From Mycobacterium sp. Z3061 (lineage in GTDB: Bacteria > Actinomycetota > Actinomycetes > Mycobacteriales > Mycobacteriaceae), in assembly GCF_031583025.1 (NCBI RefSeq), contig NZ_CP134062.1:5429234-5493233 (forward strand): a DNA stretch of 64,000 nt. The letters are read 5' to 3'. A program made the position numbers and the translations under genes. Below, in pieces: positions 1 to 64,000 of the stretch (position 1 is its first letter; every line of letters starts with the position of its first letter). Below the pieces are notes generated by a model. It saw only the letters and a list, made by a program, of their open reading frames with translations, was not told the DNA's origin and did no database searches.

Positions 1-734
1 TTGAGCCGTCCCTGCAACAGCGAACAGCAGCGGCGTGGCTGTGGTCGCGGCAGCAGGCGGTGATCGCCGGCGCCACGGCGTCGGCATTGCACGGCTCGAG
101 GTGGATCGACCAGGCGGCGCCGATCGAACTGATCTGGCGCAATGCGAGGGCGCCGCAGCGCGTCATCACCCGTGCCGATCTGCTGTTGGACGGCGAAACC
201 CAAGTCCTGAAAGGCCTTTCGGTGACGACACCCGAGCGCACGGCATTCGACATCGGCCGCCGCGGGGCGTTGGGTCGCGCCGTCGCCGATCTCGATGCGC
301 TCGCTGCCGCGACGGACTTCAAAGTCAGCGATGTCGTTGAGCTGGCCGCCAACCATCGGCACGCGCGGGGCTTGCGCAAATTGGAAGCCGCGTTGGAACT
401 CGTCGACGCAGGCGCGCAATCGCCGAAAGAGACTTGGCTCCGCTTGCTGTTGATCGAGGCGGGTTTTCCGACGCCCCGGACCCAGATTCCGGTGCTGGGC
501 CGCGACGGCTTTCCCCGCTACTTCCTCGACATGGGCTGGGAGGACATCTTGTTGGCCGTCGAGTACGACGGCGATCAGCATTGGACCAACCCCGCCCAGC
601 ACGCCTCGGACGTTGACCGCCTGGAGTACCTGAACCGCATGGGTTGGACCGTGGTTCGGGTGGTCGGCCGCCACCGGCCAAGCGATGTTATTCGACGGGT
701 TCGGTGCGCTTGGGACACCCTGACGCGCCGTTGA
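1..734 (+). CDS. DUF559 protein, AbiEi-antitoxin-like family (5' end outside window)
   Basis: The frame is open from the first bases of the window, so the N-terminus is missing. The C-terminal part has the DUF559 (Vsr-like, PD-(D/E)XK-fold) pattern: a hydrophobic strand and then VEYDGDQHW at about 45 residues from the end, followed by DVDRLEYLNRMGWTVVRV. The upstream part, with ITRADLLLDGETQVLKGLSVTTPERTA-type spacing, resembles the large mycobacterial family annotated as type IV AbiEi antitoxin domain proteins. No toxin partner (AbiEii) is visible downstream. It lies next to the Bax-inhibitor gene, as Rv1073 lies next to Rv1072 in M. tuberculosis. Whether it cuts DNA or only binds it cannot be told from sequence. 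Confidence 0.75.
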   Translation, partial: EPSLQQRTAAAWLWSRQQAVIAGATASALHGSRWIDQAAPIELIWRNARAPQRVITRADLLLDGETQVLKGLSVTTPERTAFDIGRRGALGRAVADLDALAAATDFKVSDVVELAANHRHARGLRKLEAALELVDAGAQSPKETWLRLLLIEAGFPTPRTQIPVLGRDGFPRYFLDMGWEDILLAVEYDGDQHWTNPAQHASDVDRLEYLNRMGWTVVRVVGRHRPSDVIRRVRCAWDTLTRR

Positions 735-1000
735 CTCTGCGCCGACGGCGACAAAGTGCGAGTGGCCGCCACCCTCCACGCAGAACCAAAGGCGAAGCAG
801 ACGGCACCACACCCCGAGAACCGCCGTTGACTCTGCGCCTACGGCGACAAAGTGCGAATCGCCGCCACCCTCCACGCAGAACCAAAGGCGAAGCGGCACC
901 ACACACCGAGAACCGCCACTGACTCTGCGCGTATGGCGACAAACTCCGAGTGGCCGCCGCCCCCTACGCAGACTCAACGCCGAAGTGGTGCCGCGCAGCC
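730..1000. repeat. Three tandem copies of a ~96-bp intergenic repeat
   Basis: The 363-bp gap between the first gene and the Bax-inhibitor gene holds three head-to-tail copies. They are marked by GACTCTGCGC at 733, 829 and 921 (spacing 96 and 92 bp), each followed by a GGCGACAAA-type segment, CCGCCACCCTCCACGCAGA and a GGCGAAG segment. The third copy is the most diverged. No gene is supported in this stretch. Confidence 0.8.
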
Positions 1001-1051
1001 GCGCAGGCCGCGCACACCCCCCGCCGCGAAGCTCGCAACTCCGCAAAAGGA

Positions 1052-1084
1052 AAAGCCGGCACACCGAAGTGGTGTGCCGGCTTT
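1052..1084 (-). terminator. Rho-independent-type terminator of the Bax-inhibitor gene
   Basis: A perfect 14-bp inverted repeat (1052-1065 and 1071-1084) encloses a 5-nt loop. It lies 13 bp beyond the stop codon of the minus-strand gene. On the minus strand the stem is followed by a T-rich run, as expected for an intrinsic terminator. Confidence 0.85.
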
Positions 1085-1097
1085 GCCCGTCGAGGGG

Positions 1098-1937
1098 CTA
1101 GTCGTTCTGCAGATAACTCAGCAGACGCAGGATCTCCAGGTAGAGCCACACCAAAGTCACGGTCAGGCCGAGGGCGATGCCCCAGGCGGCCTTCTCCGGC
1201 GCACCGGCGCGGATCATCTGGTCGGCGGCGTCGAAGTCGATGAGGAAGCTGAAGGCTGCGATACCGATGCACACCAGCGAGAAGATGATCCCGATGGGAC
1301 CGGCGCTGCGCAGACCCAGGCCCTCGCCGCCACCGACGTGGAACATCGCCAGCACGAAGTTGCCGAGCATCAGCACCAGCACACCGAACATCGCCGCGAC
1401 GAGCATGCGAGTGAACTTGGGCGTGACGCGGATCGCGCCGGTCTTGTAGACGACCAGCATGCCGAAGAACACCCCGAGAGTGCCCAGTACCGCCTCACCG
1501 ATCAGCACCCCGGCATTGGCCGAGCCCACTGAGAAGTTAGCGAGCAGGAACGAGATGGCGCCCAGGAACAAGCCCTCGAGCGCGGCGTAGCTGAGTACGA
1601 TCGCCGGGTTGTCCTGCTTGCGACCGAACGTCGCGATCAACACCAGCGCCAAACCGCCGAACGCACCGACCATGGTCAGCGGCATCGCCAGCTTCAGATT
1701 GGTCGCGACCAGGAAGTAGGAAACGATGGCGGTGGTCGACAGCATCGCCAGCGTCAGGCCGGTCTTGGTGACGACGTCATCGATGGTCAGCGGACGCGAA
1801 GCGCGCGCCTCACGACCCTGTTGGTAGGGAGCGTAGGGGTCGGCCGGGTAGCCCGACTGCACGCCGGGGCCGAATTGCGCGTATCCGCCCGCCTGCTTCG
1901 GCAGCGAACGAAATACCGGGTTACTTGTCTCCCGCAC
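1098..1937 (-). CDS. Bax inhibitor-1/YccA family membrane protein (Rv1072-like)
   Basis: This 279-aa protein has an N-terminal soluble tail rich in Gly, Pro and Tyr (about residues 1-55) and then seven hydrophobic segments, the usual Bax inhibitor-1/YccA layout. The conserved acidic pattern near the C-terminus is present (FLIDFDAADQMI). The family forms pH-sensitive Ca2+-leak or FtsH-interacting membrane proteins elsewhere; the mycobacterial role is unknown. The GTG at 1937 was chosen because an AGAGGATCC purine-rich site precedes it and the protein then begins with the conserved RETSNPVFRSLPK. A longer frame reaches 1991 but looks non-coding. It is transcribed divergently from echA9 and ends in a strong terminator. 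Confidence 0.88.
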   Translation of the reverse strand: MRETSNPVFRSLPKQAGGYAQFGPGVQSGYPADPYAPYQQGREARASRPLTIDDVVTKTGLTLAMLSTTAIVSYFLVATNLKLAMPLTMVGAFGGLALVLIATFGRKQDNPAIVLSYAALEGLFLGAISFLLANFSVGSANAGVLIGEAVLGTLGVFFGMLVVYKTGAIRVTPKFTRMLVAAMFGVLVLMLGNFVLAMFHVGGGEGLGLRSAGPIGIIFSLVCIGIAAFSFLIDFDAADQMIRAGAPEKAAWGIALGLTVTLVWLYLEILRLLSYLQND

Positions 1938-2197
1938 CGTCGGATCCTCTCTCAAATGGCTGTGGCTTCGAGCGTGCGAACAATCGCTCAACGAGTGGTC
2001 GTCCGCCCGAGTTCCCGGCGGAGCTGCTGTTTTATCGTGAGTCCTGGACCCGTATAGCTCGACCGGACCAACCTAAACCTTAGCCCCGCGGTCAATGCCG
2101 GGCGAGTCACGATCTAGATTGCTCGTCAAACTCATGGTCAGGCACGGCCGGGCGTAGTAGGCAGGTTCGACCGGAATCGGCGAGGGGAGACGAGCGC

Positions 2198-3259
2198 ATG
2201 ACTGGGGTCGCTGAGGGGGCTGTAACGGGGGAAACTGACGAAATCCTGACCCGCGTCGTCGACGGCGTCGGATACGTCACCCTCAACCGGCCCAAGGCCA
2301 TCAATTCGCTGAACCAGACGATGGTGGACCTGCTCAGCACCGTGCTCATCAGATGGGGACGCGACGACGCGGTGCGCGCGGTGGTGCTCACCGGCGCCGG
2401 TGAGCGCGGACTGTGCGCCGGCGGCGACGTCGTGGCCATCTATCACAGCGCGCGCAAGGACGGAGTCGACGCGCGCCGGTTCTGGCGCGACGAATATCTG
2501 ATGAACGGTCTGATCGGCCGGTTCGCCAAGCCCTATGTGGCCGTGATGGACGGCATCGTGATGGGCGGCGGCGTCGGGGTGAGCGCGCACGCCAACACCC
2601 GGGTGGTGACCGACACTTCGAAGGTCGCGATGCCCGAGGTGGGCATCGGGTTCATTCCGGACGTCGGCGGGATGTACCTGTTGTCCCGCGCCCCCGGCAA
2701 GCTCGGCCTGCATGCCGCGCTGACCGGAGCACCGTTCAACGGACCGGACGCCATCGCACTGGGATTCGCCGACCACTACGTGCCGCACAGCGACCTCGGC
2801 GCGTTCACCGCGGCGGTCGCGACCAACGGCGTCGAAGGCGCACTGGCCAGACACGCCGTCGAACCTCCACCGAGTGAGCTTGCCGCACAACGAGAGTGGA
2901 TCGACGAGTGCTATGCCGCGGACAGCGTGATCGATATCGTCACCGCGTTGAGAGACCATGACGCCAAGCCGGCCAACGAGGCCGCCGATCTCATCAGCAC
3001 CCGCTCCCCCATCGCCTTGTCGGTGACCTTCGAGGCGGTACGTCGCGCCGCTCAACTCGAAACCCTCGAAGACGTTCTCGTGCAGGACTATCGGGTGTCG
3101 TCGGCCTCGCTGCGCTCACACGACCTGGTGGAGGGCATTCGCGCGCAACTGGTCGACAAGGACCGCAATCCGAAGTGGTCGCCGGCATCGCTCGACGAGG
3201 TCACCGTGGCGGACGTCGCGGCATACTTCGCGCCCGTCGACGACGACCTTCAGTTCTAG
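2198..3259 (+). CDS. echA9: 3-hydroxyisobutyryl-CoA hydrolase / enoyl-CoA hydratase EchA9
   Basis: This is a 353-aa crotonase-fold protein. It has the oxyanion-hole segments GLCAGGD and MGGGVGVS, and the hydrolase signature [14 protein letters not shown], whose Glu and Asp match the catalytic pair of 3-hydroxyisobutyryl-CoA hydrolase. The Glu that hydratases carry after the GGG motif is absent, so hydrolysis of 3-hydroxyisobutyryl-CoA in valine breakdown is more likely than hydration. The length fits the HIBCH subfamily rather than the ~260-aa hydratases. It sits 11 bp before echA8 and is probably co-transcribed with it, as in the Rv1071c-Rv1070c pair. Confidence 0.9.
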
Positions 3260-3270
3260 AAAGGCAGCAC

Positions 3271-4044
3271 ATGGCGTACGAAACCATCCTGGTCGAACGT
3301 GAAGAGCGGGTCGGCATCATCACACTGAACCGGCCGAAGGCGCTCAACGCGCTCAACAGCCAGGTGATGAACGAAGTAACCAGCGCGGCAACAGAATTGG
3401 ACAATGACCCGGCCATCGGGGCGATCATCATCACCGGCTCGGCCAAGGCGTTCGCCGCCGGCGCCGACATCAAGGAGATGGCGGGGCTGACATTCGCGGA
3501 CGCCTTCGGGGCTGATTTCTTCGCACCCTGGGGCAAGCTGGCCGCCGTGCGGACCCCGACGATCGCGGCAGTCGCCGGGTACGCGCTCGGCGGTGGGTGC
3601 GAGCTGGCGATGATGTGCGATCTCCTGATCGCCGCCGACACAGCGAAATTCGGCCAGCCGGAGATCAAGCTCGGTGTCATTCCCGGGATGGGCGGGTCCC
3701 AGCGGCTGACCCGGGCCATCGGCAAGGCCAAGGCGATGGACCTCATCCTGACCGGTCGCACCATCGACGCCGCGGAAGCCGAACGCAGCGGCCTGGTTTC
3801 GCGAATAGTCCCAGCCGACGACCTGCTCACCGAGGCCAAGGCCGTCGCCGCAACCATCTCTCAGATGTCGCTGCCGTCCGCTCAGATGGCCAAGGAGGCC
3901 GTCAACCGGGCCTTCGAATCGACGCTGACCGAAGGACTTCTCTACGAGCGCCGGCTCTTTCACTCCACCTTCGCCACCGACGACCAGTCCGAGGGCATGG
4001 CGGCCTTCATCGAAAAGCGCCCGCCCGACTTCAACCACCGATGA
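3271..4044 (+). CDS. echA8: Enoyl-CoA hydratase EchA8
   Basis: This is a 257-aa classical crotonase. The CoA/oxyanion segment [11 protein letters not shown], the GGGCELAM motif with the first catalytic Glu, and [15 protein letters not shown] with the second are all present, so it should hydrate short to medium enoyl-CoA in beta-oxidation. The ATG at 3271 was chosen because AAAGG precedes it and the protein then starts [10 protein letters not shown], typical of the family; an in-frame extension upstream overlaps echA9. Its stop overlaps the ATG of the next gene (ATGA), implying translational coupling. Confidence 0.95.
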
Positions 4045-5783
4045 GCGAATCCCCGGTCGCCGCAACCACCGAGCAGGACCCGGCGGAGCACACCGACGCC
4101 GCGGCAGCGGCCCCCTGGTGGCATCGCTACCGCGGCCGCTGGTGGGTCCGCCACTACACCTATACCGGGACCCTGTTCGGCCTGATCTTCATCTGGTTGT
4201 CGCTCACTCCGTCGTTGCTGCCGCGCGGTCCGCTGTTCCAGGGCGTGGTCAGCGGTTGCTCGGGCGCCATCGGTTACGGGCTGGGCGTATTCGCCGTCTG
4301 GCTGGTCCGCTACATGCGGTCGCAGAACACCAGTCCCCCTGCGCCGCCGTGGGTTTGGCCGCCACTGATCGGGGTCGGCGCGATCGGCGTCGTCGTCATG
4401 GCCGTGCGGTTCCATGTCTGGCAGGACCATGTGCGCGACATGATGGGCGTCGAGCACCTCAAATGGTACGACTATCCGCTCACCGCGGTACTCGGAGTGA
4501 TCGTGCTGTTCTCGCTGGTCGAGATCGGCCAGCTCATCCGCCGGCTGGTCATTGTGCTTGTGGGACAAGTAGATCGGATCGCACCGTTCCGGGTGTCCGC
4601 GACCATCGTGGTGATCGGGCTGATCGTGTTGACGATCACCTTGCTCAACGGCGTCGTCCTCAAGTTCGCAATGCGTTCGATGAACGGCAGTTTCGCTGCG
4701 GTCAACAACGAAATGGACCCCGGCTTCAGCCCGCCCAAGTCCAAGCTGCGCTCGGGCGGCCCGGAGTCACTGGTGTCCTGGGAGTCCCTGGGGCACCAGG
4801 GCCGCATCTTCGTCGAGGGTGGGCCTGCGGTCAGCAAACTGAGCGCATTCAACGGCACCCCGGCCATTGAACCGATCCGGGCGTACGCCGGGTTGAAATC
4901 CGCCGAAGACATTGACGCGACCGCCGACCTCGCGGCCCGGGAGTTGTTGCGCACCGGCGGATTACAACGCGCCGTGGTCGCGGTGGGGACCACCACCGGT
5001 ACCGGCTGGATCAACGAGGCCGAAGCCTCGGCGCTGGAGTACATGTACAACGGCAACACCGCGATCGTGAGCATGCAGTACTCCTTCCTGCCCAGCTGGC
5101 TGTCGTTTCTGGTGGACAAGGAGAACGCCCGGCACGCCGGCCAGGCGCTGTTCGAGGCCGTCGACAAGCTGATCCGGCAGATGCCGGAGTTCAAGCGGCC
5201 CAAGCTGGTCGTCTTCGGCGAGAGCCTGGGGTCGTTCGGCGGTGAGGCGCCGTTCATGAGCATCAACAACGTGCTGGCCCGTACCGACGGCGCCCTGTTC
5301 AGCGGGCCGACATTCAACAACACCATCTGGACCCAGTTGACCGCGAACCGCGACAACGGCTCACCGGAATGGTTGCCGATCTACGACGACGGCCGCAATG
5401 TGCGGTTCGTCGCCCGGCCGGAGAACCTGGACCGCCCCAAAGCAGCCTGGAATCATCCGCGGGTGGTCTATCTGCAGCACGCATCCGACCCGATCGCCTG
5501 GTGGACGCCCGACCTGATGTTCAGCAAACCGGACTGGCTGCGCGAGAAGCGGGGCTACGACGTGGTGCCCGAGATGCGCTGGTTCCCGCTGGTGACGTTC
5601 CTGCAGGTGTCGGCCGACATGGCGGTCGCCGTCGACGTCCCCGACGGCCACGGCCACCGCTACGTCGCCAACTGCGCTGACGGCTGGGCCGCGGTGCTGT
5701 CGCCGCCGGGGTGGACGCCGGACAAGACCGCGAAGTTGCGGCCTCTGTTGCACGCCGACTCGACGGCGGGAACCTCCGGCTAG
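4041..5783 (+). CDS. Membrane alpha/beta-hydrolase family protein (Rv1069c-like, DUF2319)
   Basis: This 580-aa protein has an N-terminal half with about four to five transmembrane segments (roughly residues 40-215) and a C-terminal soluble hydrolase-like half. That half carries the nucleophile-elbow segment [10 protein letters not shown] near residue 395 and FSGPTFNN further on. It matches the Rv1069c family, described as DUF2319/Abhydrolase_9. The substrate is unknown; a lipid or ester at the membrane is a reasonable inference. It overlaps echA8 by four bases and is the last gene of the echA9-echA8 unit, ending only 16 bp from the convergent rhodanese gene. Confidence 0.88.
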
Positions 5784-5799
5784 CGGAGCCGACGGCGTG

Positions 5800-6201
5800 T
5801 CAGGTCAGGACGGGCTGGCCTGAACCGACCTCCGCCAGCACGCCCGCGGCGACCAGCGCGTGATATCCACCCACGACGTCCGTCGCGCGGTGCAGACCGA
5901 GGTCCAGCAGCGCCGCGGCGGCCAGGCTCGAGGTGTAACCCTCCGAACACAAGATGACCCACTCGACGTCGTCGCCGGCGGCCTGCGGCAGCCGCGCGTC
6001 ACTGGTCGGGTCACATCGCCATTCCAGTACGTTGCGCTCGATCACCAACGCGCCGGGCACCTCACCTTCGCGGGCGCGCTGAGCGGCCGGCCTGATGTCG
6101 ACCAACACCGCTCCCCGGCGCAGGGCCTCGGGCACCTGATCGGCCGGCAGCCGCTGGTAGCGATCGCGGACGTCCTGAAGAATCCGGTCGATCCTGCTCA
6201 T
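5800..6201 (-). CDS. Rhodanese-like sulfurtransferase (Rv1066-like)
   Basis: This is a 133-aa single rhodanese domain. The active-site loop CSEGYTSSLA supplies the persulfide-forming Cys, and the VDIRPAAQR segment is the usual Asp-containing N-terminal motif. It should move sulfane sulfur to thiol acceptors. Start at 6201: the ATG overlaps the stop of the cysteine dioxygenase gene (TGATG), so the two are translationally coupled. Together they suggest handling of cysteine-derived sulfur. Confidence 0.9.
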   Translation of the reverse strand: MSRIDRILQDVRDRYQRLPADQVPEALRRGAVLVDIRPAAQRAREGEVPGALVIERNVLEWRCDPTSDARLPQAAGDDVEWVILCSEGYTSSLAAAALLDLGLHRATDVVGGYHALVAAGVLAEVGSGQPVLT

Positions 6202-6764
6202 CACGGCCCTTCGGGTTGATCGGTCAATACGGTGCGCTGGCGGCGCAGCGTGTTGCGCTCGGTGACGTCGTAGTAGGACATGGCGGTCAGCGGCGGGGAG
6301 TAGGCGTGCACACTCAGCGTCGGCGCCACCGGCGCCGGGGTGGTGATCGCTGCGGGGCGAGGCGCCCACACCACGTCGTGCACCCAACCCAGCGGGAAGC
6401 CGGCCTGGTCACCGGCGTCGAGCCGACGTCGGCGCAAGCGGCTTCCGTCCCAACGATATTCGCTGAGGGAACCGGACAGCACGGTCAGCGCCCCCAGCGA
6501 GCCGCCGTGGTCGTGCAGTTCGGTGGCGTGCCCGGGGACCCAACTGATCAGCCAGATGTCGAGCTCGTCGTCGCCGTAAATCCGGGTGAACCAGCGTTCG
6601 GTCTCTGGCACACCGCCGTCGGGCAGCAGGTGGTCGCACCGTCCGCTCAGGACGTCATCGGCGGCCTGATCGGTGGCGTGCAGCAGATCGGGTACCCGCA
6701 GCCGGGTGGGGCCTGAACTTGGGTTGTTGACGCCGGGGTACGGACGAGCGAGGGCGATAGCCAT
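6201..6764 (-). CDS. Cysteine dioxygenase (Rv1065-like)
   Basis: This 187-aa cupin has the iron-binding histidines in place: ELHDHGGS at 82-89 (H84, H86) and the later His of GWVHDV (H129), plus SVHAYSPP at 151-158 near the C-terminus. It should oxidise L-cysteine to cysteine sulfinate with Fe(II) and O2. It is the first gene of a two-gene unit with the rhodanese and faces lpqV divergently across 118 bp. Confidence 0.9.
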   Translation of the reverse strand: MAIALARPYPGVNNPSSGPTRLRVPDLLHATDQAADDVLSGRCDHLLPDGGVPETERWFTRIYGDDELDIWLISWVPGHATELHDHGGSLGALTVLSGSLSEYRWDGSRLRRRRLDAGDQAGFPLGWVHDVVWAPRPAAITTPAPVAPTLSVHAYSPPLTAMSYYDVTERNTLRRQRTVLTDQPEGP

Positions 6765-6869
6765 GGGAGAACTCCGGAGTGTGAAACGGATTGGGCAAGC
6801 GGCGGCGCGTCAGGGCCGACAACACTCGCAACAAAATCCGAACCGCTCCATCACGCCGACAGTCTTGCA

Positions 6870-6885
6870 TAGATTGGGACCCGTG
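6870..6885 (+). promoter_or_regulatory. Likely -10 box of a leaderless lpqV transcript
   Basis: TAGATT (6870-6875) fits the mycobacterial TANNNT -10 pattern. It ends seven bases before the GTG at 6883, the spacing expected if transcription starts at the start codon itself. No Shine-Dalgarno sequence precedes the GTG, in keeping with leaderless translation. Confidence 0.5.
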
Positions 6886-7308
6886 CGCGGACACCGACGA
6901 TGGGCAGCGCTGCTCGGCGCCCTGGCGTGCCTGCCGGCTGTCGCGGCCTGCTCGCACAGCGACGACGGGGGCAGGACCACATCGTCGCCGGCCCGATCGC
7001 CGACCACGGCCGGTTCGCTCCCGCCGGGCGCGATCGGCATCTCCCCCGGCGGCGTGACCACCCGGGTCGATGCCCCCGCGGAGTCGACCGAGGAAGAGTA
7101 TTTCCAGGCCTGCCATGCCGCGAAGGTGTGGATGGACGCCCAGGGCGGCACCGGCGAAGCGCAGATCGAGCCCTATCTGGCGATGGTGCAGACGTCCGCG
7201 CCCGGCGCTGCGGGCAGCTGGAACAAGCGCTGGGCGGAACTTGGCCCGGAGCGCCAGGCCGCGGTTATCGTTGCGGCGCAAGCCGCCGGCAGAGGTGAAT
7301 GCGGTTGA
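6883..7308 (+). CDS. lpqV: Lipoprotein LpqV
   Basis: This 141-aa protein starts with a short positive N-terminus and a hydrophobic signal ending in a lipobox PAVAAC (Cys at residue 23), followed by a Ser/Thr/Gly linker. The mature part has a Cys-containing FQACHAAKVW segment and a C-terminal Cys (GRGECG). It matches LpqV (Rv1064c) in length and position. The function is unknown; it should be anchored on the outer face of the cytoplasmic membrane. In-frame codons extend upstream to 6673, but the signal peptide and the -10 box favour the GTG at 6883. Confidence 0.85.
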   Translation: MRGHRRWAALLGALACLPAVAACSHSDDGGRTTSSPARSPTTAGSLPPGAIGISPGGVTTRVDAPAESTEEEYFQACHAAKVWMDAQGGTGEAQIEPYLAMVQTSAPGAAGSWNKRWAELGPERQAAVIVAAQAAGRGECG

Positions 7309-7399
7309 CCAATCGCGGCGCCTGCTGAATTGAAATCAGGCCTGCGCGAAACTGTCGGCCGGTTCCAGCAGGCAACCGCTCGCCAAGCACAATGTGGGC

Positions 7400-8455
7400 A
7401 TGTCCGGACCAATACCCCTTCGCCCGCACGGGACCTCTGCAAGTCGCGTCGCGCTGGCCCTGGGCAGCGGCGGCGCCCGTGGATACGCTCACATCGGCGT
7501 GATCCAGGAGCTGCAGGAGCGGGGTTATGAGATCGTCGGCATCGCCGGCTCGTCGATGGGCGCCCTGGTGGGCGGTGTGCAGGCCGCCGGACGGCTCAAC
7601 GAGCTTGCCGACTGGGCGACGTCGCTCACGCAACGCACGATTCTTCGCCTGCTGGACCCCTCACTCACCGCGGCGGGAGTGTTGCGGGCGGAAAAGATCC
7701 TGGACGCGGTCCGCGATATCCTCGGCCCGGTCACCATCGAAGAACTGTCGGTTCCGTACACCGCCGTGGCCACCGATCTGCTGACCGGCAAGTCCGTGTG
7801 GTTCCAGCGTGGTCCCCTGGACGAGGCGATCCGCGCCTCCATCGCCATTCCGGGAGTGATCGCCCCGCACGAGGTGGGCGGACGGCTACTGGCAGACGGC
7901 GGAATCCTGGACCCGTTGCCGATGGCGCCGGTCGCGGCCGTCAATGCCGACCTGACCATCGCAGTCAGCCTCAACGGCAGCGAACCGGGCGCCACCCGGG
8001 ACGCTGAACCGGGCGTGACCGCCGAGTGGCTGAACCGCATGGTGCGCAGCACCACCGCGCTGCTTGACACCAACGCCGCCAAGTCGCTGCTCGATCGGCC
8101 GACGGCGCGGGCGGTCCTGAGCCGGTTCGGAGCGACGCCACCGGAGACGGAGTCCGACGACTGGTCGGACTCTTCCGAGGAGCCGGACGACGACGCACCC
8201 GAAGTGCCCAAGCTGGGCAGCTTCGAGGTGATGAACCGGACGATCGACATCGCCCAGTCCGCACTGGCCCGCCACACGCTGGCGGCCTACCCGCCGGACC
8301 TGCTCATCGAGGTGCCGCGCACCACCTGCCGCAGCCTGGAATTCCATCGCGCGGTCGAGGTGATCGCCGTCGGCAGGGCACTGGCCGCGCGCGCATTGGA
8401 CGCTTTTGAGAATGCCGATGCCGACGACACGCAAGCACCCGCAATCGAGGGTTGA
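7400..8455 (+). CDS. Patatin-like phospholipase (Rv1063c-like)
   Basis: This 351-aa protein has all patatin catalytic elements: the glycine-rich oxyanion loop GSGGARGYAHIG, the nucleophile elbow GSSMG and the dyad Asp in ADGG. An acidic linker (DDWSDSSEEPDDDAPE) separates the catalytic domain from a short C-terminal helical part. It should hydrolyse acyl esters. A GTG at 7394 is also possible; the ATG at 7400 starts the conserved MSGPIPL. It is monocistronic by appearance. Confidence 0.88.
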   Translation: MSGPIPLRPHGTSASRVALALGSGGARGYAHIGVIQELQERGYEIVGIAGSSMGALVGGVQAAGRLNELADWATSLTQRTILRLLDPSLTAAGVLRAEKILDAVRDILGPVTIEELSVPYTAVATDLLTGKSVWFQRGPLDEAIRASIAIPGVIAPHEVGGRLLADGGILDPLPMAPVAAVNADLTIAVSLNGSEPGATRDAEPGVTAEWLNRMVRSTTALLDTNAAKSLLDRPTARAVLSRFGATPPETESDDWSDSSEEPDDDAPEVPKLGSFEVMNRTIDIAQSALARHTLAAYPPDLLIEVPRTTCRSLEFHRAVEVIAVGRALAARALDAFENADADDTQAPAIEG

Positions 8456-8532
8456 TAAACCGTTTATGGCCCGGCATGTCCGGTAAATACCCGGGGTGAA
8501 ATTGCGTAAATCTTCGCAATAACTCCGATCGA

Positions 8533-8922
8533 CTAGGCGCGTTTGCGCCCCGGCCCTGTGTGGGCGGCCGCTTTGCGCTGCAACTCGGCGACCAGGTCCG
8601 ACGGGTGGAGTTGCTGAGCCAGCCTGTTGAGCGCCAACCGCACCACGGCACTACGCGTGGCGTCTACCCGAGGCTTCGCGAAACGCGCTGCGGTACGGAT
8701 CGTTTCGAGAAAAGCATCAGTCGGTTCGTCGAGATAGATCGAGACCTTGGTCAGCTCCGTCGGCGCCGCCCGCCGCACCGGCGACGGCGGCGCACCCGCC
8801 TGCGGCGGGGCGGCAGGTCGCACCGGCGGCTGCGGAACCGGCGCGGGACGCCCACGGTAGTGCCCCACCGGAACACCATTGCGCTGCACCGAACCATTTC
8901 GCGCGGTTACGCCATAAGTCAT
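8533..8922 (-). CDS. Ribbon-helix-helix-like small protein
   Basis: This is a 129-aa protein. Residues 1-55 form a Pro/Gly/Arg-rich tail. The second half has a ribbon-helix-helix-like pattern: the beta-strand KVSIYLDE, a helix (TDAFLETIRTAARFA) and then TRSAVVRLALNRLAQQL. It could bind DNA, like CopG/ParD proteins, but no toxin gene adjoins it. A clear GAAAGGGAAA ribosome site precedes the ATG at 8922. It sits between the two patatin genes, where I recall no gene in M. tuberculosis. Confidence 0.7.
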   Translation of the reverse strand: MTYGVTARNGSVQRNGVPVGHYRGRPAPVPQPPVRPAAPPQAGAPPSPVRRAAPTELTKVSIYLDEPTDAFLETIRTAARFAKPRVDATRSAVVRLALNRLAQQLHPSDLVAELQRKAAAHTGPGRKRA

Positions 8923-9004
8923 TGTATTTCCCTTTCGAAGCGGTGAAGGAAGCAATTAACGCAGCGCTCCGGCATTTCAAGAGTTATGACGCTGCGACCA
9001 GCTA

Positions 9005-9034
9005 GGTATAACACGCTGACGATTGGCGCTACAA
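9005..9034 (-). promoter_or_regulatory. Candidate sigma-70-like promoter for the RHH-like gene
   Basis: On the minus strand TTGTAG (9029-9034) and TATACC (9005-9010) are separated by 18 bases. They lie about 80 bases upstream of the ATG at 8922 in an AT-richer stretch of the 200-bp gap. Confidence 0.4.
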
Positions 9035-9122
9035 CCGACAAAAAGCCCGAAAAACGCTGATTACATACCGATTCAACAATTCTTCAACTTCCGGTTCGCA
9101 GGCACTGAACGGCACGGCGTGA

Positions 9123-9992
9123 TCAGACGCCCAGGAAGAGCGCGACGGCGGCGGCTTCGCGGCGACCCTGCACACGTCCGGCCTGGGCCGAGCCGATCCG
9201 GCAGCGCGGATCCAGCGGATTGGCACCGAACGCCGCGAGCGAGCCCTCGTCGGCGAAAACGCTGAAAGTCTTCCCGGCGAATGCCGCGATCTCGGCGGCG
9301 GGCCCGGGACCGAAGGGCGACGGCGCGTCGGCGCCCGCCGGCACCAGCACGACTGCCACGTCACAGTCGTCGGCCACCCCGACGTTGACCGTGCTGTGCA
9401 CACCACCGTCCATGTACCGCCGGCCCGCGATCGTCACCGGCGGCCATGCCCCGGGCACCGCGCAACTGGCCGCCACCGCATCGACCAACCCGACCCCGCT
9501 GTCGCGGTCGAAAACGACCAATTCTCCTGTCGCCGTGTCAATTGCGACGAGCCGCACGGCACGCTCCGGCCACTCGTGCGAGGGCAGGCGGGCAGCGATC
9601 ACCTCGCGCCGGACGGATTCCGGGACGGTGTCGACGGCGAGTGCCACCCCGCCGATCCGCTTCAGTCGCCCTGTGGTTCTGTCCCCGCCGGGAGCGCGCG
9701 GTTCGCGTAGCGCGTCCAGAAACAGCTCGGTGATCGCCTCGATGTCGACGCCAGGGTCCATCTCGGCCGAGGTCTCGGCGACCTGCCGATCGAACAGTGT
9801 CTGCAATGAACAGCCGCTGCTGATCTGCGCGGCGACGGTCGAACCCGCGGATGTGCCGACCAGCACGTCGGATTCCAGCAACCGTTGCGCGGCCGGCGGG
9901 GACTCGTCGGCGATGCCGCGCAGAATCCCTGTCTCCCAGGCGATTCCGGCTACCCCACCGCCGGCCAGCACCAGCGCCCGCCGGGACGTCAT
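9123..9992 (-). CDS. Patatin-like phospholipase (Rv1062-like)
   Basis: This 289-aa protein has the patatin loop LAGGGVAGIAWETG at the N-terminus, the nucleophile elbow GTSAG and the Asp of MDGGVHS. A second, different patatin paralog lies 0.7 kb away on the other strand. Its ATG overlaps the stop of the amidotransferase gene by four bases, so it closes a minus-strand unit beginning further right. Predicted acyl hydrolase, substrate unknown. Confidence 0.88.
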   Translation of the reverse strand: MTSRRALVLAGGGVAGIAWETGILRGIADESPPAAQRLLESDVLVGTSAGSTVAAQISSGCSLQTLFDRQVAETSAEMDPGVDIEAITELFLDALREPRAPGGDRTTGRLKRIGGVALAVDTVPESVRREVIAARLPSHEWPERAVRLVAIDTATGELVVFDRDSGVGLVDAVAASCAVPGAWPPVTIAGRRYMDGGVHSTVNVGVADDCDVAVVLVPAGADAPSPFGPGPAAEIAAFAGKTFSVFADEGSLAAFGANPLDPRCRIGSAQAGRVQGRREAAAVALFLGV

Positions 9993-10870
9993 GGCCGGTG
10001 CCGCGTTCCGGGAAGCGCGTGCTGCGCACGGAAGACCGGCTGACTCAGATCATCCCGGCGCACCAGATGCCGGGGCGGATCGGGCAACACCACACTTCGG
10101 CTGATGTTCAGCGCCGCATCGACATAGACCAGCTCGCCGGGCTCGAGCAGACACCACCGGTGGTCGTCGTCCATCGGTTCGGTCGCGAACACCACCGACG
10201 ATCTTTCGGTCAGTGTCTGGCTCTGCGCGTGAATCCTGCTGGTGCTCATGTCGAAATCGGGTACCCCGTCGACCCGCCTGTCCAGCATGAATAGCTGGTG
10301 GGTGTCCGGGTACCGCAGTGCCCACATCTGAGTTCCCATGCACAGCAGGATGTTGACGGCGTAGACCGGCACATTGTCGGCAAGCCAGCTGACGGCGTCC
10401 AGGATCCCGGCCGACACGTCGCCGTCGTGCGCGCGAATGGCCGCGGTGATCAGTGCGAAGACTCGCTCGGAATCGGTCTGGCCCTGCACCAGTTCGAACG
10501 TGCCGAGTTCACGAAGCCGGTCTTCGACCGGGCCGAGACCCTCGATCATCCCGTTGTGCGCGAAGATCCGGCCGTCCTGCAGGAACGGGTGGGTGTTGCG
10601 CACATCGAGTGATCCCGTTGTCGCATAACGAACATGGGCGATGAAGGTGGTGCCGTCGAGTTGATGCGCCTCGGTGGCGAACGTCGCGTCCCGCCAGGCC
10701 GCGATCGGTTCCTTGTACAGCCGCGGAAGGCCGCGCTCGTCGAACACTCCCAGCCCTGTGCCGTCGGGGTTCTTCAGGCTCTGCTGGGCAAGGCTGTCCG
10801 GTGCTTCCAGCAACCAGAATGTCGCGGTCACGACTTCGGTGCCGGCGTGCAGGCCGAAGAGTCGACACAT
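9989..10870 (-). CDS. Class II glutamine amidotransferase (Rv1061-like, EgtC/YafJ type)
   Basis: This is a 293-aa Ntn-type glutaminase domain. After Met removal the N-terminal Cys of MCRLFG is the nucleophile, and the FAHNGMIEG and FIAHVRYATTG segments are typical of the family. It resembles EgtC, which hydrolyses a gamma-glutamyl bond in ergothioneine synthesis, but there are no egt neighbours, so a general gamma-glutamyl hydrolase or amidotransferase is all that can be claimed. It starts three bases after the SRPBCC gene. Confidence 0.85.
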   Translation of the reverse strand: MCRLFGLHAGTEVVTATFWLLEAPDSLAQQSLKNPDGTGLGVFDERGLPRLYKEPIAAWRDATFATEAHQLDGTTFIAHVRYATTGSLDVRNTHPFLQDGRIFAHNGMIEGLGPVEDRLRELGTFELVQGQTDSERVFALITAAIRAHDGDVSAGILDAVSWLADNVPVYAVNILLCMGTQMWALRYPDTHQLFMLDRRVDGVPDFDMSTSRIHAQSQTLTERSSVVFATEPMDDDHRWCLLEPGELVYVDAALNISRSVVLPDPPRHLVRRDDLSQPVFRAQHALPGTRHRP

Positions 10871-10872
10871 GT

Positions 10873-11349
10873 TCAGTCGGTCACCAGTTGCGCGGACAGC
10901 TTCTCGAGCACCACGCGCGCGTAGCCCTTCCACATCTTGCCGAATACCGGCAGCAGCGGCGCCGCGGCCGACGACTTCGGATGCAGCGTCCACTGCCAGG
11001 TCACCCGGGTACCGGTGCCGGCCGGCGCAAACGACCACACGCCGTCCACCGTGCGCACCAGCGTGGCCAGCGGTCCGCTGATGTCGGAGAGCGTGTAGCC
11101 GAACGAGCGCGGTGGGTCGACGCTGGTCAGCTGTTCGTGCACCCGGCCGCCACCCACCATCAGGATGGTTCGGGTCTGGCCGGCCGCGTCCCAGTCGCCG
11201 ACCTGGTCGCGCACCTCTTTGATGGGCGGGATGATTCCGTACCACTGCGCGCAGATGACCGGCAGCGATATGGGCAGCGTCTGGGCGAAGGCATCCTCGA
11301 CCGAGATCGGTATCGCGCGTGACTGCTGGACCACAACCGACTTTGCCAT
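10873..11349 (-). CDS. SRPBCC (START-like) family protein (Rv1060-like)
   Basis: This 158-aa protein has the SRPBCC pattern: an N-terminal strand, SVEDAFAQTLPISLP, a middle beta-sheet region and VTWQWTLHPKSSAAAP before the long C-terminal helix. Such proteins bind hydrophobic ligands in a deep pocket. The ATG at 11349 overlaps the stop of the upstream reductase gene (ATGA), so the pair is translationally coupled; a ligand related to the reductase substrate is a possible inference. Confidence 0.85.
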   Translation of the reverse strand: MAKSVVVQQSRAIPISVEDAFAQTLPISLPVICAQWYGIIPPIKEVRDQVGDWDAAGQTRTILMVGGGRVHEQLTSVDPPRSFGYTLSDISGPLATLVRTVDGVWSFAPAGTGTRVTWQWTLHPKSSAAAPLLPVFGKMWKGYARVVLEKLSAQLVTD

Positions 11350-12422
11350 CAGACCTCTTTGCTTTCTCGTGACAGCCGTGGCGCGGCCCGGCCGGTGATG
11401 AGCGGCAGATCGAAGAAGCTCTGGATTCCCGCCGGAGCGGCGCAGGTTGCCGGGACCGCGTTGACGCAGTGCGCGGCGGTGGCGACAATGCCCGGGTTGC
11501 TGACCAGCCCGGCCTGCACACTTTCCGGCTGCCACCCCTTGATCGTGACGAAGGTGTCCGGGTTGCCCCGCACCTCGATCTCGTAACGCTCCCCCGCGGG
11601 CCCGAAAGACCATGGCGGATCGAGATTTTCCTCACCCATCAACCAGTTCACGGTGATCTGAACGACCGGGGTGTCGCCGACCAGCGCCTCCCAGTGGAAG
11701 CGGCGGCCCGCCACCTGCCCGGGCTCGATCACCCCGATCGGTGAGTCGATAGGCGCTGTCGCGACGGCCACTTCCTGCGAAGGACGGATCTCGGGGTTGG
11801 CGGCGAAGCCCAGTTTGTCGACGCACAACCGCACCGATTGGAAGAAGCCGCCATTGAGCAGCTTCTGCATCGGCCCGGTCAGCGCGCTGTCCGGGGTGCC
11901 GCCGAATCCCATCACGTAGCGCAGCACGTCCGGTGCGCCGTAGGTGCGAAGATCGGAAAACTCCTCGGCGCGAACGAAAGTCACACCGGTGGACATCACC
12001 GACAGCAGTAACGGGAACAATTCGGTGGCTGCCCCCGGCCCGATTCCGGCGCCGTGCAATGTGGTGTTGCCGGCCTGGGCGGCGACTTCCAGTGGGGCGG
12101 CTTCTTTTTCGGTCGGGTAGAACCAGCCGAGCGGACTGACCACGTTCTTGCCGGAGCGCAGCAGCGCAGCCACTTCGTCGACGCTGGGCAGCAACGGCGC
12201 GTAGATCACGGCGTCGGCATCGAGTCGCAGGATGTCGTCGATGTCGTTGGTCGCGGTGACACCCAGCGCGGGGCCGCCGATGATCTCGCCGACGTCCTTG
12301 CCGTTCTTGGCTTCCGAATGTACCCAGCAGCCGGCGAGTTCGAGTTCGGGATGTTCGAGCACGCCTTTGATCGCGGCCACCCCGACCGATCCGGTCGCCC
12401 ACTGCACGACCCGCAGGCTCAT
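11349..12422 (-). CDS. Dihydrodipicolinate reductase-like NAD(P)-binding protein (Rv1059-like)
   Basis: This 357-aa protein has an N-terminal Rossmann domain that starts RVVQWATGSVG, with DADAVIYAPLLP and SGKNVVSPLGW typical of mycobacterial DapB-like / 2,4-diaminopentanoate dehydrogenase-like proteins. It is not the true DapB, since the family lacks lysine-pathway context. It probably reduces or oxidises an imine or carbonyl substrate with NAD(P)H. It is the first gene of a four-gene unit, reductase - SRPBCC - amidotransferase - patatin, with overlapping or near-overlapping ends throughout. Confidence 0.82.
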   Translation of the reverse strand: MSLRVVQWATGSVGVAAIKGVLEHPELELAGCWVHSEAKNGKDVGEIIGGPALGVTATNDIDDILRLDADAVIYAPLLPSVDEVAALLRSGKNVVSPLGWFYPTEKEAAPLEVAAQAGNTTLHGAGIGPGAATELFPLLLSVMSTGVTFVRAEEFSDLRTYGAPDVLRYVMGFGGTPDSALTGPMQKLLNGGFFQSVRLCVDKLGFAANPEIRPSQEVAVATAPIDSPIGVIEPGQVAGRRFHWEALVGDTPVVQITVNWLMGEENLDPPWSFGPAGERYEIEVRGNPDTFVTIKGWQPESVQAGLVSNPGIVATAAHCVNAVPATCAAPAGIQSFFDLPLITGRAAPRLSRESKEV

Positions 12423-12438
12423 CGTGGTCCCTCTCTCT

Positions 12439-12500
12439 CGCGAGCAGACACAAAATCGCGTGTTTCGGGCGCCGAACGTGCGAGTTTGTGTCTGCTCGCG
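12439..12500. repeat. Perfect 16-bp inverted repeat in the fadD14-reductase gap
   Basis: The arms are CGCGAGCAGACACAAA (12439-12454) and its exact reverse complement (12485-12500), separated by 30 bases. The unit fills most of the 87-bp gap. GCGAGCAGAC-type palindromes of this kind are common between mycobacterial genes. It could act as a weak terminator or an RNA stability element. Confidence 0.85.
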
Positions 12501-12509
12501 CCTAGTCGG

Positions 12510-14141
12510 TCAGTCGTGTATTTCGAAGACCTCGTAGTCCCCGTCGGTGTAACGCGACCGGATGGTCTTCTTGTCGTACTTACCCACGCTGGTCCGCGGA
12601 ACCTCGTCGGTGAATGCCCACCGCTCGGGCAACCACCAACGAACCACCTTGTCGCTCAAGAATTTTCGTAGCTCGGACGGTTTGACGTCGGCACCCTCCC
12701 GGGCGACGACAACCGCCAGCGGCCGTTCGTCCCAGCGTTCGTCGGGAACCCCGACAACGGCGGCCTCGACCACGTCGGGATGGCCGATCAGGCAGTTCTC
12801 CAACTCCACCGAGGAAATCCATTCCCCACCGGACTTGATCACGTCCTTGGCGCGGTCGGTCAGCGTGATGAAACCCTGTTCGTCGATGCGGCCCACGTCG
12901 CCGGTGCGCAGCCAGCCGGAATCGAACTTGGACTCGTCGTACCCCTTGTAGTAGGCGCCGGTGATCCACGGACCCCGGACCTCCACCTCGCCCACAGCCT
13001 TGCCGTCATTGGGCAGTACCTTGCCGTCGTCGTCGACGATCCGGGTCTCCACGCCACACACCGGCTGGCCCTGCGTCACCCGGAACGCCCAGTGCTGGTC
13101 GTCCGGCGTCCCCGGCGGCGGCCACGCCATGGTGGCCAGCGGCGAAGTCTCCGTCATCCCCCACAGCTGCCGGATCTGGACGTCATGTTTGTCCTCGAAG
13201 GTCCGCATCAGCGATTCCGGAACCGCCGAGCCGCCGCAAGCGACCATCTTCAGTGACGACATGTCGTGCCCCGGTTCCTTTTCCAGGTGGTGCATGACGT
13301 CGTTCCAGATGGTGGGCACCGCGCCGGCCCGCGTGGGACGCAGCGTCTCCACCATGTCGATCAGCGACCGGGCGTCCAGATGACGGTCGGGCAGCACCAG
13401 ATCGGCGCCGGCCATCAGGGCCGCGTACGGCAGACCCCAGGCGTTGGCGTGGAACATCGGCACGATCGGCAGCACCCGATCGCTGGAACCCACCCCGATA
13501 CCGTTGACGGTGCAGGCTGCCATGGAGTGCAGGAAGCTCGAACGATGGCTGTAGACAACGCCTTTGGGATTCCCGGTGGTGCCGCTGGTGTAGCACATGG
13601 CCGCCGCCGAGTTCTCCTCGATCGTCGGCCAGTCGAATTCGGTCGACTCGCCTTCGATCAGCTCGTGGTAGCGCACCACCGTCTTGCCGGATTCCTGCAG
13701 CGCCGCGATGTCGCCCTCGCCGACCGCGACCACCGTGTGCACGGTCTCGAGTTCGGGCAGCACCGGCGCGAGCAGCTTGACCAGGGACATGTCGACCAGT
13801 ACCACCTGGTCCTCGGCTTCGTTGGCCACATAGGCGATCTGGTGCGGGAACAACCGGATGTTGAGGGTGTGCAGCACGGCACCCATGGAGGGGACCGCCA
13901 GGTAGGTCGCCAGATGCTCGGCGTTGTTCCACATGAAGGTGGCGACGCGTTGGTCGCCGGTCACACCGAGGCTGCGCAACGCGTTCGCCAGTTGGGCAGC
14001 CTGTTGACCCAGTTCCCGATACGTGATGCGCCGGTAGCCGTCACCGGTCGCGGTGATGGCCTCGCGCAAACCGTGGACGCCGCAGCCGTGCCGCATGATC
14101 GCGGTGATCGTCAGCGGAAATTCCTGCATCGTGCTGTACAT
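12510..14141 (-). CDS. fadD14: Medium/long-chain fatty acid-CoA ligase FadD14
   Basis: This 543-aa ANL-family ligase has the P-loop YTSGTTGNPKGV, the adenylate motif LWGMTETSP, the hinge YKGYDESKFDSGWLRTGDVG and the C-terminal catalytic Lys region TSVGKYDKKTIR. It activates a fatty acid as acyl-AMP and then acyl-CoA. Start at 14141, with a possible inner ATG at 14129 (MQEFPL). It lies between the beta-propeller and the reductase gene as in the Rv1057-Rv1059 order. Confidence 0.9.
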   Translation of the reverse strand: MYSTMQEFPLTITAIMRHGCGVHGLREAITATGDGYRRITYRELGQQAAQLANALRSLGVTGDQRVATFMWNNAEHLATYLAVPSMGAVLHTLNIRLFPHQIAYVANEAEDQVVLVDMSLVKLLAPVLPELETVHTVVAVGEGDIAALQESGKTVVRYHELIEGESTEFDWPTIEENSAAAMCYTSGTTGNPKGVVYSHRSSFLHSMAACTVNGIGVGSSDRVLPIVPMFHANAWGLPYAALMAGADLVLPDRHLDARSLIDMVETLRPTRAGAVPTIWNDVMHHLEKEPGHDMSSLKMVACGGSAVPESLMRTFEDKHDVQIRQLWGMTETSPLATMAWPPPGTPDDQHWAFRVTQGQPVCGVETRIVDDDGKVLPNDGKAVGEVEVRGPWITGAYYKGYDESKFDSGWLRTGDVGRIDEQGFITLTDRAKDVIKSGGEWISSVELENCLIGHPDVVEAAVVGVPDERWDERPLAVVVAREGADVKPSELRKFLSDKVVRWWLPERWAFTDEVPRTSVGKYDKKTIRSRYTDGDYEVFEIHD

Positions 14142-14248
14142 CGATGTACCGCCTCACGCGTCTCGGCGCAGCACCGCCTGTCGTTTCCCGTGGGCGAATG
14201 CTATCTCCGCGCCGCGGGATATCGAACGCCGGGCCAATGAGACCCGCG

Positions 14249-15526
14249 TCAGACCAGAGCTGCGTCGTACTGCAGCAAGTCGGGCACGAAGAGGTCCACC
14301 GACCGCTTGCTTTCCAGTGCGGCCTGCTCGAATTGAGCCTCGGTGTTCGCCGCGACCGGTACCACGGTGACGTCACCGGAGTAATCGGCGATGTAGAGGA
14401 TCCTGCCGTCGGGACTCTCGGCCACGCAGGACGGCTGGCCCGCCAGACCGACGGTGTCGATGACGTCCTGGGTGAGTGTGCACAGCATGGTGACGCTGTC
14501 GTCGCTCACCAGATACGCGCGGTCGCCGTCACCGCTGAGCGTGAGGCGGGTGATCAGACCGGTGACCTCGGCAATCTTGCGAGTCCCGCTGATCTTGTTG
14601 GTGCGTGTGTCCACCATGTCGATCACCGCGGCCTCGGGGCCACTGCTGGCGACATAGACCAGAGCGCCCTTGGGGCCGATAGCGACGTCGCGGACCGGCA
14701 AGCCGATCTCGATGGTGGCGATCACCGACGGGCCCGCGGGCTGCCGCGCCGATTTGGTGCTCTTGGTGCTCTTGGTGCTCTTGCGGCGCCAACGGGCACG
14801 TCCTGCGGGCTCCTCGGAATTCAGGCCGGTGTCGATGACGACCACCTGACCCCCGGCGGGCCCGTTGACACCGACGTACAACCGGCTCCCGTCGGGGCTG
14901 ACCTGCAGGGATTCGGTGGTGGTGCCGGCAGCCGTGGCGATGTCGACGACCTGGATCCGCCCGGTGGCGACGTCCAGGGCCGCGACGTCAGCACCACGCG
15001 CACCGTTACGGCTGATGTAGACGTGCGCGCCGTCCGCGCTCACCGCCAGGTCGCTGACACTGAGCGCAACCCGGTGCGACGCGACGACGCTGTTGGTGGC
15101 GAGGTCGATGACCTGGATCGCGTCATAGGCCGGGGAAACGGTGCTCACGTAGGCACGATCGGCGCCACCGAGGGCGATCGCGAACGGTTCGGCGAGGCCG
15201 TCGACGGTTTCCACCACACGGCAGGAGTCGATGTCGATCACCGAGAGGTTGTCGCTGCCGTAGTTGGTCACCATCAGGCGCTTGCCGTCCGGGCTGACCG
15301 CCACGTCACTGATGGGGCCTTTGCGCACCGGGATCTGGACGGCAACCGGGCTGTTCGCCCCGAACTCGATGACCTCCCGGCCACTCACCTTGCTCTCGAA
15401 GCTCACGCTGGCACCGCCTTTGCTCTGTTCGTCGAACTCTCCGGACGGATGAGCGAAACGCGCGGCTGTGTGCGACCCGTCATCCGATAAAGCGCATATC
15501 AGCACCGAAAAGGGCTGCTTCGTCAT
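14249..15526 (-). CDS. Seven-bladed beta-propeller protein (Rv1057-like)
   Basis: This 425-aa protein is built of YVTN-like repeats: VAVSPDGKRLMVTNYGSDNLSVID, LAVSADGAHVYISRN-type, VSPDGSRLYVGVNG and SPDGRILYIADYSGDVTVV. This is the pattern of Rv1057, a propeller that in M. tuberculosis is controlled by MprAB and SigE under envelope stress. The ATG at 15526 begins MTKQPFSVLI; an upstream frame continues to 15727 but is AT-rich and non-coding in appearance. A short low-complexity KST repeat (about 14754-14790) interrupts one blade. No signal peptide is seen. The 280-bp upstream gap holds no other gene and probably the stress promoter. Confidence 0.87.
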   Translation of the reverse strand: MTKQPFSVLICALSDDGSHTAARFAHPSGEFDEQSKGGASVSFESKVSGREVIEFGANSPVAVQIPVRKGPISDVAVSPDGKRLMVTNYGSDNLSVIDIDSCRVVETVDGLAEPFAIALGGADRAYVSTVSPAYDAIQVIDLATNSVVASHRVALSVSDLAVSADGAHVYISRNGARGADVAALDVATGRIQVVDIATAAGTTTESLQVSPDGSRLYVGVNGPAGGQVVVIDTGLNSEEPAGRARWRRKSTKSTKSTKSARQPAGPSVIATIEIGLPVRDVAIGPKGALVYVASSGPEAAVIDMVDTRTNKISGTRKIAEVTGLITRLTLSGDGDRAYLVSDDSVTMLCTLTQDVIDTVGLAGQPSCVAESPDGRILYIADYSGDVTVVPVAANTEAQFEQAALESKRSVDLFVPDLLQYDAALV

Positions 15527-15806
15527 GGATAACAGCGATTCTACCGGCCGAATTTCAGGTAAAAAGAATTCAATTTCGCGGTTGTTACCTACATCACGCG
15601 GACAGCTCAGTCTACGCTCAGGATGACGGTGGGCAGTAATTGGACAAAGCATGCCCGGCAAACAGTTTGGCCGCTCTGAGCTGTTCCTACTGACCGACAG
15701 CGAAGGATTTCGAGCACTCCGGGACACTTCGTAAATAAGAAATTCTTATAATTAATCGCCGAACGAGGCGAATATCACATCGGCCGACTTCGCGTGTCGT
15801 TCAGAA

Positions 15807-16157
15807 TTACGCCGGATGCTGGGCACCGGGCGTGCTGTCGCTTCCGACGGTATCGGCACCCGTCAGCGCCTGGCTGAGCACGCGCAGAATGTCCTGGTCT
15901 GCCGGGGAGTAATAGACGAAGGTCCCTTCTCGGCGGGTTTTCACCAACCCGGCCAGCCGCAATTTCGCCAGATGCTGGCTGACGACGGTGGGCGCAACCT
16001 GCGCCAGCTCCGCGAGGCACGCCACCGACGTCTCACCCTGCAGTAACGCCCACAGCACCTTGACCCGGGTGGGGTCGCTGAGCATCCGGAATGTCTCTGC
16101 GGCACGGGTCACCTGCTCCTCGGAAGGCATGGAGAAGCCGGCAATCGACGTGTGCAC
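15807..16157 (-). CDS. ArsR/SmtB-family metal-sensing repressor (KmtR-like)
   Basis: This 116-aa winged-helix protein has ETFRMLSDPTRVKVLWALL, a recognition helix region VAPTVVSQHLAKLRLAGLV and the wing KTRREGTFVYYS. It is closer by eye to KmtR than to NmtR or CmtR. One Cys (SVACLAE) lies near the recognition helix and a His is near the C-terminus, so the metal site is not obvious. The GTG at 16157 is used; an inner ATG at 16130 is possible. It is divergent from the metal ATPase at a distance of 90 bp, the classic layout for a repressor that senses the exported ion. Confidence 0.87.
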   Translation of the reverse strand: MHTSIAGFSMPSEEQVTRAAETFRMLSDPTRVKVLWALLQGETSVACLAELAQVAPTVVSQHLAKLRLAGLVKTRREGTFVYYSPADQDILRVLSQALTGADTVGSDSTPGAQHPA

Positions 16158-16181
16158 GACACCAATCGTACCGCTGACCAG

Positions 16182-16241
16182 TGCAATTGCGCATCCATCT
16201 GTAATTGCAGTTGCATACCTTCACATATACGCAGCTATAGT
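16182..16241 (+). promoter_or_regulatory. Operator/promoter region between arsR-type repressor and metal ATPase
   Basis: The 90-bp gap holds a near-palindrome TGCAATTGCGCA (16182-16193, core GCAATTGC perfect) and a second, related TAATTGCAGTTGCAT (16202-16216). TATAGT (16236-16241) is a good -10 box. It ends six bases before the GTG at 16248, so the ATPase mRNA is probably leaderless. ArsR-family proteins bind short inverted repeats overlapping the promoter, so these two are the likely operators. Confidence 0.5.
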
Positions 16242-16247
16242 GGCGAC

Positions 16248-18176
16248 GTGCCCACAACCGCAGTCCGCGATGCCGCCAGTGCGCCGGAGCGCGCACGGAC
16301 GGGTCCCGCGGCGCTCTCCGAAGTCCGGTGGGCGCTGGTCGCGGCCGGACTCTTCGCCTCGGGCCTGATCGCCCAGCTCGCCGGCGCACCCGGCTGGGTG
16401 TTCTGGGCGTTGTACCTGCTCTGTTACGCGGCCGGCGGTTGGCAACCAGGGCGGGCCGGCCTGCAGGCGCTGCGCAACCGGGTCCTGGATGTCGACCTGC
16501 TCATGGTGCTGGCGGCACTCGGAGCCGCCGCCATCGGTCAGGTCTTCGACGGCGCACTGCTGATCGTCATCTTCGCCACCTCCGGCGCGCTGGAAGCCGT
16601 AGCGACCCGTCGCACCGAAGACTCGGTGCGGGTACTGCTCGGCCTCACTCCTGAAACCGTAACCCGAATAACCGATTTCGACATCGAGGAACAGGTGGGC
16701 ACCGACCAGTTGGAGGTCGACGATGTGCTGCTGATCCGCCCCGGCGAGCGCATCGGCGGTGACGGCGTGGTGCTCGAGGGCACCAGCGCGGTCGACCAGG
16801 CCGGCATCACCGGGGAGCCCCTACCGGCTGACAAGGCGCCCGGTGACGAGGTTTTCGCCGGGACCGTCAACGGCACCGGCACGCTGCGGATCCGGGTGGT
16901 ACGCCCGAGCGCCGACACCGTCGTCAGCCGCATCGCGGCGATGGTCGCCGAAGCCAGCGCGACCAAAGCGCGTACCCAGCTGTTCATCGAGAAAGTCGAG
17001 CAGCGCTACTCGGTGCTCATGGTCGTCGCGACCCTTGCGTTGCTGGTGGTTCCCCTACTCGCCGGCGACGATCTGCGATCGTCGCTGCTGCGCGCGATGA
17101 CGTTCATGATCGTGGCCTCACCCTGCGCGCTGGTGTTGTCCACCATGCCCCCGCTGCTGGCGTCGATCGCCAACGCCGGTCGCCACGGTGTGCTGGTCAA
17201 GTCGGCAGTGGTGCTGGAGAAACTGGCCGGCGTCAGCCACGTCGCGTTCGACAAGACCGGCACTCTGACCAGGGGAACGCCGCGACTCGCCGCAGTTCAC
17301 CCGGAGGCCGGATACACCGAGACCGCGCTGCTGACGCTGGCCGCGTCGGCGGAGAATCCTTCCGAACATCCGCTGGGTCGCGCCATCGTCGCCGCTGCCC
17401 GCGAAGCGGGCCTAGCCGTGCGGCCGGCGGGAGAGTTCGTCTCCGCGCCGGGACGGGGTGTCCGCGCCCGCATCGGCGACCACACGGTCGAGGTGGGCAG
17501 CCCGATGGCGCTCGGCGAATACCGAGTGGCCACGCAGTTCGAGCAGGCCGGATACACCGCGGTCGTCGTGCTGGTCGACGGCGCCCCCGCCGGCGCCCTC
17601 GGGCTGACCGATCATGCTCGTGACGAGGCCGCCGGGGCTGTGACAAGCCTTCAATTCCTCACCGGCACAACACCTTTACTGGTGACCGGAGACAACCAGC
17701 GGGCCGCCGGCCGGCTGGCCGGCGAAGTGGGGATCACCGATGTCCGCGCCGGCCTGCTGCCCGACGACAAGGTCGGCGTCGTGCGCGGCCTGGCGGCAGA
17801 CGGCGCCAGGGTCCTGTTCGTCGGGGACGGAGTCAACGACGCGCCGGCGATGGCCGCCGCCCACGTGGGCGTCGCCATGGGCCGTTCCGGATCCGACCTT
17901 GCCCTGGAAACGTCGGACGCGGTGATCACCCGCGACGACCTGGCAGCGTTGCCGGCCGTCGTCGCACTGGCCCGCCGGGCCCGCCGAGTGGTCGCCGCCA
18001 ACCTGGTGATCGCCGCGACCTTCATCGCCGTCCTGGTCACCTGGGACCTGCTGGGACACCTTCCGCTGCCCCTGGGCGTCGCGGGGCACGAAGGGTCGAC
18101 GGTACTCGTCGGCCTCAACGGCCTGCGACTGCTGCGCGATCGCGCCTGGCCCGGGCGCGACCAAGCCCGGCTATAG
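16248..18176 (+). CDS. P1B-type metal-transporting ATPase (CtpD/CtpJ-like)
   Basis: This 642-aa P-type ATPase has an SPC metal-binding motif in the membrane helix at 291-293, the phosphorylation site DKTGT at 335, a TGEP variant of the TGES dephosphorylation loop, VTGDN and GDGVNDAPA. The last membrane helix carries HEGST at 614. SPC plus HEG[ST] is the signature of the P1B-4 group, to which CtpD and CtpJ belong (Co2+/Ni2+/Fe2+ export). There is no N-terminal CxxC metal domain. The GTG at 16248 is preferred because of the -10 box; an in-frame extension to 16152 would add a Cys-rich peptide. Its stop overlaps that of the convergent next gene by six bases. Confidence 0.9.
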   Translation: MPTTAVRDAASAPERARTGPAALSEVRWALVAAGLFASGLIAQLAGAPGWVFWALYLLCYAAGGWQPGRAGLQALRNRVLDVDLLMVLAALGAAAIGQVFDGALLIVIFATSGALEAVATRRTEDSVRVLLGLTPETVTRITDFDIEEQVGTDQLEVDDVLLIRPGERIGGDGVVLEGTSAVDQAGITGEPLPADKAPGDEVFAGTVNGTGTLRIRVVRPSADTVVSRIAAMVAEASATKARTQLFIEKVEQRYSVLMVVATLALLVVPLLAGDDLRSSLLRAMTFMIVASPCALVLSTMPPLLASIANAGRHGVLVKSAVVLEKLAGVSHVAFDKTGTLTRGTPRLAAVHPEAGYTETALLTLAASAENPSEHPLGRAIVAAAREAGLAVRPAGEFVSAPGRGVRARIGDHTVEVGSPMALGEYRVATQFEQAGYTAVVVLVDGAPAGALGLTDHARDEAAGAVTSLQFLTGTTPLLVTGDNQRAAGRLAGEVGITDVRAGLLPDDKVGVVRGLAADGARVLFVGDGVNDAPAMAAAHVGVAMGRSGSDLALETSDAVITRDDLAALPAVVALARRARRVVAANLVIAATFIAVLVTWDLLGHLPLPLGVAGHEGSTVLVGLNGLRLLRDRAWPGRDQARL

Positions 18177-18947
18177 ATCGGACAGGATCTGGCTGCGCAG
18201 GGCGGTGTACTCCTCAACGGTCACCGTTCCATCGTCTCGCAACTTTTCAAGCTCCCGCAGTCTTTCGGCTACCGACGCTTTGTACTCTCCGGACGTCGCG
18301 CGACGCACCACAGCCTGAAGCTGTTGACCCGCAGCCGGGTTGGAACGGACGTCGACCATCTGGCTCAAAGGAATGCCGTGATCCCGCAATATGCCGAAGA
18401 TCTCCATCAGCGGCCCGGCTTGTCCCGACAGGTCGTAGGTCCGGTCGTCACCCGGAAGTGAGAAATGGGCCGGCACCAGCCCGTTGACGAGACTGCTACG
18501 TTCCCAGTCGATTTGATGCTCCCTAGTGCTCGGGTCGACCAGGACGACAAGCTTGCGGGAGGTGATGTTGGACAAACGCAGCACGCTGGCGGTGACCCGG
18601 AGCTCGGAGTCGAAGGCCGTGAATTCTGGTGCCGCAACGTGCAATGACACTTTGACGACGGGCTCGTCGCCGATGCTGACACCAGTCTCGGCGATGCCGG
18701 TGATGTCGGCCAGGGCCAGCACCCCGGTCCGCCGGAGCTCCTCCTGCCCCGCAACGAGCTTCATGCCGCGGGCGGTCAGCACCAACGCGAGAAGCACGCT
18801 CGCGACCGTGATCAACAGCCCTGCCCACCACATCCAGGCCGGCACGCCCGGCTCACCGACCGACAGGTAGACGCCCAGGAAGATCGGCCCGGCCACCCCG
18901 CCGCACAATAGAACCCAGAGTTGGGCCTTGAGGTATTGCCAGAACAT
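18171..18947 (-). CDS. Membrane protein with C-terminal SHOCT domain
   Basis: This 258-aa protein starts with two transmembrane helices (about residues 8-30 and 36-58). A soluble region of about 150 residues follows, and then a C-terminal SHOCT-type element, LRELEKLRDDGTVTVEEYTALRSQIL. The start at 18947 (MFWQYLKAQ) places the helices at the N-terminus. The function is unknown. SHOCT motifs often mediate oligomerisation. It is the last of a minus-strand run with the DUF427 and DUF6295 genes. Confidence 0.78.
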   Translation of the reverse strand: MFWQYLKAQLWVLLCGGVAGPIFLGVYLSVGEPGVPAWMWWAGLLITVASVLLALVLTARGMKLVAGQEELRRTGVLALADITGIAETGVSIGDEPVVKVSLHVAAPEFTAFDSELRVTASVLRLSNITSRKLVVLVDPSTREHQIDWERSSLVNGLVPAHFSLPGDDRTYDLSGQAGPLMEIFGILRDHGIPLSQMVDVRSNPAAGQQLQAVVRRATSGEYKASVAERLRELEKLRDDGTVTVEEYTALRSQILSDL

Positions 18948-18961
18948 TTCGCCCTGAGGCC

Positions 18962-19732
18962 TCAGCTGAATTGCGTGCGTGGCCGGGACAGCGCAGCACC
19001 GTCGACGATGATGTCGAGCTTCTCGTTGTAGAAGGCCACCAGCCCGGCGATCGGAGCGACGGCCGGCAGCGGGTAGTGGTAGGTCCACGCCAGGTCCGGA
19101 TGTAGCGCTTCGCCCACCCGCACGGACCAGTAACCCGATGTCACGCCCTTGTACGGGCAGAGCGACTGGGTCGAGGTGGATTCGAGGTGCTCGAAGGCGA
19201 CATCGGCCGGATCGATGTAATACCTTGTCGGCAAACCTGTTTCGAAGAGCAGCACCGGCGACCGGGTGTCGGCGAGCACGACGCCGTCCAGCTCCACCCG
19301 GACGTGCCGGTGGGAACGCAGCGCATCGACGCGCGCGTACGGATTGCGCGGGTGACCGTAGATCTGCTCGTCCTCCTCCAACCAACGCAACGGATCCCAC
19401 TCGAACCGCACGAACCCCGCGACGGGGCTCTCGCTGTCGGCATCGAACACCCGCGCGGCCGAGGGGTGCGTCTGTCCCGCGCCCACCAGGGATTGCAGCC
19501 GCGACGGGCCGAGTTGCACCCGCTGCGGATGGTTATCATCGCTGAGGAATTCGGTGCGCACGTCAGCCAGCGGGATGTAATACGCCGGGTAGTAAGGGAA
19601 TTCCCACACGTAGCGCGCCGCGGTGGTGTCGAATACCAGTTCTGCGCCGAGGTAGCCGCGCACCCGGCGCGGTGCGGGCTCGATCCGCCCTCGCGCGGCC
19701 GCCATTTGCGGGAAGTCGTGTTCGGCGCTCAT
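18962..19732 (-). CDS. DUF427 family protein, two domains
   Basis: This 256-aa protein has two copies of the DUF427 beta-barrel. The second has VRVELDGVVLADTRSPVLLFETGLPTRYYIDPADV, and near its end CPYKGVTSGYWSV, the most conserved family segment. The first copy is more diverged (VRGYLGAELVFDTTAARYVWE). DUF427 proteins are soluble, and their activity is not established. It starts inside the last codons of the DUF6295 gene (four-base overlap). Confidence 0.85.
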   Translation of the reverse strand: MSAEHDFPQMAAARGRIEPAPRRVRGYLGAELVFDTTAARYVWEFPYYPAYYIPLADVRTEFLSDDNHPQRVQLGPSRLQSLVGAGQTHPSAARVFDADSESPVAGFVRFEWDPLRWLEEDEQIYGHPRNPYARVDALRSHRHVRVELDGVVLADTRSPVLLFETGLPTRYYIDPADVAFEHLESTSTQSLCPYKGVTSGYWSVRVGEALHPDLAWTYHYPLPAVAPIAGLVAFYNEKLDIIVDGAALSRPRTQFS

Positions 19733-20004
19733 GACTGGTTCCTGGACGCCAGGCCCGCCGGCGCATGCGCGATGGCGGCGCGGATCGCGTCGGCCAGGGC
19801 CAGCGCGCTCTCCTCAGTGAGTTCCAGCGCCACCCGCGCCGAGGGGCCCAGCTCCGGATTGATGACGTCGATGTTGACGGTGTGCCCGTACTGCGCGTGC
19901 ACGGGGTGATCGACGTACACCGTTGCGCGGCTGGCTCCGAACCATCCCGTCGCACCCTTGCCGCTGCCGTCGATCTCGACGTGTTCGGTGAGATAAGTGC
20001 ACAC
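19729..20004 (-). CDS. DUF6295-like small protein
   Basis: This 91-aa protein begins MCTYLTEHVEIDGSGKGATG and contains ATVYVDHPVHAQYGHTVNIDVINP, a pattern I recognise as the DUF6295 family. It is acidic and soluble, without membrane segments. The function is unknown. It overlaps the DUF427 gene and starts five bases after the dienelactone-hydrolase-like gene ends, so the three are probably one transcript. Confidence 0.75.
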   Translation of the reverse strand: MCTYLTEHVEIDGSGKGATGWFGASRATVYVDHPVHAQYGHTVNIDVINPELGPSARVALELTEESALALADAIRAAIAHAPAGLASRNQS

Positions 20005-20008
20005 AGAT

Positions 20009-20764
20009 CTAGCCTTTCAGGTGAGTGGAGAAGAAAGCGTCGATGCGGCGCCAGCCGTCCACCGCGGCTTCCGGACGGTAGGCCGGCCGGTCGACGGAGA
20101 AGAAGCTGTGCCCCGCACCGGCATACGAGTGGAATTCGTGAGGCTTGCCCAGCCGGGTCAGCTCGGCGTCCAGCGTCGCCACTCCGTCCGGTGCCGGGAA
20201 GCGGTCCTCAGCGCCGAACAGGCCCAGCATCGGGCAGCTCAGCCCCCCGGCCAAGCCGAGGATCGGCTGCATGGTCTTGGGCATTCCTTCCGGCGCGTCC
20301 TCGACGATGAACGCTCCATAACAGTTCACCGCGGCGTCGAACTTCAACGAGCAGGCCGCCAGGAAGGCGTGCCGTCCGCCCGAGCAGTGCCCGATCACGC
20401 CGAATTTGCCGTTGGCGCCCGGCAGCGAGCGGAGGTGCTCGACCGCCCCGGCGACGTCGCCCACCAACCGCTCATCGGGCACCCCGCCGGCGGCCCGGGC
20501 GGCTGCTGCGGCGTCGTCGGGTGCGGCCCCGGGCGCTTCGCGGGAGTACAGGTTCGGCGCCACCGTGCTAAAACCGGCGACCGCTAGCCGCCGCACGAAT
20601 TCCTTTGTCTCACGGTCATATCCGGGCATGTGATGGATCCATACCACCGAACCGCGCGAGCCTGCGGCGAGTGGTGTCGCCCGGTATGCCTCGATCTCGT
20701 CACCACCGTGACCGGTGATACTGATGGTTTCGGCCTGAATTGCGTCTGGGCTGTGAGCGTTCAC
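20009..20764 (-). CDS. Dienelactone hydrolase family protein
   Basis: This 251-aa alpha/beta-hydrolase has the Cys nucleophile elbow GHCSGG, the acid residue in FGAEDRFP and the His of GAGHSFF, the Cys-Asp-His triad of dienelactone hydrolases. It should open lactone or ester rings. The GTG at 20764 is chosen because the family usually begins shortly before the first strand; the frame extends twelve codons further. Confidence 0.85.
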   Translation of the reverse strand: MNAHSPDAIQAETISITGHGGDEIEAYRATPLAAGSRGSVVWIHHMPGYDRETKEFVRRLAVAGFSTVAPNLYSREAPGAAPDDAAAAARAAGGVPDERLVGDVAGAVEHLRSLPGANGKFGVIGHCSGGRHAFLAACSLKFDAAVNCYGAFIVEDAPEGMPKTMQPILGLAGGLSCPMLGLFGAEDRFPAPDGVATLDAELTRLGKPHEFHSYAGAGHSFFSVDRPAYRPEAAVDGWRRIDAFFSTHLKG

Positions 20765-20800
20765 GGCTTCAGCTTGCCACTGTCGCGGGAAGGGACGCAC

Positions 20801-22384
20801 TCAGCCGACTTTGACGGCCACCGTCACCTTCTCGGTTTTGGCGGGCAGCTGGTCGGTGTCGACCGCCAGGATCTCGCCGCTGTCCTGGGTTCCGTTGGGC
20901 AGCGTCTTGGGCTTCAGCCGAAACGGCGGAGTGTCCGACGCCAGCCCACTCAGCCCGAAGTCGCTGTCGTTGGCCAGCAGCAGCGTCTTTCCACCATCGC
21001 GGGTGGCTACACCCTCGATCTTGTCGTGCCCGAAGAAGTCGCCCTTGGGCGACAGCGAGCGGAGCATCGCGGAGACATCCAGCTGCAAAGTCTTTGTGGC
21101 TGCGGTGATTCCGGCGCCCTTGAGCCTGGCCAGCGCTTCGGCATCGGTACCGACGCCCACCAGGTTCTCGATCGGCATCTTGTTGATCAGCAGGCCGCCC
21201 GCGGCCGCGTCGTAAGTCGCGCCCGGCACGGTCGAGTTCGGCCCCACGTCCGTGGCCGCGGAGATGTCGGCCACGTAGATCTTCGCGTTGCCGTCCGGCG
21301 GGTTCTTGCTGTTGCGCTCGTCCACCAGGAAGGTCGTGGCGCTGAGCGCGGTGATTTCGGAGATCCCGACCTTCGACTCCTGCGGGTTGGCCAGCGGGTA
21401 GATGTACTCGTGCATGATGTTGCGGTTCACCAGGTTGATGGTGACGATGCGGGTGATCGGGACCGCCTTTGCCGGGCCCGGCAGTCCCGGGGTCTGCAGC
21501 GCCGACTGCATGACGGCCACCAGCGTGTTGCCGTCCGGGGTGATCGTCAGACCCTCCAGACCCTGGTTCGGGGCACGCAGCGAAAGCTCCCGCGGCAGGG
21601 TGTCGTCATAGGGCGAAAGACGTTCCAGCTCTTTGCCATTGGAATCGAAATGGACGATGTAGGGGCCGTACTCGTCGGACACCCAGAAGTTCCCGTCGAG
21701 CGTCGCGACCAGTCCCTCGGGGTCTATGCCGTAGTCCGCGGGCGGCAGTGGCGCACCGTTGAGGTCCACCATCGTTTCACCGGGAATGGCGTGCGGGTCC
21801 AGCAACCCTTCCAGCGGATGACCATCCGGCCCCTGCAGCATGATCGTCCGCTGCACCGTGGCCACCCCGTCGGCGAGTTTGAGTTTCGCGATGTGCGGGT
21901 GATACTCGGGAACCGGAAAAACGATCTCGTTCGGTGTGCGTCCTTCGACGTTGGGGCCGCGGTCGGTGAGCCCGTAGATCTCGTCGCTGCTGCCGGGCAC
22001 CGGGGCGATACCGGATCCGTGGGCGCTGGCCTGGATGTCGATGCCACCCATGGTGGCCAGGGGCAGTTGGTTCTCCGAGTAGAGCTTGACGGCCCGACTG
22101 ACGGTGACGGGCAGTTCGTCGTTGCCCTTGAAGCCGGCGTCGGGGGTGTAGACGACCGTCCCGTTGATTCCGTAGCTGATCTTGCCGTGCGCGGGCTTGC
22201 CGAACGCCACCGGCGTGATGCCGCCGGTGGCGGCCAGCATCCGGTCCGGGGTGATGTTGAGTGGTTTACCGGCCGACGCACTGAACTCGGCCTTGCCCGA
22301 GGCCGTCGGCAGGGAAGGCTTGGCGCTCGACGCGCAGCCCGCGACGGCGACCAGCACCGTGGCGAACACGGCGAGCGTTCTCAT
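20801..22384 (-). CDS. Lipoprotein with phytase-like esterase domain
   Basis: This 527-aa protein starts MRTLAVFATVLVAVAGC, a lipoprotein signal with Cys at 17. It then has the phytase-like propeller pattern: YGLTDRGPN, DPEGLV, FWVSDEYGPYIVHFDSNG, NQGLEGLTITPDG and KIEGVATRDGGKTLLLANDSDFG. This is the family annotated as esterase-like activity of phytase. It should sit on the outer membrane face and may cleave phosphate esters. An inner start choice (22384) is used; upstream ATGs at 22396 and 22417 exist. Confidence 0.82.
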   Translation of the reverse strand: MRTLAVFATVLVAVAGCASSAKPSLPTASGKAEFSASAGKPLNITPDRMLAATGGITPVAFGKPAHGKISYGINGTVVYTPDAGFKGNDELPVTVSRAVKLYSENQLPLATMGGIDIQASAHGSGIAPVPGSSDEIYGLTDRGPNVEGRTPNEIVFPVPEYHPHIAKLKLADGVATVQRTIMLQGPDGHPLEGLLDPHAIPGETMVDLNGAPLPPADYGIDPEGLVATLDGNFWVSDEYGPYIVHFDSNGKELERLSPYDDTLPRELSLRAPNQGLEGLTITPDGNTLVAVMQSALQTPGLPGPAKAVPITRIVTINLVNRNIMHEYIYPLANPQESKVGISEITALSATTFLVDERNSKNPPDGNAKIYVADISAATDVGPNSTVPGATYDAAAGGLLINKMPIENLVGVGTDAEALARLKGAGITAATKTLQLDVSAMLRSLSPKGDFFGHDKIEGVATRDGGKTLLLANDSDFGLSGLASDTPPFRLKPKTLPNGTQDSGEILAVDTDQLPAKTEKVTVAVKVG

Positions 22385-22465
22385 CGTGTATTCCATCCGC
22401 GTGTGTGCCATTTGCATTGTTTAGCAAGCCAAGTTGACGTGCCGGTGTACACCCGCCGAGCGCCG

Positions 22466-23248
22466 TTAATGCTTCTTGTCCCTGACCTTGTACGTCGACG
22501 GCCACGATTTTCGCGACTCGTCGCCGGTCAACGGGGTTCCCATGCCGCCGACTTTCACGTTGTAGGCCTCTTTGCCCGGTCCCACTTCCCGGTTGGCATG
22601 CTCTTGGGCCAGGTAGTACAGCTCGTCGATGGTGGCCTCGTCGTAGGCCACGAACGAGGTCTCTCGCGCCGCGTCCTCGATGCCGGCCAGCATCCGGTCC
22701 GGCAGGAATCGCGACGCCAGGGCCGCGGCGCCGAGCAGCGAGAACGGGACGACCCAGTAGCAGACGAACGACAGCGGGGTCTTGGTGTCCAGGATCGTCG
22801 CGTTACCCTGCACGATCGGCGGAATCGCCGACGAGATGGTCATCCCGGCGAAGGCGCCCACCCAGATCCAGGTCAGCACCGTGGTGATCCGTCTGAACAA
22901 CTCCGTGTTGACGATGTCGGGGGGTTGCTCGGCCGCGGCGAACTCACGCACGAACGGCTTGCCGATCAGCACACCGACCAGCGCCACCAGGAAAATCCCC
23001 AGGTTGCTCAGCGGCTGAATCCAGCGCGCCATGAACTCGTCGGAGAGGGCAAAGGTCAGCACGGCCAGCAGCACAAACGTTGCGACAGCCCCGATTTCGA
23101 GGGTGTGCCCGGGTTTGTCGGTGGTGCGGCCGACGGCGAACACCGCGATGGCCATCAGCAGCGCGATCGATACGGCCGTGGCAAACGGGACGTTACCGAC
23201 CAGCACCCAGTACACAATCCACGGCGCAAAGCCAAAAAGCATGCCCAC
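22466..23248 (-). CDS. Unrecognised integral membrane protein
   Basis: This 260-aa protein has about five to six hydrophobic segments in the first 180 residues. A soluble, charged C-terminal tail with a Tyr/Glu-rich helix (DEATIDELYYLAQEHANRE) follows. I do not recognise the family. It lies between the phytase-like lipoprotein and the DUF1214 gene, all on the minus strand but with gaps of 47-81 bp, so co-transcription is possible. Confidence 0.72.
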   Translation of the reverse strand: MGMLFGFAPWIVYWVLVGNVPFATAVSIALLMAIAVFAVGRTTDKPGHTLEIGAVATFVLLAVLTFALSDEFMARWIQPLSNLGIFLVALVGVLIGKPFVREFAAAEQPPDIVNTELFRRITTVLTWIWVGAFAGMTISSAIPPIVQGNATILDTKTPLSFVCYWVVPFSLLGAAALASRFLPDRMLAGIEDAARETSFVAYDEATIDELYYLAQEHANREVGPGKEAYNVKVGGMGTPLTGDESRKSWPSTYKVRDKKH

Positions 23249-23295
23249 GAAGGGTCAGTGTATGGCCGTGTGCTGTAGCGCCGTGGCGCGGGCGC

Positions 23296-24636
23296 TCAGT
23301 ACTGCCGGTACCGGCGGGCCACGTGCTCCTGCCGGACCTCGATCTGCGCGGCGCGTTGCTCGGCGCTCACCGCTGCGGTGCCCGACGGCAGCCGGTCCCG
23401 CAGGCCGGTCAGCGCGACCTTGTGCACGGCTGTCGTCGGCATCCGCTCCGGTGGCCTGGGGTAGGTCCAGCGCACCGTGAGGAAACCCGTGCGGTGACCC
23501 ACGGTGTCCAGCCAGTTCGGCACCCCCGGATCGCGGTGCGCGACCACGTAGCGGCGCACGCCGTCGGGGTCCACCGCAGTCTGGAAGCCGTTGAGGCTGC
23601 TCACGTGGTTGGCGTAGTCCAGTGACTCGCCCCAGACGTTGGACAGGTGAAAGCCCAGATAGGCAGGTTCGACGGGCACGCTGACCTCGATCAGCAGGGC
23701 TTCGTCCTCGTCGAGCTCGAAGACACCCCCCGAGTACACGTTGGTGCTCTGGCCGCCGCCGGACGCGAGATTGGCCGCTGCCGGTTCGTTGAGTGCGTTG
23801 TGCGGCATGAAGGTGATGCCGTCGCCGTTCTTGTCGCCGTTGGACTCCAGCACGATGTCGTAGAACTCGTTCCAGAACCGCATCTGGTGCTCGACGAGTT
23901 CGCCGACCCGCCGCACCGCGGCGGCCGTGCCCGCGGGGTCGACGGGCGACGGTTGTCTACCGCGCGATCCGATCTGCACGATGCGCAGCTCGGGTGAGAC
24001 TTCGTTGGCCCAATCACCGAACAGTGACCGCACGATCAGATACTGGGCGGTGTCCCTACCGTCCTTGGCCGTGGCGATGAAATTGCCGGTGTGATCGGCG
24101 GGGCACTTTGGCGCGCAGAGGATTTCGAAGCGCCCGTCCGGATCCACCGCCAGGTCGGTGCTGTCCAGCAGGCCGGTCACCACCCGTCCGCCGGGCGCGA
24201 GTTCCATCAGGCTGCCGGTGTCCCCCGCGTAGATGCTGTGCGCTTCGAAGACGACGTACTGCGGCGCCACTGGGCCGTTCGCCCGGCTGCCGCCGCCCCA
24301 GTGCCGGTGGTCGGCGACGCGGCCGGTTATCCAATAGCTCGCGGCGCCGTCGATCCGCGCCGACAGGTACAACGCGTCGGCGTTGTCGATGGTGGCCTTG
24401 TCCTGCGGCTGGATGGCGCGCCGGAAATATGGGAAGTCCGGGTCTTCGAGACAGGCGCGCTCAATCGAGCTGAACAGGAAACCGAGGAGGTATCGATGAC
24501 CTTCGGCCAACCCCTGCTCGGTCGGTGGCGGCGCGTGCAACGCCGGCGAATCGATGTAGTCGCGGGCGCGGTTGAGCGCGTCGATCAGGTCCGTCCAAGC
24601 CGCGCGCAGCGTGTGCCCGGTCTGCTCAGTTGACAT
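23296..24636 (-). CDS. DUF1214 domain protein
   Basis: This 446-aa protein has the DUF1214 pattern in its last third (about residues 300-430): AYLGFHLSNVWGESLDYANHVSSLNG, RYVVAHRDPGVPNWLDT and the FLTVRW strand. The N-terminal part is helical. No signal peptide is seen. The function of DUF1214 is unknown; it is often found with steroid or lipid genes in mycobacteria. Its start lies within the last eleven bases of the sulfotransferase gene, so the two are coupled and share the MarR-type operator upstream. Confidence 0.85.
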   Translation of the reverse strand: MSTEQTGHTLRAAWTDLIDALNRARDYIDSPALHAPPPTEQGLAEGHRYLLGFLFSSIERACLEDPDFPYFRRAIQPQDKATIDNADALYLSARIDGAASYWITGRVADHRHWGGGSRANGPVAPQYVVFEAHSIYAGDTGSLMELAPGGRVVTGLLDSTDLAVDPDGRFEILCAPKCPADHTGNFIATAKDGRDTAQYLIVRSLFGDWANEVSPELRIVQIGSRGRQPSPVDPAGTAAAVRRVGELVEHQMRFWNEFYDIVLESNGDKNGDGITFMPHNALNEPAAANLASGGGQSTNVYSGGVFELDEDEALLIEVSVPVEPAYLGFHLSNVWGESLDYANHVSSLNGFQTAVDPDGVRRYVVAHRDPGVPNWLDTVGHRTGFLTVRWTYPRPPERMPTTAVHKVALTGLRDRLPSGTAAVSAEQRAAQIEVRQEHVARRYRQY

Positions 24637-25777
24637 GTGCCCTGCCTTTTTCCTCTGCTTCCCAGCCGAATTCGTCGAAGAGCGGGGCCAGGCGCGTCCT
24701 GATGCCGGTTGCGTCCAGACCGAATTCGCCCAGACTGTAGCGGTGTGCCGTCTCGTGGCCGCGCCGGCGCCCGGCGGCCTCGAATTCGGCGGCGGCCTCG
24801 GGCCCCAGATGCAGCCCCAGTTCGTCGTAGACGCGCCGCATCGTCGCGGTGGGAGCCGCTACCAGTTCGCGGTAGTCCACTACGGCCGAGCGCACCTCGG
24901 GATGTCTGGCCAGCACGTCCAGCGGATGGGTGTAGGAGTGGATGGACTGGTCGGCGAGCACCCGTAGTGACTGCTCGATGAGCCGTTCATCGCGTCCACG
25001 CAGGCGCCACTCGGTCTGCATCATCTTCAACAGGCTGGGAATGGTCTCGTACGGATTACGCATCGGGACAATGAATCTCGCGTCGGGAAACGCTTCGATC
25101 AGGGCCTCCACCCGACCGCAGAAGGTGGGATTCTTGCTCAGGTGCGTACCGCCACCGTTCAGCAGGAGTTGGCGGCGCACACATTCGCGGTAGAACGCCA
25201 TGAGACGGCGGCGCTTGCGCGCGCGCCATCGATCCAGGTGGTAGAAGTCCAGCTCGCCCATGTAGGGGAACATCACGATCCAGAAACCGGAGTTCAGCGA
25301 CCAGGTCAGGAAGAAGTCATCTTCCTCCGGGACGAAGAAACCCGTTTTGTGCATATCGTCGGTCTCGGAGAACAGCTTTTCCTCCGCGGCGTCAAGCCGG
25401 CGGCGCAGCGGTTTACCGAGCCTGGCATCGATGCGCAGGATCAGGCGCAGCAACCGTTTCTGCAGCAGCGACGGGAAGAACAGTTCGTACATCAACGCGT
25501 AGCTGAATTGCGGGTCGGCGGCCATCAACCGGTGCAGGTAGGTGGTGCCGCTGCGCGCGTGGCCGACGCTGAACGTGGGAGCCCGAACCTCCATGCGCCG
25601 TAGCGACGGGAACAGGACCGGGTCGAGCGCGAAGCAGAGCGCGTGAAATGCCGCGATCGTCGGCATGGCGACCATGAAGGCCAGATACCGCTTGCGGGGG
25701 GTGGCGGGATCGTCACGCAGCAGCCGCAGCATGGTGGCGAATTTGGACCAGTCGAAGTAGAAGCGCGATCCATACAT
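24626..25777 (-). CDS. Sulfotransferase family protein
   Basis: This 383-aa protein has the PAPS 5'-phosphosulfate-binding loop FSVGHARSGTTYLHRLM at about residues 70-86 and the 3'-phosphate-binding region FIVPMRNPYETIPSLLKMM. It should transfer sulfate from PAPS to a hydroxyl, possibly a lipid or sterol. It is the first gene of a two-gene unit with the DUF1214 gene. A palindrome shared with the marR-type promoter lies 50 bp upstream. Confidence 0.85.
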   Translation of the reverse strand: MYGSRFYFDWSKFATMLRLLRDDPATPRKRYLAFMVAMPTIAAFHALCFALDPVLFPSLRRMEVRAPTFSVGHARSGTTYLHRLMAADPQFSYALMYELFFPSLLQKRLLRLILRIDARLGKPLRRRLDAAEEKLFSETDDMHKTGFFVPEEDDFFLTWSLNSGFWIVMFPYMGELDFYHLDRWRARKRRRLMAFYRECVRRQLLLNGGGTHLSKNPTFCGRVEALIEAFPDARFIVPMRNPYETIPSLLKMMQTEWRLRGRDERLIEQSLRVLADQSIHSYTHPLDVLARHPEVRSAVVDYRELVAAPTATMRRVYDELGLHLGPEAAAEFEAAGRRRGHETAHRYSLGEFGLDATGIRTRLAPLFDEFGWEAEEKGRAHVN

Positions 25778-25826
25778 GAAATTCCCTCACCCGCATCACC
25801 TTTAGCGGGGAGCGTATGCCCAGGTA

Positions 25827-25841
25827 TTTGACATTGTCAAA
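25827..25841. promoter_or_regulatory. Putative MarR operator upstream of the sulfotransferase gene
   Basis: TTTGACATTGTCAAA is a perfect 7-1-7 palindrome centred 57 bp upstream of the sulfotransferase start and 31 bp past the stop of the MarR gene. A near-identical palindrome lies upstream of marR itself, so both are probably bound by that regulator. Confidence 0.65.
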
Positions 25842-25872
25842 CAGTTTCGCAGCGGAGTTCATCGCGGAGCGG

Positions 25873-26331
25873 TCAGTCGATCGGCGTCACCGTGGTATCG
25901 GCGAGAAAGCGGGCCAGCAGCCGGTCGAACTCGCGGAGGTCGGCGGCCGACCACTGCGCGAGAGCTCGCTGCAGGTGCTCGCGGCGCACCGCCTGCAGGG
26001 CGCGCGCGGCCCGCGCACCGGCGGCGGTGGCCTCCACCATCGTCTTGCGCGCATCTGCCAGATCCGACTGCCTGGCGACCATCCCGTCGTCCTGCAGGCT
26101 CTGCACCCGGCGGGCGGCCATCCCGAGATCCATGTGTGCCAGGCGGGCGAGTTGACCCATCGGCAGCGGACCCTCGTCGGCCACCACCCGCAGCAGGACA
26201 TACGACGGCTGCGACAGTTCTACCGCCGCGGCGGCGGCCTGGCGCTTGAACATCGCCCGGCTGCCGCTCAGGCGCATGATCCTCGACATCGTCGCACTGA
26301 TCGAATCCAGCATGTCGCGTTTGGTGGCCAC
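25873..26331 (-). CDS. MarR-family transcriptional regulator
   Basis: This is a 152-aa winged-helix protein. The recognition region is MGQLARLAHMDLGMAARRVQSLQDDGMVARQSD, followed by the wing and the ARKTMVEATAAGARAA motif typical of MarR. It probably represses itself and the downstream sulfotransferase/DUF1214 pair, responding to a small hydrophobic or phenolic ligand; the ligand is not deducible. Confidence 0.88.
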   Translation of the reverse strand: MATKRDMLDSISATMSRIMRLSGSRAMFKRQAAAAAVELSQPSYVLLRVVADEGPLPMGQLARLAHMDLGMAARRVQSLQDDGMVARQSDLADARKTMVEATAAGARAARALQAVRREHLQRALAQWSAADLREFDRLLARFLADTTVTPID

Positions 26332-26343
26332 CCGGCCATTTTA

Positions 26344-26358
26344 CTTGACATAGTCAAG
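26344..26358. promoter_or_regulatory. Putative MarR autoregulatory operator
   Basis: CTTGACATAGTCAAG (6-3-6 perfect palindrome) lies 13 bp upstream of the MarR start codon. It shares TTGACATNGTCAA with the site at 25827-25841. Confidence 0.65.
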
Positions 26359-26416
26359 CATGATCGCCCCGATGGCCGGTGTGCCGACGGGCTTTTGGAA
26401 ACCGGCCCGCGCCGCG

Positions 26417-26755
26417 CTACCGCGAGTAGATGCAGTGCGCCGAGCCGCCGACCGGCTGCTCGGCCACCACGTGGCCGCCGATCGTGATGCGGCAGCCGGG
26501 ACTGGTCGTGCCCGACCCGACGACCACCACCTGGAAGAGGGTGACGTCCGGGCCGGCCTGGATGGTCCGGCTCCATGGCAAGGGCGCGTTGTAGACGCGG
26601 TCGATCGCCGGATCGGTGTCGATCGTGGTGGCGGTGCCCGTCCCCAGCGCCTCGAAGATCACGGTGCTCGAGTCGGCGTACGCCGGCGGAGCGACCAGTC
26701 CGGAAAGTGCGGTGACTGCCAGTGCCGAGAAAGCGGCTCGGGTGACACGCTTCAT
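26417..26755 (-). CDS. Secreted MmpS-like domain protein
   Basis: This 112-aa protein has a cleavable signal peptide (MKRVTRAAFSALAVTALSGL, cleavage probably after PPAYA). The mature part of about 80 residues resembles the MmpS C-terminal beta-sandwich: VIFEALGTGTATTI, NAPLPWSRTIQ and a disulfide-type pair in PGCRITIGG and SAHCIYS. True MmpS proteins keep an N-terminal membrane anchor and sit beside mmpL; neither is seen here. It could be a periplasmic lipid-binding accessory protein. The ATG at 26755 starts the signal. Confidence 0.7.
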   Translation of the reverse strand: MKRVTRAAFSALAVTALSGLVAPPAYADSSTVIFEALGTGTATTIDTDPAIDRVYNAPLPWSRTIQAGPDVTLFQVVVVGSGTTSPGCRITIGGHVVAEQPVGGSAHCIYSR

Positions 26756-26908
26756 TTGCTCAGACCCCTCAGATTCGCATGGGTAATAGTCCGCCACATG
26801 TCACCGACCGCGCGCGTTACGAGCTGGCGTTTCCCTTTTCGATGGGTTCATCGTTACCCGAGGTGACGCAAATTCAAACCTCTGGCGGCTAGCCAGTATG
26901 CGAAGCGG

Positions 26909-27376
26909 CTATGCAACCGAGACGATCCGGGCGACGACCTTGCCACCGCGACTGACCTCGATGGTCTGTCCTGCCGCGACCCGATCGATGTAGCGTCCAG
27001 CGCGGTTTCGCAGTTCGTCGAGTTCGATCGGGCGGCCCGCATCCGCCGGCACCCCTGCCGACACAGCCAATTCCCCGGCCGCCACTATCCGCGCCAGTAT
27101 CCGACCGCCGCGGACCACGTACAGCGTCTCCCCCGCGGCTACCCGGTCGAAGCACCGTCCGGCGCGCGTCCGCAGTTCGTCCAGTCCGACCCAACCCGCG
27201 TCCGCGGGGTCGACCGACCGCGCCGGAATCGGCGCCACCCGCCAGTCACCCACTGGTTCGATCCGCGCCACCAACTTGCCGCGCCTGACGACCTCGAGCG
27301 CCTCGCCCCCGGCAACCCGCTCGAGGTACGTGCAGGCGTCACTCCGGAGTTGGCCCAGGCCAATCACTTCCGGCAT
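26909..27376 (-). CDS. Three tandem Phd/YefM-like antitoxin modules in one protein
   Basis: This 155-aa protein is made of three copies of the N-terminal Phd/YefM (prevent-host-death) motif, at about residues 6-42, 63-100 and 117-154. Each reads L-x-x-LR-x-x-A-x-x-[YF]-[LFI]-[ED]-RVA-x-GE-x-L-x-V-x-R-x-G-[KR]-[LIV]-[LV]-ARI. Phd proteins bind DNA through this part and neutralise a toxin (Doc, YoeB or VapC-like) through a C-terminal tail; no such tail or toxin gene is present. The ATG at 27376 follows a GGAG site. It is directly downstream of the mce operon, but a palindrome in front (27433-27448) suggests its own promoter under the mce TetR. Confidence 0.8.
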   Translation of the reverse strand: MPEVIGLGQLRSDACTYLERVAGGEALEVVRRGKLVARIEPVGDWRVAPIPARSVDPADAGWVGLDELRTRAGRCFDRVAAGETLYVVRGGRILARIVAAGELAVSAGVPADAGRPIELDELRNRAGRYIDRVAAGQTIEVSRGGKVVARIVSVA

Positions 27377-27432
27377 CTCGCTCCGATCTTCGCACGCGAC
27401 CGACACGACCGAAGGTCACTCGCCCATTATAT

Positions 27433-27448
27433 GACTGTACGTGCGGTC
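27433..27448. promoter_or_regulatory. TetR-type operator copy upstream of the triple-Phd gene
   Basis: GACTGTACGTGCGGTC lies between the mceF stop (27453) and the start of the Phd-repeat gene, 57 bp ahead of its ATG. It matches the three copies near the mce promoter and tetR. Confidence 0.65.
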
Positions 27449-27452
27449 AGTG

Positions 27453-29000
27453 TCAACGTGGCGACAACATGCCCTGCCAGCCATCGTCCCCGGTCCTGGT
27501 CGAGTTCTCGACGGCGTACCTGACCCCGTCGGGCCCGACCAGTTCACCCCGCTGTGGGCTGTAGACGGCCACCGGCGGTTCGTTCCCGGTGTAGACGCAG
27601 GGGTTGGGCTGCTGACCGTTACACACCACGGTTCCCGAATTCGGCCGCGACAGCGGGTCACTGACCGGCGGGGGGGTTCCGGGCACCCGGTCGGCGGGGG
27701 CCGGATTCATACCGTTGTTGATCGACGGCGCGGGCACTACCTGCCCGGGCTTGACCGGCTGGTCGCAGCGGGCCGCGGCCGCCGGGCAGGTCAGGATCTG
27801 GTTCGGGTCGCCGTACCAGGGGTTGGTGCCCATCGGCTCATAGGGTTTCGAGTCGCGGCACTCGCGCGGCGTCGCGGCGCGTTTACCCGGCACGTCGACA
27901 CAGGGCAGGTTGCGCGCCCCGCGCACGGCGTTGCCGGGAGTCTCCTGCGGGATTTTGCAATACGTTCCGGACGGCATCGGCGCCAGGCTGGTGTCCGCCG
28001 GTGACCGCCACTGCGGTGCGGGCAGGAAACCCGTCAGACAGGGCGGCGGCTGATTGATGGTCAAATGCGTACCGAGAGAGGCGAAGCCGGGAAACGCCGA
28101 CGTCACCGTCTGCCCCTCGGACGCGCCCTGCGGGTAGGCGACCAGTAGCTGCTCCACCCCCTTGTGGTAGCGCTTGAGCATTTCCAGCACGATCTCGAGA
28201 TTCGCCAGGGTCTGCGGCAGTGATTCGCGCACGTCGTTGAACACCGCGTTGACCAGATCGGTGGTCGGAGTTGCCTGGTTCAGGATGCTTCGCACGTGCG
28301 GGTCGTTTTCCGCGGCCTGCGCGGCCAGCGTGTCCAGGTTGTGGGACCAGCGCCCGATCGCGTCACCCGACTCGACTTGGCTGTCGATCACGGGGCCGGA
28401 GTTCTGGATGATGTCGTCGATCTCGGTGAGATTGGCTTTGAAATCGCCGGCGATGGCCTGGGTCGCATCGACGAGTCGCTGTAGGGCAGGGCCCAATCCA
28501 CCTACGGCTTGGGCTGTTTCGTCGAGTATCGCCGGGATCTTGCCGGCGGGAAGGGCAGCCAGCCCGCGGTTGGCCGCATCCAGCGCCGGCCCGATCTCAG
28601 AGGGCACGGTGCCTTTGGTGATGGTCTGTCCCGGTGAGAAATATCTGCCCGGATTACCCGACGAAACCAGGTCCAGATACTGCTCGCCGACCGCCGACAT
28701 GGAACGTACGTTCGCCGACGCGTCGACCGGAATCTTGAAGCGGTCGGCGACGCTCATCCTCACCAGCGCGCCGTTCTCGGTGGGCTCGACGGAGGTGACC
28801 GTGCCGATGGTCTCCCCGCGATAGGTCACATTGGCCGTCTTGTACAGACCACCGGATGTGGGCAGGGTGGCGTTCAGCGTGTACTGGCCGATGCCTGCTG
28901 CGGTGGGGATCCGTAAGTAGTACCAGCCCAACGCAACTGCGGTCACCAGACTCAAAAGTGTGAACAAGAATATTTGGCGCCAGATGAAACGGGTCAGCAT
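27453..29000 (-). CDS. mceF: Mce family protein, MceF
   Basis: This 515-aa protein has one N-terminal membrane helix (about residues 7-28), an MlaD/MCE domain (YTLNATLPTSGGLYKTANVTYRGETIGTV and following), long amphipathic helices to about residue 300 and a Pro/Cys-rich C-terminal region. In the Mce importers six MCE proteins form a channel across the periplasm for lipids or sterols. It is the last of the six and overlaps mceE by seven bases. Confidence 0.92.
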   Translation of the reverse strand: MLTRFIWRQIFLFTLLSLVTAVALGWYYLRIPTAAGIGQYTLNATLPTSGGLYKTANVTYRGETIGTVTSVEPTENGALVRMSVADRFKIPVDASANVRSMSAVGEQYLDLVSSGNPGRYFSPGQTITKGTVPSEIGPALDAANRGLAALPAGKIPAILDETAQAVGGLGPALQRLVDATQAIAGDFKANLTEIDDIIQNSGPVIDSQVESGDAIGRWSHNLDTLAAQAAENDPHVRSILNQATPTTDLVNAVFNDVRESLPQTLANLEIVLEMLKRYHKGVEQLLVAYPQGASEGQTVTSAFPGFASLGTHLTINQPPPCLTGFLPAPQWRSPADTSLAPMPSGTYCKIPQETPGNAVRGARNLPCVDVPGKRAATPRECRDSKPYEPMGTNPWYGDPNQILTCPAAAARCDQPVKPGQVVPAPSINNGMNPAPADRVPGTPPPVSDPLSRPNSGTVVCNGQQPNPCVYTGNEPPVAVYSPQRGELVGPDGVRYAVENSTRTGDDGWQGMLSPR

Positions 29001-30139
29001 TGCCGGTCCGCCCTTTCGACCAGCGGGCCGCCGGGAGCGTCATTGGGGTTCGGGGTGTACCGGACGTCGGGGATCATCGTTTCCGGGTCACGGCCCCAGG
29101 ATTGCTCGAGTGCGCGCAGCGCTCCGGAGAAACCCGTCCCGGTGAGGACCGCGTTGTCGACGGCGCTCATGGTGAGGTCGAGGGTGAGCGACAGATTGTA
29201 GTAATCGCCGCGGAACGCCTTGGGCACGGAGTCGACGTCGAACGGCCGGACCAGCATCAGCTTGAGCGCCTTGATCAGATACGGTGCGGCACGGCCGAAC
29301 TCCCGCAACGGACACTGCAGTGCCACCAGATCCTGGTGCAGATCGCCCCGCGACGGAGACAGGTACTGGTCGGCAACCTCGCCGAGCCGCCCCACCGAGT
29401 CCACCGCATTGATCAGCAGGTTCTGCTTGTCCGCGAAATGCTTGAGCAGCGGCGGGAATTCAGTGAACACCCGGTCCAGCACGTCCGAGCGATGACCGAC
29501 GTAGCTCAACAGCCGGTCGCTGGAGTCGATCGCTCTGGTGATGTCGTCGCGTTGCTCATTGAGTCGGGCGGTGAACGTGTCGAGCTTGCCCAGGAAGGCC
29601 CTGATCTCGTTGGCCCGACCATGCAGGATGTCGTAGACCTCGTTCTGCAACACCTCCACGTTCGGCACGCCGCCCCCGCGCAAGATCATCGCGAGACTTG
29701 CCAGCGTCTGCTCGGTCGTCGGATAGGTCGACGAATTCTTCAGTGGGATAGTGTCTCCCGACCGCAGCGGCTCGGGAGACGGATCCGGTGGCGCGGCCAG
29801 TTCGATGTGCTGTGAGCCCAGCAGGCTGGTCTGCCCGATCTTGGCGGTGGCGTTCCGGGGCAATTTGACGCCCTTGTCCAGGCGGAGCGTCAGGGTGGCG
29901 ACCCAGTTCTTCAGTTGGATCGAGCGAACCGTGCCGACGAACACGTCGGCGACCCGGATCCGGCTGTTGGTGTTGAGCGCCAGCGTATCGGCCATCTGCA
30001 CGTAGACGGTGTAGGAGCCCGACCCCGATCCCGGACCCCCGGGCATCGGAATATTGGCCACCCCACGCCAATCCGCGCACGACACCAGCGCCAGCGTCGA
30101 TAGGAACAGGACCAGTCCCTGGCGGATGGGGGTTTTCAC
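28994..30139 (-). CDS. mceE: Mce-family lipoprotein, MceE (Lpr type)
   Basis: This 381-aa protein starts at a GTG that overlaps the mceD stop (GTGA). It has a lipoprotein signal ending LALVSC with Cys at residue 21, which is the hallmark of the fifth mce gene (the lprK/lprM position). An MCE domain and the helical region follow, including GQTSLLGSQHIEL. It anchors the Mce channel on the outer side of the membrane. A much longer frame upstream runs antiparallel to mceD and is not coding. Confidence 0.92.
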   Translation of the reverse strand: MKTPIRQGLVLFLSTLALVSCADWRGVANIPMPGGPGSGSGSYTVYVQMADTLALNTNSRIRVADVFVGTVRSIQLKNWVATLTLRLDKGVKLPRNATAKIGQTSLLGSQHIELAAPPDPSPEPLRSGDTIPLKNSSTYPTTEQTLASLAMILRGGGVPNVEVLQNEVYDILHGRANEIRAFLGKLDTFTARLNEQRDDITRAIDSSDRLLSYVGHRSDVLDRVFTEFPPLLKHFADKQNLLINAVDSVGRLGEVADQYLSPSRGDLHQDLVALQCPLREFGRAAPYLIKALKLMLVRPFDVDSVPKAFRGDYYNLSLTLDLTMSAVDNAVLTGTGFSGALRALEQSWGRDPETMIPDVRYTPNPNDAPGGPLVERADRQC

Positions 30140-31707
30140 GAGCCCGCCCCGCCCGCTACGGCCGCCTCCGCGGGCAGCGGCGGACCGGGAAGCGTGACCG
30201 GTCCGGGTACCACCCCCGGCCCCGGTGGCGGCGGCGGGATCGGCACCTGCGCCTGTAGGCCGATCGGCGGCAGCACCGGGTACTCGTCGTAGGCGTTCGG
30301 CGGACCCGGCGGGGTCTGCAGCCCGGACTGCGGGGGTGCGATGTCGGTGCCGCCCATCAGTTCCGACAGCGACTCCGGGGTCAGCAGGCCCGCCGTGATC
30401 GGCCCCACCTGGGCACCCTGCATGCCCGGCGCGACCACCCAGCCGGGGTGGGTGTTGCGGTGCGACAGCGGGGTGTCGGGCACCCAGATCCCGGGCACCG
30501 TGGTGTCTTTGTACCCGTTCGGCGGCTGCAAACGCGGCTCGGAGTAAGCGACCTCCTTGGGCAGCGTCTCGGCCGTGCTGAACAGGTTCAGCCCCACCGG
30601 GAGATAGTTGAACTTGATCGCATCGAGCACCGGTGCCAGGTACTGCGCGCACAGTTCGGCCGAGTCCTGGTAGCCCAGCCGGCTGCCGGCCTGAATCATG
30701 CTGCACATGAATTGCATCGGGTTGGCGAAGTTCGGGATAGCCGGGATCGACATGACCGCGCCGTGTGACGGATGGTAGATCTGGCTGAGGTTGGTTTCCA
30801 GCGTCGGCAGTACGTGCAACGCGGTTTCCAAGCCGTTCAGCGGCTCGGGTTGAACCAGGGTGGTGGTCAGGGTGGCCAGGTTTCCGACGTCCTGGGCGAG
30901 CACCTCACGGTTCTCGGTCAGGAACGGGCGCAGCGTGGCGAGCAGGCCGTCGAACTGCTGAATGGCGTCGGCAAGCGCGCGGTCAGAACTGGTTAGTTTG
31001 TCCGTGAATTGGGCCAGGTTGGTGTTCAGCGCGACGAACTGCTTGTCGTCCTTGTGCAGGGCGTTGACAAACCGTGCCAGGCTGCGCACCACCGCGAAGA
31101 AGTCACCACGACCTTCGTTGAGGGCGGTGAGCGCCCGAGACAGGCTGTCCAGTGTCGTGTTGAACTGCTTGCCCTTACCGGCCAATCCATCGGCGAATGA
31201 CTCGATCAGGTCACCGAACGGACCCTTGGGCTGCTCGGGTGTCGGACCCAGCTTGTCGATGATGTTGGCGACGCTGGCGCGCAGCTCATCCCACTCGGTC
31301 GGCACCTGTGTGCGCTCGATGGGAATCACCGCGTGATCGGCCATCACCGGGCCGCCCTTGTAGGGCGGCTCGAGCTGAATACTGCGGGATGCCACCAGTG
31401 TCGGGTTCACGATGACCGCGGACGCGTTGGCGGGCACCTTGTACTTGTTGGCGTAGTGAAACGTCACCTTCATCTTGTCGCCGGCCGGCTCGATGGAGTC
31501 GATGGAACCGACACGGACGCCCATGATCTGGACCTTGTCGCCGGAGTACAACGCGATCGCCGCGGGCAGGTAGGCGACCACGGTGTTGTTGCTCATCTTC
31601 TGGTAGAACTGCCACCCGACGAACGCGGCGACCAAGCCTACGATCACGGCCAGCGTGGCGATGATGTTCCGCGGCCGCGGCTTGCGAAAAGTGAAACCGT
31701 TGCTCAA
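30136..31707 (-). CDS. mceD: Mce family protein, MceD
   Basis: This 523-aa protein has an N-terminal membrane helix (about 13-33), an MCE domain (TVVAYLPAAIALYSGDKVQIMGVRVG and following), a long helical needle region and a Pro-rich C-terminus of about 90 residues, as in other MceD proteins. It overlaps both neighbours by four bases, implying tight translational coupling and equal subunit supply. Confidence 0.92.
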   Translation of the reverse strand: MSNGFTFRKPRPRNIIATLAVIVGLVAAFVGWQFYQKMSNNTVVAYLPAAIALYSGDKVQIMGVRVGSIDSIEPAGDKMKVTFHYANKYKVPANASAVIVNPTLVASRSIQLEPPYKGGPVMADHAVIPIERTQVPTEWDELRASVANIIDKLGPTPEQPKGPFGDLIESFADGLAGKGKQFNTTLDSLSRALTALNEGRGDFFAVVRSLARFVNALHKDDKQFVALNTNLAQFTDKLTSSDRALADAIQQFDGLLATLRPFLTENREVLAQDVGNLATLTTTLVQPEPLNGLETALHVLPTLETNLSQIYHPSHGAVMSIPAIPNFANPMQFMCSMIQAGSRLGYQDSAELCAQYLAPVLDAIKFNYLPVGLNLFSTAETLPKEVAYSEPRLQPPNGYKDTTVPGIWVPDTPLSHRNTHPGWVVAPGMQGAQVGPITAGLLTPESLSELMGGTDIAPPQSGLQTPPGPPNAYDEYPVLPPIGLQAQVPIPPPPPGPGVVPGPVTLPGPPLPAEAAVAGGAGS

Positions 31708-33125
31708 CTCTGGCCTCCCGTCGTGCCTTCGGTGCGCGCCCCGGGCGGCGCGTTGGGCGGCAGCGGCACCGGAGTGCCGGGCACGTCCGGCGGGGCCTCG
31801 CCCGGCCGCCCGGCGATCGGGATTCCCGGCGTCGGGGGCAGCCCGTTCGGGTTCGGCGGCGAGGCCTGCACGTCGAGCGGGGCCGGGAAACTGCCGCCGA
31901 ACGGGCCGACGTCAACGCCGGCGCAGGGCAATGGATTCCACGGGCGCGGCAGCGCGTCCGGTGCCGGCGTGTACGAGCACGCCGATCCCGGCGGGACGGC
32001 CGGACCCGGATGCTCCGGGGTACCTTCGAGCACCGGAGGCGCGGGTGGTGGTGCGCCATTGGGGAACCGGGTGCCGTTGGGATCGGGGAAGCGGAAGGCG
32101 GGCAGTCCGGTACTGCGCCAGAACTCTTCCGGGTCCAGACCGCGCTCCTTGAACGCGGCATCGACGAACGGCTGCAGCATCCAGTACGGAAGCAGGTTGG
32201 ACAGGACGATCTTGAAATACGGTCCCGACGCGACGGACTCGCCCAGCGATGCCGCGAACGAGCTTACGAAAGTGAGGGTTTGAGCCAGGTCGTCTTTACG
32301 CTGGACCAGTACGTCGGTGAGGGTGTGCAACTGCTCCAGCGCCGCGTTCAAGTTCGGGTTGTCGTTGATGAACCCCTTGATCTGAGCCGCGACACCCGAA
32401 ATGTTCCGCAGCAGAGCGTCGATGGCCCGGCCGCGTTCATTGAACGCGACGAGCAGCGCCTTGGCGTTGACCAGCAACCGGTTGATCTGCTCGCTGCGGT
32501 CCCCGAGAACGCTGGCCACCTTGTTGGCTTGCGCGAGCAGATGTTTGATCTCGTCATCGCGCTTGCCGATGGTGTCGGAGAACCTGGCCACGCCGTCGAG
32601 CGCGGCACTGATGTGCGGGTAGGTCTGATCGATGGTCTCAGACAGCACATTCAGCGATTGCTTGACGGTGTCGATGTTCCATCCCGTTGCAGCCCTGACG
32701 ATGTCGAAGTTCGCGTCGTAAAGCTGGTAGGGCGTGGTGCTCTGGCCCAGCGGGAGCACGCCCCCGGGCCGCAGGACTTTCGTCCCCCGCGGCTCGATCT
32801 CGAGCACCTTCTTACCCAGGATGGTGTCGGTCTTGATTGCCAACCGGCTTTCGGTGCCGATGGTGTTGGCGCCGATGGAGAATTTGATGAGGACGTGGTC
32901 GCCCTCGACGTCGATGCTCTCCACTTTGCCGACATTGACACCGGTGATGCGCACCTTGTCGTTCTTGTTCAACTGACCCGATTCGGTGAATTGCCCGTAG
33001 TAGGCCGGGGCGGCGAACATCATTGGGACACTGGTGAAACTCTGGCCGACGAGGACGACGAGCACCAGCACCGTGATGCCCATCAGCCCTACCCGGTTGC
33101 GGTTGAATTCGGTGAGTGTCCTCAT
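31704..33125 (-). CDS. mceC: Mce family protein, MceC
   Basis: This 473-aa protein has an N-terminal membrane helix at about residues 11-30 and an MCE domain (YYGQFTESGQLNKNDKVRITGVNVG), followed by helices and a C-terminal Pro-rich tail (PPGSACSYTP onward). The start at 33125 (MRTLTEFNRNRVGLMG) overlaps the mceB stop by four bases. A longer frame to 33221 would run into mceB coding sequence. Confidence 0.92.
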   Translation of the reverse strand: MRTLTEFNRNRVGLMGITVLVLVVLVGQSFTSVPMMFAAPAYYGQFTESGQLNKNDKVRITGVNVGKVESIDVEGDHVLIKFSIGANTIGTESRLAIKTDTILGKKVLEIEPRGTKVLRPGGVLPLGQSTTPYQLYDANFDIVRAATGWNIDTVKQSLNVLSETIDQTYPHISAALDGVARFSDTIGKRDDEIKHLLAQANKVASVLGDRSEQINRLLVNAKALLVAFNERGRAIDALLRNISGVAAQIKGFINDNPNLNAALEQLHTLTDVLVQRKDDLAQTLTFVSSFAASLGESVASGPYFKIVLSNLLPYWMLQPFVDAAFKERGLDPEEFWRSTGLPAFRFPDPNGTRFPNGAPPPAPPVLEGTPEHPGPAVPPGSACSYTPAPDALPRPWNPLPCAGVDVGPFGGSFPAPLDVQASPPNPNGLPPTPGIPIAGRPGEAPPDVPGTPVPLPPNAPPGARTEGTTGGQS

Positions 33126-34162
33126 TGGGGTGTGCACCTGCCGGTGGGCTGCTTCCAGATCCGGACCGTGCGAACCGGGCCGCCGCCCTGCAACCCGTTC
33201 CACCGGATCGAGAGGTCGCATACGTAGAAGTTCACCCAGTCGCCGTAGAGACCGATGCTGCGTCCGATCAGGTTGAGCGCGGTGGGGGTCTTGTGGATGA
33301 GGTCGCTGAGCTGGTCGCGCTGGTCGATGAGCGGCTGTTGGAAGGCCTGCAGGTAGTTGATCTCCTTGTGCAACAACGCGCGATTGTCCGCCAGCAGCTC
33401 GGACACCGTTCCGGCGGCGTTGCTGATGTTGGCCAGGCCCGCGGCCAGCGGGTCGGCGTGGTTGCTCAGACCGGTGATCAACCTTTCGAAGTTGTCCACC
33501 GTTTCGTCGAACTCCTGGCGGTGCCGGACGGTGGTGTCCAGGACGATGTTGAGGTTCTTGACCACCTCACCGATCGCCTGGTCGCGTTCGGCGATGTGCG
33601 AGGTCAACTGTGCCGTCTGGTCGAGGATGTCGTTGATGGTTCCGCCTTGACCCTGAAAGACGGTGACGATGGCCGAGGCGATGGTGTTGACCTTGTCCGG
33701 TTCCAGAGCCTTGAACAGCGGCTTGAATCCGCCGATCAGGGCGTCGAGGTCCAGGGCCGGTGAAGTCCGGGACAGCGGGATCAATCCGCCCGCCGGCAGT
33801 ATCTGGTCTGCGCCGTCACCCATGCCTCGTTTCAGCTCGACGAAACGGTTGCCGAGCAGGTCGAGGTAGCGGATCTGCGCGGTGGTCGACTGGTACAGCT
33901 GGATCGAGCGGTCGACGGCGAAGTCGACCCGCACCCGGTTGCCACCGTCGATCAGGTTTACGGATTTGACCTTGCCGATCTCCACTCCGGAGGCGCGCAC
34001 GAACTGGCCGTCCTTCAGGCCGCTGCCGTTGGCGAACTCCGCGGAGTAGGTGTTGGTGCTGGTGAAACGCATCTGCGCGAACACCACGACGATCGACACG
34101 ACGATCAGGAAGAGCACCAGCGAGACGATGCCGAGTTTGATTGCGCTACCGGTGATTTTCAT
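33122..34162 (-). CDS. mceB: Mce family protein, MceB
   Basis: This 346-aa protein has a membrane helix at about residues 9-30, an MCE domain (TYSAEFANGSGLKDGQFVRASGVEIGKV), helices and a short C-terminal part with a Cys pair (VCDLSIRWNG, GRCTPQ). It is the shortest Mce subunit, as usual. Start at 34162 overlaps the mceA stop by four bases. Confidence 0.92.
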   Translation of the reverse strand: MKITGSAIKLGIVSLVLFLIVVSIVVVFAQMRFTSTNTYSAEFANGSGLKDGQFVRASGVEIGKVKSVNLIDGGNRVRVDFAVDRSIQLYQSTTAQIRYLDLLGNRFVELKRGMGDGADQILPAGGLIPLSRTSPALDLDALIGGFKPLFKALEPDKVNTIASAIVTVFQGQGGTINDILDQTAQLTSHIAERDQAIGEVVKNLNIVLDTTVRHRQEFDETVDNFERLITGLSNHADPLAAGLANISNAAGTVSELLADNRALLHKEINYLQAFQQPLIDQRDQLSDLIHKTPTALNLIGRSIGLYGDWVNFYVCDLSIRWNGLQGGGPVRTVRIWKQPTGRCTPQ

Positions 34163-35466
34163 GGGTTGATCGTGTTGTCCCCGACTTGGCGGCCCCACAC
34201 GTACTCGAGTGCGTATGGCGAACCGGTGTCCACGTGGTTGTACGGTGCGAGGCTGGCGCCGGTGTCAACCACCAGGCTCGGCGCCGGCCAGAAGTCATGG
34301 TTGATCGGCTGCCAGCAGCCCGGCGCGCCACCCGGCCCACCACGGGCGTTCACCCGCGGAAGATTCTCTGGATAGGTGTAGGGATTCGGCGCGCCACCGA
34401 CTAGCCCGGCCACACCCAGCAGTCCCTGCGAGAGCACCGCGCCGGTCAGCCCCGGCAGCGTCAGGATGCCGCCCAAACCGGACGTCAATTCGGTCATCGT
34501 CTTCAGTGCGTACCCGTTGCCGCCACCCGTCGTCTCATACGCCGCCGGCTCGGCGTCGTGGTAATTCCTTATCGTGCAGAAGATTTCGGGACTGTACGTG
34601 TCGAACAGCTGGGCGGTGGGGAGCAGGTCCGAGATGCCGCGCTGTAGATAGGGGCCACCGCGCTCGAAGATCTCCGCACCGGTGTTTCCCATGCCGGCGG
34701 CAGCCAACAGCGCGGAATCCAGTTCGGCTTCCTGCCCGTGTAACGTGCGCGCGGTGATCACCGCGTGATTCAGCGCGTCCAACAGATCCGGCGCGGCGTT
34801 ATTGTAGGTGTCGGCCAGGGCGGCGAGCTGTTGAATGTCGTGACGCACCTGCGGCATTCGAGGGTTGATGTCGTCAAGGATGGCGTTGGCGTTGATGATC
34901 GACTGCCCGACCTTGTCCCCCAAACCGGTCAGGGCCTGCGCGGCCGCGGACAGCGTCAGGTTCAGCTTGACCGGGTCGACCTTCTCCGCGATCGCGGTAA
35001 GAGTCTCGAACAGCGTATTGAACTCGGTCGTCACCGACCGCGCATCGATTTCCTGCTTTGATGAAATCCGCTGCGGTGTCGGATTCTTCGGCGACGTGAG
35101 GGAGACGAATTTATTGCCGAAGACGGTGGTGGCCTTGATATTGGCCTCCACATTGGCCGGGATCAGCCTGATGTACTCCGGATTGACTTCCATAGAGAAC
35201 TTGGCCACCGGCACGCCGTCGCGCTGGATCTCCGAGATGTTGGTGACACGACCGATTTCCACCCCGTTGTAGGTGACCTTCGATCCCGGGTCCATCACCA
35301 GGCCGGCCCGAGGGGCCACCATCGTCAAGGGAGTCTTCGGCGTCAGCTTGCCCCGGAACTGAAACCAGACGAACCCCAGCGCCACCGAGAAGACCACCAG
35401 GAACGCCACCGCCGCCGTCTTGTAGGGCGGGATGCGTGGCGGATTCTCCTTCACCGGCATGGTCAT
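34159..35466 (-). CDS. mceA: Mce family protein, MceA
   Basis: This 435-aa protein has a membrane helix at about residues 17-37, an MCE domain (LTMVAPRAGLVMDPGSKVTYNGVEIGRV), helices and the conserved C-terminal segment GGAPNPYTYPENLPRVNARGGPGG...GCWQP. It is strikingly similar to Mce1A/Mce2A in the parts I remember, though the surrounding genes do not identify which mce locus this is. It begins five bases after yrbEB. Confidence 0.93.
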   Translation of the reverse strand: MTMPVKENPPRIPPYKTAAVAFLVVFSVALGFVWFQFRGKLTPKTPLTMVAPRAGLVMDPGSKVTYNGVEIGRVTNISEIQRDGVPVAKFSMEVNPEYIRLIPANVEANIKATTVFGNKFVSLTSPKNPTPQRISSKQEIDARSVTTEFNTLFETLTAIAEKVDPVKLNLTLSAAAQALTGLGDKVGQSIINANAILDDINPRMPQVRHDIQQLAALADTYNNAAPDLLDALNHAVITARTLHGQEAELDSALLAAAGMGNTGAEIFERGGPYLQRGISDLLPTAQLFDTYSPEIFCTIRNYHDAEPAAYETTGGGNGYALKTMTELTSGLGGILTLPGLTGAVLSQGLLGVAGLVGGAPNPYTYPENLPRVNARGGPGGAPGCWQPINHDFWPAPSLVVDTGASLAPYNHVDTGSPYALEYVWGRQVGDNTINP

Positions 35467-35471
35467 ATCGG

Positions 35472-36332
35472 CTACACCGTGAGGTTGAAGTTCGGGTTTT
35501 TGCCGTAGACCGCCATCGCGGTCAGCACCACCACGACGACGATGGTGATCAGCGACAGCCGCATCGACCGGCCCACCGCCTCACCGACGCCGACCGGCCC
35601 GCCGTGGGCGGTGTAGCCGTAGTAGGAGTGAGTCGTCATCACGACCACCGCGACCAGGATCACCTCGGCGAACGACCAACCCACGTCGTTGAGGCGCAGG
35701 AAGGTGTGGAAGTAATGGTTGTATGTGCCGGCGGACTGCCCGTACAAGAAAACGGTGGTGACCTGCGTGGACACGAAGGCCATGGTGATCCCCAGCGCGT
35801 ACAGCGGGACGATGACGATCAGACCCGCCACCACCCGGGTGGACGCCAGGTAGGCGACCGACCTGACACTCATCACTTCCAGCGCGTCGATCTCTTCGCT
35901 GATGCGCATGGCGCCCAGTTCGGCGGTGGCGCCGGCGCCAACGGTGGCTGCCAGCGCCTGACCGGCGGCCACCGGCGCCACGAACCGGACATTGACCATG
36001 GCGGCCAGGAACCCGGTGAAGGCCTCCACGCCGATATTCCCCAGCGACGCGTAGCCCTGGATGGCGACCAACGAACCCGCGGAGAGGGTGATGAACCCGA
36101 CGATGGCGGCCGTCCCGCCGGCCACGGCCATCGCGCCGGTACCCATCCCCATCTGGGCGACCATCCGCACCAGCTCCTTGGGGTAGCGGCGCAGGGCGAA
36201 CGGGATCTGGGCGACCGCGGTCACCGCGAACCAGACCATCTGGCCGAGCTCCAGCAGCACCTTGGCCGGCACTTCCCCGTAGCGACCGAGGTTTGCTCGG
36301 GGCCTCTTGAGATATGTTGCGGCAGTAGCCAT
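35472..36332 (-). CDS. yrbEB: MlaE-type ABC permease YrbEB
   Basis: This 286-aa integral membrane protein belongs to the MlaE/YrbE permease family. It has the conserved EEIDALEVMSVRSVAYLASTRVVAG cytoplasmic loop that docks the ATPase MceG, flanked by hydrophobic segments. It forms a heterodimer with YrbEA in the inner membrane. The MceG ATPase is not in this window and is normally shared and encoded elsewhere. One base separates it from yrbEA. Confidence 0.93.
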   Translation of the reverse strand: MATAATYLKRPRANLGRYGEVPAKVLLELGQMVWFAVTAVAQIPFALRRYPKELVRMVAQMGMGTGAMAVAGGTAAIVGFITLSAGSLVAIQGYASLGNIGVEAFTGFLAAMVNVRFVAPVAAGQALAATVGAGATAELGAMRISEEIDALEVMSVRSVAYLASTRVVAGLIVIVPLYALGITMAFVSTQVTTVFLYGQSAGTYNHYFHTFLRLNDVGWSFAEVILVAVVVMTTHSYYGYTAHGGPVGVGEAVGRSMRLSLITIVVVVVLTAMAVYGKNPNFNLTV

Positions 36333-36333
36333 A

Positions 36334-37134
36334 TCAGCGTCCCGTTCCGAATCTGACGCCGATCGTGGTCAGTGCCGCGTTGACCGCGAACAGCGCGATG
36401 AAACACAACACGACCGTCTCGTTGACGGCCGTGCCCAGGCCCTTGGACCCGCCGCGGACGATCAGCCCGCGGTAGCAGCCGACCAACCCCGCGATCAGCC
36501 CGAAGGTCGCGGCCTTGATGTTCGCGATCACCACTTCGGGCAGGCCGGTGAGGGCGGTCAGGGTGGACAGATAAGCACCGCTGGAGACGTTCTGCAGGTA
36601 CACGCTGAACAGGTAGCCGCCGCCCAGTCCGACGGCGATCACCAAGCCGTTGAGCAGCACGGCGACGATCGTCGATGCGACGACGCGGGGGAGCACCAGT
36701 CGGTGGATGGGGTCGATGCCGAGCACCTCGAGCGCGTCGATCTCCTCCCGGATGGTGCGCGCACCGAGGTCGGCGCAGATGGCCGTGCCCCCGGCGCCCG
36801 CGACCACCAGCACCGTCACGATCGGCCCCAGTTGAGTGACCGCGCCGATCCCCGCGCCGGCCCCGGAGACATCGGCCGCACCGAACTCGGCCAGCAGGAC
36901 ATTGAGGGTGAAGATGAGCAGCACGGTTTCGGGGATCGACACCGCGATGGTGGGTAGCAGCGACACCCGCATCAGGAACCAGCCGATCCAGATGAACTCG
37001 CGCCACTCGAACGGCCGTTTCAGGGCTTTGGCGGTCAGCACGCACATCCGGAAGAACCCGCCGGCCACTTCGGTGCCCGGCCGGATCTTGTTGCCCACCC
37101 GGCCGGCGATGGTGTGTGAGGCGGTCATCGGCAT
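36334..37134 (-). CDS. yrbEA: MlaE-type ABC permease YrbEA
   Basis: This 266-aa permease is the partner of YrbEB, with the coupling segment REEIDALEVLGIDPIHRLVLPRVVAS. The ATG at 37134 begins MPMTASHTIAGRVGNKIRPG. It is the first gene of the mce operon and follows a 462-bp leader with two TetR-type palindromes. Confidence 0.93.
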   Translation of the reverse strand: MPMTASHTIAGRVGNKIRPGTEVAGGFFRMCVLTAKALKRPFEWREFIWIGWFLMRVSLLPTIAVSIPETVLLIFTLNVLLAEFGAADVSGAGAGIGAVTQLGPIVTVLVVAGAGGTAICADLGARTIREEIDALEVLGIDPIHRLVLPRVVASTIVAVLLNGLVIAVGLGGGYLFSVYLQNVSSGAYLSTLTALTGLPEVVIANIKAATFGLIAGLVGCYRGLIVRGGSKGLGTAVNETVVLCFIALFAVNAALTTIGVRFGTGR

Positions 37135-37337
37135 GTACTCCAGGCGGCCACCGGCGGGTTGGCGTCGTGATACCTAATTCGGTTGCGGGACAGCATTTCT
37201 CGACTCCCGGTAGGGCGGTGCATAGCAGTGGTTGCACCGCTCGGGCGCAGTACATGGTCGGGTTGACCGGCAGTCCCGGTCCCCACCCTTCGGCTCCATG
37301 CCGCCCGCGATTGCGCCACGGCGCAACTATGGCATTA

Positions 37338-37353
37338 GACCGTACGTGCAGTC
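37338..37353. promoter_or_regulatory. TetR-type operator, mce promoter copy 1
   Basis: GACCGTACGTGCAGTC is an imperfect palindrome matching the copies at 27433, 37513 and 38290. Confidence 0.65.
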
Positions 37354-37512
37354 AACAGATTGCAAAATCTCGATGATGCGCCGGCTGCTGCTGACTTCGG
37401 CGCGGATCTCCCACCACCGGCGCTTACCGGCGTTGAGCAGCGAGTTTACGTGCTTAGATGTTGACCGGGTGCAGTGACGTCGCGGCGGTGCGGCCTTCGG
37501 TATGGCGCTTCG

Positions 37513-37528
37513 GACTATACGTACAGTC
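37513..37528. promoter_or_regulatory. TetR-type operator, mce promoter copy 2
   Basis: GACTATACGTACAGTC lies 175 bp further from yrbEA than copy 1, and 69 bp from the 3' end of the TetR gene. The spacing between the two copies would allow looping or two promoters. Confidence 0.62.
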
Positions 37529-37596
37529 AATTTCCGGTTGCACGGGTGTCGGCGACCAATTCTCCACGCGGCGAGCAGGATTCGATTTGTTTCCGG

Positions 37597-38268
37597 TCAG
37601 CGCGAGCCGGCGGTGACCGCGCTGAGACACTCGCGCACCACCGAGACGACGTCCGACGACGGGCTGGCCCATTTGTTCAGCCCCAGCCGGTCCAGCAGCA
37701 GTCCGCCGAGGAATACGTCCACGAATGCGGCACCCACTCGCTCGGGGGTCCGGGAGTCGTTCGGGTCGAACCACACCCACATCCACTCGAGCGATCCCCA
37801 GAGCTGTAGTGCCGCGAGATCGACGTCGACACTTCGGAATACGCCGCACTCCACCCCGTTGCGGATCTCGTCGATGGTGAGTGCCTGCAATTGGTGGCGC
37901 AACTTGCGCACCTGCTGCATCGCCGGATCGTCCGCCAACTGCACCACTTCCCGCTGGCTCGCCACCGTCGCGTCGCGGGCCATCACCTGTAGCAGTGCGG
38001 ACGTGAAAATGATGGCAGCGATGCGCTCGTGCGGGGCAGCCACCCGATCCCACACCATCCGCAACACGTCGAGCTGGTTTGCCAGATGGGCTTCGGTCAG
38101 CTCCCGGAGCATCTGCGCCTTGGTGCCGAAGTGGTGAACGATGGTGCCCTTGGACATTCCCAACTCATCGGCGATATCACCGATATTTGTTCTCTCATAA
38201 CCACGTTCGGCGACGTAGCGGACAAACGCGTCGAGAATCTCGCTACGTCTGCCAGGTGATCTGGGCAT
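37597..38268 (-). CDS. TetR-family regulator of the mce operon
   Basis: This 223-aa protein has an N-terminal TetR helix-turn-helix (TNIGDIADELGMSKGTIVHHFGTKAQML, about residues 27-54) and an all-helical ligand domain. It is a single TetR unit, not the double-length Mce3R type. It is read in the same direction as the mce operon and probably controls itself through the palindrome 22 bp upstream. A fatty acyl or sterol CoA ligand would fit the neighbourhood but is inference. Confidence 0.88.
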   Translation of the reverse strand: MPRSPGRRSEILDAFVRYVAERGYERTNIGDIADELGMSKGTIVHHFGTKAQMLRELTEAHLANQLDVLRMVWDRVAAPHERIAAIIFTSALLQVMARDATVASQREVVQLADDPAMQQVRKLRHQLQALTIDEIRNGVECGVFRSVDVDLAALQLWGSLEWMWVWFDPNDSRTPERVGAAFVDVFLGGLLLDRLGLNKWASPSSDVVSVVRECLSAVTAGSR

Positions 38269-38289
38269 TTGACACCTTCGGCGTAGACT

Positions 38290-38305
38290 AACCGTACGAA
38301 CGGTC
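38290..38305. promoter_or_regulatory. TetR-type autoregulatory operator
   Basis: AACCGTACGAACGGTC lies 22 bp ahead of the TetR start codon. Its inner 12 bases (CCGTACGAACGG) are palindromic apart from the centre, which makes it the most symmetrical of the four copies. Confidence 0.65.
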
Positions 38306-38426
38306 TATCATAACCATCGCCGCCTGAACATCCCCCAACGACATCCGCGTCATCGCCGGCGCACAGCGCGACCCGGCGCGCACCCACACGCCGGCCGCGA
38401 CGAGTTCCGAGTCGGAACTCGGGGAT

Positions 38427-38744
38427 TTACAAAGCCTGCAACGGCCTGCTGCGGCTGGTCGCGTCCGGCGCGGTGACAACGTACATGTTCGCACCGGGAG
38501 CCGCCTTGATCTCCCCGGCGGTGTACATCGTCATGAGTTCTCGGCCATCGCTGTCGGCGACGCACACATAGGTGTCGGTCTCAGGGTCGTAGTCGAAGCT
38601 GTCCCAAGCCAACAGGAACGCCAAGCAGTTGCCGTCGCGATCTGCGACCACGAGCTTGTGCGCGCCAGACTTCTTGAGTAGCTCCGCATCCTGCGTGCGC
38701 CGCTGAGATACCCCGTTATTGTGCATCGGTACGCTGTTCAACAT
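38427..38744 (-). CDS. Unrecognised small soluble protein
   Basis: This 105-aa protein has no membrane segment or signal. The sequence has an alternating strand pattern (HKLVVADRDGNCLAFLLAWDSFDYDPETDTYVCVADSDG). The start at 38744 follows an AAGGGAG ribosome site with good spacing, which supports the gene. I do not recognise the family. Its neighbours (a TetR gene and an Asp-rich protein gene) do not suggest a role. Confidence 0.6.
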   Translation of the reverse strand: MLNSVPMHNNGVSQRRTQDAELLKKSGAHKLVVADRDGNCLAFLLAWDSFDYDPETDTYVCVADSDGRELMTMYTAGEIKAAPGANMYVVTAPDATSRSRPLQAL

Positions 38745-38921
38745 CTCTGTGCTCCCTTAGCGAGGTTGTCTCCGTCACGCCGGGGCACTGCTACAAATCC
38801 CGACCTGGCGGTGTGTCGGACATTACCCCGCAATACCGGCCGCTACCAGGGCATTAAGGCCCCTGTCAAGGGGTCGTTGGTTGCTACATCGGCACAGGAT
38901 GATCACGACGTCTGACGCGAC

Positions 38922-39254
38922 CTATTTGTCGTCCTCGTCCTCGTCGTCATCGTCGTCGTCATCGTCGTCATCGTCATCGTCGTCATCGTCTTCTTCGCTG
39001 TTGTCCTTTTCGTCCTGGTCGTCCTCTTCGTCCTCGCCGTCCTTTTCGTCCTCGCCGTCTTCGCCGATGTCCCCGGACTCCCTGGCCTCGTCCAGCTTGT
39101 CTGCGTACTTCTTCAACAGCCCGGCGAGCTGACGCGCCTCTTCAGGTTCCAGTGCATCTTCGAACAGCCGATCGTCGCCCTCAGAGATGCGCTCCAGGTA
39201 AACCGCATTGTGTTCGATACCGACATCCCAACGGCCGCCCTCTTGATGACCCAT
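38922..39254 (-). CDS. Small acidic protein with a long poly-Asp tail
   Basis: This 110-aa protein has a structured first part of about 55 residues (GIEHNAVYLERISEGDD, PEEARQLAGLLKKYADKLDEA) and then a purely acidic tail ending in an uninterrupted run of about 15-17 Asp and a final DEDEDDK. The tail is written by GAT/GAC trinucleotides (about 38928-39000), a potentially length-variable tract. GAAGGG upstream supports the ATG at 39254. It may bind metal, RNA-binding proteins or basic partners; the function is unknown. Confidence 0.65.
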   Translation of the reverse strand: MGHQEGGRWDVGIEHNAVYLERISEGDDRLFEDALEPEEARQLAGLLKKYADKLDEARESGDIGEDGEDEKDGEDEEDDQDEKDNSEEDDDDDDDDDDDDDDDDEDEDDK

Positions 39255-39423
39255 TCGATGCCCTTCCTGATAGTGGACGGATTCACGACGCGGCACGCCC
39301 GCGCTGGCAACGTGATTACCCACTTCTGCAGCCGCGCAGTCACTGACTGCACAAGGCGCCGATCCTGCTCCCAGGGCGGTGGCTATTCGCACAAATTCGC
39401 CGCCGGCGCAGGCCCAACGCGGC

Positions 39424-40155
39424 CTAGCCCGGCGGCGCTGCGCCGGCCGCGTCCTGCAGCACCTGCTGCAACTTGGTCAGCGGATCGCCCTCGGTCGGGT
39501 CGAGCCGGCGTGGCGGAATCTCCCGTCCGTCGGGTGCCACCGCGACCGGGATCGGCAGCGCTACCGGGGGCGGCGGCGGTGGGGGCGGCGGCTGAGCGGC
39601 GGCGGCCGGCGGGGAGTTCAGAGCATTCCGCTTGTCCGTCAACCGATTTGAGGCGTCACGGCGGAGGGCCTGGCGCTGCGTATCCGCGTCGCTGTTGTCG
39701 GCAAAGCAGACCGGCGGCGCGTCACCCACGACCGTCAACGCGCTCGCATAGCGTTCGTCGGCGCGTGACCGGTCTCCGGCCGCCGCGGCGCGGTCGCCCT
39801 GGGTTTCGCGGACCAACTCGAGGTTGACCCGCACCGGGCAGGAGTCCGCCGTGCCGGTGCGGGCGAGCGCGGCGACGAAGTCCGCGTCCGCCTCGTCGAG
39901 CCGTCCGTCGAGGACAGCGGCGGCGCCCGCGGCGAACGGCGCCTTCGCCGGTTCGATCACGTTGGCCACGCCGAGCACCGCCGCGTCGTCCCGCACGGCA
40001 CCCCCGTCGCCGCGCCCGAAAGCCGACGCCGCCGAATCTCCGGCCACCACAACCGATATCAGCTTCGCCACGATCAACACCACGAGCAGCACCAGCGGAG
40101 CCGAGTAGATCAGCAGCCGCCGTCGCAGTCGCAGCCGTTCCGGTCGCCGCGTCAT
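39424..40155 (-). CDS. Membrane-anchored MxaK-like protein
   Basis: This 243-aa protein has one N-terminal membrane helix (about residues 14-37), a helical region resembling a TPR-like stretch (FAAGAAAVLDGRLDEADADFVAALART, ...RADERYASALTVV) and a Pro-rich segment. It is the last gene of the MoxR-led operon and overlaps the VWA gene by four bases. By position and form it resembles MxaK; the sequence alone would not identify it. Confidence 0.7.
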   Translation of the reverse strand: MTRRPERLRLRRRLLIYSAPLVLLVVLIVAKLISVVVAGDSAASAFGRGDGGAVRDDAAVLGVANVIEPAKAPFAAGAAAVLDGRLDEADADFVAALARTGTADSCPVRVNLELVRETQGDRAAAAGDRSRADERYASALTVVGDAPPVCFADNSDADTQRQALRRDASNRLTDKRNALNSPPAAAAQPPPPPPPPPVALPIPVAVAPDGREIPPRRLDPTEGDPLTKLQQVLQDAAGAAPPG

Positions 40156-41060
40156 GCCGCGTCCCGCCGGGTGAGGCGGGTGCGCCGGAACTCGCGCACC
40201 GAAAGGTAGATCTCACTGAGCAGCAGCACCGCGGCGAGAAGCGCGGGCAGCCAGTACAACTCGAGCAGGTCGTCGGCCTCCGCGCGGGTGCCGGCGGCGC
40301 TCGGCCGGTCGGGCAGGTCCGGCTGGAGCGGCTGACCGGGTTCCCGGTGCTGATACGGCACGACGAGTTGCCCCGCCACCTTGCGCAGTTCGGCCTCGTC
40401 GATCCCGTCGGCGCGGCCGTAGCCCAGCACCGCTCCGCCGTCGACCGATCCGCTGTTGAAGTCGTCCTGCGGAGCACGCGTTCCGGGGGCCCCGGAACCG
40501 AAGTACAGCACGATATTTCGGGTTCCCGGATACTGCTGGGTCGCCTGAATGAGTTGATATCGCAGCACGTTGCTTGCTGCCGCGGCATCGACGTCGAGTC
40601 CCGCACTCGGGCCGCCGCGGTAGGAATCCAAAGCGGCGATGGTAGGCCGCAGACTCCAGACGTCCTCGGAGAGCGGCCAATCCAGGGTGGCCCGTGCCGC
40701 GAAGTCGATGAGCGCGTATCGCGCCGCCGGGTACCGCTTGATGAAAGCCGCAATGTCGTCGCGCATGCCAGGCATCACGTCCGAATCCACCGACCGGTCC
40801 ACGAGCAGAAACACATTGAGGTTCTCGCCGGCCGAAGCCGTTGTTCCCGCACGGGTACTGTCGTCGCGCAATGCGGGGCGGGCGGCAGCCGCGATTATCA
40901 GCATCACCGCCAGCGTCACCCCGCCCCAGCGCAGCACGGTGCGGGCACGTCGGCGTCCTGCTCCCAACAACACCTGCCGCAGCGCAACCACGCGGGCCAA
41001 GACGAGCGCGCCGGCGACGACGGCGAGAATCGGCCAGGGCAGCACGGGTTGGAACGTCAT
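40152..41060 (-). CDS. VWA-domain membrane protein (MxaL-like)
   Basis: This 302-aa protein has two N-terminal hydrophobic segments, a VWA-like domain beginning FLLVDRSVDSD (a degenerate MIDAS, DxSxS only loosely kept) and a C-terminal membrane helix. The overall plan matches the MxaL/BatA-type proteins encoded behind moxR. It overlaps both neighbours by four bases. It probably works in the periplasm with the MoxR ATPase in protein maturation. Confidence 0.78.
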   Translation of the reverse strand: MTFQPVLPWPILAVVAGALVLARVVALRQVLLGAGRRRARTVLRWGGVTLAVMLIIAAAARPALRDDSTRAGTTASAGENLNVFLLVDRSVDSDVMPGMRDDIAAFIKRYPAARYALIDFAARATLDWPLSEDVWSLRPTIAALDSYRGGPSAGLDVDAAAASNVLRYQLIQATQQYPGTRNIVLYFGSGAPGTRAPQDDFNSGSVDGGAVLGYGRADGIDEAELRKVAGQLVVPYQHREPGQPLQPDLPDRPSAAGTRAEADDLLELYWLPALLAAVLLLSEIYLSVREFRRTRLTRRDAA

Positions 41061-42022
41061 CGGCGCAACCCCATCAGCGCCACCGAAAGCACGGTCGCCG
41101 AGAACAGCGCGATCGCGAGGGGCACCACCGGCGAGTCCGCGGAATCCGCTTTGGCGACGGCGCCGTGGCGTGCCGCACGGTTGTGCGCCCGGATGTCATC
41201 CAGGGCCCCCGATACCGATCCCGGCACCAGATATCGCCCGCCGGTCTGTTCGGTGAGGGCGAGCAACGACCCGCTTTTCGGTGACGGCGCCGTGTCGACC
41301 ACATTGAGTTGGACCCCGGCGCGGTCGGCCAACTCCCGCACCGCGCCGCCGGTGAACAACGCGGCTCGCGGCTCCCCCGCCATGCGCAGATCCGACGGCC
41401 CCAGATAGATCACCGATCGTCGGTGCGTGCCGGGCTGCTCGAAATGAGGAAAACCCGAAACACACAGCGCCAGAACATCTTCCACACTCGTCGCGTAATC
41501 GGTGTACGGCACCGTCGGCGCGAACGACGCCGACTGCAACCGGGGCGCGCGAGCGTACTCGCCGAATCGCGACACGGCGTACTGGTGGTCGCGCGTAAGC
41601 GGTACCAGCCGGCGGTTCACCGACGTCAGACCGATGCGTTGGGTCTGCGGCGCTGCGCCGGCCTGTTGCGCGAAGTAGTCCAGCATCTCCACCGTCGCGC
41701 GATCCGGCAGCGGCTGCCCGACACACAGCATCACGTCCTCGGAGGACGCGGCGTCGAACTCCTCACCGGCCGCGGCCGGACGGGAGGCCGCCCACGTGGC
41801 GGCGCCGAACATGACCGTCAGCACCATCAGGGTCACGACCGTCGACAGCGAGCGCAGCCGCGCCACTCTGGCGTACTCGGGCAACCGCGTCAGTCGTGCG
41901 ATGTTGGCCAGCGGGCGTAACCGCCGGCGCGCCGCGGTCATCGGTAGCACCGCCGCCAGCAAGACCGCGACGACGAAGCAGCCTGATCCGACGGCCGCTA
42001 CCGGCCACCACTTCAGGTCCAC
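41057..42022 (-). CDS. VWA-like membrane protein (MxaC-like)
   Basis: This 321-aa protein has N-terminal membrane helices at about 8-28 and 60-82, a soluble domain with SVIYLGPSDLRMAGEP and GGRYLVPGSVSGALDDIR (the end of a VWA fold) and a last C-terminal helix. The MIDAS is not evident, so metal binding is doubtful. It lies in the third-last place of the MoxR-led operon, where MxaC lies in methylotroph mxa clusters. Confidence 0.75.
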   Translation of the reverse strand: MDLKWWPVAAVGSGCFVVAVLLAAVLPMTAARRRLRPLANIARLTRLPEYARVARLRSLSTVVTLMVLTVMFGAATWAASRPAAAGEEFDAASSEDVMLCVGQPLPDRATVEMLDYFAQQAGAAPQTQRIGLTSVNRRLVPLTRDHQYAVSRFGEYARAPRLQSASFAPTVPYTDYATSVEDVLALCVSGFPHFEQPGTHRRSVIYLGPSDLRMAGEPRAALFTGGAVRELADRAGVQLNVVDTAPSPKSGSLLALTEQTGGRYLVPGSVSGALDDIRAHNRAARHGAVAKADSADSPVVPLAIALFSATVLSVALMGLRR

Positions 42023-42486
42023 GAGCGGATCAACTCCTGCGCCATGGGGCTCACCTCGCCGACCTCGACGCTCGTCTCGGCGTTGAACTGCGCATCATCG
42101 AGCAGGGCGAGCAGGGGCGCGGCCGCGTCGAGCTGGTCCTCGGCCAGGGCGCCGATATGCAGATACTGGGCTTTCGCACCGGTCGCCTGGTGCAGAAAGC
42201 TGCGTACCGTCCGGGCGATCGCCGCGCTGGCCTGCGGCCGCGACATCCGCCCGGCGCGGTATTCGCCGGCCAGGCGCTGCACGCGGCGGGCGAAACGGTC
42301 GCGGATCACCCGGGCGTGTATCCGTCGCACGACGGGGATCCGGCGCAACCGGTGCGATGGCAGCGTCCACACGAAAATGCCTGCGTACCAACCGATGACG
42401 GCAAGGATCAGCAGTACGGCCCATAACAGCCACGCCGATGAGTAGGGCTGCGGACCGAACACATGGCGCAGCAGATCATCCGGCAC
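42013..42486 (-). CDS. Small membrane protein of the MoxR operon
   Basis: This 157-aa protein has a single membrane helix at about residues 17-38 followed by a basic, helical cytoplasmic part (RRIPVVRRIHARVIRDRFARRVQRLAGEY). No family was recognised; its place corresponds to MxaA, but MxaA is longer and has an outer domain. It overlaps the DUF58 gene by eleven bases. Confidence 0.72.
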   Translation of the reverse strand: MPDDLLRHVFGPQPYSSAWLLWAVLLILAVIGWYAGIFVWTLPSHRLRRIPVVRRIHARVIRDRFARRVQRLAGEYRAGRMSRPQASAAIARTVRSFLHQATGAKAQYLHIGALAEDQLDAAAPLLALLDDAQFNAETSVEVGEVSPMAQELIRSWT

Positions 42487-43342
42487 GACCGGCCGCCTCG
42501 GTCAGGCCGACGAGTTCGCGGCGGATGTCATCGCTGCCGGAGATGGCGGCGTACGGGATCGCGCGACGAGTCAGGAACTTCGCCAGTCGGTCGCGGCGAG
42601 CCTGTTCGGCGCGGCGGTAGGCGGCGACGACACGCGGACCCAGGTCGGCTCCGTTCAGCACGAATCGGCCGGTGTCGACGTCGTACCCGTCGGTGTTGTC
42701 CGGCCCCACCGCGGGCATGTCGGACACCATCGCCCACAGCATGTCGTGGCGCCCCCTCAATCTGGCGAGAACGCCGTGGAGTTCCTCGCTGACGCCGGGT
42801 TCGTCGGAGACCACGACGATCAGCATGGAGTGGCGGTAATGCGTTGCAACGTAATCGAGTTGGGCGGCGATGTCGCTGCTGCCGGGATGGGTCATGGTGT
42901 GCTGGTACCAGCGGTGCAACAGACCTTCGACGTGCGTCTCGCCGCGACGCTGCGGGACGTTCACGCAGCCGCGACTATCGCCGAACACCATGCCGATCTG
43001 ATCGGAGCGCCGCAGGCCGATCAATCCGACGGCGCCCATGATGTGGGCGGCTACGTCGCGCTTGTACTCCCCGCTGGGGGCCAGTGCCGCCATGTTGCGG
43101 CCGGCATCGGCGACGAGCAGGATCTTGTGGTGCTTCTCGGAGACGAACCGTTTGATGAGCACGCTGCCGGATCGGGCGGAGGCTTTCCAGTCGATGTCGC
43201 GGACGTCGTCGCCGGGAACATATGGGCGCAGGTCGTCGAATTCCATGCTGCGCGTGTGCGATAGCGCGTAGCGACCGCCTTCGAGCAGCCCGCGGGTGTC
43301 GGTGCCGAAGTGCGCCTTGGCCCGGTTGAGGTGCTTGCCCAA
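42476..43342 (-). CDS. DUF58 protein (MxaS-like)
   Basis: This 288-aa protein has the defining DUF58 segment DDLRPYVPGDDVRDIDWK at about residues 36-53 and then a VWA-like body with LLVADAGRNM and LIVVVSDEPG. Unlike many DUF58 proteins it lacks N-terminal membrane helices. It is encoded seven bases after moxR, the usual partner arrangement. Confidence 0.88.
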   Translation of the reverse strand: MGKHLNRAKAHFGTDTRGLLEGGRYALSHTRSMEFDDLRPYVPGDDVRDIDWKASARSGSVLIKRFVSEKHHKILLVADAGRNMAALAPSGEYKRDVAAHIMGAVGLIGLRRSDQIGMVFGDSRGCVNVPQRRGETHVEGLLHRWYQHTMTHPGSSDIAAQLDYVATHYRHSMLIVVVSDEPGVSEELHGVLARLRGRHDMLWAMVSDMPAVGPDNTDGYDVDTGRFVLNGADLGPRVVAAYRRAEQARRDRLAKFLTRRAIPYAAISGSDDIRRELVGLTEAAGRAG

Positions 43343-43349
43343 GACGAAC

Positions 43350-44351
43350 TCAGGGCACCCGGACGGCGCGCAGGGCGGCGTCGATCACGGTCTCGGGAGT
43401 GACGTTGGCGCTGGCCGCCTCGAATCCGAGAATGAGCCGGTGCCGCAGCACCCGGTGCGCGAGCTTCGCAATGTCCTCCGGGAGTACGTGTGCCCGCCCG
43501 GACAGCACCGCCTGCGCCCTTGCCGCCTTGCAGAAGGCGATGGTGGCACGCGGGCTGGCACCGTACTCGACCAGGCGCGCGGTCTGCTTGGGCAGCGCCC
43601 GCCCGGGGTGGCGGGTCACGTCCACCAGTTGGCTGGCGTAGAGCATCAGCGCCCGGTCCATGTAGACGTGGCGCACCACGTCCTGTAGGCGCAGTACATC
43701 ATCGAGGCTGACGACGGGCGCCGCGGGTCGTCGGGTGTCGTAGACGCCGGCGTCGATCCGCGCCATCACTTCCACCTCTTCCTCGGGAGAGGGGTAGCGC
43801 ACGATCTCCTTGAGCAGGAACCGGTCGGTCTGCGCCTCCGACAGCGGGTAAGTGCCTTCCTGGTCGACGGGGTTCTGCGTCGCGATGACCAGGAACGGGT
43901 CGGTGAGCGTGTGCACCTGGCCGGCGATCGTGGTCTGCCGCTCCTCCATCGCCTCGAGCATCGCGCTCTGGGTCTTGGCGCTGGACCGGTTGATCTCGTC
44001 GAGCAGCACGATGTTGGCGTGCACGGGTCCCAGTTGGGTGACGAACGAGTTGGTCGACGAGTCGTAGATCTGGGTGCCGATGATGTCGCTGGGCAGCAGG
44101 TCAGGGGTGCATTGGATGCGTTGGAAGCGGCCGTGAATCGATTCGGCAAGGACCTTGGCGGCAGTGGTCTTGGCCAGGCCGGGGACGCTTTCCAGCAAGA
44201 CGTGGCCGCCCGATAACAGTCCGATCAGCAGCGATTCCCGTAACTCTTGTTGCCCGACGATCTTGGCGGCGAACGCCTCGGAGATGGCGTCGACGATCCG
44301 CCGGATTCCGTCAAGATCGCGCTGATCCGGTTGTGTCCGTGCTGTAGTCAT
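43350..44351 (-). CDS. moxR: MoxR-type AAA+ ATPase
   Basis: This 333-aa ATPase has a Walker A in the MoxR form ESVPGLAKT, a Walker B LLDEINRS and the ATQNPVDQEGTYPLSEAQTDRF sensor segment. MoxR proteins are chaperone-like ATPases that act with VWA partners to mature protein complexes or insert cofactors. It leads a six-gene operon reading left. M. tuberculosis has three moxR genes; which one this matches was not resolved. Confidence 0.92.
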   Translation of the reverse strand: MTTARTQPDQRDLDGIRRIVDAISEAFAAKIVGQQELRESLLIGLLSGGHVLLESVPGLAKTTAAKVLAESIHGRFQRIQCTPDLLPSDIIGTQIYDSSTNSFVTQLGPVHANIVLLDEINRSSAKTQSAMLEAMEERQTTIAGQVHTLTDPFLVIATQNPVDQEGTYPLSEAQTDRFLLKEIVRYPSPEEEVEVMARIDAGVYDTRRPAAPVVSLDDVLRLQDVVRHVYMDRALMLYASQLVDVTRHPGRALPKQTARLVEYGASPRATIAFCKAARAQAVLSGRAHVLPEDIAKLAHRVLRHRLILGFEAASANVTPETVIDAALRAVRVP

Positions 44352-44482
44352 ATGGCCGCTGGGGTACCCGGGGGCCGGGTTTCCACACGTCGCCCGTGCT
44401 GGCTATGCATATCCCGGAGCGTAGCCCGGGTTCACGAGTTGCCGCCAAGACCGCCGCTGCGTTGACCGCTGTTGTGCCGGGT

Positions 44483-45766
44483 ATGCATCATCGCGTGCGA
44501 ATCCCCCCTCCGCGTGGCGTAGTCGCCGCCGCCCTGGTCGGCATCCTCCTGTTGGTGGCGTGCTCGAGCCCGTCGCCGCAGTCGTCGCCCGCGCCTCCCG
44601 CGGCGGCGCCCGGCAAGCTGGTGCCGGCCCCCATCAGAGTGCCCGCCGACCTGGCGCAGGCGCCGCTCGACCAACCACGACAGGCGCTCATTCCCGACGG
44701 CTGGACGATCTCGGTGTGGGCGCGAATCCCGAAGGCGCGCTTGGCAACCTGGACGCCCGATGGCACCCTGCTGGTGTCGGTGCCGAGCCGCGGTCAGATC
44801 GTCAGGGTGACACCCGGCGCGGCGCCGGCCCCGCTGCTCGAAGGGCTCGACCAACCGCACGGCATGACGTTCGCGGGGTCGACGCTGTATGTCGCCGAGA
44901 GCAACCGGATCGACGCGTACGACTACACCGGCGGAAGGGCGATCAACGGCCGGACCGTCGCCTCCGGCCTACCCGACGCGCGCAGTCCCGACCTGCACGG
45001 CGCCTACGCGCATGCGCTTAAGAGCGTGGCCGTCGGCCCCGACGGCGCGGTCTATTTCTCGATCGGTTCGACGGCCAACATCTCGCCGCAGGACCGCACG
45101 GCGAGCCCGCCCAGGGCGACGATCATGCGGATTCCGCCCGGCGGCGGCCCGGCCGAGCCGTTCGCGACGGGCGTGCGCAACGGAACGGGCCTCGCCGTCG
45201 CGCCGGACGGCTCGTTGTGGACCGCGGTCAACAATCGCGACAACACCCCCGACCCGGACGGCCAGGTCGACGTCGGCTATGTCAACGACCATCCGCCGGA
45301 GTCGCTGGCGCGTTTGACTCCCGGGCGCGAATTGGGTTGGCCCTATTGCAATCCCGACGGAGGGCCGGCGAACTTGCCGTTCGTGCGCGACATGTCGACC
45401 AATAGGGACGGATCTCAGCTGGATTGTGCGACGTTGCCGCCCGTCGAGCAGAGCATGGGCGCCCATTCGGCGCCGTTAGGTCTGGCATTTACCACGGGTG
45501 TGCTGCCGGGGCCGTACGCCGACGGCGCGCTGGTCGGCATCCACGGTTCGTGGAACCGCAAACCGCCGCGGGCACCGGAGGTGTCGTTCTTTGCGTGGCG
45601 GGATGGTGCGCTAGGTGACCAGCAGACTCTGGTCGGGGGCTTCCAGGCCGAGGACGGGTCCCGGTGGGGCCGTCCGGTCGCCGCAGTCGTCGGGCCGGAC
45701 GGGGCGGTGTACGTCACTGACGACGACGCGGGGGCGATTTACCGGTTGGCCCCGCCCGGGCGATGA
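44483..45766 (+). CDS. PQQ-type sugar/sorbosone dehydrogenase lipoprotein
   Basis: This 427-aa protein has a lipoprotein signal with lipobox LLLVAC (Cys at residue 27), a Pro/Ala linker and then the soluble glucose/sorbosone dehydrogenase propeller: LDQPHGMTF, ALKSVAVGPDGAVYFSIGS, GVRNGTGLAVAPDGSLW and LVGIHGSWNR. The family uses PQQ and Ca2+ to oxidise aldoses or related alcohols. Whether this host makes PQQ is unknown. It is divergent from the moxR operon with 131 bp between. The start at 44483 gives a normal signal peptide; the frame extends further upstream. Confidence 0.82.
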   Translation: MHHRVRIPPPRGVVAAALVGILLLVACSSPSPQSSPAPPAAAPGKLVPAPIRVPADLAQAPLDQPRQALIPDGWTISVWARIPKARLATWTPDGTLLVSVPSRGQIVRVTPGAAPAPLLEGLDQPHGMTFAGSTLYVAESNRIDAYDYTGGRAINGRTVASGLPDARSPDLHGAYAHALKSVAVGPDGAVYFSIGSTANISPQDRTASPPRATIMRIPPGGGPAEPFATGVRNGTGLAVAPDGSLWTAVNNRDNTPDPDGQVDVGYVNDHPPESLARLTPGRELGWPYCNPDGGPANLPFVRDMSTNRDGSQLDCATLPPVEQSMGAHSAPLGLAFTTGVLPGPYADGALVGIHGSWNRKPPRAPEVSFFAWRDGALGDQQTLVGGFQAEDGSRWGRPVAAVVGPDGAVYVTDDDAGAIYRLAPPGR

Positions 45767-45840
45767 CGGAGCTTGGCCGCGGCTCCCACAGACGACTCGA
45801 CTGCTACCTTTCTCCTCGAACTTGCCGCCAAGGAGGACCG

Positions 45841-47499
45841 ATGGCCACCGCACTGACCGGCATTCAGCAGAAGCTGCTGCGCATCGGCGAGTCAGCGCGC
45901 GCTGTGAAGCGACTCGCCGAATCGGGCATCCTCGACGTGCGAGACCTGAAGTCGACGGTTCAAGCCGCGAAGCTTTCCGGCGTCTACGGTCCGCAGGCGA
46001 CCATGACGATCCTGGGCGGCCGAAGGTATGCGACGTTGCCGGCGATCGTCGACGAGCGCGGGGCGTTGACGTACGAGGAGGTCGACCACCAGTCCTGGGC
46101 ACTGGCTCACGGTTTGAAGTCTCGTGGCGTCGCGGCGGGCTCCGTCGTGGGGTTACTGTGTCGCGATCACCGCGGCCTGGTCATCGCGATGGCCGCGTGC
46201 GGCAAACTCGGCGCCCGCCTGGTGCTGATGAACACCGGATTCGCCAAGCCGCAGTTCGCCGAAGTGTGCCAGCGCGAGGGTGTGAGCGTGGTGCTGCACG
46301 ACAGCGAGTTCCTCGGGCTGCTCGACGCCCTGCCTCCCGAGCTGCCGAGGGTGCTGGTCTGGGTCGACGAGGGCGCCGAGGTGCCGACGGGTGCGCAGAC
46401 CCTCGATGACATCGTCGCGGCGAACCGCACCGATCCCCTGCCGCCACCGGCTAAATCGGGTGGGTCCGTGATTCTTACCAGCGGCACCACCGGCCTACCC
46501 AAGGGCGCGCCCCGCGACTCGGTCAATCCCCTCGCGACGGCACAGATCATCGACCGAATTCCTTTCCCGCGCAAGGGAACCATGGTCATCGTGTCGCCGA
46601 TTTTTCACAGCACCGGATGGGCCACGTACACCGTCGGCGCCGCGCTGGGCAACAAGGTGGTCACCGCAAGGCGGTTCAAGCCGGAGCTCACGCTCAAGCT
46701 CGTCGCCGAGCACCGGGCCGACATGCTGGTCGCGGTCCCGACGATGCTGCACAGGATGGTCGAACTCCCGCCTGACGTCATCGCGCAGCACGACACCTCG
46801 TCTTTGAAGGTGATCCTGGTTGCCGGCTCGGCACTGAGCCCCGAGCTGTCGTCGCGGGCGCAGGACACCTTCGGTGACGTCCTCTACAACATGTACGGCT
46901 CGACGGAATGCGCCATCGCGACCGTCGCCACCCCAGCCGAGCTTCGCGCCGCGCCGGGCACCGCCGGCCGCGCTCCGGTGACCTGCGAGGTGGTGCTGTA
47001 TGACGAACACGACCAACGCGTGACGGGCCCGAATCGTCGCGGGCGGATTTTCGTCCGCAATGGCGCCCCGTTTTCCGGCTACACCGATGGGCGCAGCAAG
47101 CAGATCATCGACGGCTACATGTCCAGCGGCGACATGGGCCATTTCACCGAGCAGGGCCTGCTTTTCGTCGACGGCCGCGACGACGACATGATCGTCTCGG
47201 GCGGGGAGAACGTCTTCCCGCAGGAGGTGGAGAATCTGCTCGAAGAGCGGTCAGACATCGCCGAAGTGGCTGTGGTGGGTGTCGATGATGTCGAGTTCGG
47301 AAAGCGGTTGCGCGCCTTCATCGTTTCCGAACCGGGCGCCACGCGGGATCCGGCGGAGATCAAGCAGTACGTGAAGAACAACCTCGCGCGCCACAAGGTG
47401 CCCCGCGACGTGGTATTCGTCGAAGAGCTACCCAGGAACGCGACCGGCAAGCTGCTACGCCGCGTCTTGGTGGAGATGGACGTCGAGCTGCCTCAGTGA
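45841..47499 (+). CDS. Fatty acid-CoA ligase (FadD family)
   Basis: This 552-aa ANL ligase has the P-loop ILTSGTTGLPKGAPR, the motif NMYGSTECAIA, the hinge region SGDMGHFTEQGLLFVDGRDDDMI and the C-terminal Lys region NATGKLLRR. It activates an acyl or aryl acid as CoA ester. The ATG at 45841 is set by an AAGGAGG ribosome site six bases upstream; an in-frame ATG at 45763 overlaps the previous stop. It was not matched to a numbered FadD. Confidence 0.9.
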   Translation: MATALTGIQQKLLRIGESARAVKRLAESGILDVRDLKSTVQAAKLSGVYGPQATMTILGGRRYATLPAIVDERGALTYEEVDHQSWALAHGLKSRGVAAGSVVGLLCRDHRGLVIAMAACGKLGARLVLMNTGFAKPQFAEVCQREGVSVVLHDSEFLGLLDALPPELPRVLVWVDEGAEVPTGAQTLDDIVAANRTDPLPPPAKSGGSVILTSGTTGLPKGAPRDSVNPLATAQIIDRIPFPRKGTMVIVSPIFHSTGWATYTVGAALGNKVVTARRFKPELTLKLVAEHRADMLVAVPTMLHRMVELPPDVIAQHDTSSLKVILVAGSALSPELSSRAQDTFGDVLYNMYGSTECAIATVATPAELRAAPGTAGRAPVTCEVVLYDEHDQRVTGPNRRGRIFVRNGAPFSGYTDGRSKQIIDGYMSSGDMGHFTEQGLLFVDGRDDDMIVSGGENVFPQEVENLLEERSDIAEVAVVGVDDVEFGKRLRAFIVSEPGATRDPAEIKQYVKNNLARHKVPRDVVFVEELPRNATGKLLRRVLVEMDVELPQ

Positions 47500-47562
47500 G
47501 CGACTGGGGCCTGAATAAACACGCCCAGCGGCGAAGACTACGACCACCGCGAGGAGGAAACG

Positions 47563-47883
47563 ATGTGGAACATTGCCTTCACCGCCCTGCTGGTAGCAAC
47601 ATTCGTGTCAGCGGCTGTCGCGCACGCCGACAGTGCTAGCGACTACGTCGCCGCCGTCACATCACAAGGCGTCATTGCAGACCGAGATGCACTCATTGGA
47701 GCTGCAGACGACCTATGCAACGCTGCGGTGCAGCAAAACCAGGGCGGCATCTTCGTCGGCATATCCCCCAACATCACCGCAGCTATGCGCACTCAAGCCA
47801 CACTTGGATTCGACAACCAACAACTCAGCGCCGTCATCCGCGCCGCGCGCAATATCGACTGCCCTCAAAACGGGCCGGTGTGA
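47563..47883 (+). CDS. DUF732 small secreted protein
   Basis: This 106-aa protein has a GAGGAGGAAACG ribosome site, a signal peptide (MWNIAFTALLVATFVSAAVAHA, cleavage after AHA) and the DUF732 pattern: SDYVAAVTSQGV, DALIGAADDLCNAA and IDCP, with the two Cys expected to pair. DUF732 proteins are abundant in mycobacteria, without known function. Codon usage here is less GC-biased than in the core genes to the left. Confidence 0.85.
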   Translation: MWNIAFTALLVATFVSAAVAHADSASDYVAAVTSQGVIADRDALIGAADDLCNAAVQQNQGGIFVGISPNITAAMRTQATLGFDNQQLSAVIRAARNIDCPQNGPV

Positions 47884-47886
47884 CCA

Positions 47887-48600
47887 TTGACGACAGATCT
47901 GGCCCCTCGGCGTCAACGGCCTATCTGGGCTGCCGACTTTTCAGTGAATGCGATTTGGGTCGCTACCGGAGAGTCGCCAGAATGGATCGCCCGCCGCACC
48001 GACGCACTCTTGTCCACGTTGGCGTATGCGCTGTCGATACCTAGCTGGGAGACACCGCAGCATCAAGAATGGCGAAAAACGCCAGAAGCGTTGGCGGACA
48101 TCGTAAGAAGCCACGTCACAACTGGAACGTTCGGCGATCCGGAACCGGAGAACGGCTATCTGTTCACGGTCTCAGGGAAAGGCCCTGCGGCTGCGCTTCA
48201 TGTGCAAGTTTCAGCGGGATCGCGATCAAAGGGACGACGTGTTCCCCTTCACGCCATCGCCATTGATGTACGTGAGATAGCGCCCGGCGGGGTCACAGCG
48301 GAGATGGGTGACGCGCTCTGCACCGCTGTTGCCGAGGCTTGGACGCCTGCCGCCCTGAGTTTGTCTGACCTACTGGTCAACCGCACGGCCCGCCGTGGCG
48401 GGTGGAAGATCCCCGTCGGCTACCGAACGTTGGTCAACACAGAATTGGGAACGATAAGCCAGCTAGAAGAAGGACTGACGTCCAAGGAGCTGGCCGGAGG
48501 AATGCTCATTTCCGCACCAGACGAGTGGCCCGCTGACCGGGTCGTCGCTGCGATGACCGCAACTCTGGCCGCCAACGGCCTAGAAGAGATCCCTCACTAA
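47887..48600 (+). CDS. Imm52-like immunity protein
   Basis: This 237-aa soluble protein begins at a TTG three bases after the DUF732 stop. Its opening (RPIWAADF, ESPEWIARRTDALLSTLA, then an aromatic pair and EW) and its later part (VAEAWTPAAL, GWKIPVGYRTLVNTELGTI and a C-terminal ADEWPADRVVAAM-type helix) follow the Imm52 immunity-family pattern as I remember it. Imm52 proteins protect against secreted polymorphic toxins. No toxin gene is present in the window. Recognition is by eye; a profile search would settle it. Confidence 0.6.
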   Translation: MTTDLAPRRQRPIWAADFSVNAIWVATGESPEWIARRTDALLSTLAYALSIPSWETPQHQEWRKTPEALADIVRSHVTTGTFGDPEPENGYLFTVSGKGPAAALHVQVSAGSRSKGRRVPLHAIAIDVREIAPGGVTAEMGDALCTAVAEAWTPAALSLSDLLVNRTARRGGWKIPVGYRTLVNTELGTISQLEEGLTSKELAGGMLISAPDEWPADRVVAAMTATLAANGLEEIPH

Positions 48601-48778
48601 GTAACCGCGCCCCCCGCACGTTGTGTTTCTCCGTTCAAGGCGCAGAGCGGGTGCCACGCCCGGTGGGTCTCGTCAAGCCGACGTAATCACCATCGAGGGC
48701 CACACAAGTAGTTCAAGGGCTGCATAACAAGTTGGACTTCACCTTCCGGCGCGGGGAGATCTATAGCGCAACGACGGT

Positions 48779-49747
48779 CTAGCCGAAGCGCCGCCTGGCT
48801 TCGTCCTCCGGCAGCCCTAACGCATCGCCAATCACGGTCCAGGAGCCACCTCGCAGTCGAAGCTGCGCGACTGCCTCCTGCAGAGCCGCCTGAGCAACTT
48901 CGAGGCTTGCGGCAGCCCGACGAACCCCTTCGAGTTGCGGGTCGGCAACCGGTGCCTCAACAGGTTCGTCGATAAGCTGACGTGGCGTCGGACGCAGATC
49001 AGATGGCAGCGTGGGTGTGATGATGTAGCCGGTCTCGAAGTCACCGTAGATCGTGACGTCGTCTGGCCGCTCGGTGGCGTAGTGTCCGATGTAGGCACAT
49101 AGCACCGCGTCGACAGGGTCTTCGGCCCTGCGCAGTTCGGCTTTGGTGGTGGCCGTCTCAACCATTCGACGTAGCCGTGCCCAGTCTGAGTTTCCCGCCA
49201 CACGCATGCCCACATCGGCACCGACTAGGTCCTCGATCAGCATGATCAGCCGGAGCTGCTCGGACTGCAGCTGCCCGAAGCTGCGGTTCGGCTTGTGCTT
49301 GTACTTCAGGGTGCGGCCTAAGCGAAACAGAGCGATGGTGGCCGGGTGGGGATATACCTCGATGGCCCGACGGGCCGCTGTCGAGGAGGGGTTCATGTCT
49401 AGGCCGAGGGCCTCCGCGATGCGGGCACCACGTATACCTGACGAGAAGACGGGGATACCGGTGTTCGCCGAGTGTGCCCCGGCGTGGAAGCGGCTGAAAT
49501 CGGCGTTGAGTGCACGTTCGGCGGCCCGTTGCCCAGTTGGATTGGCGACGATGAGTGGGGCGTCGATGGCCACCAGACACTCACCTTGAACGTAGGGTGC
49601 CACCGCGTCGATGATCGCGTCGTCGTGCAGCGCGGCTCCCACAAACTTCAGCTCACCGTCGGCATCGAGAACCGCGATGCCAGTTCGTCTGTTCTCACCC
49701 CACGCCAAATCCATCCCGACGAAGAACACCCCACTACCATGCCGCAT
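48779..49747 (-). CDS. DUF429 family predicted nuclease
   Basis: This 322-aa protein begins with the RNase H-like first strand FFVGMDLAWGENRRTGIAVLD, the signature of DUF429. Further conserved acidic positions are VAIDAPLIVANPTGQR and AEDPVDAVLCAYIGHY. A C-terminal helical part of about 60 residues ends in a helix-turn-helix-like GGSWTVIGDALGLPEDEARRRFG. The start is uncertain: ATG 49747 is used, and a GTG at 49834 would overlap the upstream GIY-YIG gene by 20 bp. Being downstream of the McrBC-type genes on the same strand, it may belong to that operon. Confidence 0.78.
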   Translation of the reverse strand: MRHGSGVFFVGMDLAWGENRRTGIAVLDADGELKFVGAALHDDAIIDAVAPYVQGECLVAIDAPLIVANPTGQRAAERALNADFSRFHAGAHSANTGIPVFSSGIRGARIAEALGLDMNPSSTAARRAIEVYPHPATIALFRLGRTLKYKHKPNRSFGQLQSEQLRLIMLIEDLVGADVGMRVAGNSDWARLRRMVETATTKAELRRAEDPVDAVLCAYIGHYATERPDDVTIYGDFETGYIITPTLPSDLRPTPRQLIDEPVEAPVADPQLEGVRRAAASLEVAQAALQEAVAQLRLRGGSWTVIGDALGLPEDEARRRFG

Positions 49748-49814
49748 CGGGACGGGGCTGCGGCCCAGAAGGGTCGTGATCGAGGCGGCAAGACCAGCGC
49801 TCCGCGCCGGATCC

Positions 49815-50711
49815 CTATCGGCGAAAGTTGCCACGGAGCTGAGTCAGGCGGGTCCGCGCCTGCGAGGGACGGCAGTGCTCAAGATTGAGCGGCGGATCTA
49901 GTTGCGCAACAACGCCTTTCTCTACCTGACCCAGCGCGTCCCGGTCGTCAAACGGGGCGATCACAACCCGAAGATGGTCAGCGATCCAGGCCGAAACCTG
50001 CGCGTTGCTATTCGGATCGAGCTTCCCGCCCTTGACCGGCACCAGGGACAGGCGATCAGCCAGCAGGCTAGAGACTGTGAGCCGGAACGTGGATGACCTC
50101 GCGTTGCCCCTGATGTGCTGGGTGCCGATCCTGCTCAGAAGGGTGGCTGCCGATTTTGCGCCGGACGGCCATCTCGTGGCACCGGCTTGCCCGACGTACA
50201 GAAGGGGGGGCAGGTGCATCCCGACCGCCTCGCCTACGACATTGCATGCTTCGTCATCGCCCCACCACGAGTACATCCCGGGGCGCGCAGCTTGAAGAGC
50301 GTCGGCGGGAAATAGAGCTGGTTTGGTCGCAGCGTCCTGGCGAGTGAGTTGCCGCACAAGCGCGGAAATCTCGGATGACAAGTTGACCGATGACCTGCCT
50401 GGCCGAAGTTGATGTTCGGGAGTCGGACGAGCCGTGTACCCTGCGAGTTCAGCAGCGGCAGAGCCAATTTGACCTGACTTCGGTCGCTTAGACTGTGGGT
50501 TGCCTGCTGCCTTATCACTGGCTGACAGCCGTCGGTTATCGGATTTTGACCGCTTCTGCTTGAGCGCAAACAACGTTTCCGCGACGACATAGCCATGACC
50601 GTCGATAAGTACACGGTCAAGCCGACCCTGCGCGATCCAATCGTTGAGCGTCGACCGATGGACGCCGAGATACGCTGCCGCGTCGTCGTAGCTGACGTAG
50701 GTTTCAGCCAT
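49815..50711 (-). CDS. GIY-YIG-like nuclease with N-terminal helix-turn-helix
   Basis: This 298-aa protein has an excisionase/MerR-like DNA-binding region (VSYDDAAAYLGVHRSTLNDWIAQGRL, residues 5-31), a basic linker of about 90 residues and a GIY-YIG-like domain: GMY at 145-147, YVG at 172-174, SRIGTQH, TFRLT and the catalytic Glu of QVEKGVVAQLDPPLN (E264). The start at 50711 overlaps the McrC stop (ATGA), so it is coupled to McrC. It should be recruited to DNA and may cut it or act as part of the McrBC complex. Its restriction context is clear; its exact role is unknown. Confidence 0.82.
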   Translation of the reverse strand: MAETYVSYDDAAAYLGVHRSTLNDWIAQGRLDRVLIDGHGYVVAETLFALKQKRSKSDNRRLSASDKAAGNPQSKRPKSGQIGSAAAELAGYTARPTPEHQLRPGRSSVNLSSEISALVRQLTRQDAATKPALFPADALQAARPGMYSWWGDDEACNVVGEAVGMHLPPLLYVGQAGATRWPSGAKSAATLLSRIGTQHIRGNARSSTFRLTVSSLLADRLSLVPVKGGKLDPNSNAQVSAWIADHLRVVIAPFDDRDALGQVEKGVVAQLDPPLNLEHCRPSQARTRLTQLRGNFRR

Positions 50712-51946
50712 CAGCGGCAACCGCCGAGCCAGCTTCGAATTGTGTCGGCGAGTCTCTTGGCGGCTTGCTCGGGTGTCGCGTCGTCGAAGTTCCAGTTGAA
50801 CCCGTTCACCTGGACTGATCCCACGTGCAATTCCTCACCTGTCTCGCATGCGCCGAACGCGATGACGGTTGCCTTCTTTGCGTGGTAACCGGTAGCGAAA
50901 GTAGTGACTTGGTAAAGGTGTCCCCGTTTGATTTCTCCGTCGGGGTTCAATTGATACTTCACATCGCCGACAGCGGCGTTGTCGCCGAAGACCAGGTCTG
51001 GGTTAAGGCTCCGGTTGCGATCGCCGAGCAGGATTTTGGCTGTTTTCTGGACCTTCCAGGCTGGATCGAGGTGTGTGCGCAGCGAATTGCGCAGACCCTC
51101 TTCAACCGCCTCAGGGGTTCGGAACAGGAATGTCCAGGTTGACTTGTCTCCTGCCTCTATATCGAGGCCAGTGCTGGCAATTATGGCTAGCGCAAGTGGA
51201 TAAGCATCTCGATAGCGCCGGCTCAATGCATCAGGTGTGACGACGAGATCGCCTGTCCGAAGGTCCCCTATGTCGCTGAGTCGGTAAAGGATTCGTCGGC
51301 AGCGCGCCCGCAGACCCACAGGCGAACCGGGCATCCCTAGCAGTCTCACGGCTGCTGCTTTCAACACGCGATTCAGGCTAGTGTCTTCGCCAAACTGATC
51401 GAATTGACAGCGAATTGAGGGACGTCCGGCAGCGATCGATTGCGCGGTCTTGACCGTCTGAATCCGTCCACGCGCACAGGGCAAGTCCGCTTTGACCCTC
51501 CCGTAATCACTGACCAGTCCGTTCCTCAGCAGGACCTCACAGGTGTGAACGAACCAGTGCGCGACAAGGCTGAAGAAATTGTTGTCGACCCCGAGGCTGG
51601 AGCGTTCATATAGCGACCGTGGGAACTGATTGGACTCGACCAGGAGATAGAGCACATGCCGCAGAGGGATCTTCGGTTCGACGATAAGTTGAAGGTCTCC
51701 AAGCCCGATGGCTCCGATCGCGTCAGACACTCTGACGGTGTGCCGGTCGTCGCTGATCCGTTCGCATCGCACAACGCTGCGGTCCGGAGTGTCGACGTCC
51801 TTTATGGCTCCCCACCATTGTTTCTGGGATGCCAGGGCACCCCCGATCCGGCGCAGTTCGTCGGCTTGACTGTCGGTGAGTCTGAGGGTGAATGTTCTTG
51901 ACTCGACGAGTCGCTCAGTCTTCACAGGCTGGGGTGGCTCGGCCAA
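50711..51946 (-). CDS. mcrC: McrC-like restriction nuclease subunit
   Basis: This 411-aa protein has the McrC layout: an N-terminal beta-rich region (LQLIVEPKIPLRHVLYLL), a helical middle and a C-terminal PD-(D/E)XK nuclease with LNPDLVF (D317) and VGDVKYQ (D328, K330). It provides DNA cleavage for the McrB motor. It overlaps the McrB-type gene by 25 bases and the GIY-YIG gene by one. No obvious signs of decay. Confidence 0.9.
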   Translation of the reverse strand: MAEPPQPVKTERLVESRTFTLRLTDSQADELRRIGGALASQKQWWGAIKDVDTPDRSVVRCERISDDRHTVRVSDAIGAIGLGDLQLIVEPKIPLRHVLYLLVESNQFPRSLYERSSLGVDNNFFSLVAHWFVHTCEVLLRNGLVSDYGRVKADLPCARGRIQTVKTAQSIAAGRPSIRCQFDQFGEDTSLNRVLKAAAVRLLGMPGSPVGLRARCRRILYRLSDIGDLRTGDLVVTPDALSRRYRDAYPLALAIIASTGLDIEAGDKSTWTFLFRTPEAVEEGLRNSLRTHLDPAWKVQKTAKILLGDRNRSLNPDLVFGDNAAVGDVKYQLNPDGEIKRGHLYQVTTFATGYHAKKATVIAFGACETGEELHVGSVQVNGFNWNFDDATPEQAAKRLADTIRSWLGGCR

Positions 51947-53541
51947 AACAGCTTTAAGTCGAACTGCTGGACCAGGTCAGGCTGGTCAAAGAAATACTCA
52001 TCGATCAGTGGCCGGATCTGGCGCAGCCACGTGCGGTGAAGGTCGTTATAGCTGAATTGTTTTGCCATGAAGTAGCTGTGCCCGATGGTGTGATGATGGT
52101 CCAGGTGTTGGGTCAACATGTCGTTCAATCCGCGTAGGCCCTCGGCCAGGTTGGAAACCTCGGTGTCGTTCTCTGCGCGCCGGTAAAACGCATCGAGTAG
52201 GTAAGGCCGTGGTGGGCAGTCGAAGATGTCGAATCGCCTTCGCAGGGCGGTGTCGACGCTGCGGATGCTGCGATCTGCTGTGTTCATCGTGCCGATGACA
52301 TACAGGTTCAGCGGCAGTGAGAAGCGATCACGGTGCAGCAGCCGAATTTCCCTGTCGCGATATTCGAGCAGGTACAACAGCTCACCGAAGACGCTGGGCA
52401 AGTTCGCGCGGTTCATCTCGTCGATTACCAGGACTACGGGATGATCGACCCGACGAGCATGGTCAGCAACTTTGACCAGTGCTCCGGGAACCACGTCGAA
52501 CGCGACCTGCCCGTCGCGTGCCACCGGGCGCAACCCTTCCACGAAATCTTCGTAGGCATAGCTGGGGTGAAACTGCACCACGTGAACAGCATCCGGTTGC
52601 CCTCCGGCGAGAAATCGCCCGATACGCTCAGCGACCCAGGTCTTTCCTGTGCCGGGCGGTCCCGCCAAAATGATCTGGGCTCTGCGTGTTTTCAGCGTGT
52701 CGAGGACTTCGTCAAGTTCAGCTCTGCTCCATAGGGTTTCGTCCAGCAACTGGCGCAAATCGTCCTGTGGGTCAAGCCGCCGCGGGGGCGCAGTCACTTT
52801 CGTGCCGCCCGATTGTTCAATCAGCGGGCGCAACACTTCCCACTGCGCTTCGGTGACAGGGAAGTTGGTGCCGTTGGGCTGGCGGATGATCAAGAGATCC
52901 TTTAGCAGCGGGTGGTTCATCAAGTCTCGACGCAAGACCGGTCGGTCCCGAAATATGCGCTCAAGACGGTAGCGGATGGCGCGGCTATGCGACGGCGCGT
53001 CGGCTGGTTCCCATTCCTCGCGGCCCCTTATGAAGCTTTCGCCGACAATAGTGCCGGTGGCGTAAATGCCTGCATTCTCGCCCGACTTCCACAACAGGAC
53101 GGTGTCGCCGTCCGAAATCTCATCGGCGCGCTGTCTTAGCAACCAGCTATCGACAGTGCCAATCTGGGTCTGCGGCTGGGTGAGGAAGTCCATCAAATCG
53201 AACAACTCAGGGTTAGCCTGAAAAATCCAGACCTTGTTCGGATGGACCGACTTGGCAACGTCGTTCTGCGCGGCTGGCTTGTCACCATCCCAGTGGTAGT
53301 GGTCCTTGGCCACGTTGTAGGCAGCTTGGCGACCAATGCCGGACCTGAGAACTTCTACTTCATTTCCCGGTCCAATTAGCGAGGCACGCCAGCTGCCGTC
53401 ACCGGACCGCCGTAGTTCGTAGGCCGTGCCATTCGGCAGAACTGCGCGGACCTCACCGACGCGGACATCCTCATCGGGTGCGATTGCTTGCCAACTGAGC
53501 TTGGGCCGACCTGACGTGACTGGCGGCTTACGTCCTTGCAC
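51922..53541 (-). CDS. mcrB: EVE-McrB: AAA+ GTPase with modified-base reader domain
   Basis: This 539-aa protein has an N-terminal part to about residue 100 and then an EVE/YTH-like domain at about 103-244 (KVWIFQANPELFDLMDFL, GDTVLLWKSGENAGIYATGTI), a fold that reads modified bases. An McrB-type AAA+ domain follows: Walker A AGPPGTGKT (293-301), Walker B LVIDEMNRAN, sensor GTMNTADRS (417-425) and ALRRRFD. It should recognise modified phage DNA and drive McrC. The GTG start at 53541 was chosen as the first codon after a stop-rich gap. It leads the mcrB-mcrC-GIY-YIG operon; the 267-bp upstream gap holds no supported gene. Confidence 0.9.
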   Translation of the reverse strand: MQGRKPPVTSGRPKLSWQAIAPDEDVRVGEVRAVLPNGTAYELRRSGDGSWRASLIGPGNEVEVLRSGIGRQAAYNVAKDHYHWDGDKPAAQNDVAKSVHPNKVWIFQANPELFDLMDFLTQPQTQIGTVDSWLLRQRADEISDGDTVLLWKSGENAGIYATGTIVGESFIRGREEWEPADAPSHSRAIRYRLERIFRDRPVLRRDLMNHPLLKDLLIIRQPNGTNFPVTEAQWEVLRPLIEQSGGTKVTAPPRRLDPQDDLRQLLDETLWSRAELDEVLDTLKTRRAQIILAGPPGTGKTWVAERIGRFLAGGQPDAVHVVQFHPSYAYEDFVEGLRPVARDGQVAFDVVPGALVKVADHARRVDHPVVLVIDEMNRANLPSVFGELLYLLEYRDREIRLLHRDRFSLPLNLYVIGTMNTADRSIRSVDTALRRRFDIFDCPPRPYLLDAFYRRAENDTEVSNLAEGLRGLNDMLTQHLDHHHTIGHSYFMAKQFSYNDLHRTWLRQIRPLIDEYFFDQPDLVQQFDLKLFWPSHPSL

Positions 53542-53808
53542 TCATCCCCCCATGCGGAATACCAGCGAGTTGCAATCAACCTTGCATAGCTGACGCGATC
53601 CGCGAGGGATGCCTCCCTATGCGCCGTAGCTGCGCGATCCGTGTGCTGACTCCCGCAGACTACGCGCATACGCGCGTCGATGGGGTCCGAGATTTCATAC
53701 ATAGCTGAGCGTCCGCCTAACCGGGCCGAAATGGTCAACGGGACCGGAGCTAGGCCAAGACGCCTCCACGTGCGACACGTCTAAGTGGACCAGAGCCCAG
53801 ATAGACAA

Positions 53809-55626
53809 TCAGCGAGCTGAAGCAGTGGACCCCGGGCGGCATATCCCGCACGGCGGAATCAGATCACGCACGTGATCGGTCGCCCATTGTTCAAGGTCGG
53901 CCAACTGTGTGGCGCAGACTTTCGCGTACCGTCCTGTCCACGGCCCTCGGTGTGGGTTCTGACCGCTGATCGTCCGGCAACCGGCACGGTGCACGCGCGC
54001 TGCTTCCGCGCTGTGGTCGCGTCGGATGTTGATCACGTAGCCGCCGGGGTGGGCGTTGAGCCAGTCCAGATATCCGGCGTCGTCGTCACGGAACTCGCGC
54101 GAGCCGGGATTGGCGTTATCTGCACGAACGCCGACGTCAGACTCTGGGCATTCGCCGCTGTGGATCACGAAACATTTGTCGCATGGCTCACACTCGGGGC
54201 GGGTTGCAGCCTTCTGGGGGGCTGGCGGGAACTCGTCAGATCGGTTCGCCAGTGCACTCAAGACGCGGTCGTTCTTTGTCGATGGATCGTCGTACCGGCT
54301 GATGAATTTCCCAATTCCGAACGCCATAAGTACGTTGCCTGAGGCGGCCCAATACACCTGGACCATCTTGTCCGGCTCGTCCGGCAGCAGGTAGACGTCT
54401 TTCTCGTTATTCGCCCCGACCACCTGCCACCCGCTGGCGCGGGCGGCTGCGCGCAAAGTGACTTGCATGTTGCCCCGCGGGTTAGCTTCTTGCAATTCCG
54501 GCTCGGGGGGGTCTATCGACCCGTCGCACCGGAAGCTACGCAACTCGTGGTCATCGGGCGTTGTGTAACCCCGGGCCATGATGACGTCGCAGCGTCGGGG
54601 CGTGCCCTCGGTGTCGCGGCAAGGCCCTTTGTGGCCGAACAGGTCAGTGATCACCGCCCCCTCCGGAATGCGGTTGTCGATGATGTTGAGCTTGCTGATC
54701 GGCGGGCCACCGAAGGTGAGCTGTCCGATTTCGAGTATCGTCCCATCGCCTGGCCCCAGGCCGACGACCGTGGCTACGCGGCGGTGGTCGCGGGTGCCGG
54801 GCTGGTCGATCAGAACCTTGTCGTTCAGGTCGAGGCGGCCATATGGGCTGACACGCATCCTTCCTGGCGAGGCATTGATGCCGACCGCGACCTTCCAGCG
54901 GGCAGCAGGGTCAACGGTCACGTGCATGCCAAGCTCAGTGATCCTGCCGTCGCGTGGATGCCAGGCGCGATCGGGGGAGGTGCGTCCCAATAGCGGGTCG
55001 AGTGAATCGATTGTCTGCTTCCAGAGGCTCAGCCAGTTCCGACGTGGACCGACGACGAAGGACAATTCGAGCCGGACCGGTCCAGGCAGCAGTTCTGCTG
55101 TGCCTGCGACGGCGGCGCGGATCTGCTCCTTGAAGGCGACGGTCGACGCTGATGCGGTTGTTGAGGCGAATAACACGCCCGTCGAGGGCGGCTGCACCTC
55201 GCGGGCGGGTTCGATCCGCACGAACGACCGCTCGCTGTGCTGCTTCGTGCACCACACCGACACCAGGTCAGGGTGCTTCAAGCGATAGGCGAGTGGATAC
55301 GCATAGTTGTCGAGGTCGGCTGCGTCGAGCAGATCCCGCGTACCAGGCAGACCGACATCGAGTCGCAACGCCCACGGGCCGTCGATCCGCGAGGCTGCGA
55401 GTAGCGATTCGGCGTGTTCGAGATACACCCGCAGCCGAACCTGATCCGGATGGCCAGCCTTATTCCACGACGCCAGGCGAGGCGCGACGCTCAACTGCAG
55501 GGGGTGGTTTTCAGGACGGGCATACCAGCGCATCGCCATAAGGTAACGCTGCGCACCGACAAGTCGTCGAAACCATTGTCGCCAACCATCAGCCGAACCT
55601 TCACCCCTTCCTTCGGTCAGGGCCAC
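53809..55626 (-). CDS. Unrecognised 605-aa protein with RusA-like region and Cys clusters
   Basis: Three parts can be seen. Residues 60-240 include DLDNYAYPLAYRL and RNWLSLWKQTIDSLDPLLG, then DGRITELGMHV, which resembles the acidic pattern of RusA-type Holliday-junction resolvases. Residues 300-460 form a mixed domain. From 480, a CxxCxxC cluster (CEPCDKC) is followed by a C-terminal domain with GGYVINIRRDHS, HRAGCRTI and a final CGICRPG, probably zinc-binding. It starts at a GTG and may be a nuclease or DNA-structure-processing factor; the RusA link is inference. Confidence 0.7.
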   Translation of the reverse strand: MALTEGRGEGSADGWRQWFRRLVGAQRYLMAMRWYARPENHPLQLSVAPRLASWNKAGHPDQVRLRVYLEHAESLLAASRIDGPWALRLDVGLPGTRDLLDAADLDNYAYPLAYRLKHPDLVSVWCTKQHSERSFVRIEPAREVQPPSTGVLFASTTASASTVAFKEQIRAAVAGTAELLPGPVRLELSFVVGPRRNWLSLWKQTIDSLDPLLGRTSPDRAWHPRDGRITELGMHVTVDPAARWKVAVGINASPGRMRVSPYGRLDLNDKVLIDQPGTRDHRRVATVVGLGPGDGTILEIGQLTFGGPPISKLNIIDNRIPEGAVITDLFGHKGPCRDTEGTPRRCDVIMARGYTTPDDHELRSFRCDGSIDPPEPELQEANPRGNMQVTLRAAARASGWQVVGANNEKDVYLLPDEPDKMVQVYWAASGNVLMAFGIGKFISRYDDPSTKNDRVLSALANRSDEFPPAPQKAATRPECEPCDKCFVIHSGECPESDVGVRADNANPGSREFRDDDAGYLDWLNAHPGGYVINIRRDHSAEAARVHRAGCRTISGQNPHRGPWTGRYAKVCATQLADLEQWATDHVRDLIPPCGICRPGSTASAR

Positions 55627-55783
55627 CCCTTTGCGTCATAATCCCCTCAAGCTCCTGGCATTGCGAACACGGGTTTTCATACGGGTTCCAAGACAGTCGA
55701 CGGACTCCTTGTGCGGAGAAACGGGTGCGCCAACAACGGTGAGGCTCAGTCGCAACAACCCATCGTTTTCGAGACACGGGCAT
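55601..55783 (-). CDS. Possible small Cys-containing protein
   Basis: This 60-aa frame (ATG 55783, ending 26 bases inside the next gene) has NPCSQCQELEG, a CxxC that could bind zinc, and basic flanks. There is no clear ribosome site. It is listed because it fills part of a 251-bp gap and overlaps the following start as operon genes do; it may be spurious. Confidence 0.25.
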   Translation of the reverse strand: MPVSRKRWVVATEPHRCWRTRFSAQGVRRLSWNPYENPCSQCQELEGIMTQRGGPDRRKG

Positions 55784-55877
55784 AGCGGCTTTTTGTCGCC
55801 TTCCCGCCGAGTCACGCCGCCGCCCGCAACGGCGGCACCGCGTCTCTATGGGCGTCGATGCGACGGCGGACGATGCT

Positions 55878-56408
55878 CTAGGCGCCGCGATTGGCCGCTG
55901 CTGCCTCATGAATGGCGGCCTTGAGTCCCTCATAGGCGCACTCTTTCGGTTCGAGGGCTTTCAGCCGCGCGAGTCCAATTCTCTTCTGCACCGGCACTTT
56001 ATCGTTGAGAACACTTGTTGGCAGCACGTAGAACGTCCATTGTGCGGCGTCGAGCGGGTTGATGTGATCGCCGAGCTTGCCTTTAAGCAGACAGAAGATA
56101 TACACGTCGGCGCTTCGCTCTGCGATGGCCGGGTAGGTGTCGGTGCCAGCGTCCCAGCCCATTGTGGGGCCGATGCCGAATCCGATCACTGAGTCCCTGG
56201 TTTGCTTCCACGATTGCACGTAGGCAGCTGATTTCACTTCCACCCCGAAACCGTCGACGTCAAGGTCGTGCCTGTGCCATTCGACGCGCTTGTCGACAAT
56301 GCCGAGCGCTCTAGCCACGATGTACTCGGCCAGCACGCCGCGCGTGGTGTTAGCGAGTAAGTCGTCGTACGCCCACTCCCAGAATTCTTGTTTGTTCAGG
56401 TGAGTCAT
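55878..56408 (-). CDS. PD-(D/E)XK nuclease-like protein
   Basis: This 176-aa protein has the core of a restriction-like nuclease: RGVLAEYIVARALG (helix with Glu), WHRHDLDVDGFGVEVKSAAYVQSW (strand, Asp and E-x-K) and a later hydrophobic strand VYIFCLLKGK. This is a small defence-island type often annotated as hypothetical nuclease. The start at 56408 overlaps the upstream gene's stop by four bases, so the two form a unit. Confidence 0.78.
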   Translation of the reverse strand: MTHLNKQEFWEWAYDDLLANTTRGVLAEYIVARALGIVDKRVEWHRHDLDVDGFGVEVKSAAYVQSWKQTRDSVIGFGIGPTMGWDAGTDTYPAIAERSADVYIFCLLKGKLGDHINPLDAAQWTFYVLPTSVLNDKVPVQKRIGLARLKALEPKECAYEGLKAAIHEAAAANRGA

Positions 56409-56926
56409 CTCCGAGCCTTCATCGCTTGTGCAGTTCCCTTGCCCAGCACGGTCGTCACTTTGTGCCGGTCGATGTCGTCGAGGGTCAGCACCGCTTCGGG
56501 CCGGGTGATCCGCTTAATGTCCTCGACGTTCGGCTGCGGCACCAGTAGTGCCAGTTCGCGTGCCTCATAAACGTCGATGTTGGTGTGTATCCACTGGTTC
56601 TGATCGGTGAGCGCGTGGTCGACGCTCACGAACCAGTTCGCCATGAATTCCTGCAGGTGCGGGATGAGAGTCCAGACCTTGCGCCGGGCGAGTGCCGACC
56701 GCGCATCAGGCCGGGTGAATGCGAGCCAGGTGAGTTCTCCACTGTCGGCCTCGGTGAGCTTCCAGAACGCCCGACCATTGTGCGTCAGGACATTCGGCGG
56801 CCTGGTGGCGGCGATCTCTTGTCCGATCTCGCGGGCCAGCCTTCGGTAGTCGGGCAGCGTGTCGGTCCAGTTGGGCGCGCTGTCGAAGTAGTCGTGTGGC
56901 CACTTGCCACGAACATCGTCCGTCAA
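56405..56926 (-). CDS. Unrecognised partner of the PD-(D/E)XK gene
   Basis: This 173-aa soluble protein is rich in Trp in its first half (KWPHDYFDSAPNWTDTLPDYRR, FWKLTEADSGELTWLAF). I found no family match. It overlaps the downstream nuclease gene by four bases, which suggests the products act together, for example as specificity or control subunit and nuclease. Confidence 0.65.
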   Translation of the reverse strand: MTDDVRGKWPHDYFDSAPNWTDTLPDYRRLAREIGQEIAATRPPNVLTHNGRAFWKLTEADSGELTWLAFTRPDARSALARRKVWTLIPHLQEFMANWFVSVDHALTDQNQWIHTNIDVYEARELALLVPQPNVEDIKRITRPEAVLTLDDIDRHKVTTVLGKGTAQAMKARR

Positions 56927-57117
56927 TCGCGTCCCCTCACTGCGGCGGAACCACTGCGCCTGGCCTCGCTCCGTTCACGACACCCCATTCCCCGGTTGCC
57001 TCCAACACCCTCAGCATCGTATGTCGGCAGATGCCTTTGGCCATTTCGTAAGCGAGGATCGTTTTCGAGACAGGATCACTACTGGACGCGGCGAGGGCGT
57101 CATACTACGGGCGCGCC

Positions 57118-58560
57118 TCAGATGGGTTCGATCTCGCCTCTCTCAAAGGCATAGAGGTCCCTGTCGCCTTGAAATTGCAAAAAGACGTGTACCTCGTCTT
57201 GGTATGCCGGATCGATCTGTCCGATCTGTCCGTAGTGGTCGTCACCAGACGCTGTGACTCTCGCCCAGTTACCTGGGGGGACGGGGGTGCCGGTTCGTGT
57301 TCGCGACGCCCGCCTCACGTCATTCGCCCGAGAGGCTTGCCGCGCGGGCGGGTCTCTCACAGGTTCGATCTCACTTCTTTCGAATGCATATAGATCGCTT
57401 TCGCCTTCGAATTGCAAAAAGACGTGTACCTCGTCTTGGTATGCCGGGTCGATCTGTCCGATCTGTCCGTAGTGGTCGTCACCAGACGCTGTGACTCTCG
57501 CCCAGCTACCCGGGGAAAAGTACGTGTCTGGGGTTCCTCCTATGTGAGCTTGACGCTTCTTGCTGCCAGTCGCCTTCGGGGTCGAGGGCTCCTTGGCGGC
57601 GACGGACGAGGCCGCAGTAGGAATACCTCTGTAGGACAACCGATCGCCGGATGGCGGGCGATCCTTCAGCGGCTCGGCGTGGGCCTTGCTCTGCACCGCC
57701 GGATTTAGCCTCGTTGGATTAATGGGAACGGTGATCGCGTCACGTGCTGCATAGGCGAATTCGACAGTCGTGGCATACCGTTGATTTGGGTCCTTGGCCA
57801 TCCCGATCGCGATCACGTCATCGACCCGCCGGGGTACTCCCAATTGCTTCATTGAGGCGCGAGGTGGCGGCGTGTTTAGGTGCGAGGCGACCAACTGTGC
57901 CATTGTGCTACCGGCGAAAGGTGGCCGCCCAGTTAGAGATTCGAAGAGGACGCAAGCCAGCGAGTAGATGTCAGCGCGAGCGTCTTCGTCGGCATCAGGA
58001 TCCAGACGCTCTGGTGCGATGTAGGCGAAGGTACCAATTATGTTGCCGGATCGGGTCATCCGCGTTTCATCGGCGGCGCGGGCGATCCCAAAATCGATCA
58101 AGTAGGCGAAATCGTCGTCATCAAGCAGGATGTTGGATGGCTTAATATCCCGATGCATCAGTCCGACTCGATGCGCCGCGTGCAAAGCCTTGGCGATTTG
58201 CTCAACCACATGCACCGCGCGCCCGGGTTCTAGCGGGCCAGCGGCCAGGACAGTACTCAAGTCGCGGCCCTCTATCAGGCGCATGTCGACATAGAGGCGA
58301 CCGTCTATCTCGCCGTAGTGATGGATCGGGATCACATGTGGGCTGTTCAACCGGGCGGCTGCGTGCGCTTCCCGGCGAAACCGCCGTTGGAACTCGGCGT
58401 CTCGCGACAGATGTTCGGGTAACACCTTGATTGCGACGATCCTGTCGGTGTCGGTATCGTGGGCGCGCCACACCTCGCCCATACCGCCTCGACCCAGCAA
58501 CTCGACGAGTCGGTACTGCCCGAATGGTGTTCCCTCCACCTGGTCCTCCCGGCTTCCCAT
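57118..58560 (-). CDS. Soluble Ser/Thr protein kinase with duplicated C-terminal module
   Basis: This 480-aa protein has a PknB-type kinase domain: Gly loop GRGGMG (23-28), the ATP-anchoring Lys (45), the catalytic HRDIKPSN (Asp 138), DFG (156-158) and the activation loop TRSGNIIGTFAYIAPERL. No membrane helix follows, unlike most mycobacterial Pkns. The C-terminus carries two near-identical 50-residue modules (WARVTASGDDHYGQIGQI...VHVFLQF...LYAFER.EIEP) of SH3/KOW-like beta pattern. The ATG at 58560 is used; a TTG at 58593 is possible. Within a defence island it may act as a phage-triggered kinase; this is inference. Confidence 0.87.
   Translation of the reverse strand: MGSREDQVEGTPFGQYRLVELLGRGGMGEVWRAHDTDTDRIVAIKVLPEHLSRDAEFQRRFRREAHAAARLNSPHVIPIHHYGEIDGRLYVDMRLIEGRDLSTVLAAGPLEPGRAVHVVEQIAKALHAAHRVGLMHRDIKPSNILLDDDDFAYLIDFGIARAADETRMTRSGNIIGTFAYIAPERLDPDADEDARADIYSLACVLFESLTGRPPFAGSTMAQLVASHLNTPPPRASMKQLGVPRRVDDVIAIGMAKDPNQRYATTVEFAYAARDAITVPINPTRLNPAVQSKAHAEPLKDRPPSGDRLSYRGIPTAASSVAAKEPSTPKATGSKKRQAHIGGTPDTYFSPGSWARVTASGDDHYGQIGQIDPAYQDEVHVFLQFEGESDLYAFERSEIEPVRDPPARQASRANDVRRASRTRTGTPVPPGNWARVTASGDDHYGQIGQIDPAYQDEVHVFLQFQGDRDLYAFERGEIEPI
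57121..57507 (-). repeat. Direct 150-bp duplication inside the kinase gene
   Basis: Copies at 57121-57270 and 57358-57507 are offset by exactly 237 bp (79 codons). Most of the middle 90 bases are identical at DNA level, including synonymous positions, so the duplication is recent or kept uniform by recombination. Confidence 0.9.
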
Positions 58561-58721
58561 CGTCAGGATGTCTGCACGATAGTTGCAGTTCAAACACCAG
58601 GGAATGCAACTGAAGCCCCGTCAGTTTGCCGAACGGCGTTGCGCCTCGAAGCTCGCGACTCGTCGCTTGGGGAGCAGCTGTAATTTTGCGTCTTACAATC
58701 CAACTTTGGGAGGCTACTAAC

Positions 58722-59336
58722 TTGGCAGGTCAGAGCTATCAGGAGGAGCCGGGCCAAGATATCCGGGAATCGATTTGGGAACGCGGGCAGTGGTCGGCAC
58801 TTCAAATGTTTAGGGTGGCTGCCTGGAAATCGGCCCGGGGACTCGCGCCGCTCTCGCTCAACTCGGAGGATGCTATCGCGTCACGGAGCGCCGCCGCGAT
58901 CAGTGCAATTGCACCGTGGCGCGAGACGGACTTGCTTCGCGAGCAAATTGATTGGGACGCTTGGCGCGAGTGCGCAGCGACCGCGATCGGATCGAAGCCT
59001 GACCGCACTGGACTTCTTGGTCTTGAAGGATTTGGCTACCCCATGGCCTCAGCTTTTCTGTCGTTCCTTCTTCCCGCGGTGTTTCCTGTGGTAGATCGCT
59101 GGACAATCGAAGCTGTATACGGGGCTGAGGCCGCGAAAAAGGCACGTCTCTGGCACCGGTCTCGCGTCTACGCCCACTTCGCCCAGAACCTAGCCAACCG
59201 GCAGAACCACTTCGCCGGTGCACCTAACATTCATCGCCTCGATCAGGCCGTCATGAATTTAGCCATGGCATGTCGCCACCATGAGCGTCCCTGCCGCTGC
59301 TATCCCTTTTGGCCCGTCGAATTGCCGGACATCTGA
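58722..59336 (+). CDS. Helix-hairpin-helix-like (OGG/HhH-GPD-type) protein
   Basis: This 204-aa protein has LLGLEGFGYPMASAFLSFLLPAVFPVVDRWTIEAVYG, where a helix, a glycine hairpin and the F-PVVDRW stretch recall the HhH-GPD fold of DNA glycosylases. No catalytic Lys/Asp pair is confirmed, so it may be a structure-only relative. The TTG at 58722 is chosen because GGGAGG lies eight bases upstream; an in-frame TTG at 58626 has none. It is divergent from the kinase. Confidence 0.6.
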   Translation: MAGQSYQEEPGQDIRESIWERGQWSALQMFRVAAWKSARGLAPLSLNSEDAIASRSAAAISAIAPWRETDLLREQIDWDAWRECAATAIGSKPDRTGLLGLEGFGYPMASAFLSFLLPAVFPVVDRWTIEAVYGAEAAKKARLWHRSRVYAHFAQNLANRQNHFAGAPNIHRLDQAVMNLAMACRHHERPCRCYPFWPVELPDI

Positions 59337-59440
59337 GAAGTTTTCGTATTACCTGTTGCGGCATTGTCCTGTGGGCAGTAGCCAGTCACTTACTGGTTGA
59401 CCTCGCTCCTCTGTCGGTACTCGGGTCTACTCTCCACTCT

Positions 59441-59674
59441 GTGAAATCCGATGATGATGTGAAACCCGTTGACGCTGCGTTCCAAGCGCTGCTGGCCCAC
59501 ACGGCTGCAGAAACTAGAGACAACGAGAAACGGAACAAGCTCATCGACGGCGTTCTGACCCTTCCGCCAATAGCTGAGTGGCCACCAGAAAGTCAGGAAA
59601 AGCTCTGGGAGACTTGCCGAGTTATCGAGGACCTCGCGCGCGACGCGAGAAGGAACGAAGGTAACGTCACCTGA
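59441..59674 (+). CDS. Small unrecognised protein
   Basis: This 77-aa frame from a GTG at 59441 is charged and helical (DAAFQALLAHTAAETRDNEKRNKLID). It has no good ribosome site and no family match. An in-frame extension to 59309 would overlap the previous gene and add a hydrophobic N-terminus. Kept as a weak call. Confidence 0.35.
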   Translation: MKSDDDVKPVDAAFQALLAHTAAETRDNEKRNKLIDGVLTLPPIAEWPPESQEKLWETCRVIEDLARDARRNEGNVT

Positions 59675-59702
59675 CGACAGCAGCTGCTGTATCGGATAGC
59701 TC

Positions 59703-60120
59703 TCAGTGTGAGATGCGGTCCAGGACCTCGACGGTGTCGGTGAAGGCAGCGGCGATAGACGACCGCAAGGCCGGAGGGATGCCCTCGTCGATGCAAAAGT
59801 CGATGCGCTCCAACTGCGGCTCGACCAGTGTCGAGAAACGTGGCGATCACTCCGGCCTGCACCGTAGGGGACCACTCCTGAGCGATCTCGGTCGTAAAGA
59901 AGTCCTTCGCGTGCCCCCGCAGTGCCATCGGCGAAAACCCATGTGCAACAGCGGCGTAGAGTGCGTACTCGCATGCTAAAGCCCCGGACGGTACTCGCAA
60001 CCGATCCCTTCCTTCCGAGTATACCGATCCCAACATGCCCGTCGGCTCATGACTTGGTGCAGTCACCTCGCTGAAGCTATATGTTGCCCGGTGGTTTCCA
60101 CAGCGATCCGGGTCCGGCAA
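59703..60120 (-). pseudogene. Frameshifted small gene, unrecognised
   Basis: The frame from 60120 reads a coherent protein (ALACEYALYAAVAHGFSPMALRGHAKDFF, AGVIATFLD) and loses coherence near 59830. One base on, the next frame continues with LVEPQLERIDFCIDEGIPPALRSSIAAAF and TDTVEVLDRISH and stops at 59703. A single-base insertion (or a two-base deletion) there explains the break. The start may be an inner ATG at 60036. Either a broken gene or a sequence error. Confidence 0.55.
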
Positions 60121-60266
60121 CTGGGTTAGACGTCACTATATCGGCGGGTTGACAAGTAATCAGGTAATTATCGGCTGTCCTGGACGACGACCAAGCTAGT
60201 TGTCCTGCACACGAAGCGCCTCTTACGTGCACTCCTTGGGTAGGAGGAGCAACTTCCCACAGATAG

Positions 60267-60965
60267 GTGGAGCAGCGCTATCTCACTCACGAGCAACTAC
60301 ACCGACTGGCGATCGCCTCGGGCCGGTTTCGCACCTTTATCCTTACTCTGGGCTACTGCGGACTTCGGTTCGGTGAAGCCGCCGCCCTCCGCGTGGACGA
60401 TGTGAATATTAAGGCAAGGCGCATCCGGGTCAGCCGATCGGTGACCTACGTTCCAGGGAAGGGGTTGGTCGAGGGGCCAACCAAGAATCACAGTGCGCGC
60501 ACCGTGCCAGTGCCCAGGTTCCTTGCGCCAATGTTGGCCACAGAGATCCAGCGCGACCACGACGGCGCTGCACTGGTCTTCCCTTCGCGTCACGGTGGCT
60601 TTCTCACCCTGGGAGAAGCTCGTTGAGTGTTTGACCCGGCCGTGCAGACCGTCCGTGCTGCCGCCAAAGCGCAACGCCAGCAGGAGGTCGAGGAGACGGG
60701 CCAGCCGACCACTTTGGAGTTTCCGACGATCACTCCACACGACTTGCGCCACACCTGCGCATCCCTGGCGATTAGCGCCGGGGCCAACGTGAAGGTGCTG
60801 CAGACCCTGTTAGGCCATAAGACGGCGACTTTGACACTGGACCGCTACGGGCACCTATTTCCCGATGACCTGGGCAGCATTGCGGACGCTTTCGATGCTG
60901 CCGCCAAAACCACTGCGGACGCCCTGCGGACGATACCAGCTGCACGAGTAGCCGCAGTTCAGTGA
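60267..60965 (+). pseudogene. Tyrosine recombinase/integrase, truncated and interrupted
   Basis: The catalytic domain is recognisable: GLRFGEAAALR with the first Arg, TKNHSARTVPVP with the Lys, then HDLRHT with the His-x-x-Arg and LLGHKTATLTLDRYGHLF with the second His and the Tyr nucleophile. A TGA at 60624-60626 cuts it where relatives have a Trp codon (ARW/VFDPAV), and the N-terminal arm-binding domain is missing; a TAG directly precedes the frame. It lies 26 bp from a tRNA-like att fragment, the normal place for an element's integrase. Confidence 0.85.
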
Positions 60966-60990
60966 ATATGCCGCTCACCTGCACTTTTAC

Positions 60991-61039
60991 TGTGCCCCCA
61001 GTCGGACTCGAACCGACACTTGGCGGATTTTAAGTCCGC
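60991..61039 (-). other. tRNA 3'-half, probable attachment-site remnant
   Basis: On the minus strand an anticodon arm (stem 61035-61039 with 61023-61027, loop CTTAAAA, anticodon TAA) is followed by a five-base variable region, a T-arm (61013-61017 with 61001-61005, loop TTCGAGT) and a TGGGGGCACA acceptor end (60991-61000). No D-arm or 5' acceptor strand matches on the other side, so the gene is half a tRNA. Such halves mark att sites of integrated elements. A TAA anticodon with a short variable loop is odd for tRNA-Leu. Confidence 0.65.
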
Positions 61040-61256
61040 TATTCTGGGGATTTGCTGGCGTTGGCAGACTACGGCACCGTGCGCAATTTCCAAGTTCTAG
61101 CTGCGGTTACGCCCTTTCTTCCGTTGGCGGCCGTAGTCACGTTTCGGTGCCATGTGCATACAGTTTGTTTACGCTGTACCTCGGTGGCCCTCAGTCTTAG
61201 GCTAGAATTGCAGCGGATTCATCAGCCACACCCACAGCTCGTTGCGACTCGCGGCC

Positions 61257-61883
61257 ATGAGTCAACCCGTTGCCGACAGGTCCACGTCATACGATGCGGA
61301 GATGCCCGATGCGGAAGAGGTGCAAGAGCTTGGGCGCAGAGGCGTTGCAGCGATCAAGCAGTGGCTGGAGGCCACCACCTTCATTGAGTTGAACTGGAAT
61401 GTCTACGAGGATCCGGCCATGTGCGTGATGGTCTGCGCTGACGGCAGTCAGAAGAAGTTCGATCTGGCGGGCTCCTTCATAGGAAGTCGGCGGGATCCCG
61501 TGGTAGTCGAGTGCAAATGGTACAACTCGTCAAATTCTCAGCATAAGTACTTCAAGGAATTTCTTGCAATTGCTTATAGTTCGACTATACGCGATACAAA
61601 AGACCGAGGCGCGGACGCGAAGCGTGAGTATATCTGGGTAACTAAACACCCTTTTCAAATATCCGAGTGGGCTACCCTTACTACGGAAGCCAAGATTCGC
61701 CAGTCCGTCGAAGCTAACAGTGCGCTGCTTAATAACGAACCCATTGACGACGCCACTATCAGTAAGCTTGCTCAACGGGTTTGGGTTCTGGTGATGCATG
61801 AAAAGCAAGAGGCGATATCGCTGCCGAACCATGAGTTGATGGCGGTGTTGACGGTTCTAAAGCGTAAGGAGTCAACTTTATGA
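61257..61883 (+). CDS. PD-(D/E)XK nuclease-like protein
   Basis: This 208-aa protein has a restriction-like core: a helix (EVQELGRRGVAAIKQWLEA), a strand with Asp (KKFDLAGSF) and VVVECKWY with E-x-K. The rest is alpha/beta, with a conserved-looking YIWVTKHPF strand. The start at 61257 (ATG) is preferred to a TTG at 61242. It overlaps the next gene by four bases (ATGA). Base composition drops here to clearly lower GC than the flanks. It is likely to be the nuclease of a small defence system. Confidence 0.72.
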   Translation: MSQPVADRSTSYDAEMPDAEEVQELGRRGVAAIKQWLEATTFIELNWNVYEDPAMCVMVCADGSQKKFDLAGSFIGSRRDPVVVECKWYNSSNSQHKYFKEFLAIAYSSTIRDTKDRGADAKREYIWVTKHPFQISEWATLTTEAKIRQSVEANSALLNNEPIDDATISKLAQRVWVLVMHEKQEAISLPNHELMAVLTVLKRKESTL

Positions 61884-63322
61884 GCGACTTCACGAGCGAG
61901 CTCGCATTCGCTCGGACTGCAACTGATCCCGAGATATATATAGAACGCATCAAACTCGCCGTTCGTAACGAGTTTGGCAGAATAGACGACGCAGCACAAT
62001 TAGAAGACACACTCTACTTTAATCATTCCGCTGTGCCTGATTTTGTTATCCGATGGCCGGACCGATCTGAACGTCGCCTGTATCTGAGAAATTCATACGA
62101 GTCGATTGTGGCTGGGAACGATGCAGTTCGCTTTAACGACTCGCAGCCTGTCCTGCTAGCCCTTCATTCGTCAGAGGAGAAACCCGCACCGACTGCGGAA
62201 ATTAGTCAGCAATCACAAGCAGCGCCTCAAACTCTGATTGCCGGCCCAGATGCGTTCGACATGATGACTGACACGGTCACTCAAGGTGAGACATCCGAGT
62301 CACCCGTCGCGACCCTCGTACGAACCAACTTGCCGCGAGGTGGACGTGGCCTACTCACACCTGCATTAGTCGAGGAACTACTAAACATCGGCACACCTGC
62401 CAGCCCAAAAGATAAGGCACCGATCTCTGAGCGGTTGTCTGAAAACTTTCTTCCTGAAGCTGCCGCACGTATTGCACGAACAGCCAATTTGGTTGAGATA
62501 GCGTTTGGTGAGGATTTTTCGGCATTGCCTGAACCGTCCACAGCGAGCCTGAGCCAGGACGAAGTTCAAACACTTTTACCGTGGCTTTTAACACGCCCCG
62601 ACACCACTCGGGATCCACGTTTCTGGCAATACATAGGATCGATGCTCGATTTAACCGACGTCATCGCATATCGCGATGCGTTGGCAAACGTCGATCTGAC
62701 TCCACTGATTTCTTCTAATTTGCGCAAATGGTCCGGAAAGCGCGCATTCATTGGCCTCGAAAATATCCCACCTGAAAATGCCACGGCAGCCGAAACGGCT
62801 ATTCGGGCTGATGGAGTATGGGGCCTTCTAGGTTCTACGCTCGGGATAAATAGCGGCGGTCGACGCCTTCATCTCGCGCCGAGTGGTTACGAAATCCGAG
62901 GGCGCGGTGGTATGTCCGGCGTTCTCTGGGATGATCTCGCGGGCACACTCGGAGAATACGATGTAGTCTCCGCGAATCTTCGAGGCGTCAGTCGCTCGAT
63001 CATCATCCATGCAGAACAAAGCGCAGATGTTTCTGCCGATGTAGCCACCTTCGCCAGCTCAGTCGACGACACGTACTACGTGCGCAATGTAACCCTCGCC
63101 CTGCCGTCCGCCAACGAGGACGCCGCATTAACCGAAGTCGCCGTGAACTTCGACACCTCAATCGTGGCGTCGGAGCGTCCTGTATCCCTTATGACTTTGA
63201 CGAGAATAGCTTTGGGCGTACTTGCCTACCAGGACCAGCAACACACGTGGGCAATTCCAGGGCTTCCGGAGATCGACGACACGAAAACTATTGAATCGTC
63301 GGATGCGAATCCCCCCGAATAA
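61880..63322 (+). CDS. Unrecognised 480-aa protein coupled to the nuclease
   Basis: No family was recognised. The first 90 residues (IYIERIKLAVRNEFG, VPDFVIRWPDRSERRLYLRNSY) look like a small alpha/beta domain. A linker rich in Ser, Thr and Gln (about 95-150) is followed by a larger alpha-beta domain with RFWQYIGSMLDL, RAFIGLENIPPEN and SRSIIIHAEQSAD. No Walker, helicase or membrane motif is seen. The AT-rich coding and the four-base overlap with the nuclease gene show co-acquisition. It might be a sensor or specificity subunit. Confidence 0.7.
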   Translation: MSDFTSELAFARTATDPEIYIERIKLAVRNEFGRIDDAAQLEDTLYFNHSAVPDFVIRWPDRSERRLYLRNSYESIVAGNDAVRFNDSQPVLLALHSSEEKPAPTAEISQQSQAAPQTLIAGPDAFDMMTDTVTQGETSESPVATLVRTNLPRGGRGLLTPALVEELLNIGTPASPKDKAPISERLSENFLPEAAARIARTANLVEIAFGEDFSALPEPSTASLSQDEVQTLLPWLLTRPDTTRDPRFWQYIGSMLDLTDVIAYRDALANVDLTPLISSNLRKWSGKRAFIGLENIPPENATAAETAIRADGVWGLLGSTLGINSGGRRLHLAPSGYEIRGRGGMSGVLWDDLAGTLGEYDVVSANLRGVSRSIIIHAEQSADVSADVATFASSVDDTYYVRNVTLALPSANEDAALTEVAVNFDTSIVASERPVSLMTLTRIALGVLAYQDQQHTWAIPGLPEIDDTKTIESSDANPPE

Positions 63323-63411
63323 ATAGCCGAACGCTGTTATCGCGATTGACCGTCGGGTCGACCGATAGCGTGCACCGTTCGATGTCATAGCCCTCGATTA
63401 GCATCTTCTCC

Positions 63412-64000
63412 GTGGCAACATTCAACGCCTTATTGGCGGGTCTCGACCCAGACCCGGCCGTCCGAGGCAAGCAATTCGAGCGTGTTTGTGAGTGGTTTCT
63501 CGCCAACGACCCGAACTACAGAAGCACCCTGCGTCGGGTTTGGCTTTGGCGCGATTGGGTGGGACGTTGGGGCGGAGACTCAGGTATCGACCTTGTCGCC
63601 GAAGCCCATGATGGACGGCTGTGGGCTGTCCAGGCAAAGGCCTATGACCCGGCAAACGCCGTGACCAAAGCAGACGTGGACAAATTCCTGGCGGAATCAT
63701 CCCGGTCGGTGTTCTCCTATCGACTGTTGATCGCAACCACTGACAAGCTCCACCACGTTGCGCGGCGGACAATTAACGAGCAGGAAAAGCAAGTCGCCTT
63801 CGTCGGGTTGAGCGATCTGCTCACGTCCGAGGTGAATTGGCCCGCTGATCCGCTGCGCATGCGACCATCCCCGCCACCAAAACGCGCGCGACCGAGGCAG
63901 CATCAGCGCGAGGCCATCAACGATGTTGTGAAGGGGTTCAGTACATCGGATCGGGGTCAGCTCATCATGGCCTGCGGGACAGGGAAGACTCTCACATCGG
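63412..64000 (+). CDS. Large nuclease-helicase, Type ISP-like (3' end outside window)
   Basis: The frame opens at GTG 63412 just after a stop (TAG 63388-63390) and runs off the end. The first 160 residues have a PD-(D/E)XK core: GIDLVAEAHDGRLWAVQAKAY (Asp, Gln-x-Lys) and the helix FERVCEWFLANDPNYRS. At the very end LIMACGTGKT is a Walker A box, preceded by RPRQHQREAINDVV, a Q-motif-like stretch of DEAD/DEAH helicases. This order is that of Type ISP restriction enzymes or related single-chain nuclease-helicases. The 89-bp gap after the 480-aa gene would allow co-transcription. Confidence 0.8.
   Translation, partial: MATFNALLAGLDPDPAVRGKQFERVCEWFLANDPNYRSTLRRVWLWRDWVGRWGGDSGIDLVAEAHDGRLWAVQAKAYDPANAVTKADVDKFLAESSRSVFSYRLLIATTDKLHHVARRTINEQEKQVAFVGLSDLLTSEVNWPADPLRMRPSPPPKRARPRQHQREAINDVVKGFSTSDRGQLIMACGTGKTLTS

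Follow-up and report, generated by a model that had tools for sequence, protein, structure and literature searches.

Two adjacent genes of Mycobacterium sp. Z3061, the first encoding a predicted PD-(D/E)XK nuclease of 208 aa and the second a 480-aa partner, form a conserved pair, with gene 1 directly upstream of gene 2 on the same strand in all of the 56 distinct further loci that were found via gene 2. Computation established their pairing and conservation, their predicted folds and their mobile setting, and we consider that the pair is probably (at roughly 55%) a two-subunit nuclease, undescribed so far, directed against phages or mobile DNA, an estimate of the defence role that draws on neighbourhood, mobility, the position on an island and analogies of fold.

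The locus and its island

The window, by which we mean the whole 64,000 nucleotide stretch that was analysed, placed at 5429234-5493233 of a single-contig genome, carries gene 1 at 61257..61883 and gene 2 at 61880..63322, both on the plus strand, with the end of gene 1 (61883) and the start of gene 2 (61880) overlapping in an ATGA. A gap of 89 bp (63323-63411) separates gene 2 from a third gene, which begins on the same strand with a GTG at 63412, runs off the window at 64000 and continues to 66765. An ORF check agreed with the first-pass annotation on the ORFs, the ATGA, the length of gene 2, the gap and the same-strand nuclease-helicase. That annotation had also seen the first two genes as AT-richer than their flanks and this is real, as their GC contents of 51.7% and 53.5% compare with 60.3% for the left 10 kb (64.6% for the whole window); gene 3, at 61.6%, is close in composition to its surroundings.

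A tRNA remnant to the left had been proposed as an element boundary and the sequence to the right bears this out. The remnant, the 3' half of a tRNA-Leu(TAA) on the minus strand (60992..61040), is the left copy of an attachment site, with an exact 49-bp twin in the intact tRNA-Leu(TAA) at C1:5499463-5499511, 9,238 bp rightward, and a tyrosine integrase adjoins the intact tRNA gene past the right edge of the window. The 9.2 kb island between the two copies contains genes 1, 2 and 3, a serine resolvase, two small ORFs, one of which has weak HNH matches in PHROGs, and the integrase; beyond it lie genes for a PPE protein and a WXG100 protein, as would fit a mycobacterium or a close relative. Just outside the left copy is a C-terminal integrase piece with an in-frame stop (60267-60965), which may be left over from an earlier element that used this tRNA site. 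Further to the left, a protein kinase gene (57118-58593, minus strand) has in its C-terminal part two near-identical modules of ~50 residues, with the repeated sequence GxWARVTASGDDHYGQIGQIDPAYQDEVHVFLQF.

The tRNA-Leu(TAA) site is also used by other elements. Five further genomes of the genus (L166 to L170), hand-picked from the site matches and including one of the same species, have two copies of the site ~10-16 kb apart, and the stretches between the copies carry other genes, the pair being absent from all five. Among the cargo there are a NACHT match that falls short of its cut-off and an AAA_21 match that narrowly passes its own. Four of the five share, beside resolvases, a protein of 356-395 aa for which the L166 copy gave no match in Pfam; we regard it as reminiscent of a phage capsid protein, and phage-satellite-like elements may use this site. 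At L170 a protein of 2118 aa with no Pfam match (4419-10772) takes up most of the stretch between the two copies.

The pair as a conserved unit

Recurrence of this pairing in every one of the 56 further loci cannot be explained by chance, and the expectation that the genes would be found together in other actinobacteria is thereby upheld. The two genes overlap by 1-7 bp in 53 loci and lie 1-2 bp apart in three, the exact overlaps being approximate since starts were picked near the gene 1 stop. The loci derive from 58 rows, L017/L020 and L018/L049 being the same records, and include two with a broken gene 2 (L016 and L056) that were left out of alignment A3. Relatives of gene 2 were found in 4 of 301 genomes of the family and 2 of 396 of the phylum, the own genome being counted in both, in five plasmid records, and at 50 loci when a collection of 84,980 species was scanned with one pattern, where the pair spans 19 genera, all of them actinobacterial.

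Searching with gene 1 gave the same picture from the other side. Within one genus, that of G323 and taken to be Streptomyces, 14 of 295 genomes gave matches, and each of the 13 full-length gene 1 places (in 11 of these genomes) is followed by gene 2, as seen by ORF search in 12 and by tblastn and a longer stretch in one. In G745 both places have a gene 2 ORF that is cut to 288 aa. Of 50 genomes of another family one gave a match, with both genes there. Partial gene 1 pieces for which no partner was detected occur at L138/L143, L140 and L144, a plasmid record has a 146-aa piece without gene 2 with the same partial match in two further records (these plasmid counts leave out an additional gene 1 place in the L014 plasmid), and L139 has a partial gene 1 beside a long gene 2; we read the partial pieces as decayed copies. 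Both G745 and G782 have one copy of the pair no more than ~25 kb from a contig end and an equal-scoring copy near the opposite end, as judged by rounded genome size, which suggests terminal inverted repeats.

A single-sequence scan of viral contigs gave no match to the pair, alignment scans found two IMG/VR contigs that each carry both genes, and phage records gave no match to the window gene 2 nor to a Nocardia gene 1. No description of the pair was found among the titles and opening lines of abstracts listed in searches of the literature, where coverage of subscription papers and bioRxiv was limited.

The presence of the pair on an island, on plasmids, beside Tn7-like genes and on the two viral contigs, together with the tight coupling of the two genes, would fit an addiction module, akin to a toxin-antitoxin system, that keeps mobile elements in place, with gene 1 a toxic nuclease restrained by gene 2. 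We think this rather unlikely, as a typical antitoxin is small whereas gene 2 is large, apparently multi-domain and carries an invariant signature (described below), and as gene 1 fragments that lack a gene 2 do exist, though they may be dead.

Gene 1, a predicted nuclease

All 51 gene 1 sequences share residues E20, D69, E85, K87 and Q184, of which D69, E85 and K87 provide the D...ExK catalytic residues of the PD-(D/E)XK superfamily. The predicted structure (pLDDT 88.9) has the core fold of that superfamily and resembles XisH and defence nucleases; Foldseek against the PDB gave weak E-values, from 1e-3, with defence nucleases prominent among the leading structural rows, which are mostly PD-(D/E)XK nucleases. 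The window gene 1 has no match in Pfam, NCBIfam, PADLOC or PHROGs (0 families of PADLOC-DB 2.0.0 at E up to 1), and none in a sequence search of solved structures. The first-pass annotation had called it PD-(D/E)XK, an assignment missed by the profile libraries and backed by the invariant residues and the predicted fold, and on these grounds gene 1 is predicted to be a metal-dependent nuclease of this kind.

Gene 2, a partner with a possible degenerate nuclease-like domain

The 480-aa protein had been described as belonging to no recognised family, and the window gene 2 indeed has no match in Pfam, NCBIfam, PADLOC or PHROGs, with 0 families of PADLOC-DB 2.0.0 at E up to 1. A fold search goes part of the way, in that the N-terminal part resembles, weakly, a PD-(D/E)XK domain in which the PD is kept and [YF]x[RK] stands in place of ExK, and it gave no fold match for the C-terminal part, where the aligner barely covered the protein past ~residue 192 and a known fold may be missed. 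The signature of the family is FNHSxxPD...R...YLR, with FNH..PD..R invariant; the triplet on the strand after PD is [YF][LIV][RK], with Y in 34 and F in 16 of 50 sequences followed by R in 49 and K in one, and the acid of ExK is absent from all 50. Structural matches are weak throughout, with Foldseek E-values against the PDB from 0.14, a best E of 0.12 in a viral fold library and three matches at E 0.26 or worse in a sequence search of solved structures. A RecR match of an Arthrobacter gene 2 (E 0.071) was taken as noise. The two genes show no similarity in profile comparison, which leaves the idea of a recent duplication unsupported.

A helicase gene, probably separate

Gene 3 had been placed in one cassette with the pair. 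Followed beyond the window, where it had been advised to look for the rest of the helicase and any methylase, it is complete at 1117 aa and comprises Mrr_cat_2, ResIII/DEAD and Helicase_C domains and seven HA stretches, with no methylase match in Pfam. A three-gene restriction cassette that includes this Mrr-helicase-HA protein would be in keeping with the shared strand and the 89-bp gap, with a type ISP enzyme that follows the pair at a distance of 91 bp in an Arthrobacter plasmid, and with the finding that 9 of 56 pair loci contain relatives of the helicase part or of the HA part (E up to 1e-3), HA being the Pfam family met most often in one half of the neighbour genes (5 of 105). It would seem very improbable, however, as none of these nine loci has such a relative directly beside the pair on the same strand, six of the nine are one Streptomyces group with Tn7-like genes, and the helicase differs in composition from the pair. 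Seven of the nine have these relatives on the opposite strand only, whilst L038 has a short same-strand HA piece 2.3 kb upstream of the pair and L012 a same-strand HA piece 3.9 kb downstream with an opposite-strand helicase 7.1 kb upstream; a stricter count (E up to 1e-6) gives 7 of 56 loci, all on the opposite strand, to which the laxer one adds L012 and L038. Furthermore six other genomes of the family have full-length homologues of gene 3 (54-57% identity) with no gene 2 match, none of them being among the four gene 2 carriers, and no gene of the pair in the flanks that were fetched. Control stretches gave no helicase or HA relative (0 of 20 at E up to 1e-6), which says little as 160 kb of control is set against 1.1 Mb of pair loci.

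Full-length helicases without the pair and the lack of an adjacent helicase in 56 pair loci led us to reject the trio. The unit is the pair of genes 1 and 2, and gene 3 is best taken as island cargo in its own right.

Neighbours of the pair

The neighbours of the pair vary among loci and include defence genes and transposons. Restriction genes are represented by type ISP enzymes (L013 and L065), type I pieces (L012) and HsdR (L125), methylases lie beside a few copies (L030 and L044), and further neighbours are OLD/GajA-like, PDC-M23B/HamB-like, TmtA, SIR2, TIR, PDC-S15 and HerA. The suggestion that the pair recurs beside defence genes holds for some of the loci; many neighbours are transposase, resolvase or metabolic genes. 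Among the matches listed, which cover the 25 commonest Pfam families in each half of the neighbours, no constant methylase was seen beside the pair, and the sole clearly restriction-type family is type ISP, with one in each half.

Of ten hand-picked neighbours eight matched PADLOC and two did not. In the systematic set 205 neighbour genes, taken from our own gene calls and not from annotation, matched 146 and 176 PADLOC models in the two halves, as compared with 74 models for 117 control genes; these are counts of models, not genes, with the first 25 of each list given by name, and generic kinase, helicase and mads models match the control too. The control was 20 hand-placed 8-kb stretches, mostly from the window's family and not matched for species, and the neighbour counts leave out L016, L017, L018, L062, L064 and the 1841-aa gene of L042 (205 of 206 genes were scanned). 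The enrichment among the neighbours is modest.

Six Streptomyces loci (L015, L045, L052, L053, L054 and L063) have Tn7-like genes beside the pair, named by annotation in L015 and by similarity in the other five. These sets are divergent from the pair and consist of a TnsA-like gene, a Mu-type transposase, an ATPase and a ~465-aa DNA-binding protein; HA-domain proteins lie on the pair's other side. Another reading makes the pair a DNA-processing factor of the mobile elements themselves, which like XisH or TnsA would serve in excision, in transposition or at telomeres. Such a role is distinctly unlikely in our view, as the annotated Tn7-like set has a TnsA-like gene of its own, an integrase and a resolvase are already present on the window island, and the surroundings of the pair differ from locus to locus.

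A proposed two-subunit nuclease against phages or mobile DNA

Returning to a defensive nuclease, we infer coupling, a complex, sensing, cutting and defence as parts of one scheme. Genes 1 and 2 would be one inherited unit that encodes a two-subunit nuclease, gene 2 being translated by coupling from the ATGA overlap. Gene 1 would be the catalytic subunit, and probably the cutter; gene 2 may pair with it via the N-terminal pseudo-nuclease domain, so as to hold and direct it, with a C-terminal part that senses or recognises the target, which could be DNA of a phage or plasmid, or else that of the infected cell itself. That the pair includes no ATPase, and that no constant methylase was seen beside it, would point to a triggered or modification-dependent nuclease and not to classical restriction-modification. 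Co-variation of the two genes would also arise by joint transfer without a complex.

More speculatively, and with considerable doubt on our part, the sensor subunit might be a former PD-(D/E)XK nuclease whose pocket has been rebuilt round the invariant FNH..PD..R..R, either binding a phage-made nucleic acid or nucleotide or cutting by an unorthodox chemistry, whilst the C-terminal part reads the trigger, which would make this a new class of antiviral nuclease. If the pair is defensive then actinobacteria of 19 genera hold a strictly paired nuclease system that four family libraries have missed, and the invariant pocket in the degenerate nuclease-like domain of gene 2 poses a clear biochemical question.

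Comparison with known systems

The gene order had been thought to match no named defence system and this holds in the libraries used, there being likenesses to several. Type ISP and other Mrr-helicase proteins share Mrr_cat_2 and ResIII with gene 3 of the island, which differs from them in its HA repeats and in having no Pfam methylase match, and which stands outside the pair. The heterodimeric R.BspD6I, made up of Nt.BspD6I and a small subunit, also invites comparison, but none of the 50 gene 2 sequences has the acid of ExK and no constant methylase was seen beside the pair. Gene 1 is alike in fold to XisH, the fdxN element excision controlling factor (2inb and 2okf); its partner is set apart from XisI by length, XisI being much shorter than the 480 aa of gene 2, which has no Pfam match. 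Finally, whilst gene 1 is without a fused sensor and without the SMC, HerA, STAND or SAVED partner that make up the respective defence systems, its fold is related to that of the effectors of Lamassu (LmuA), the HerA-DUF assembly, Avs3 and CBASS (Cap4).
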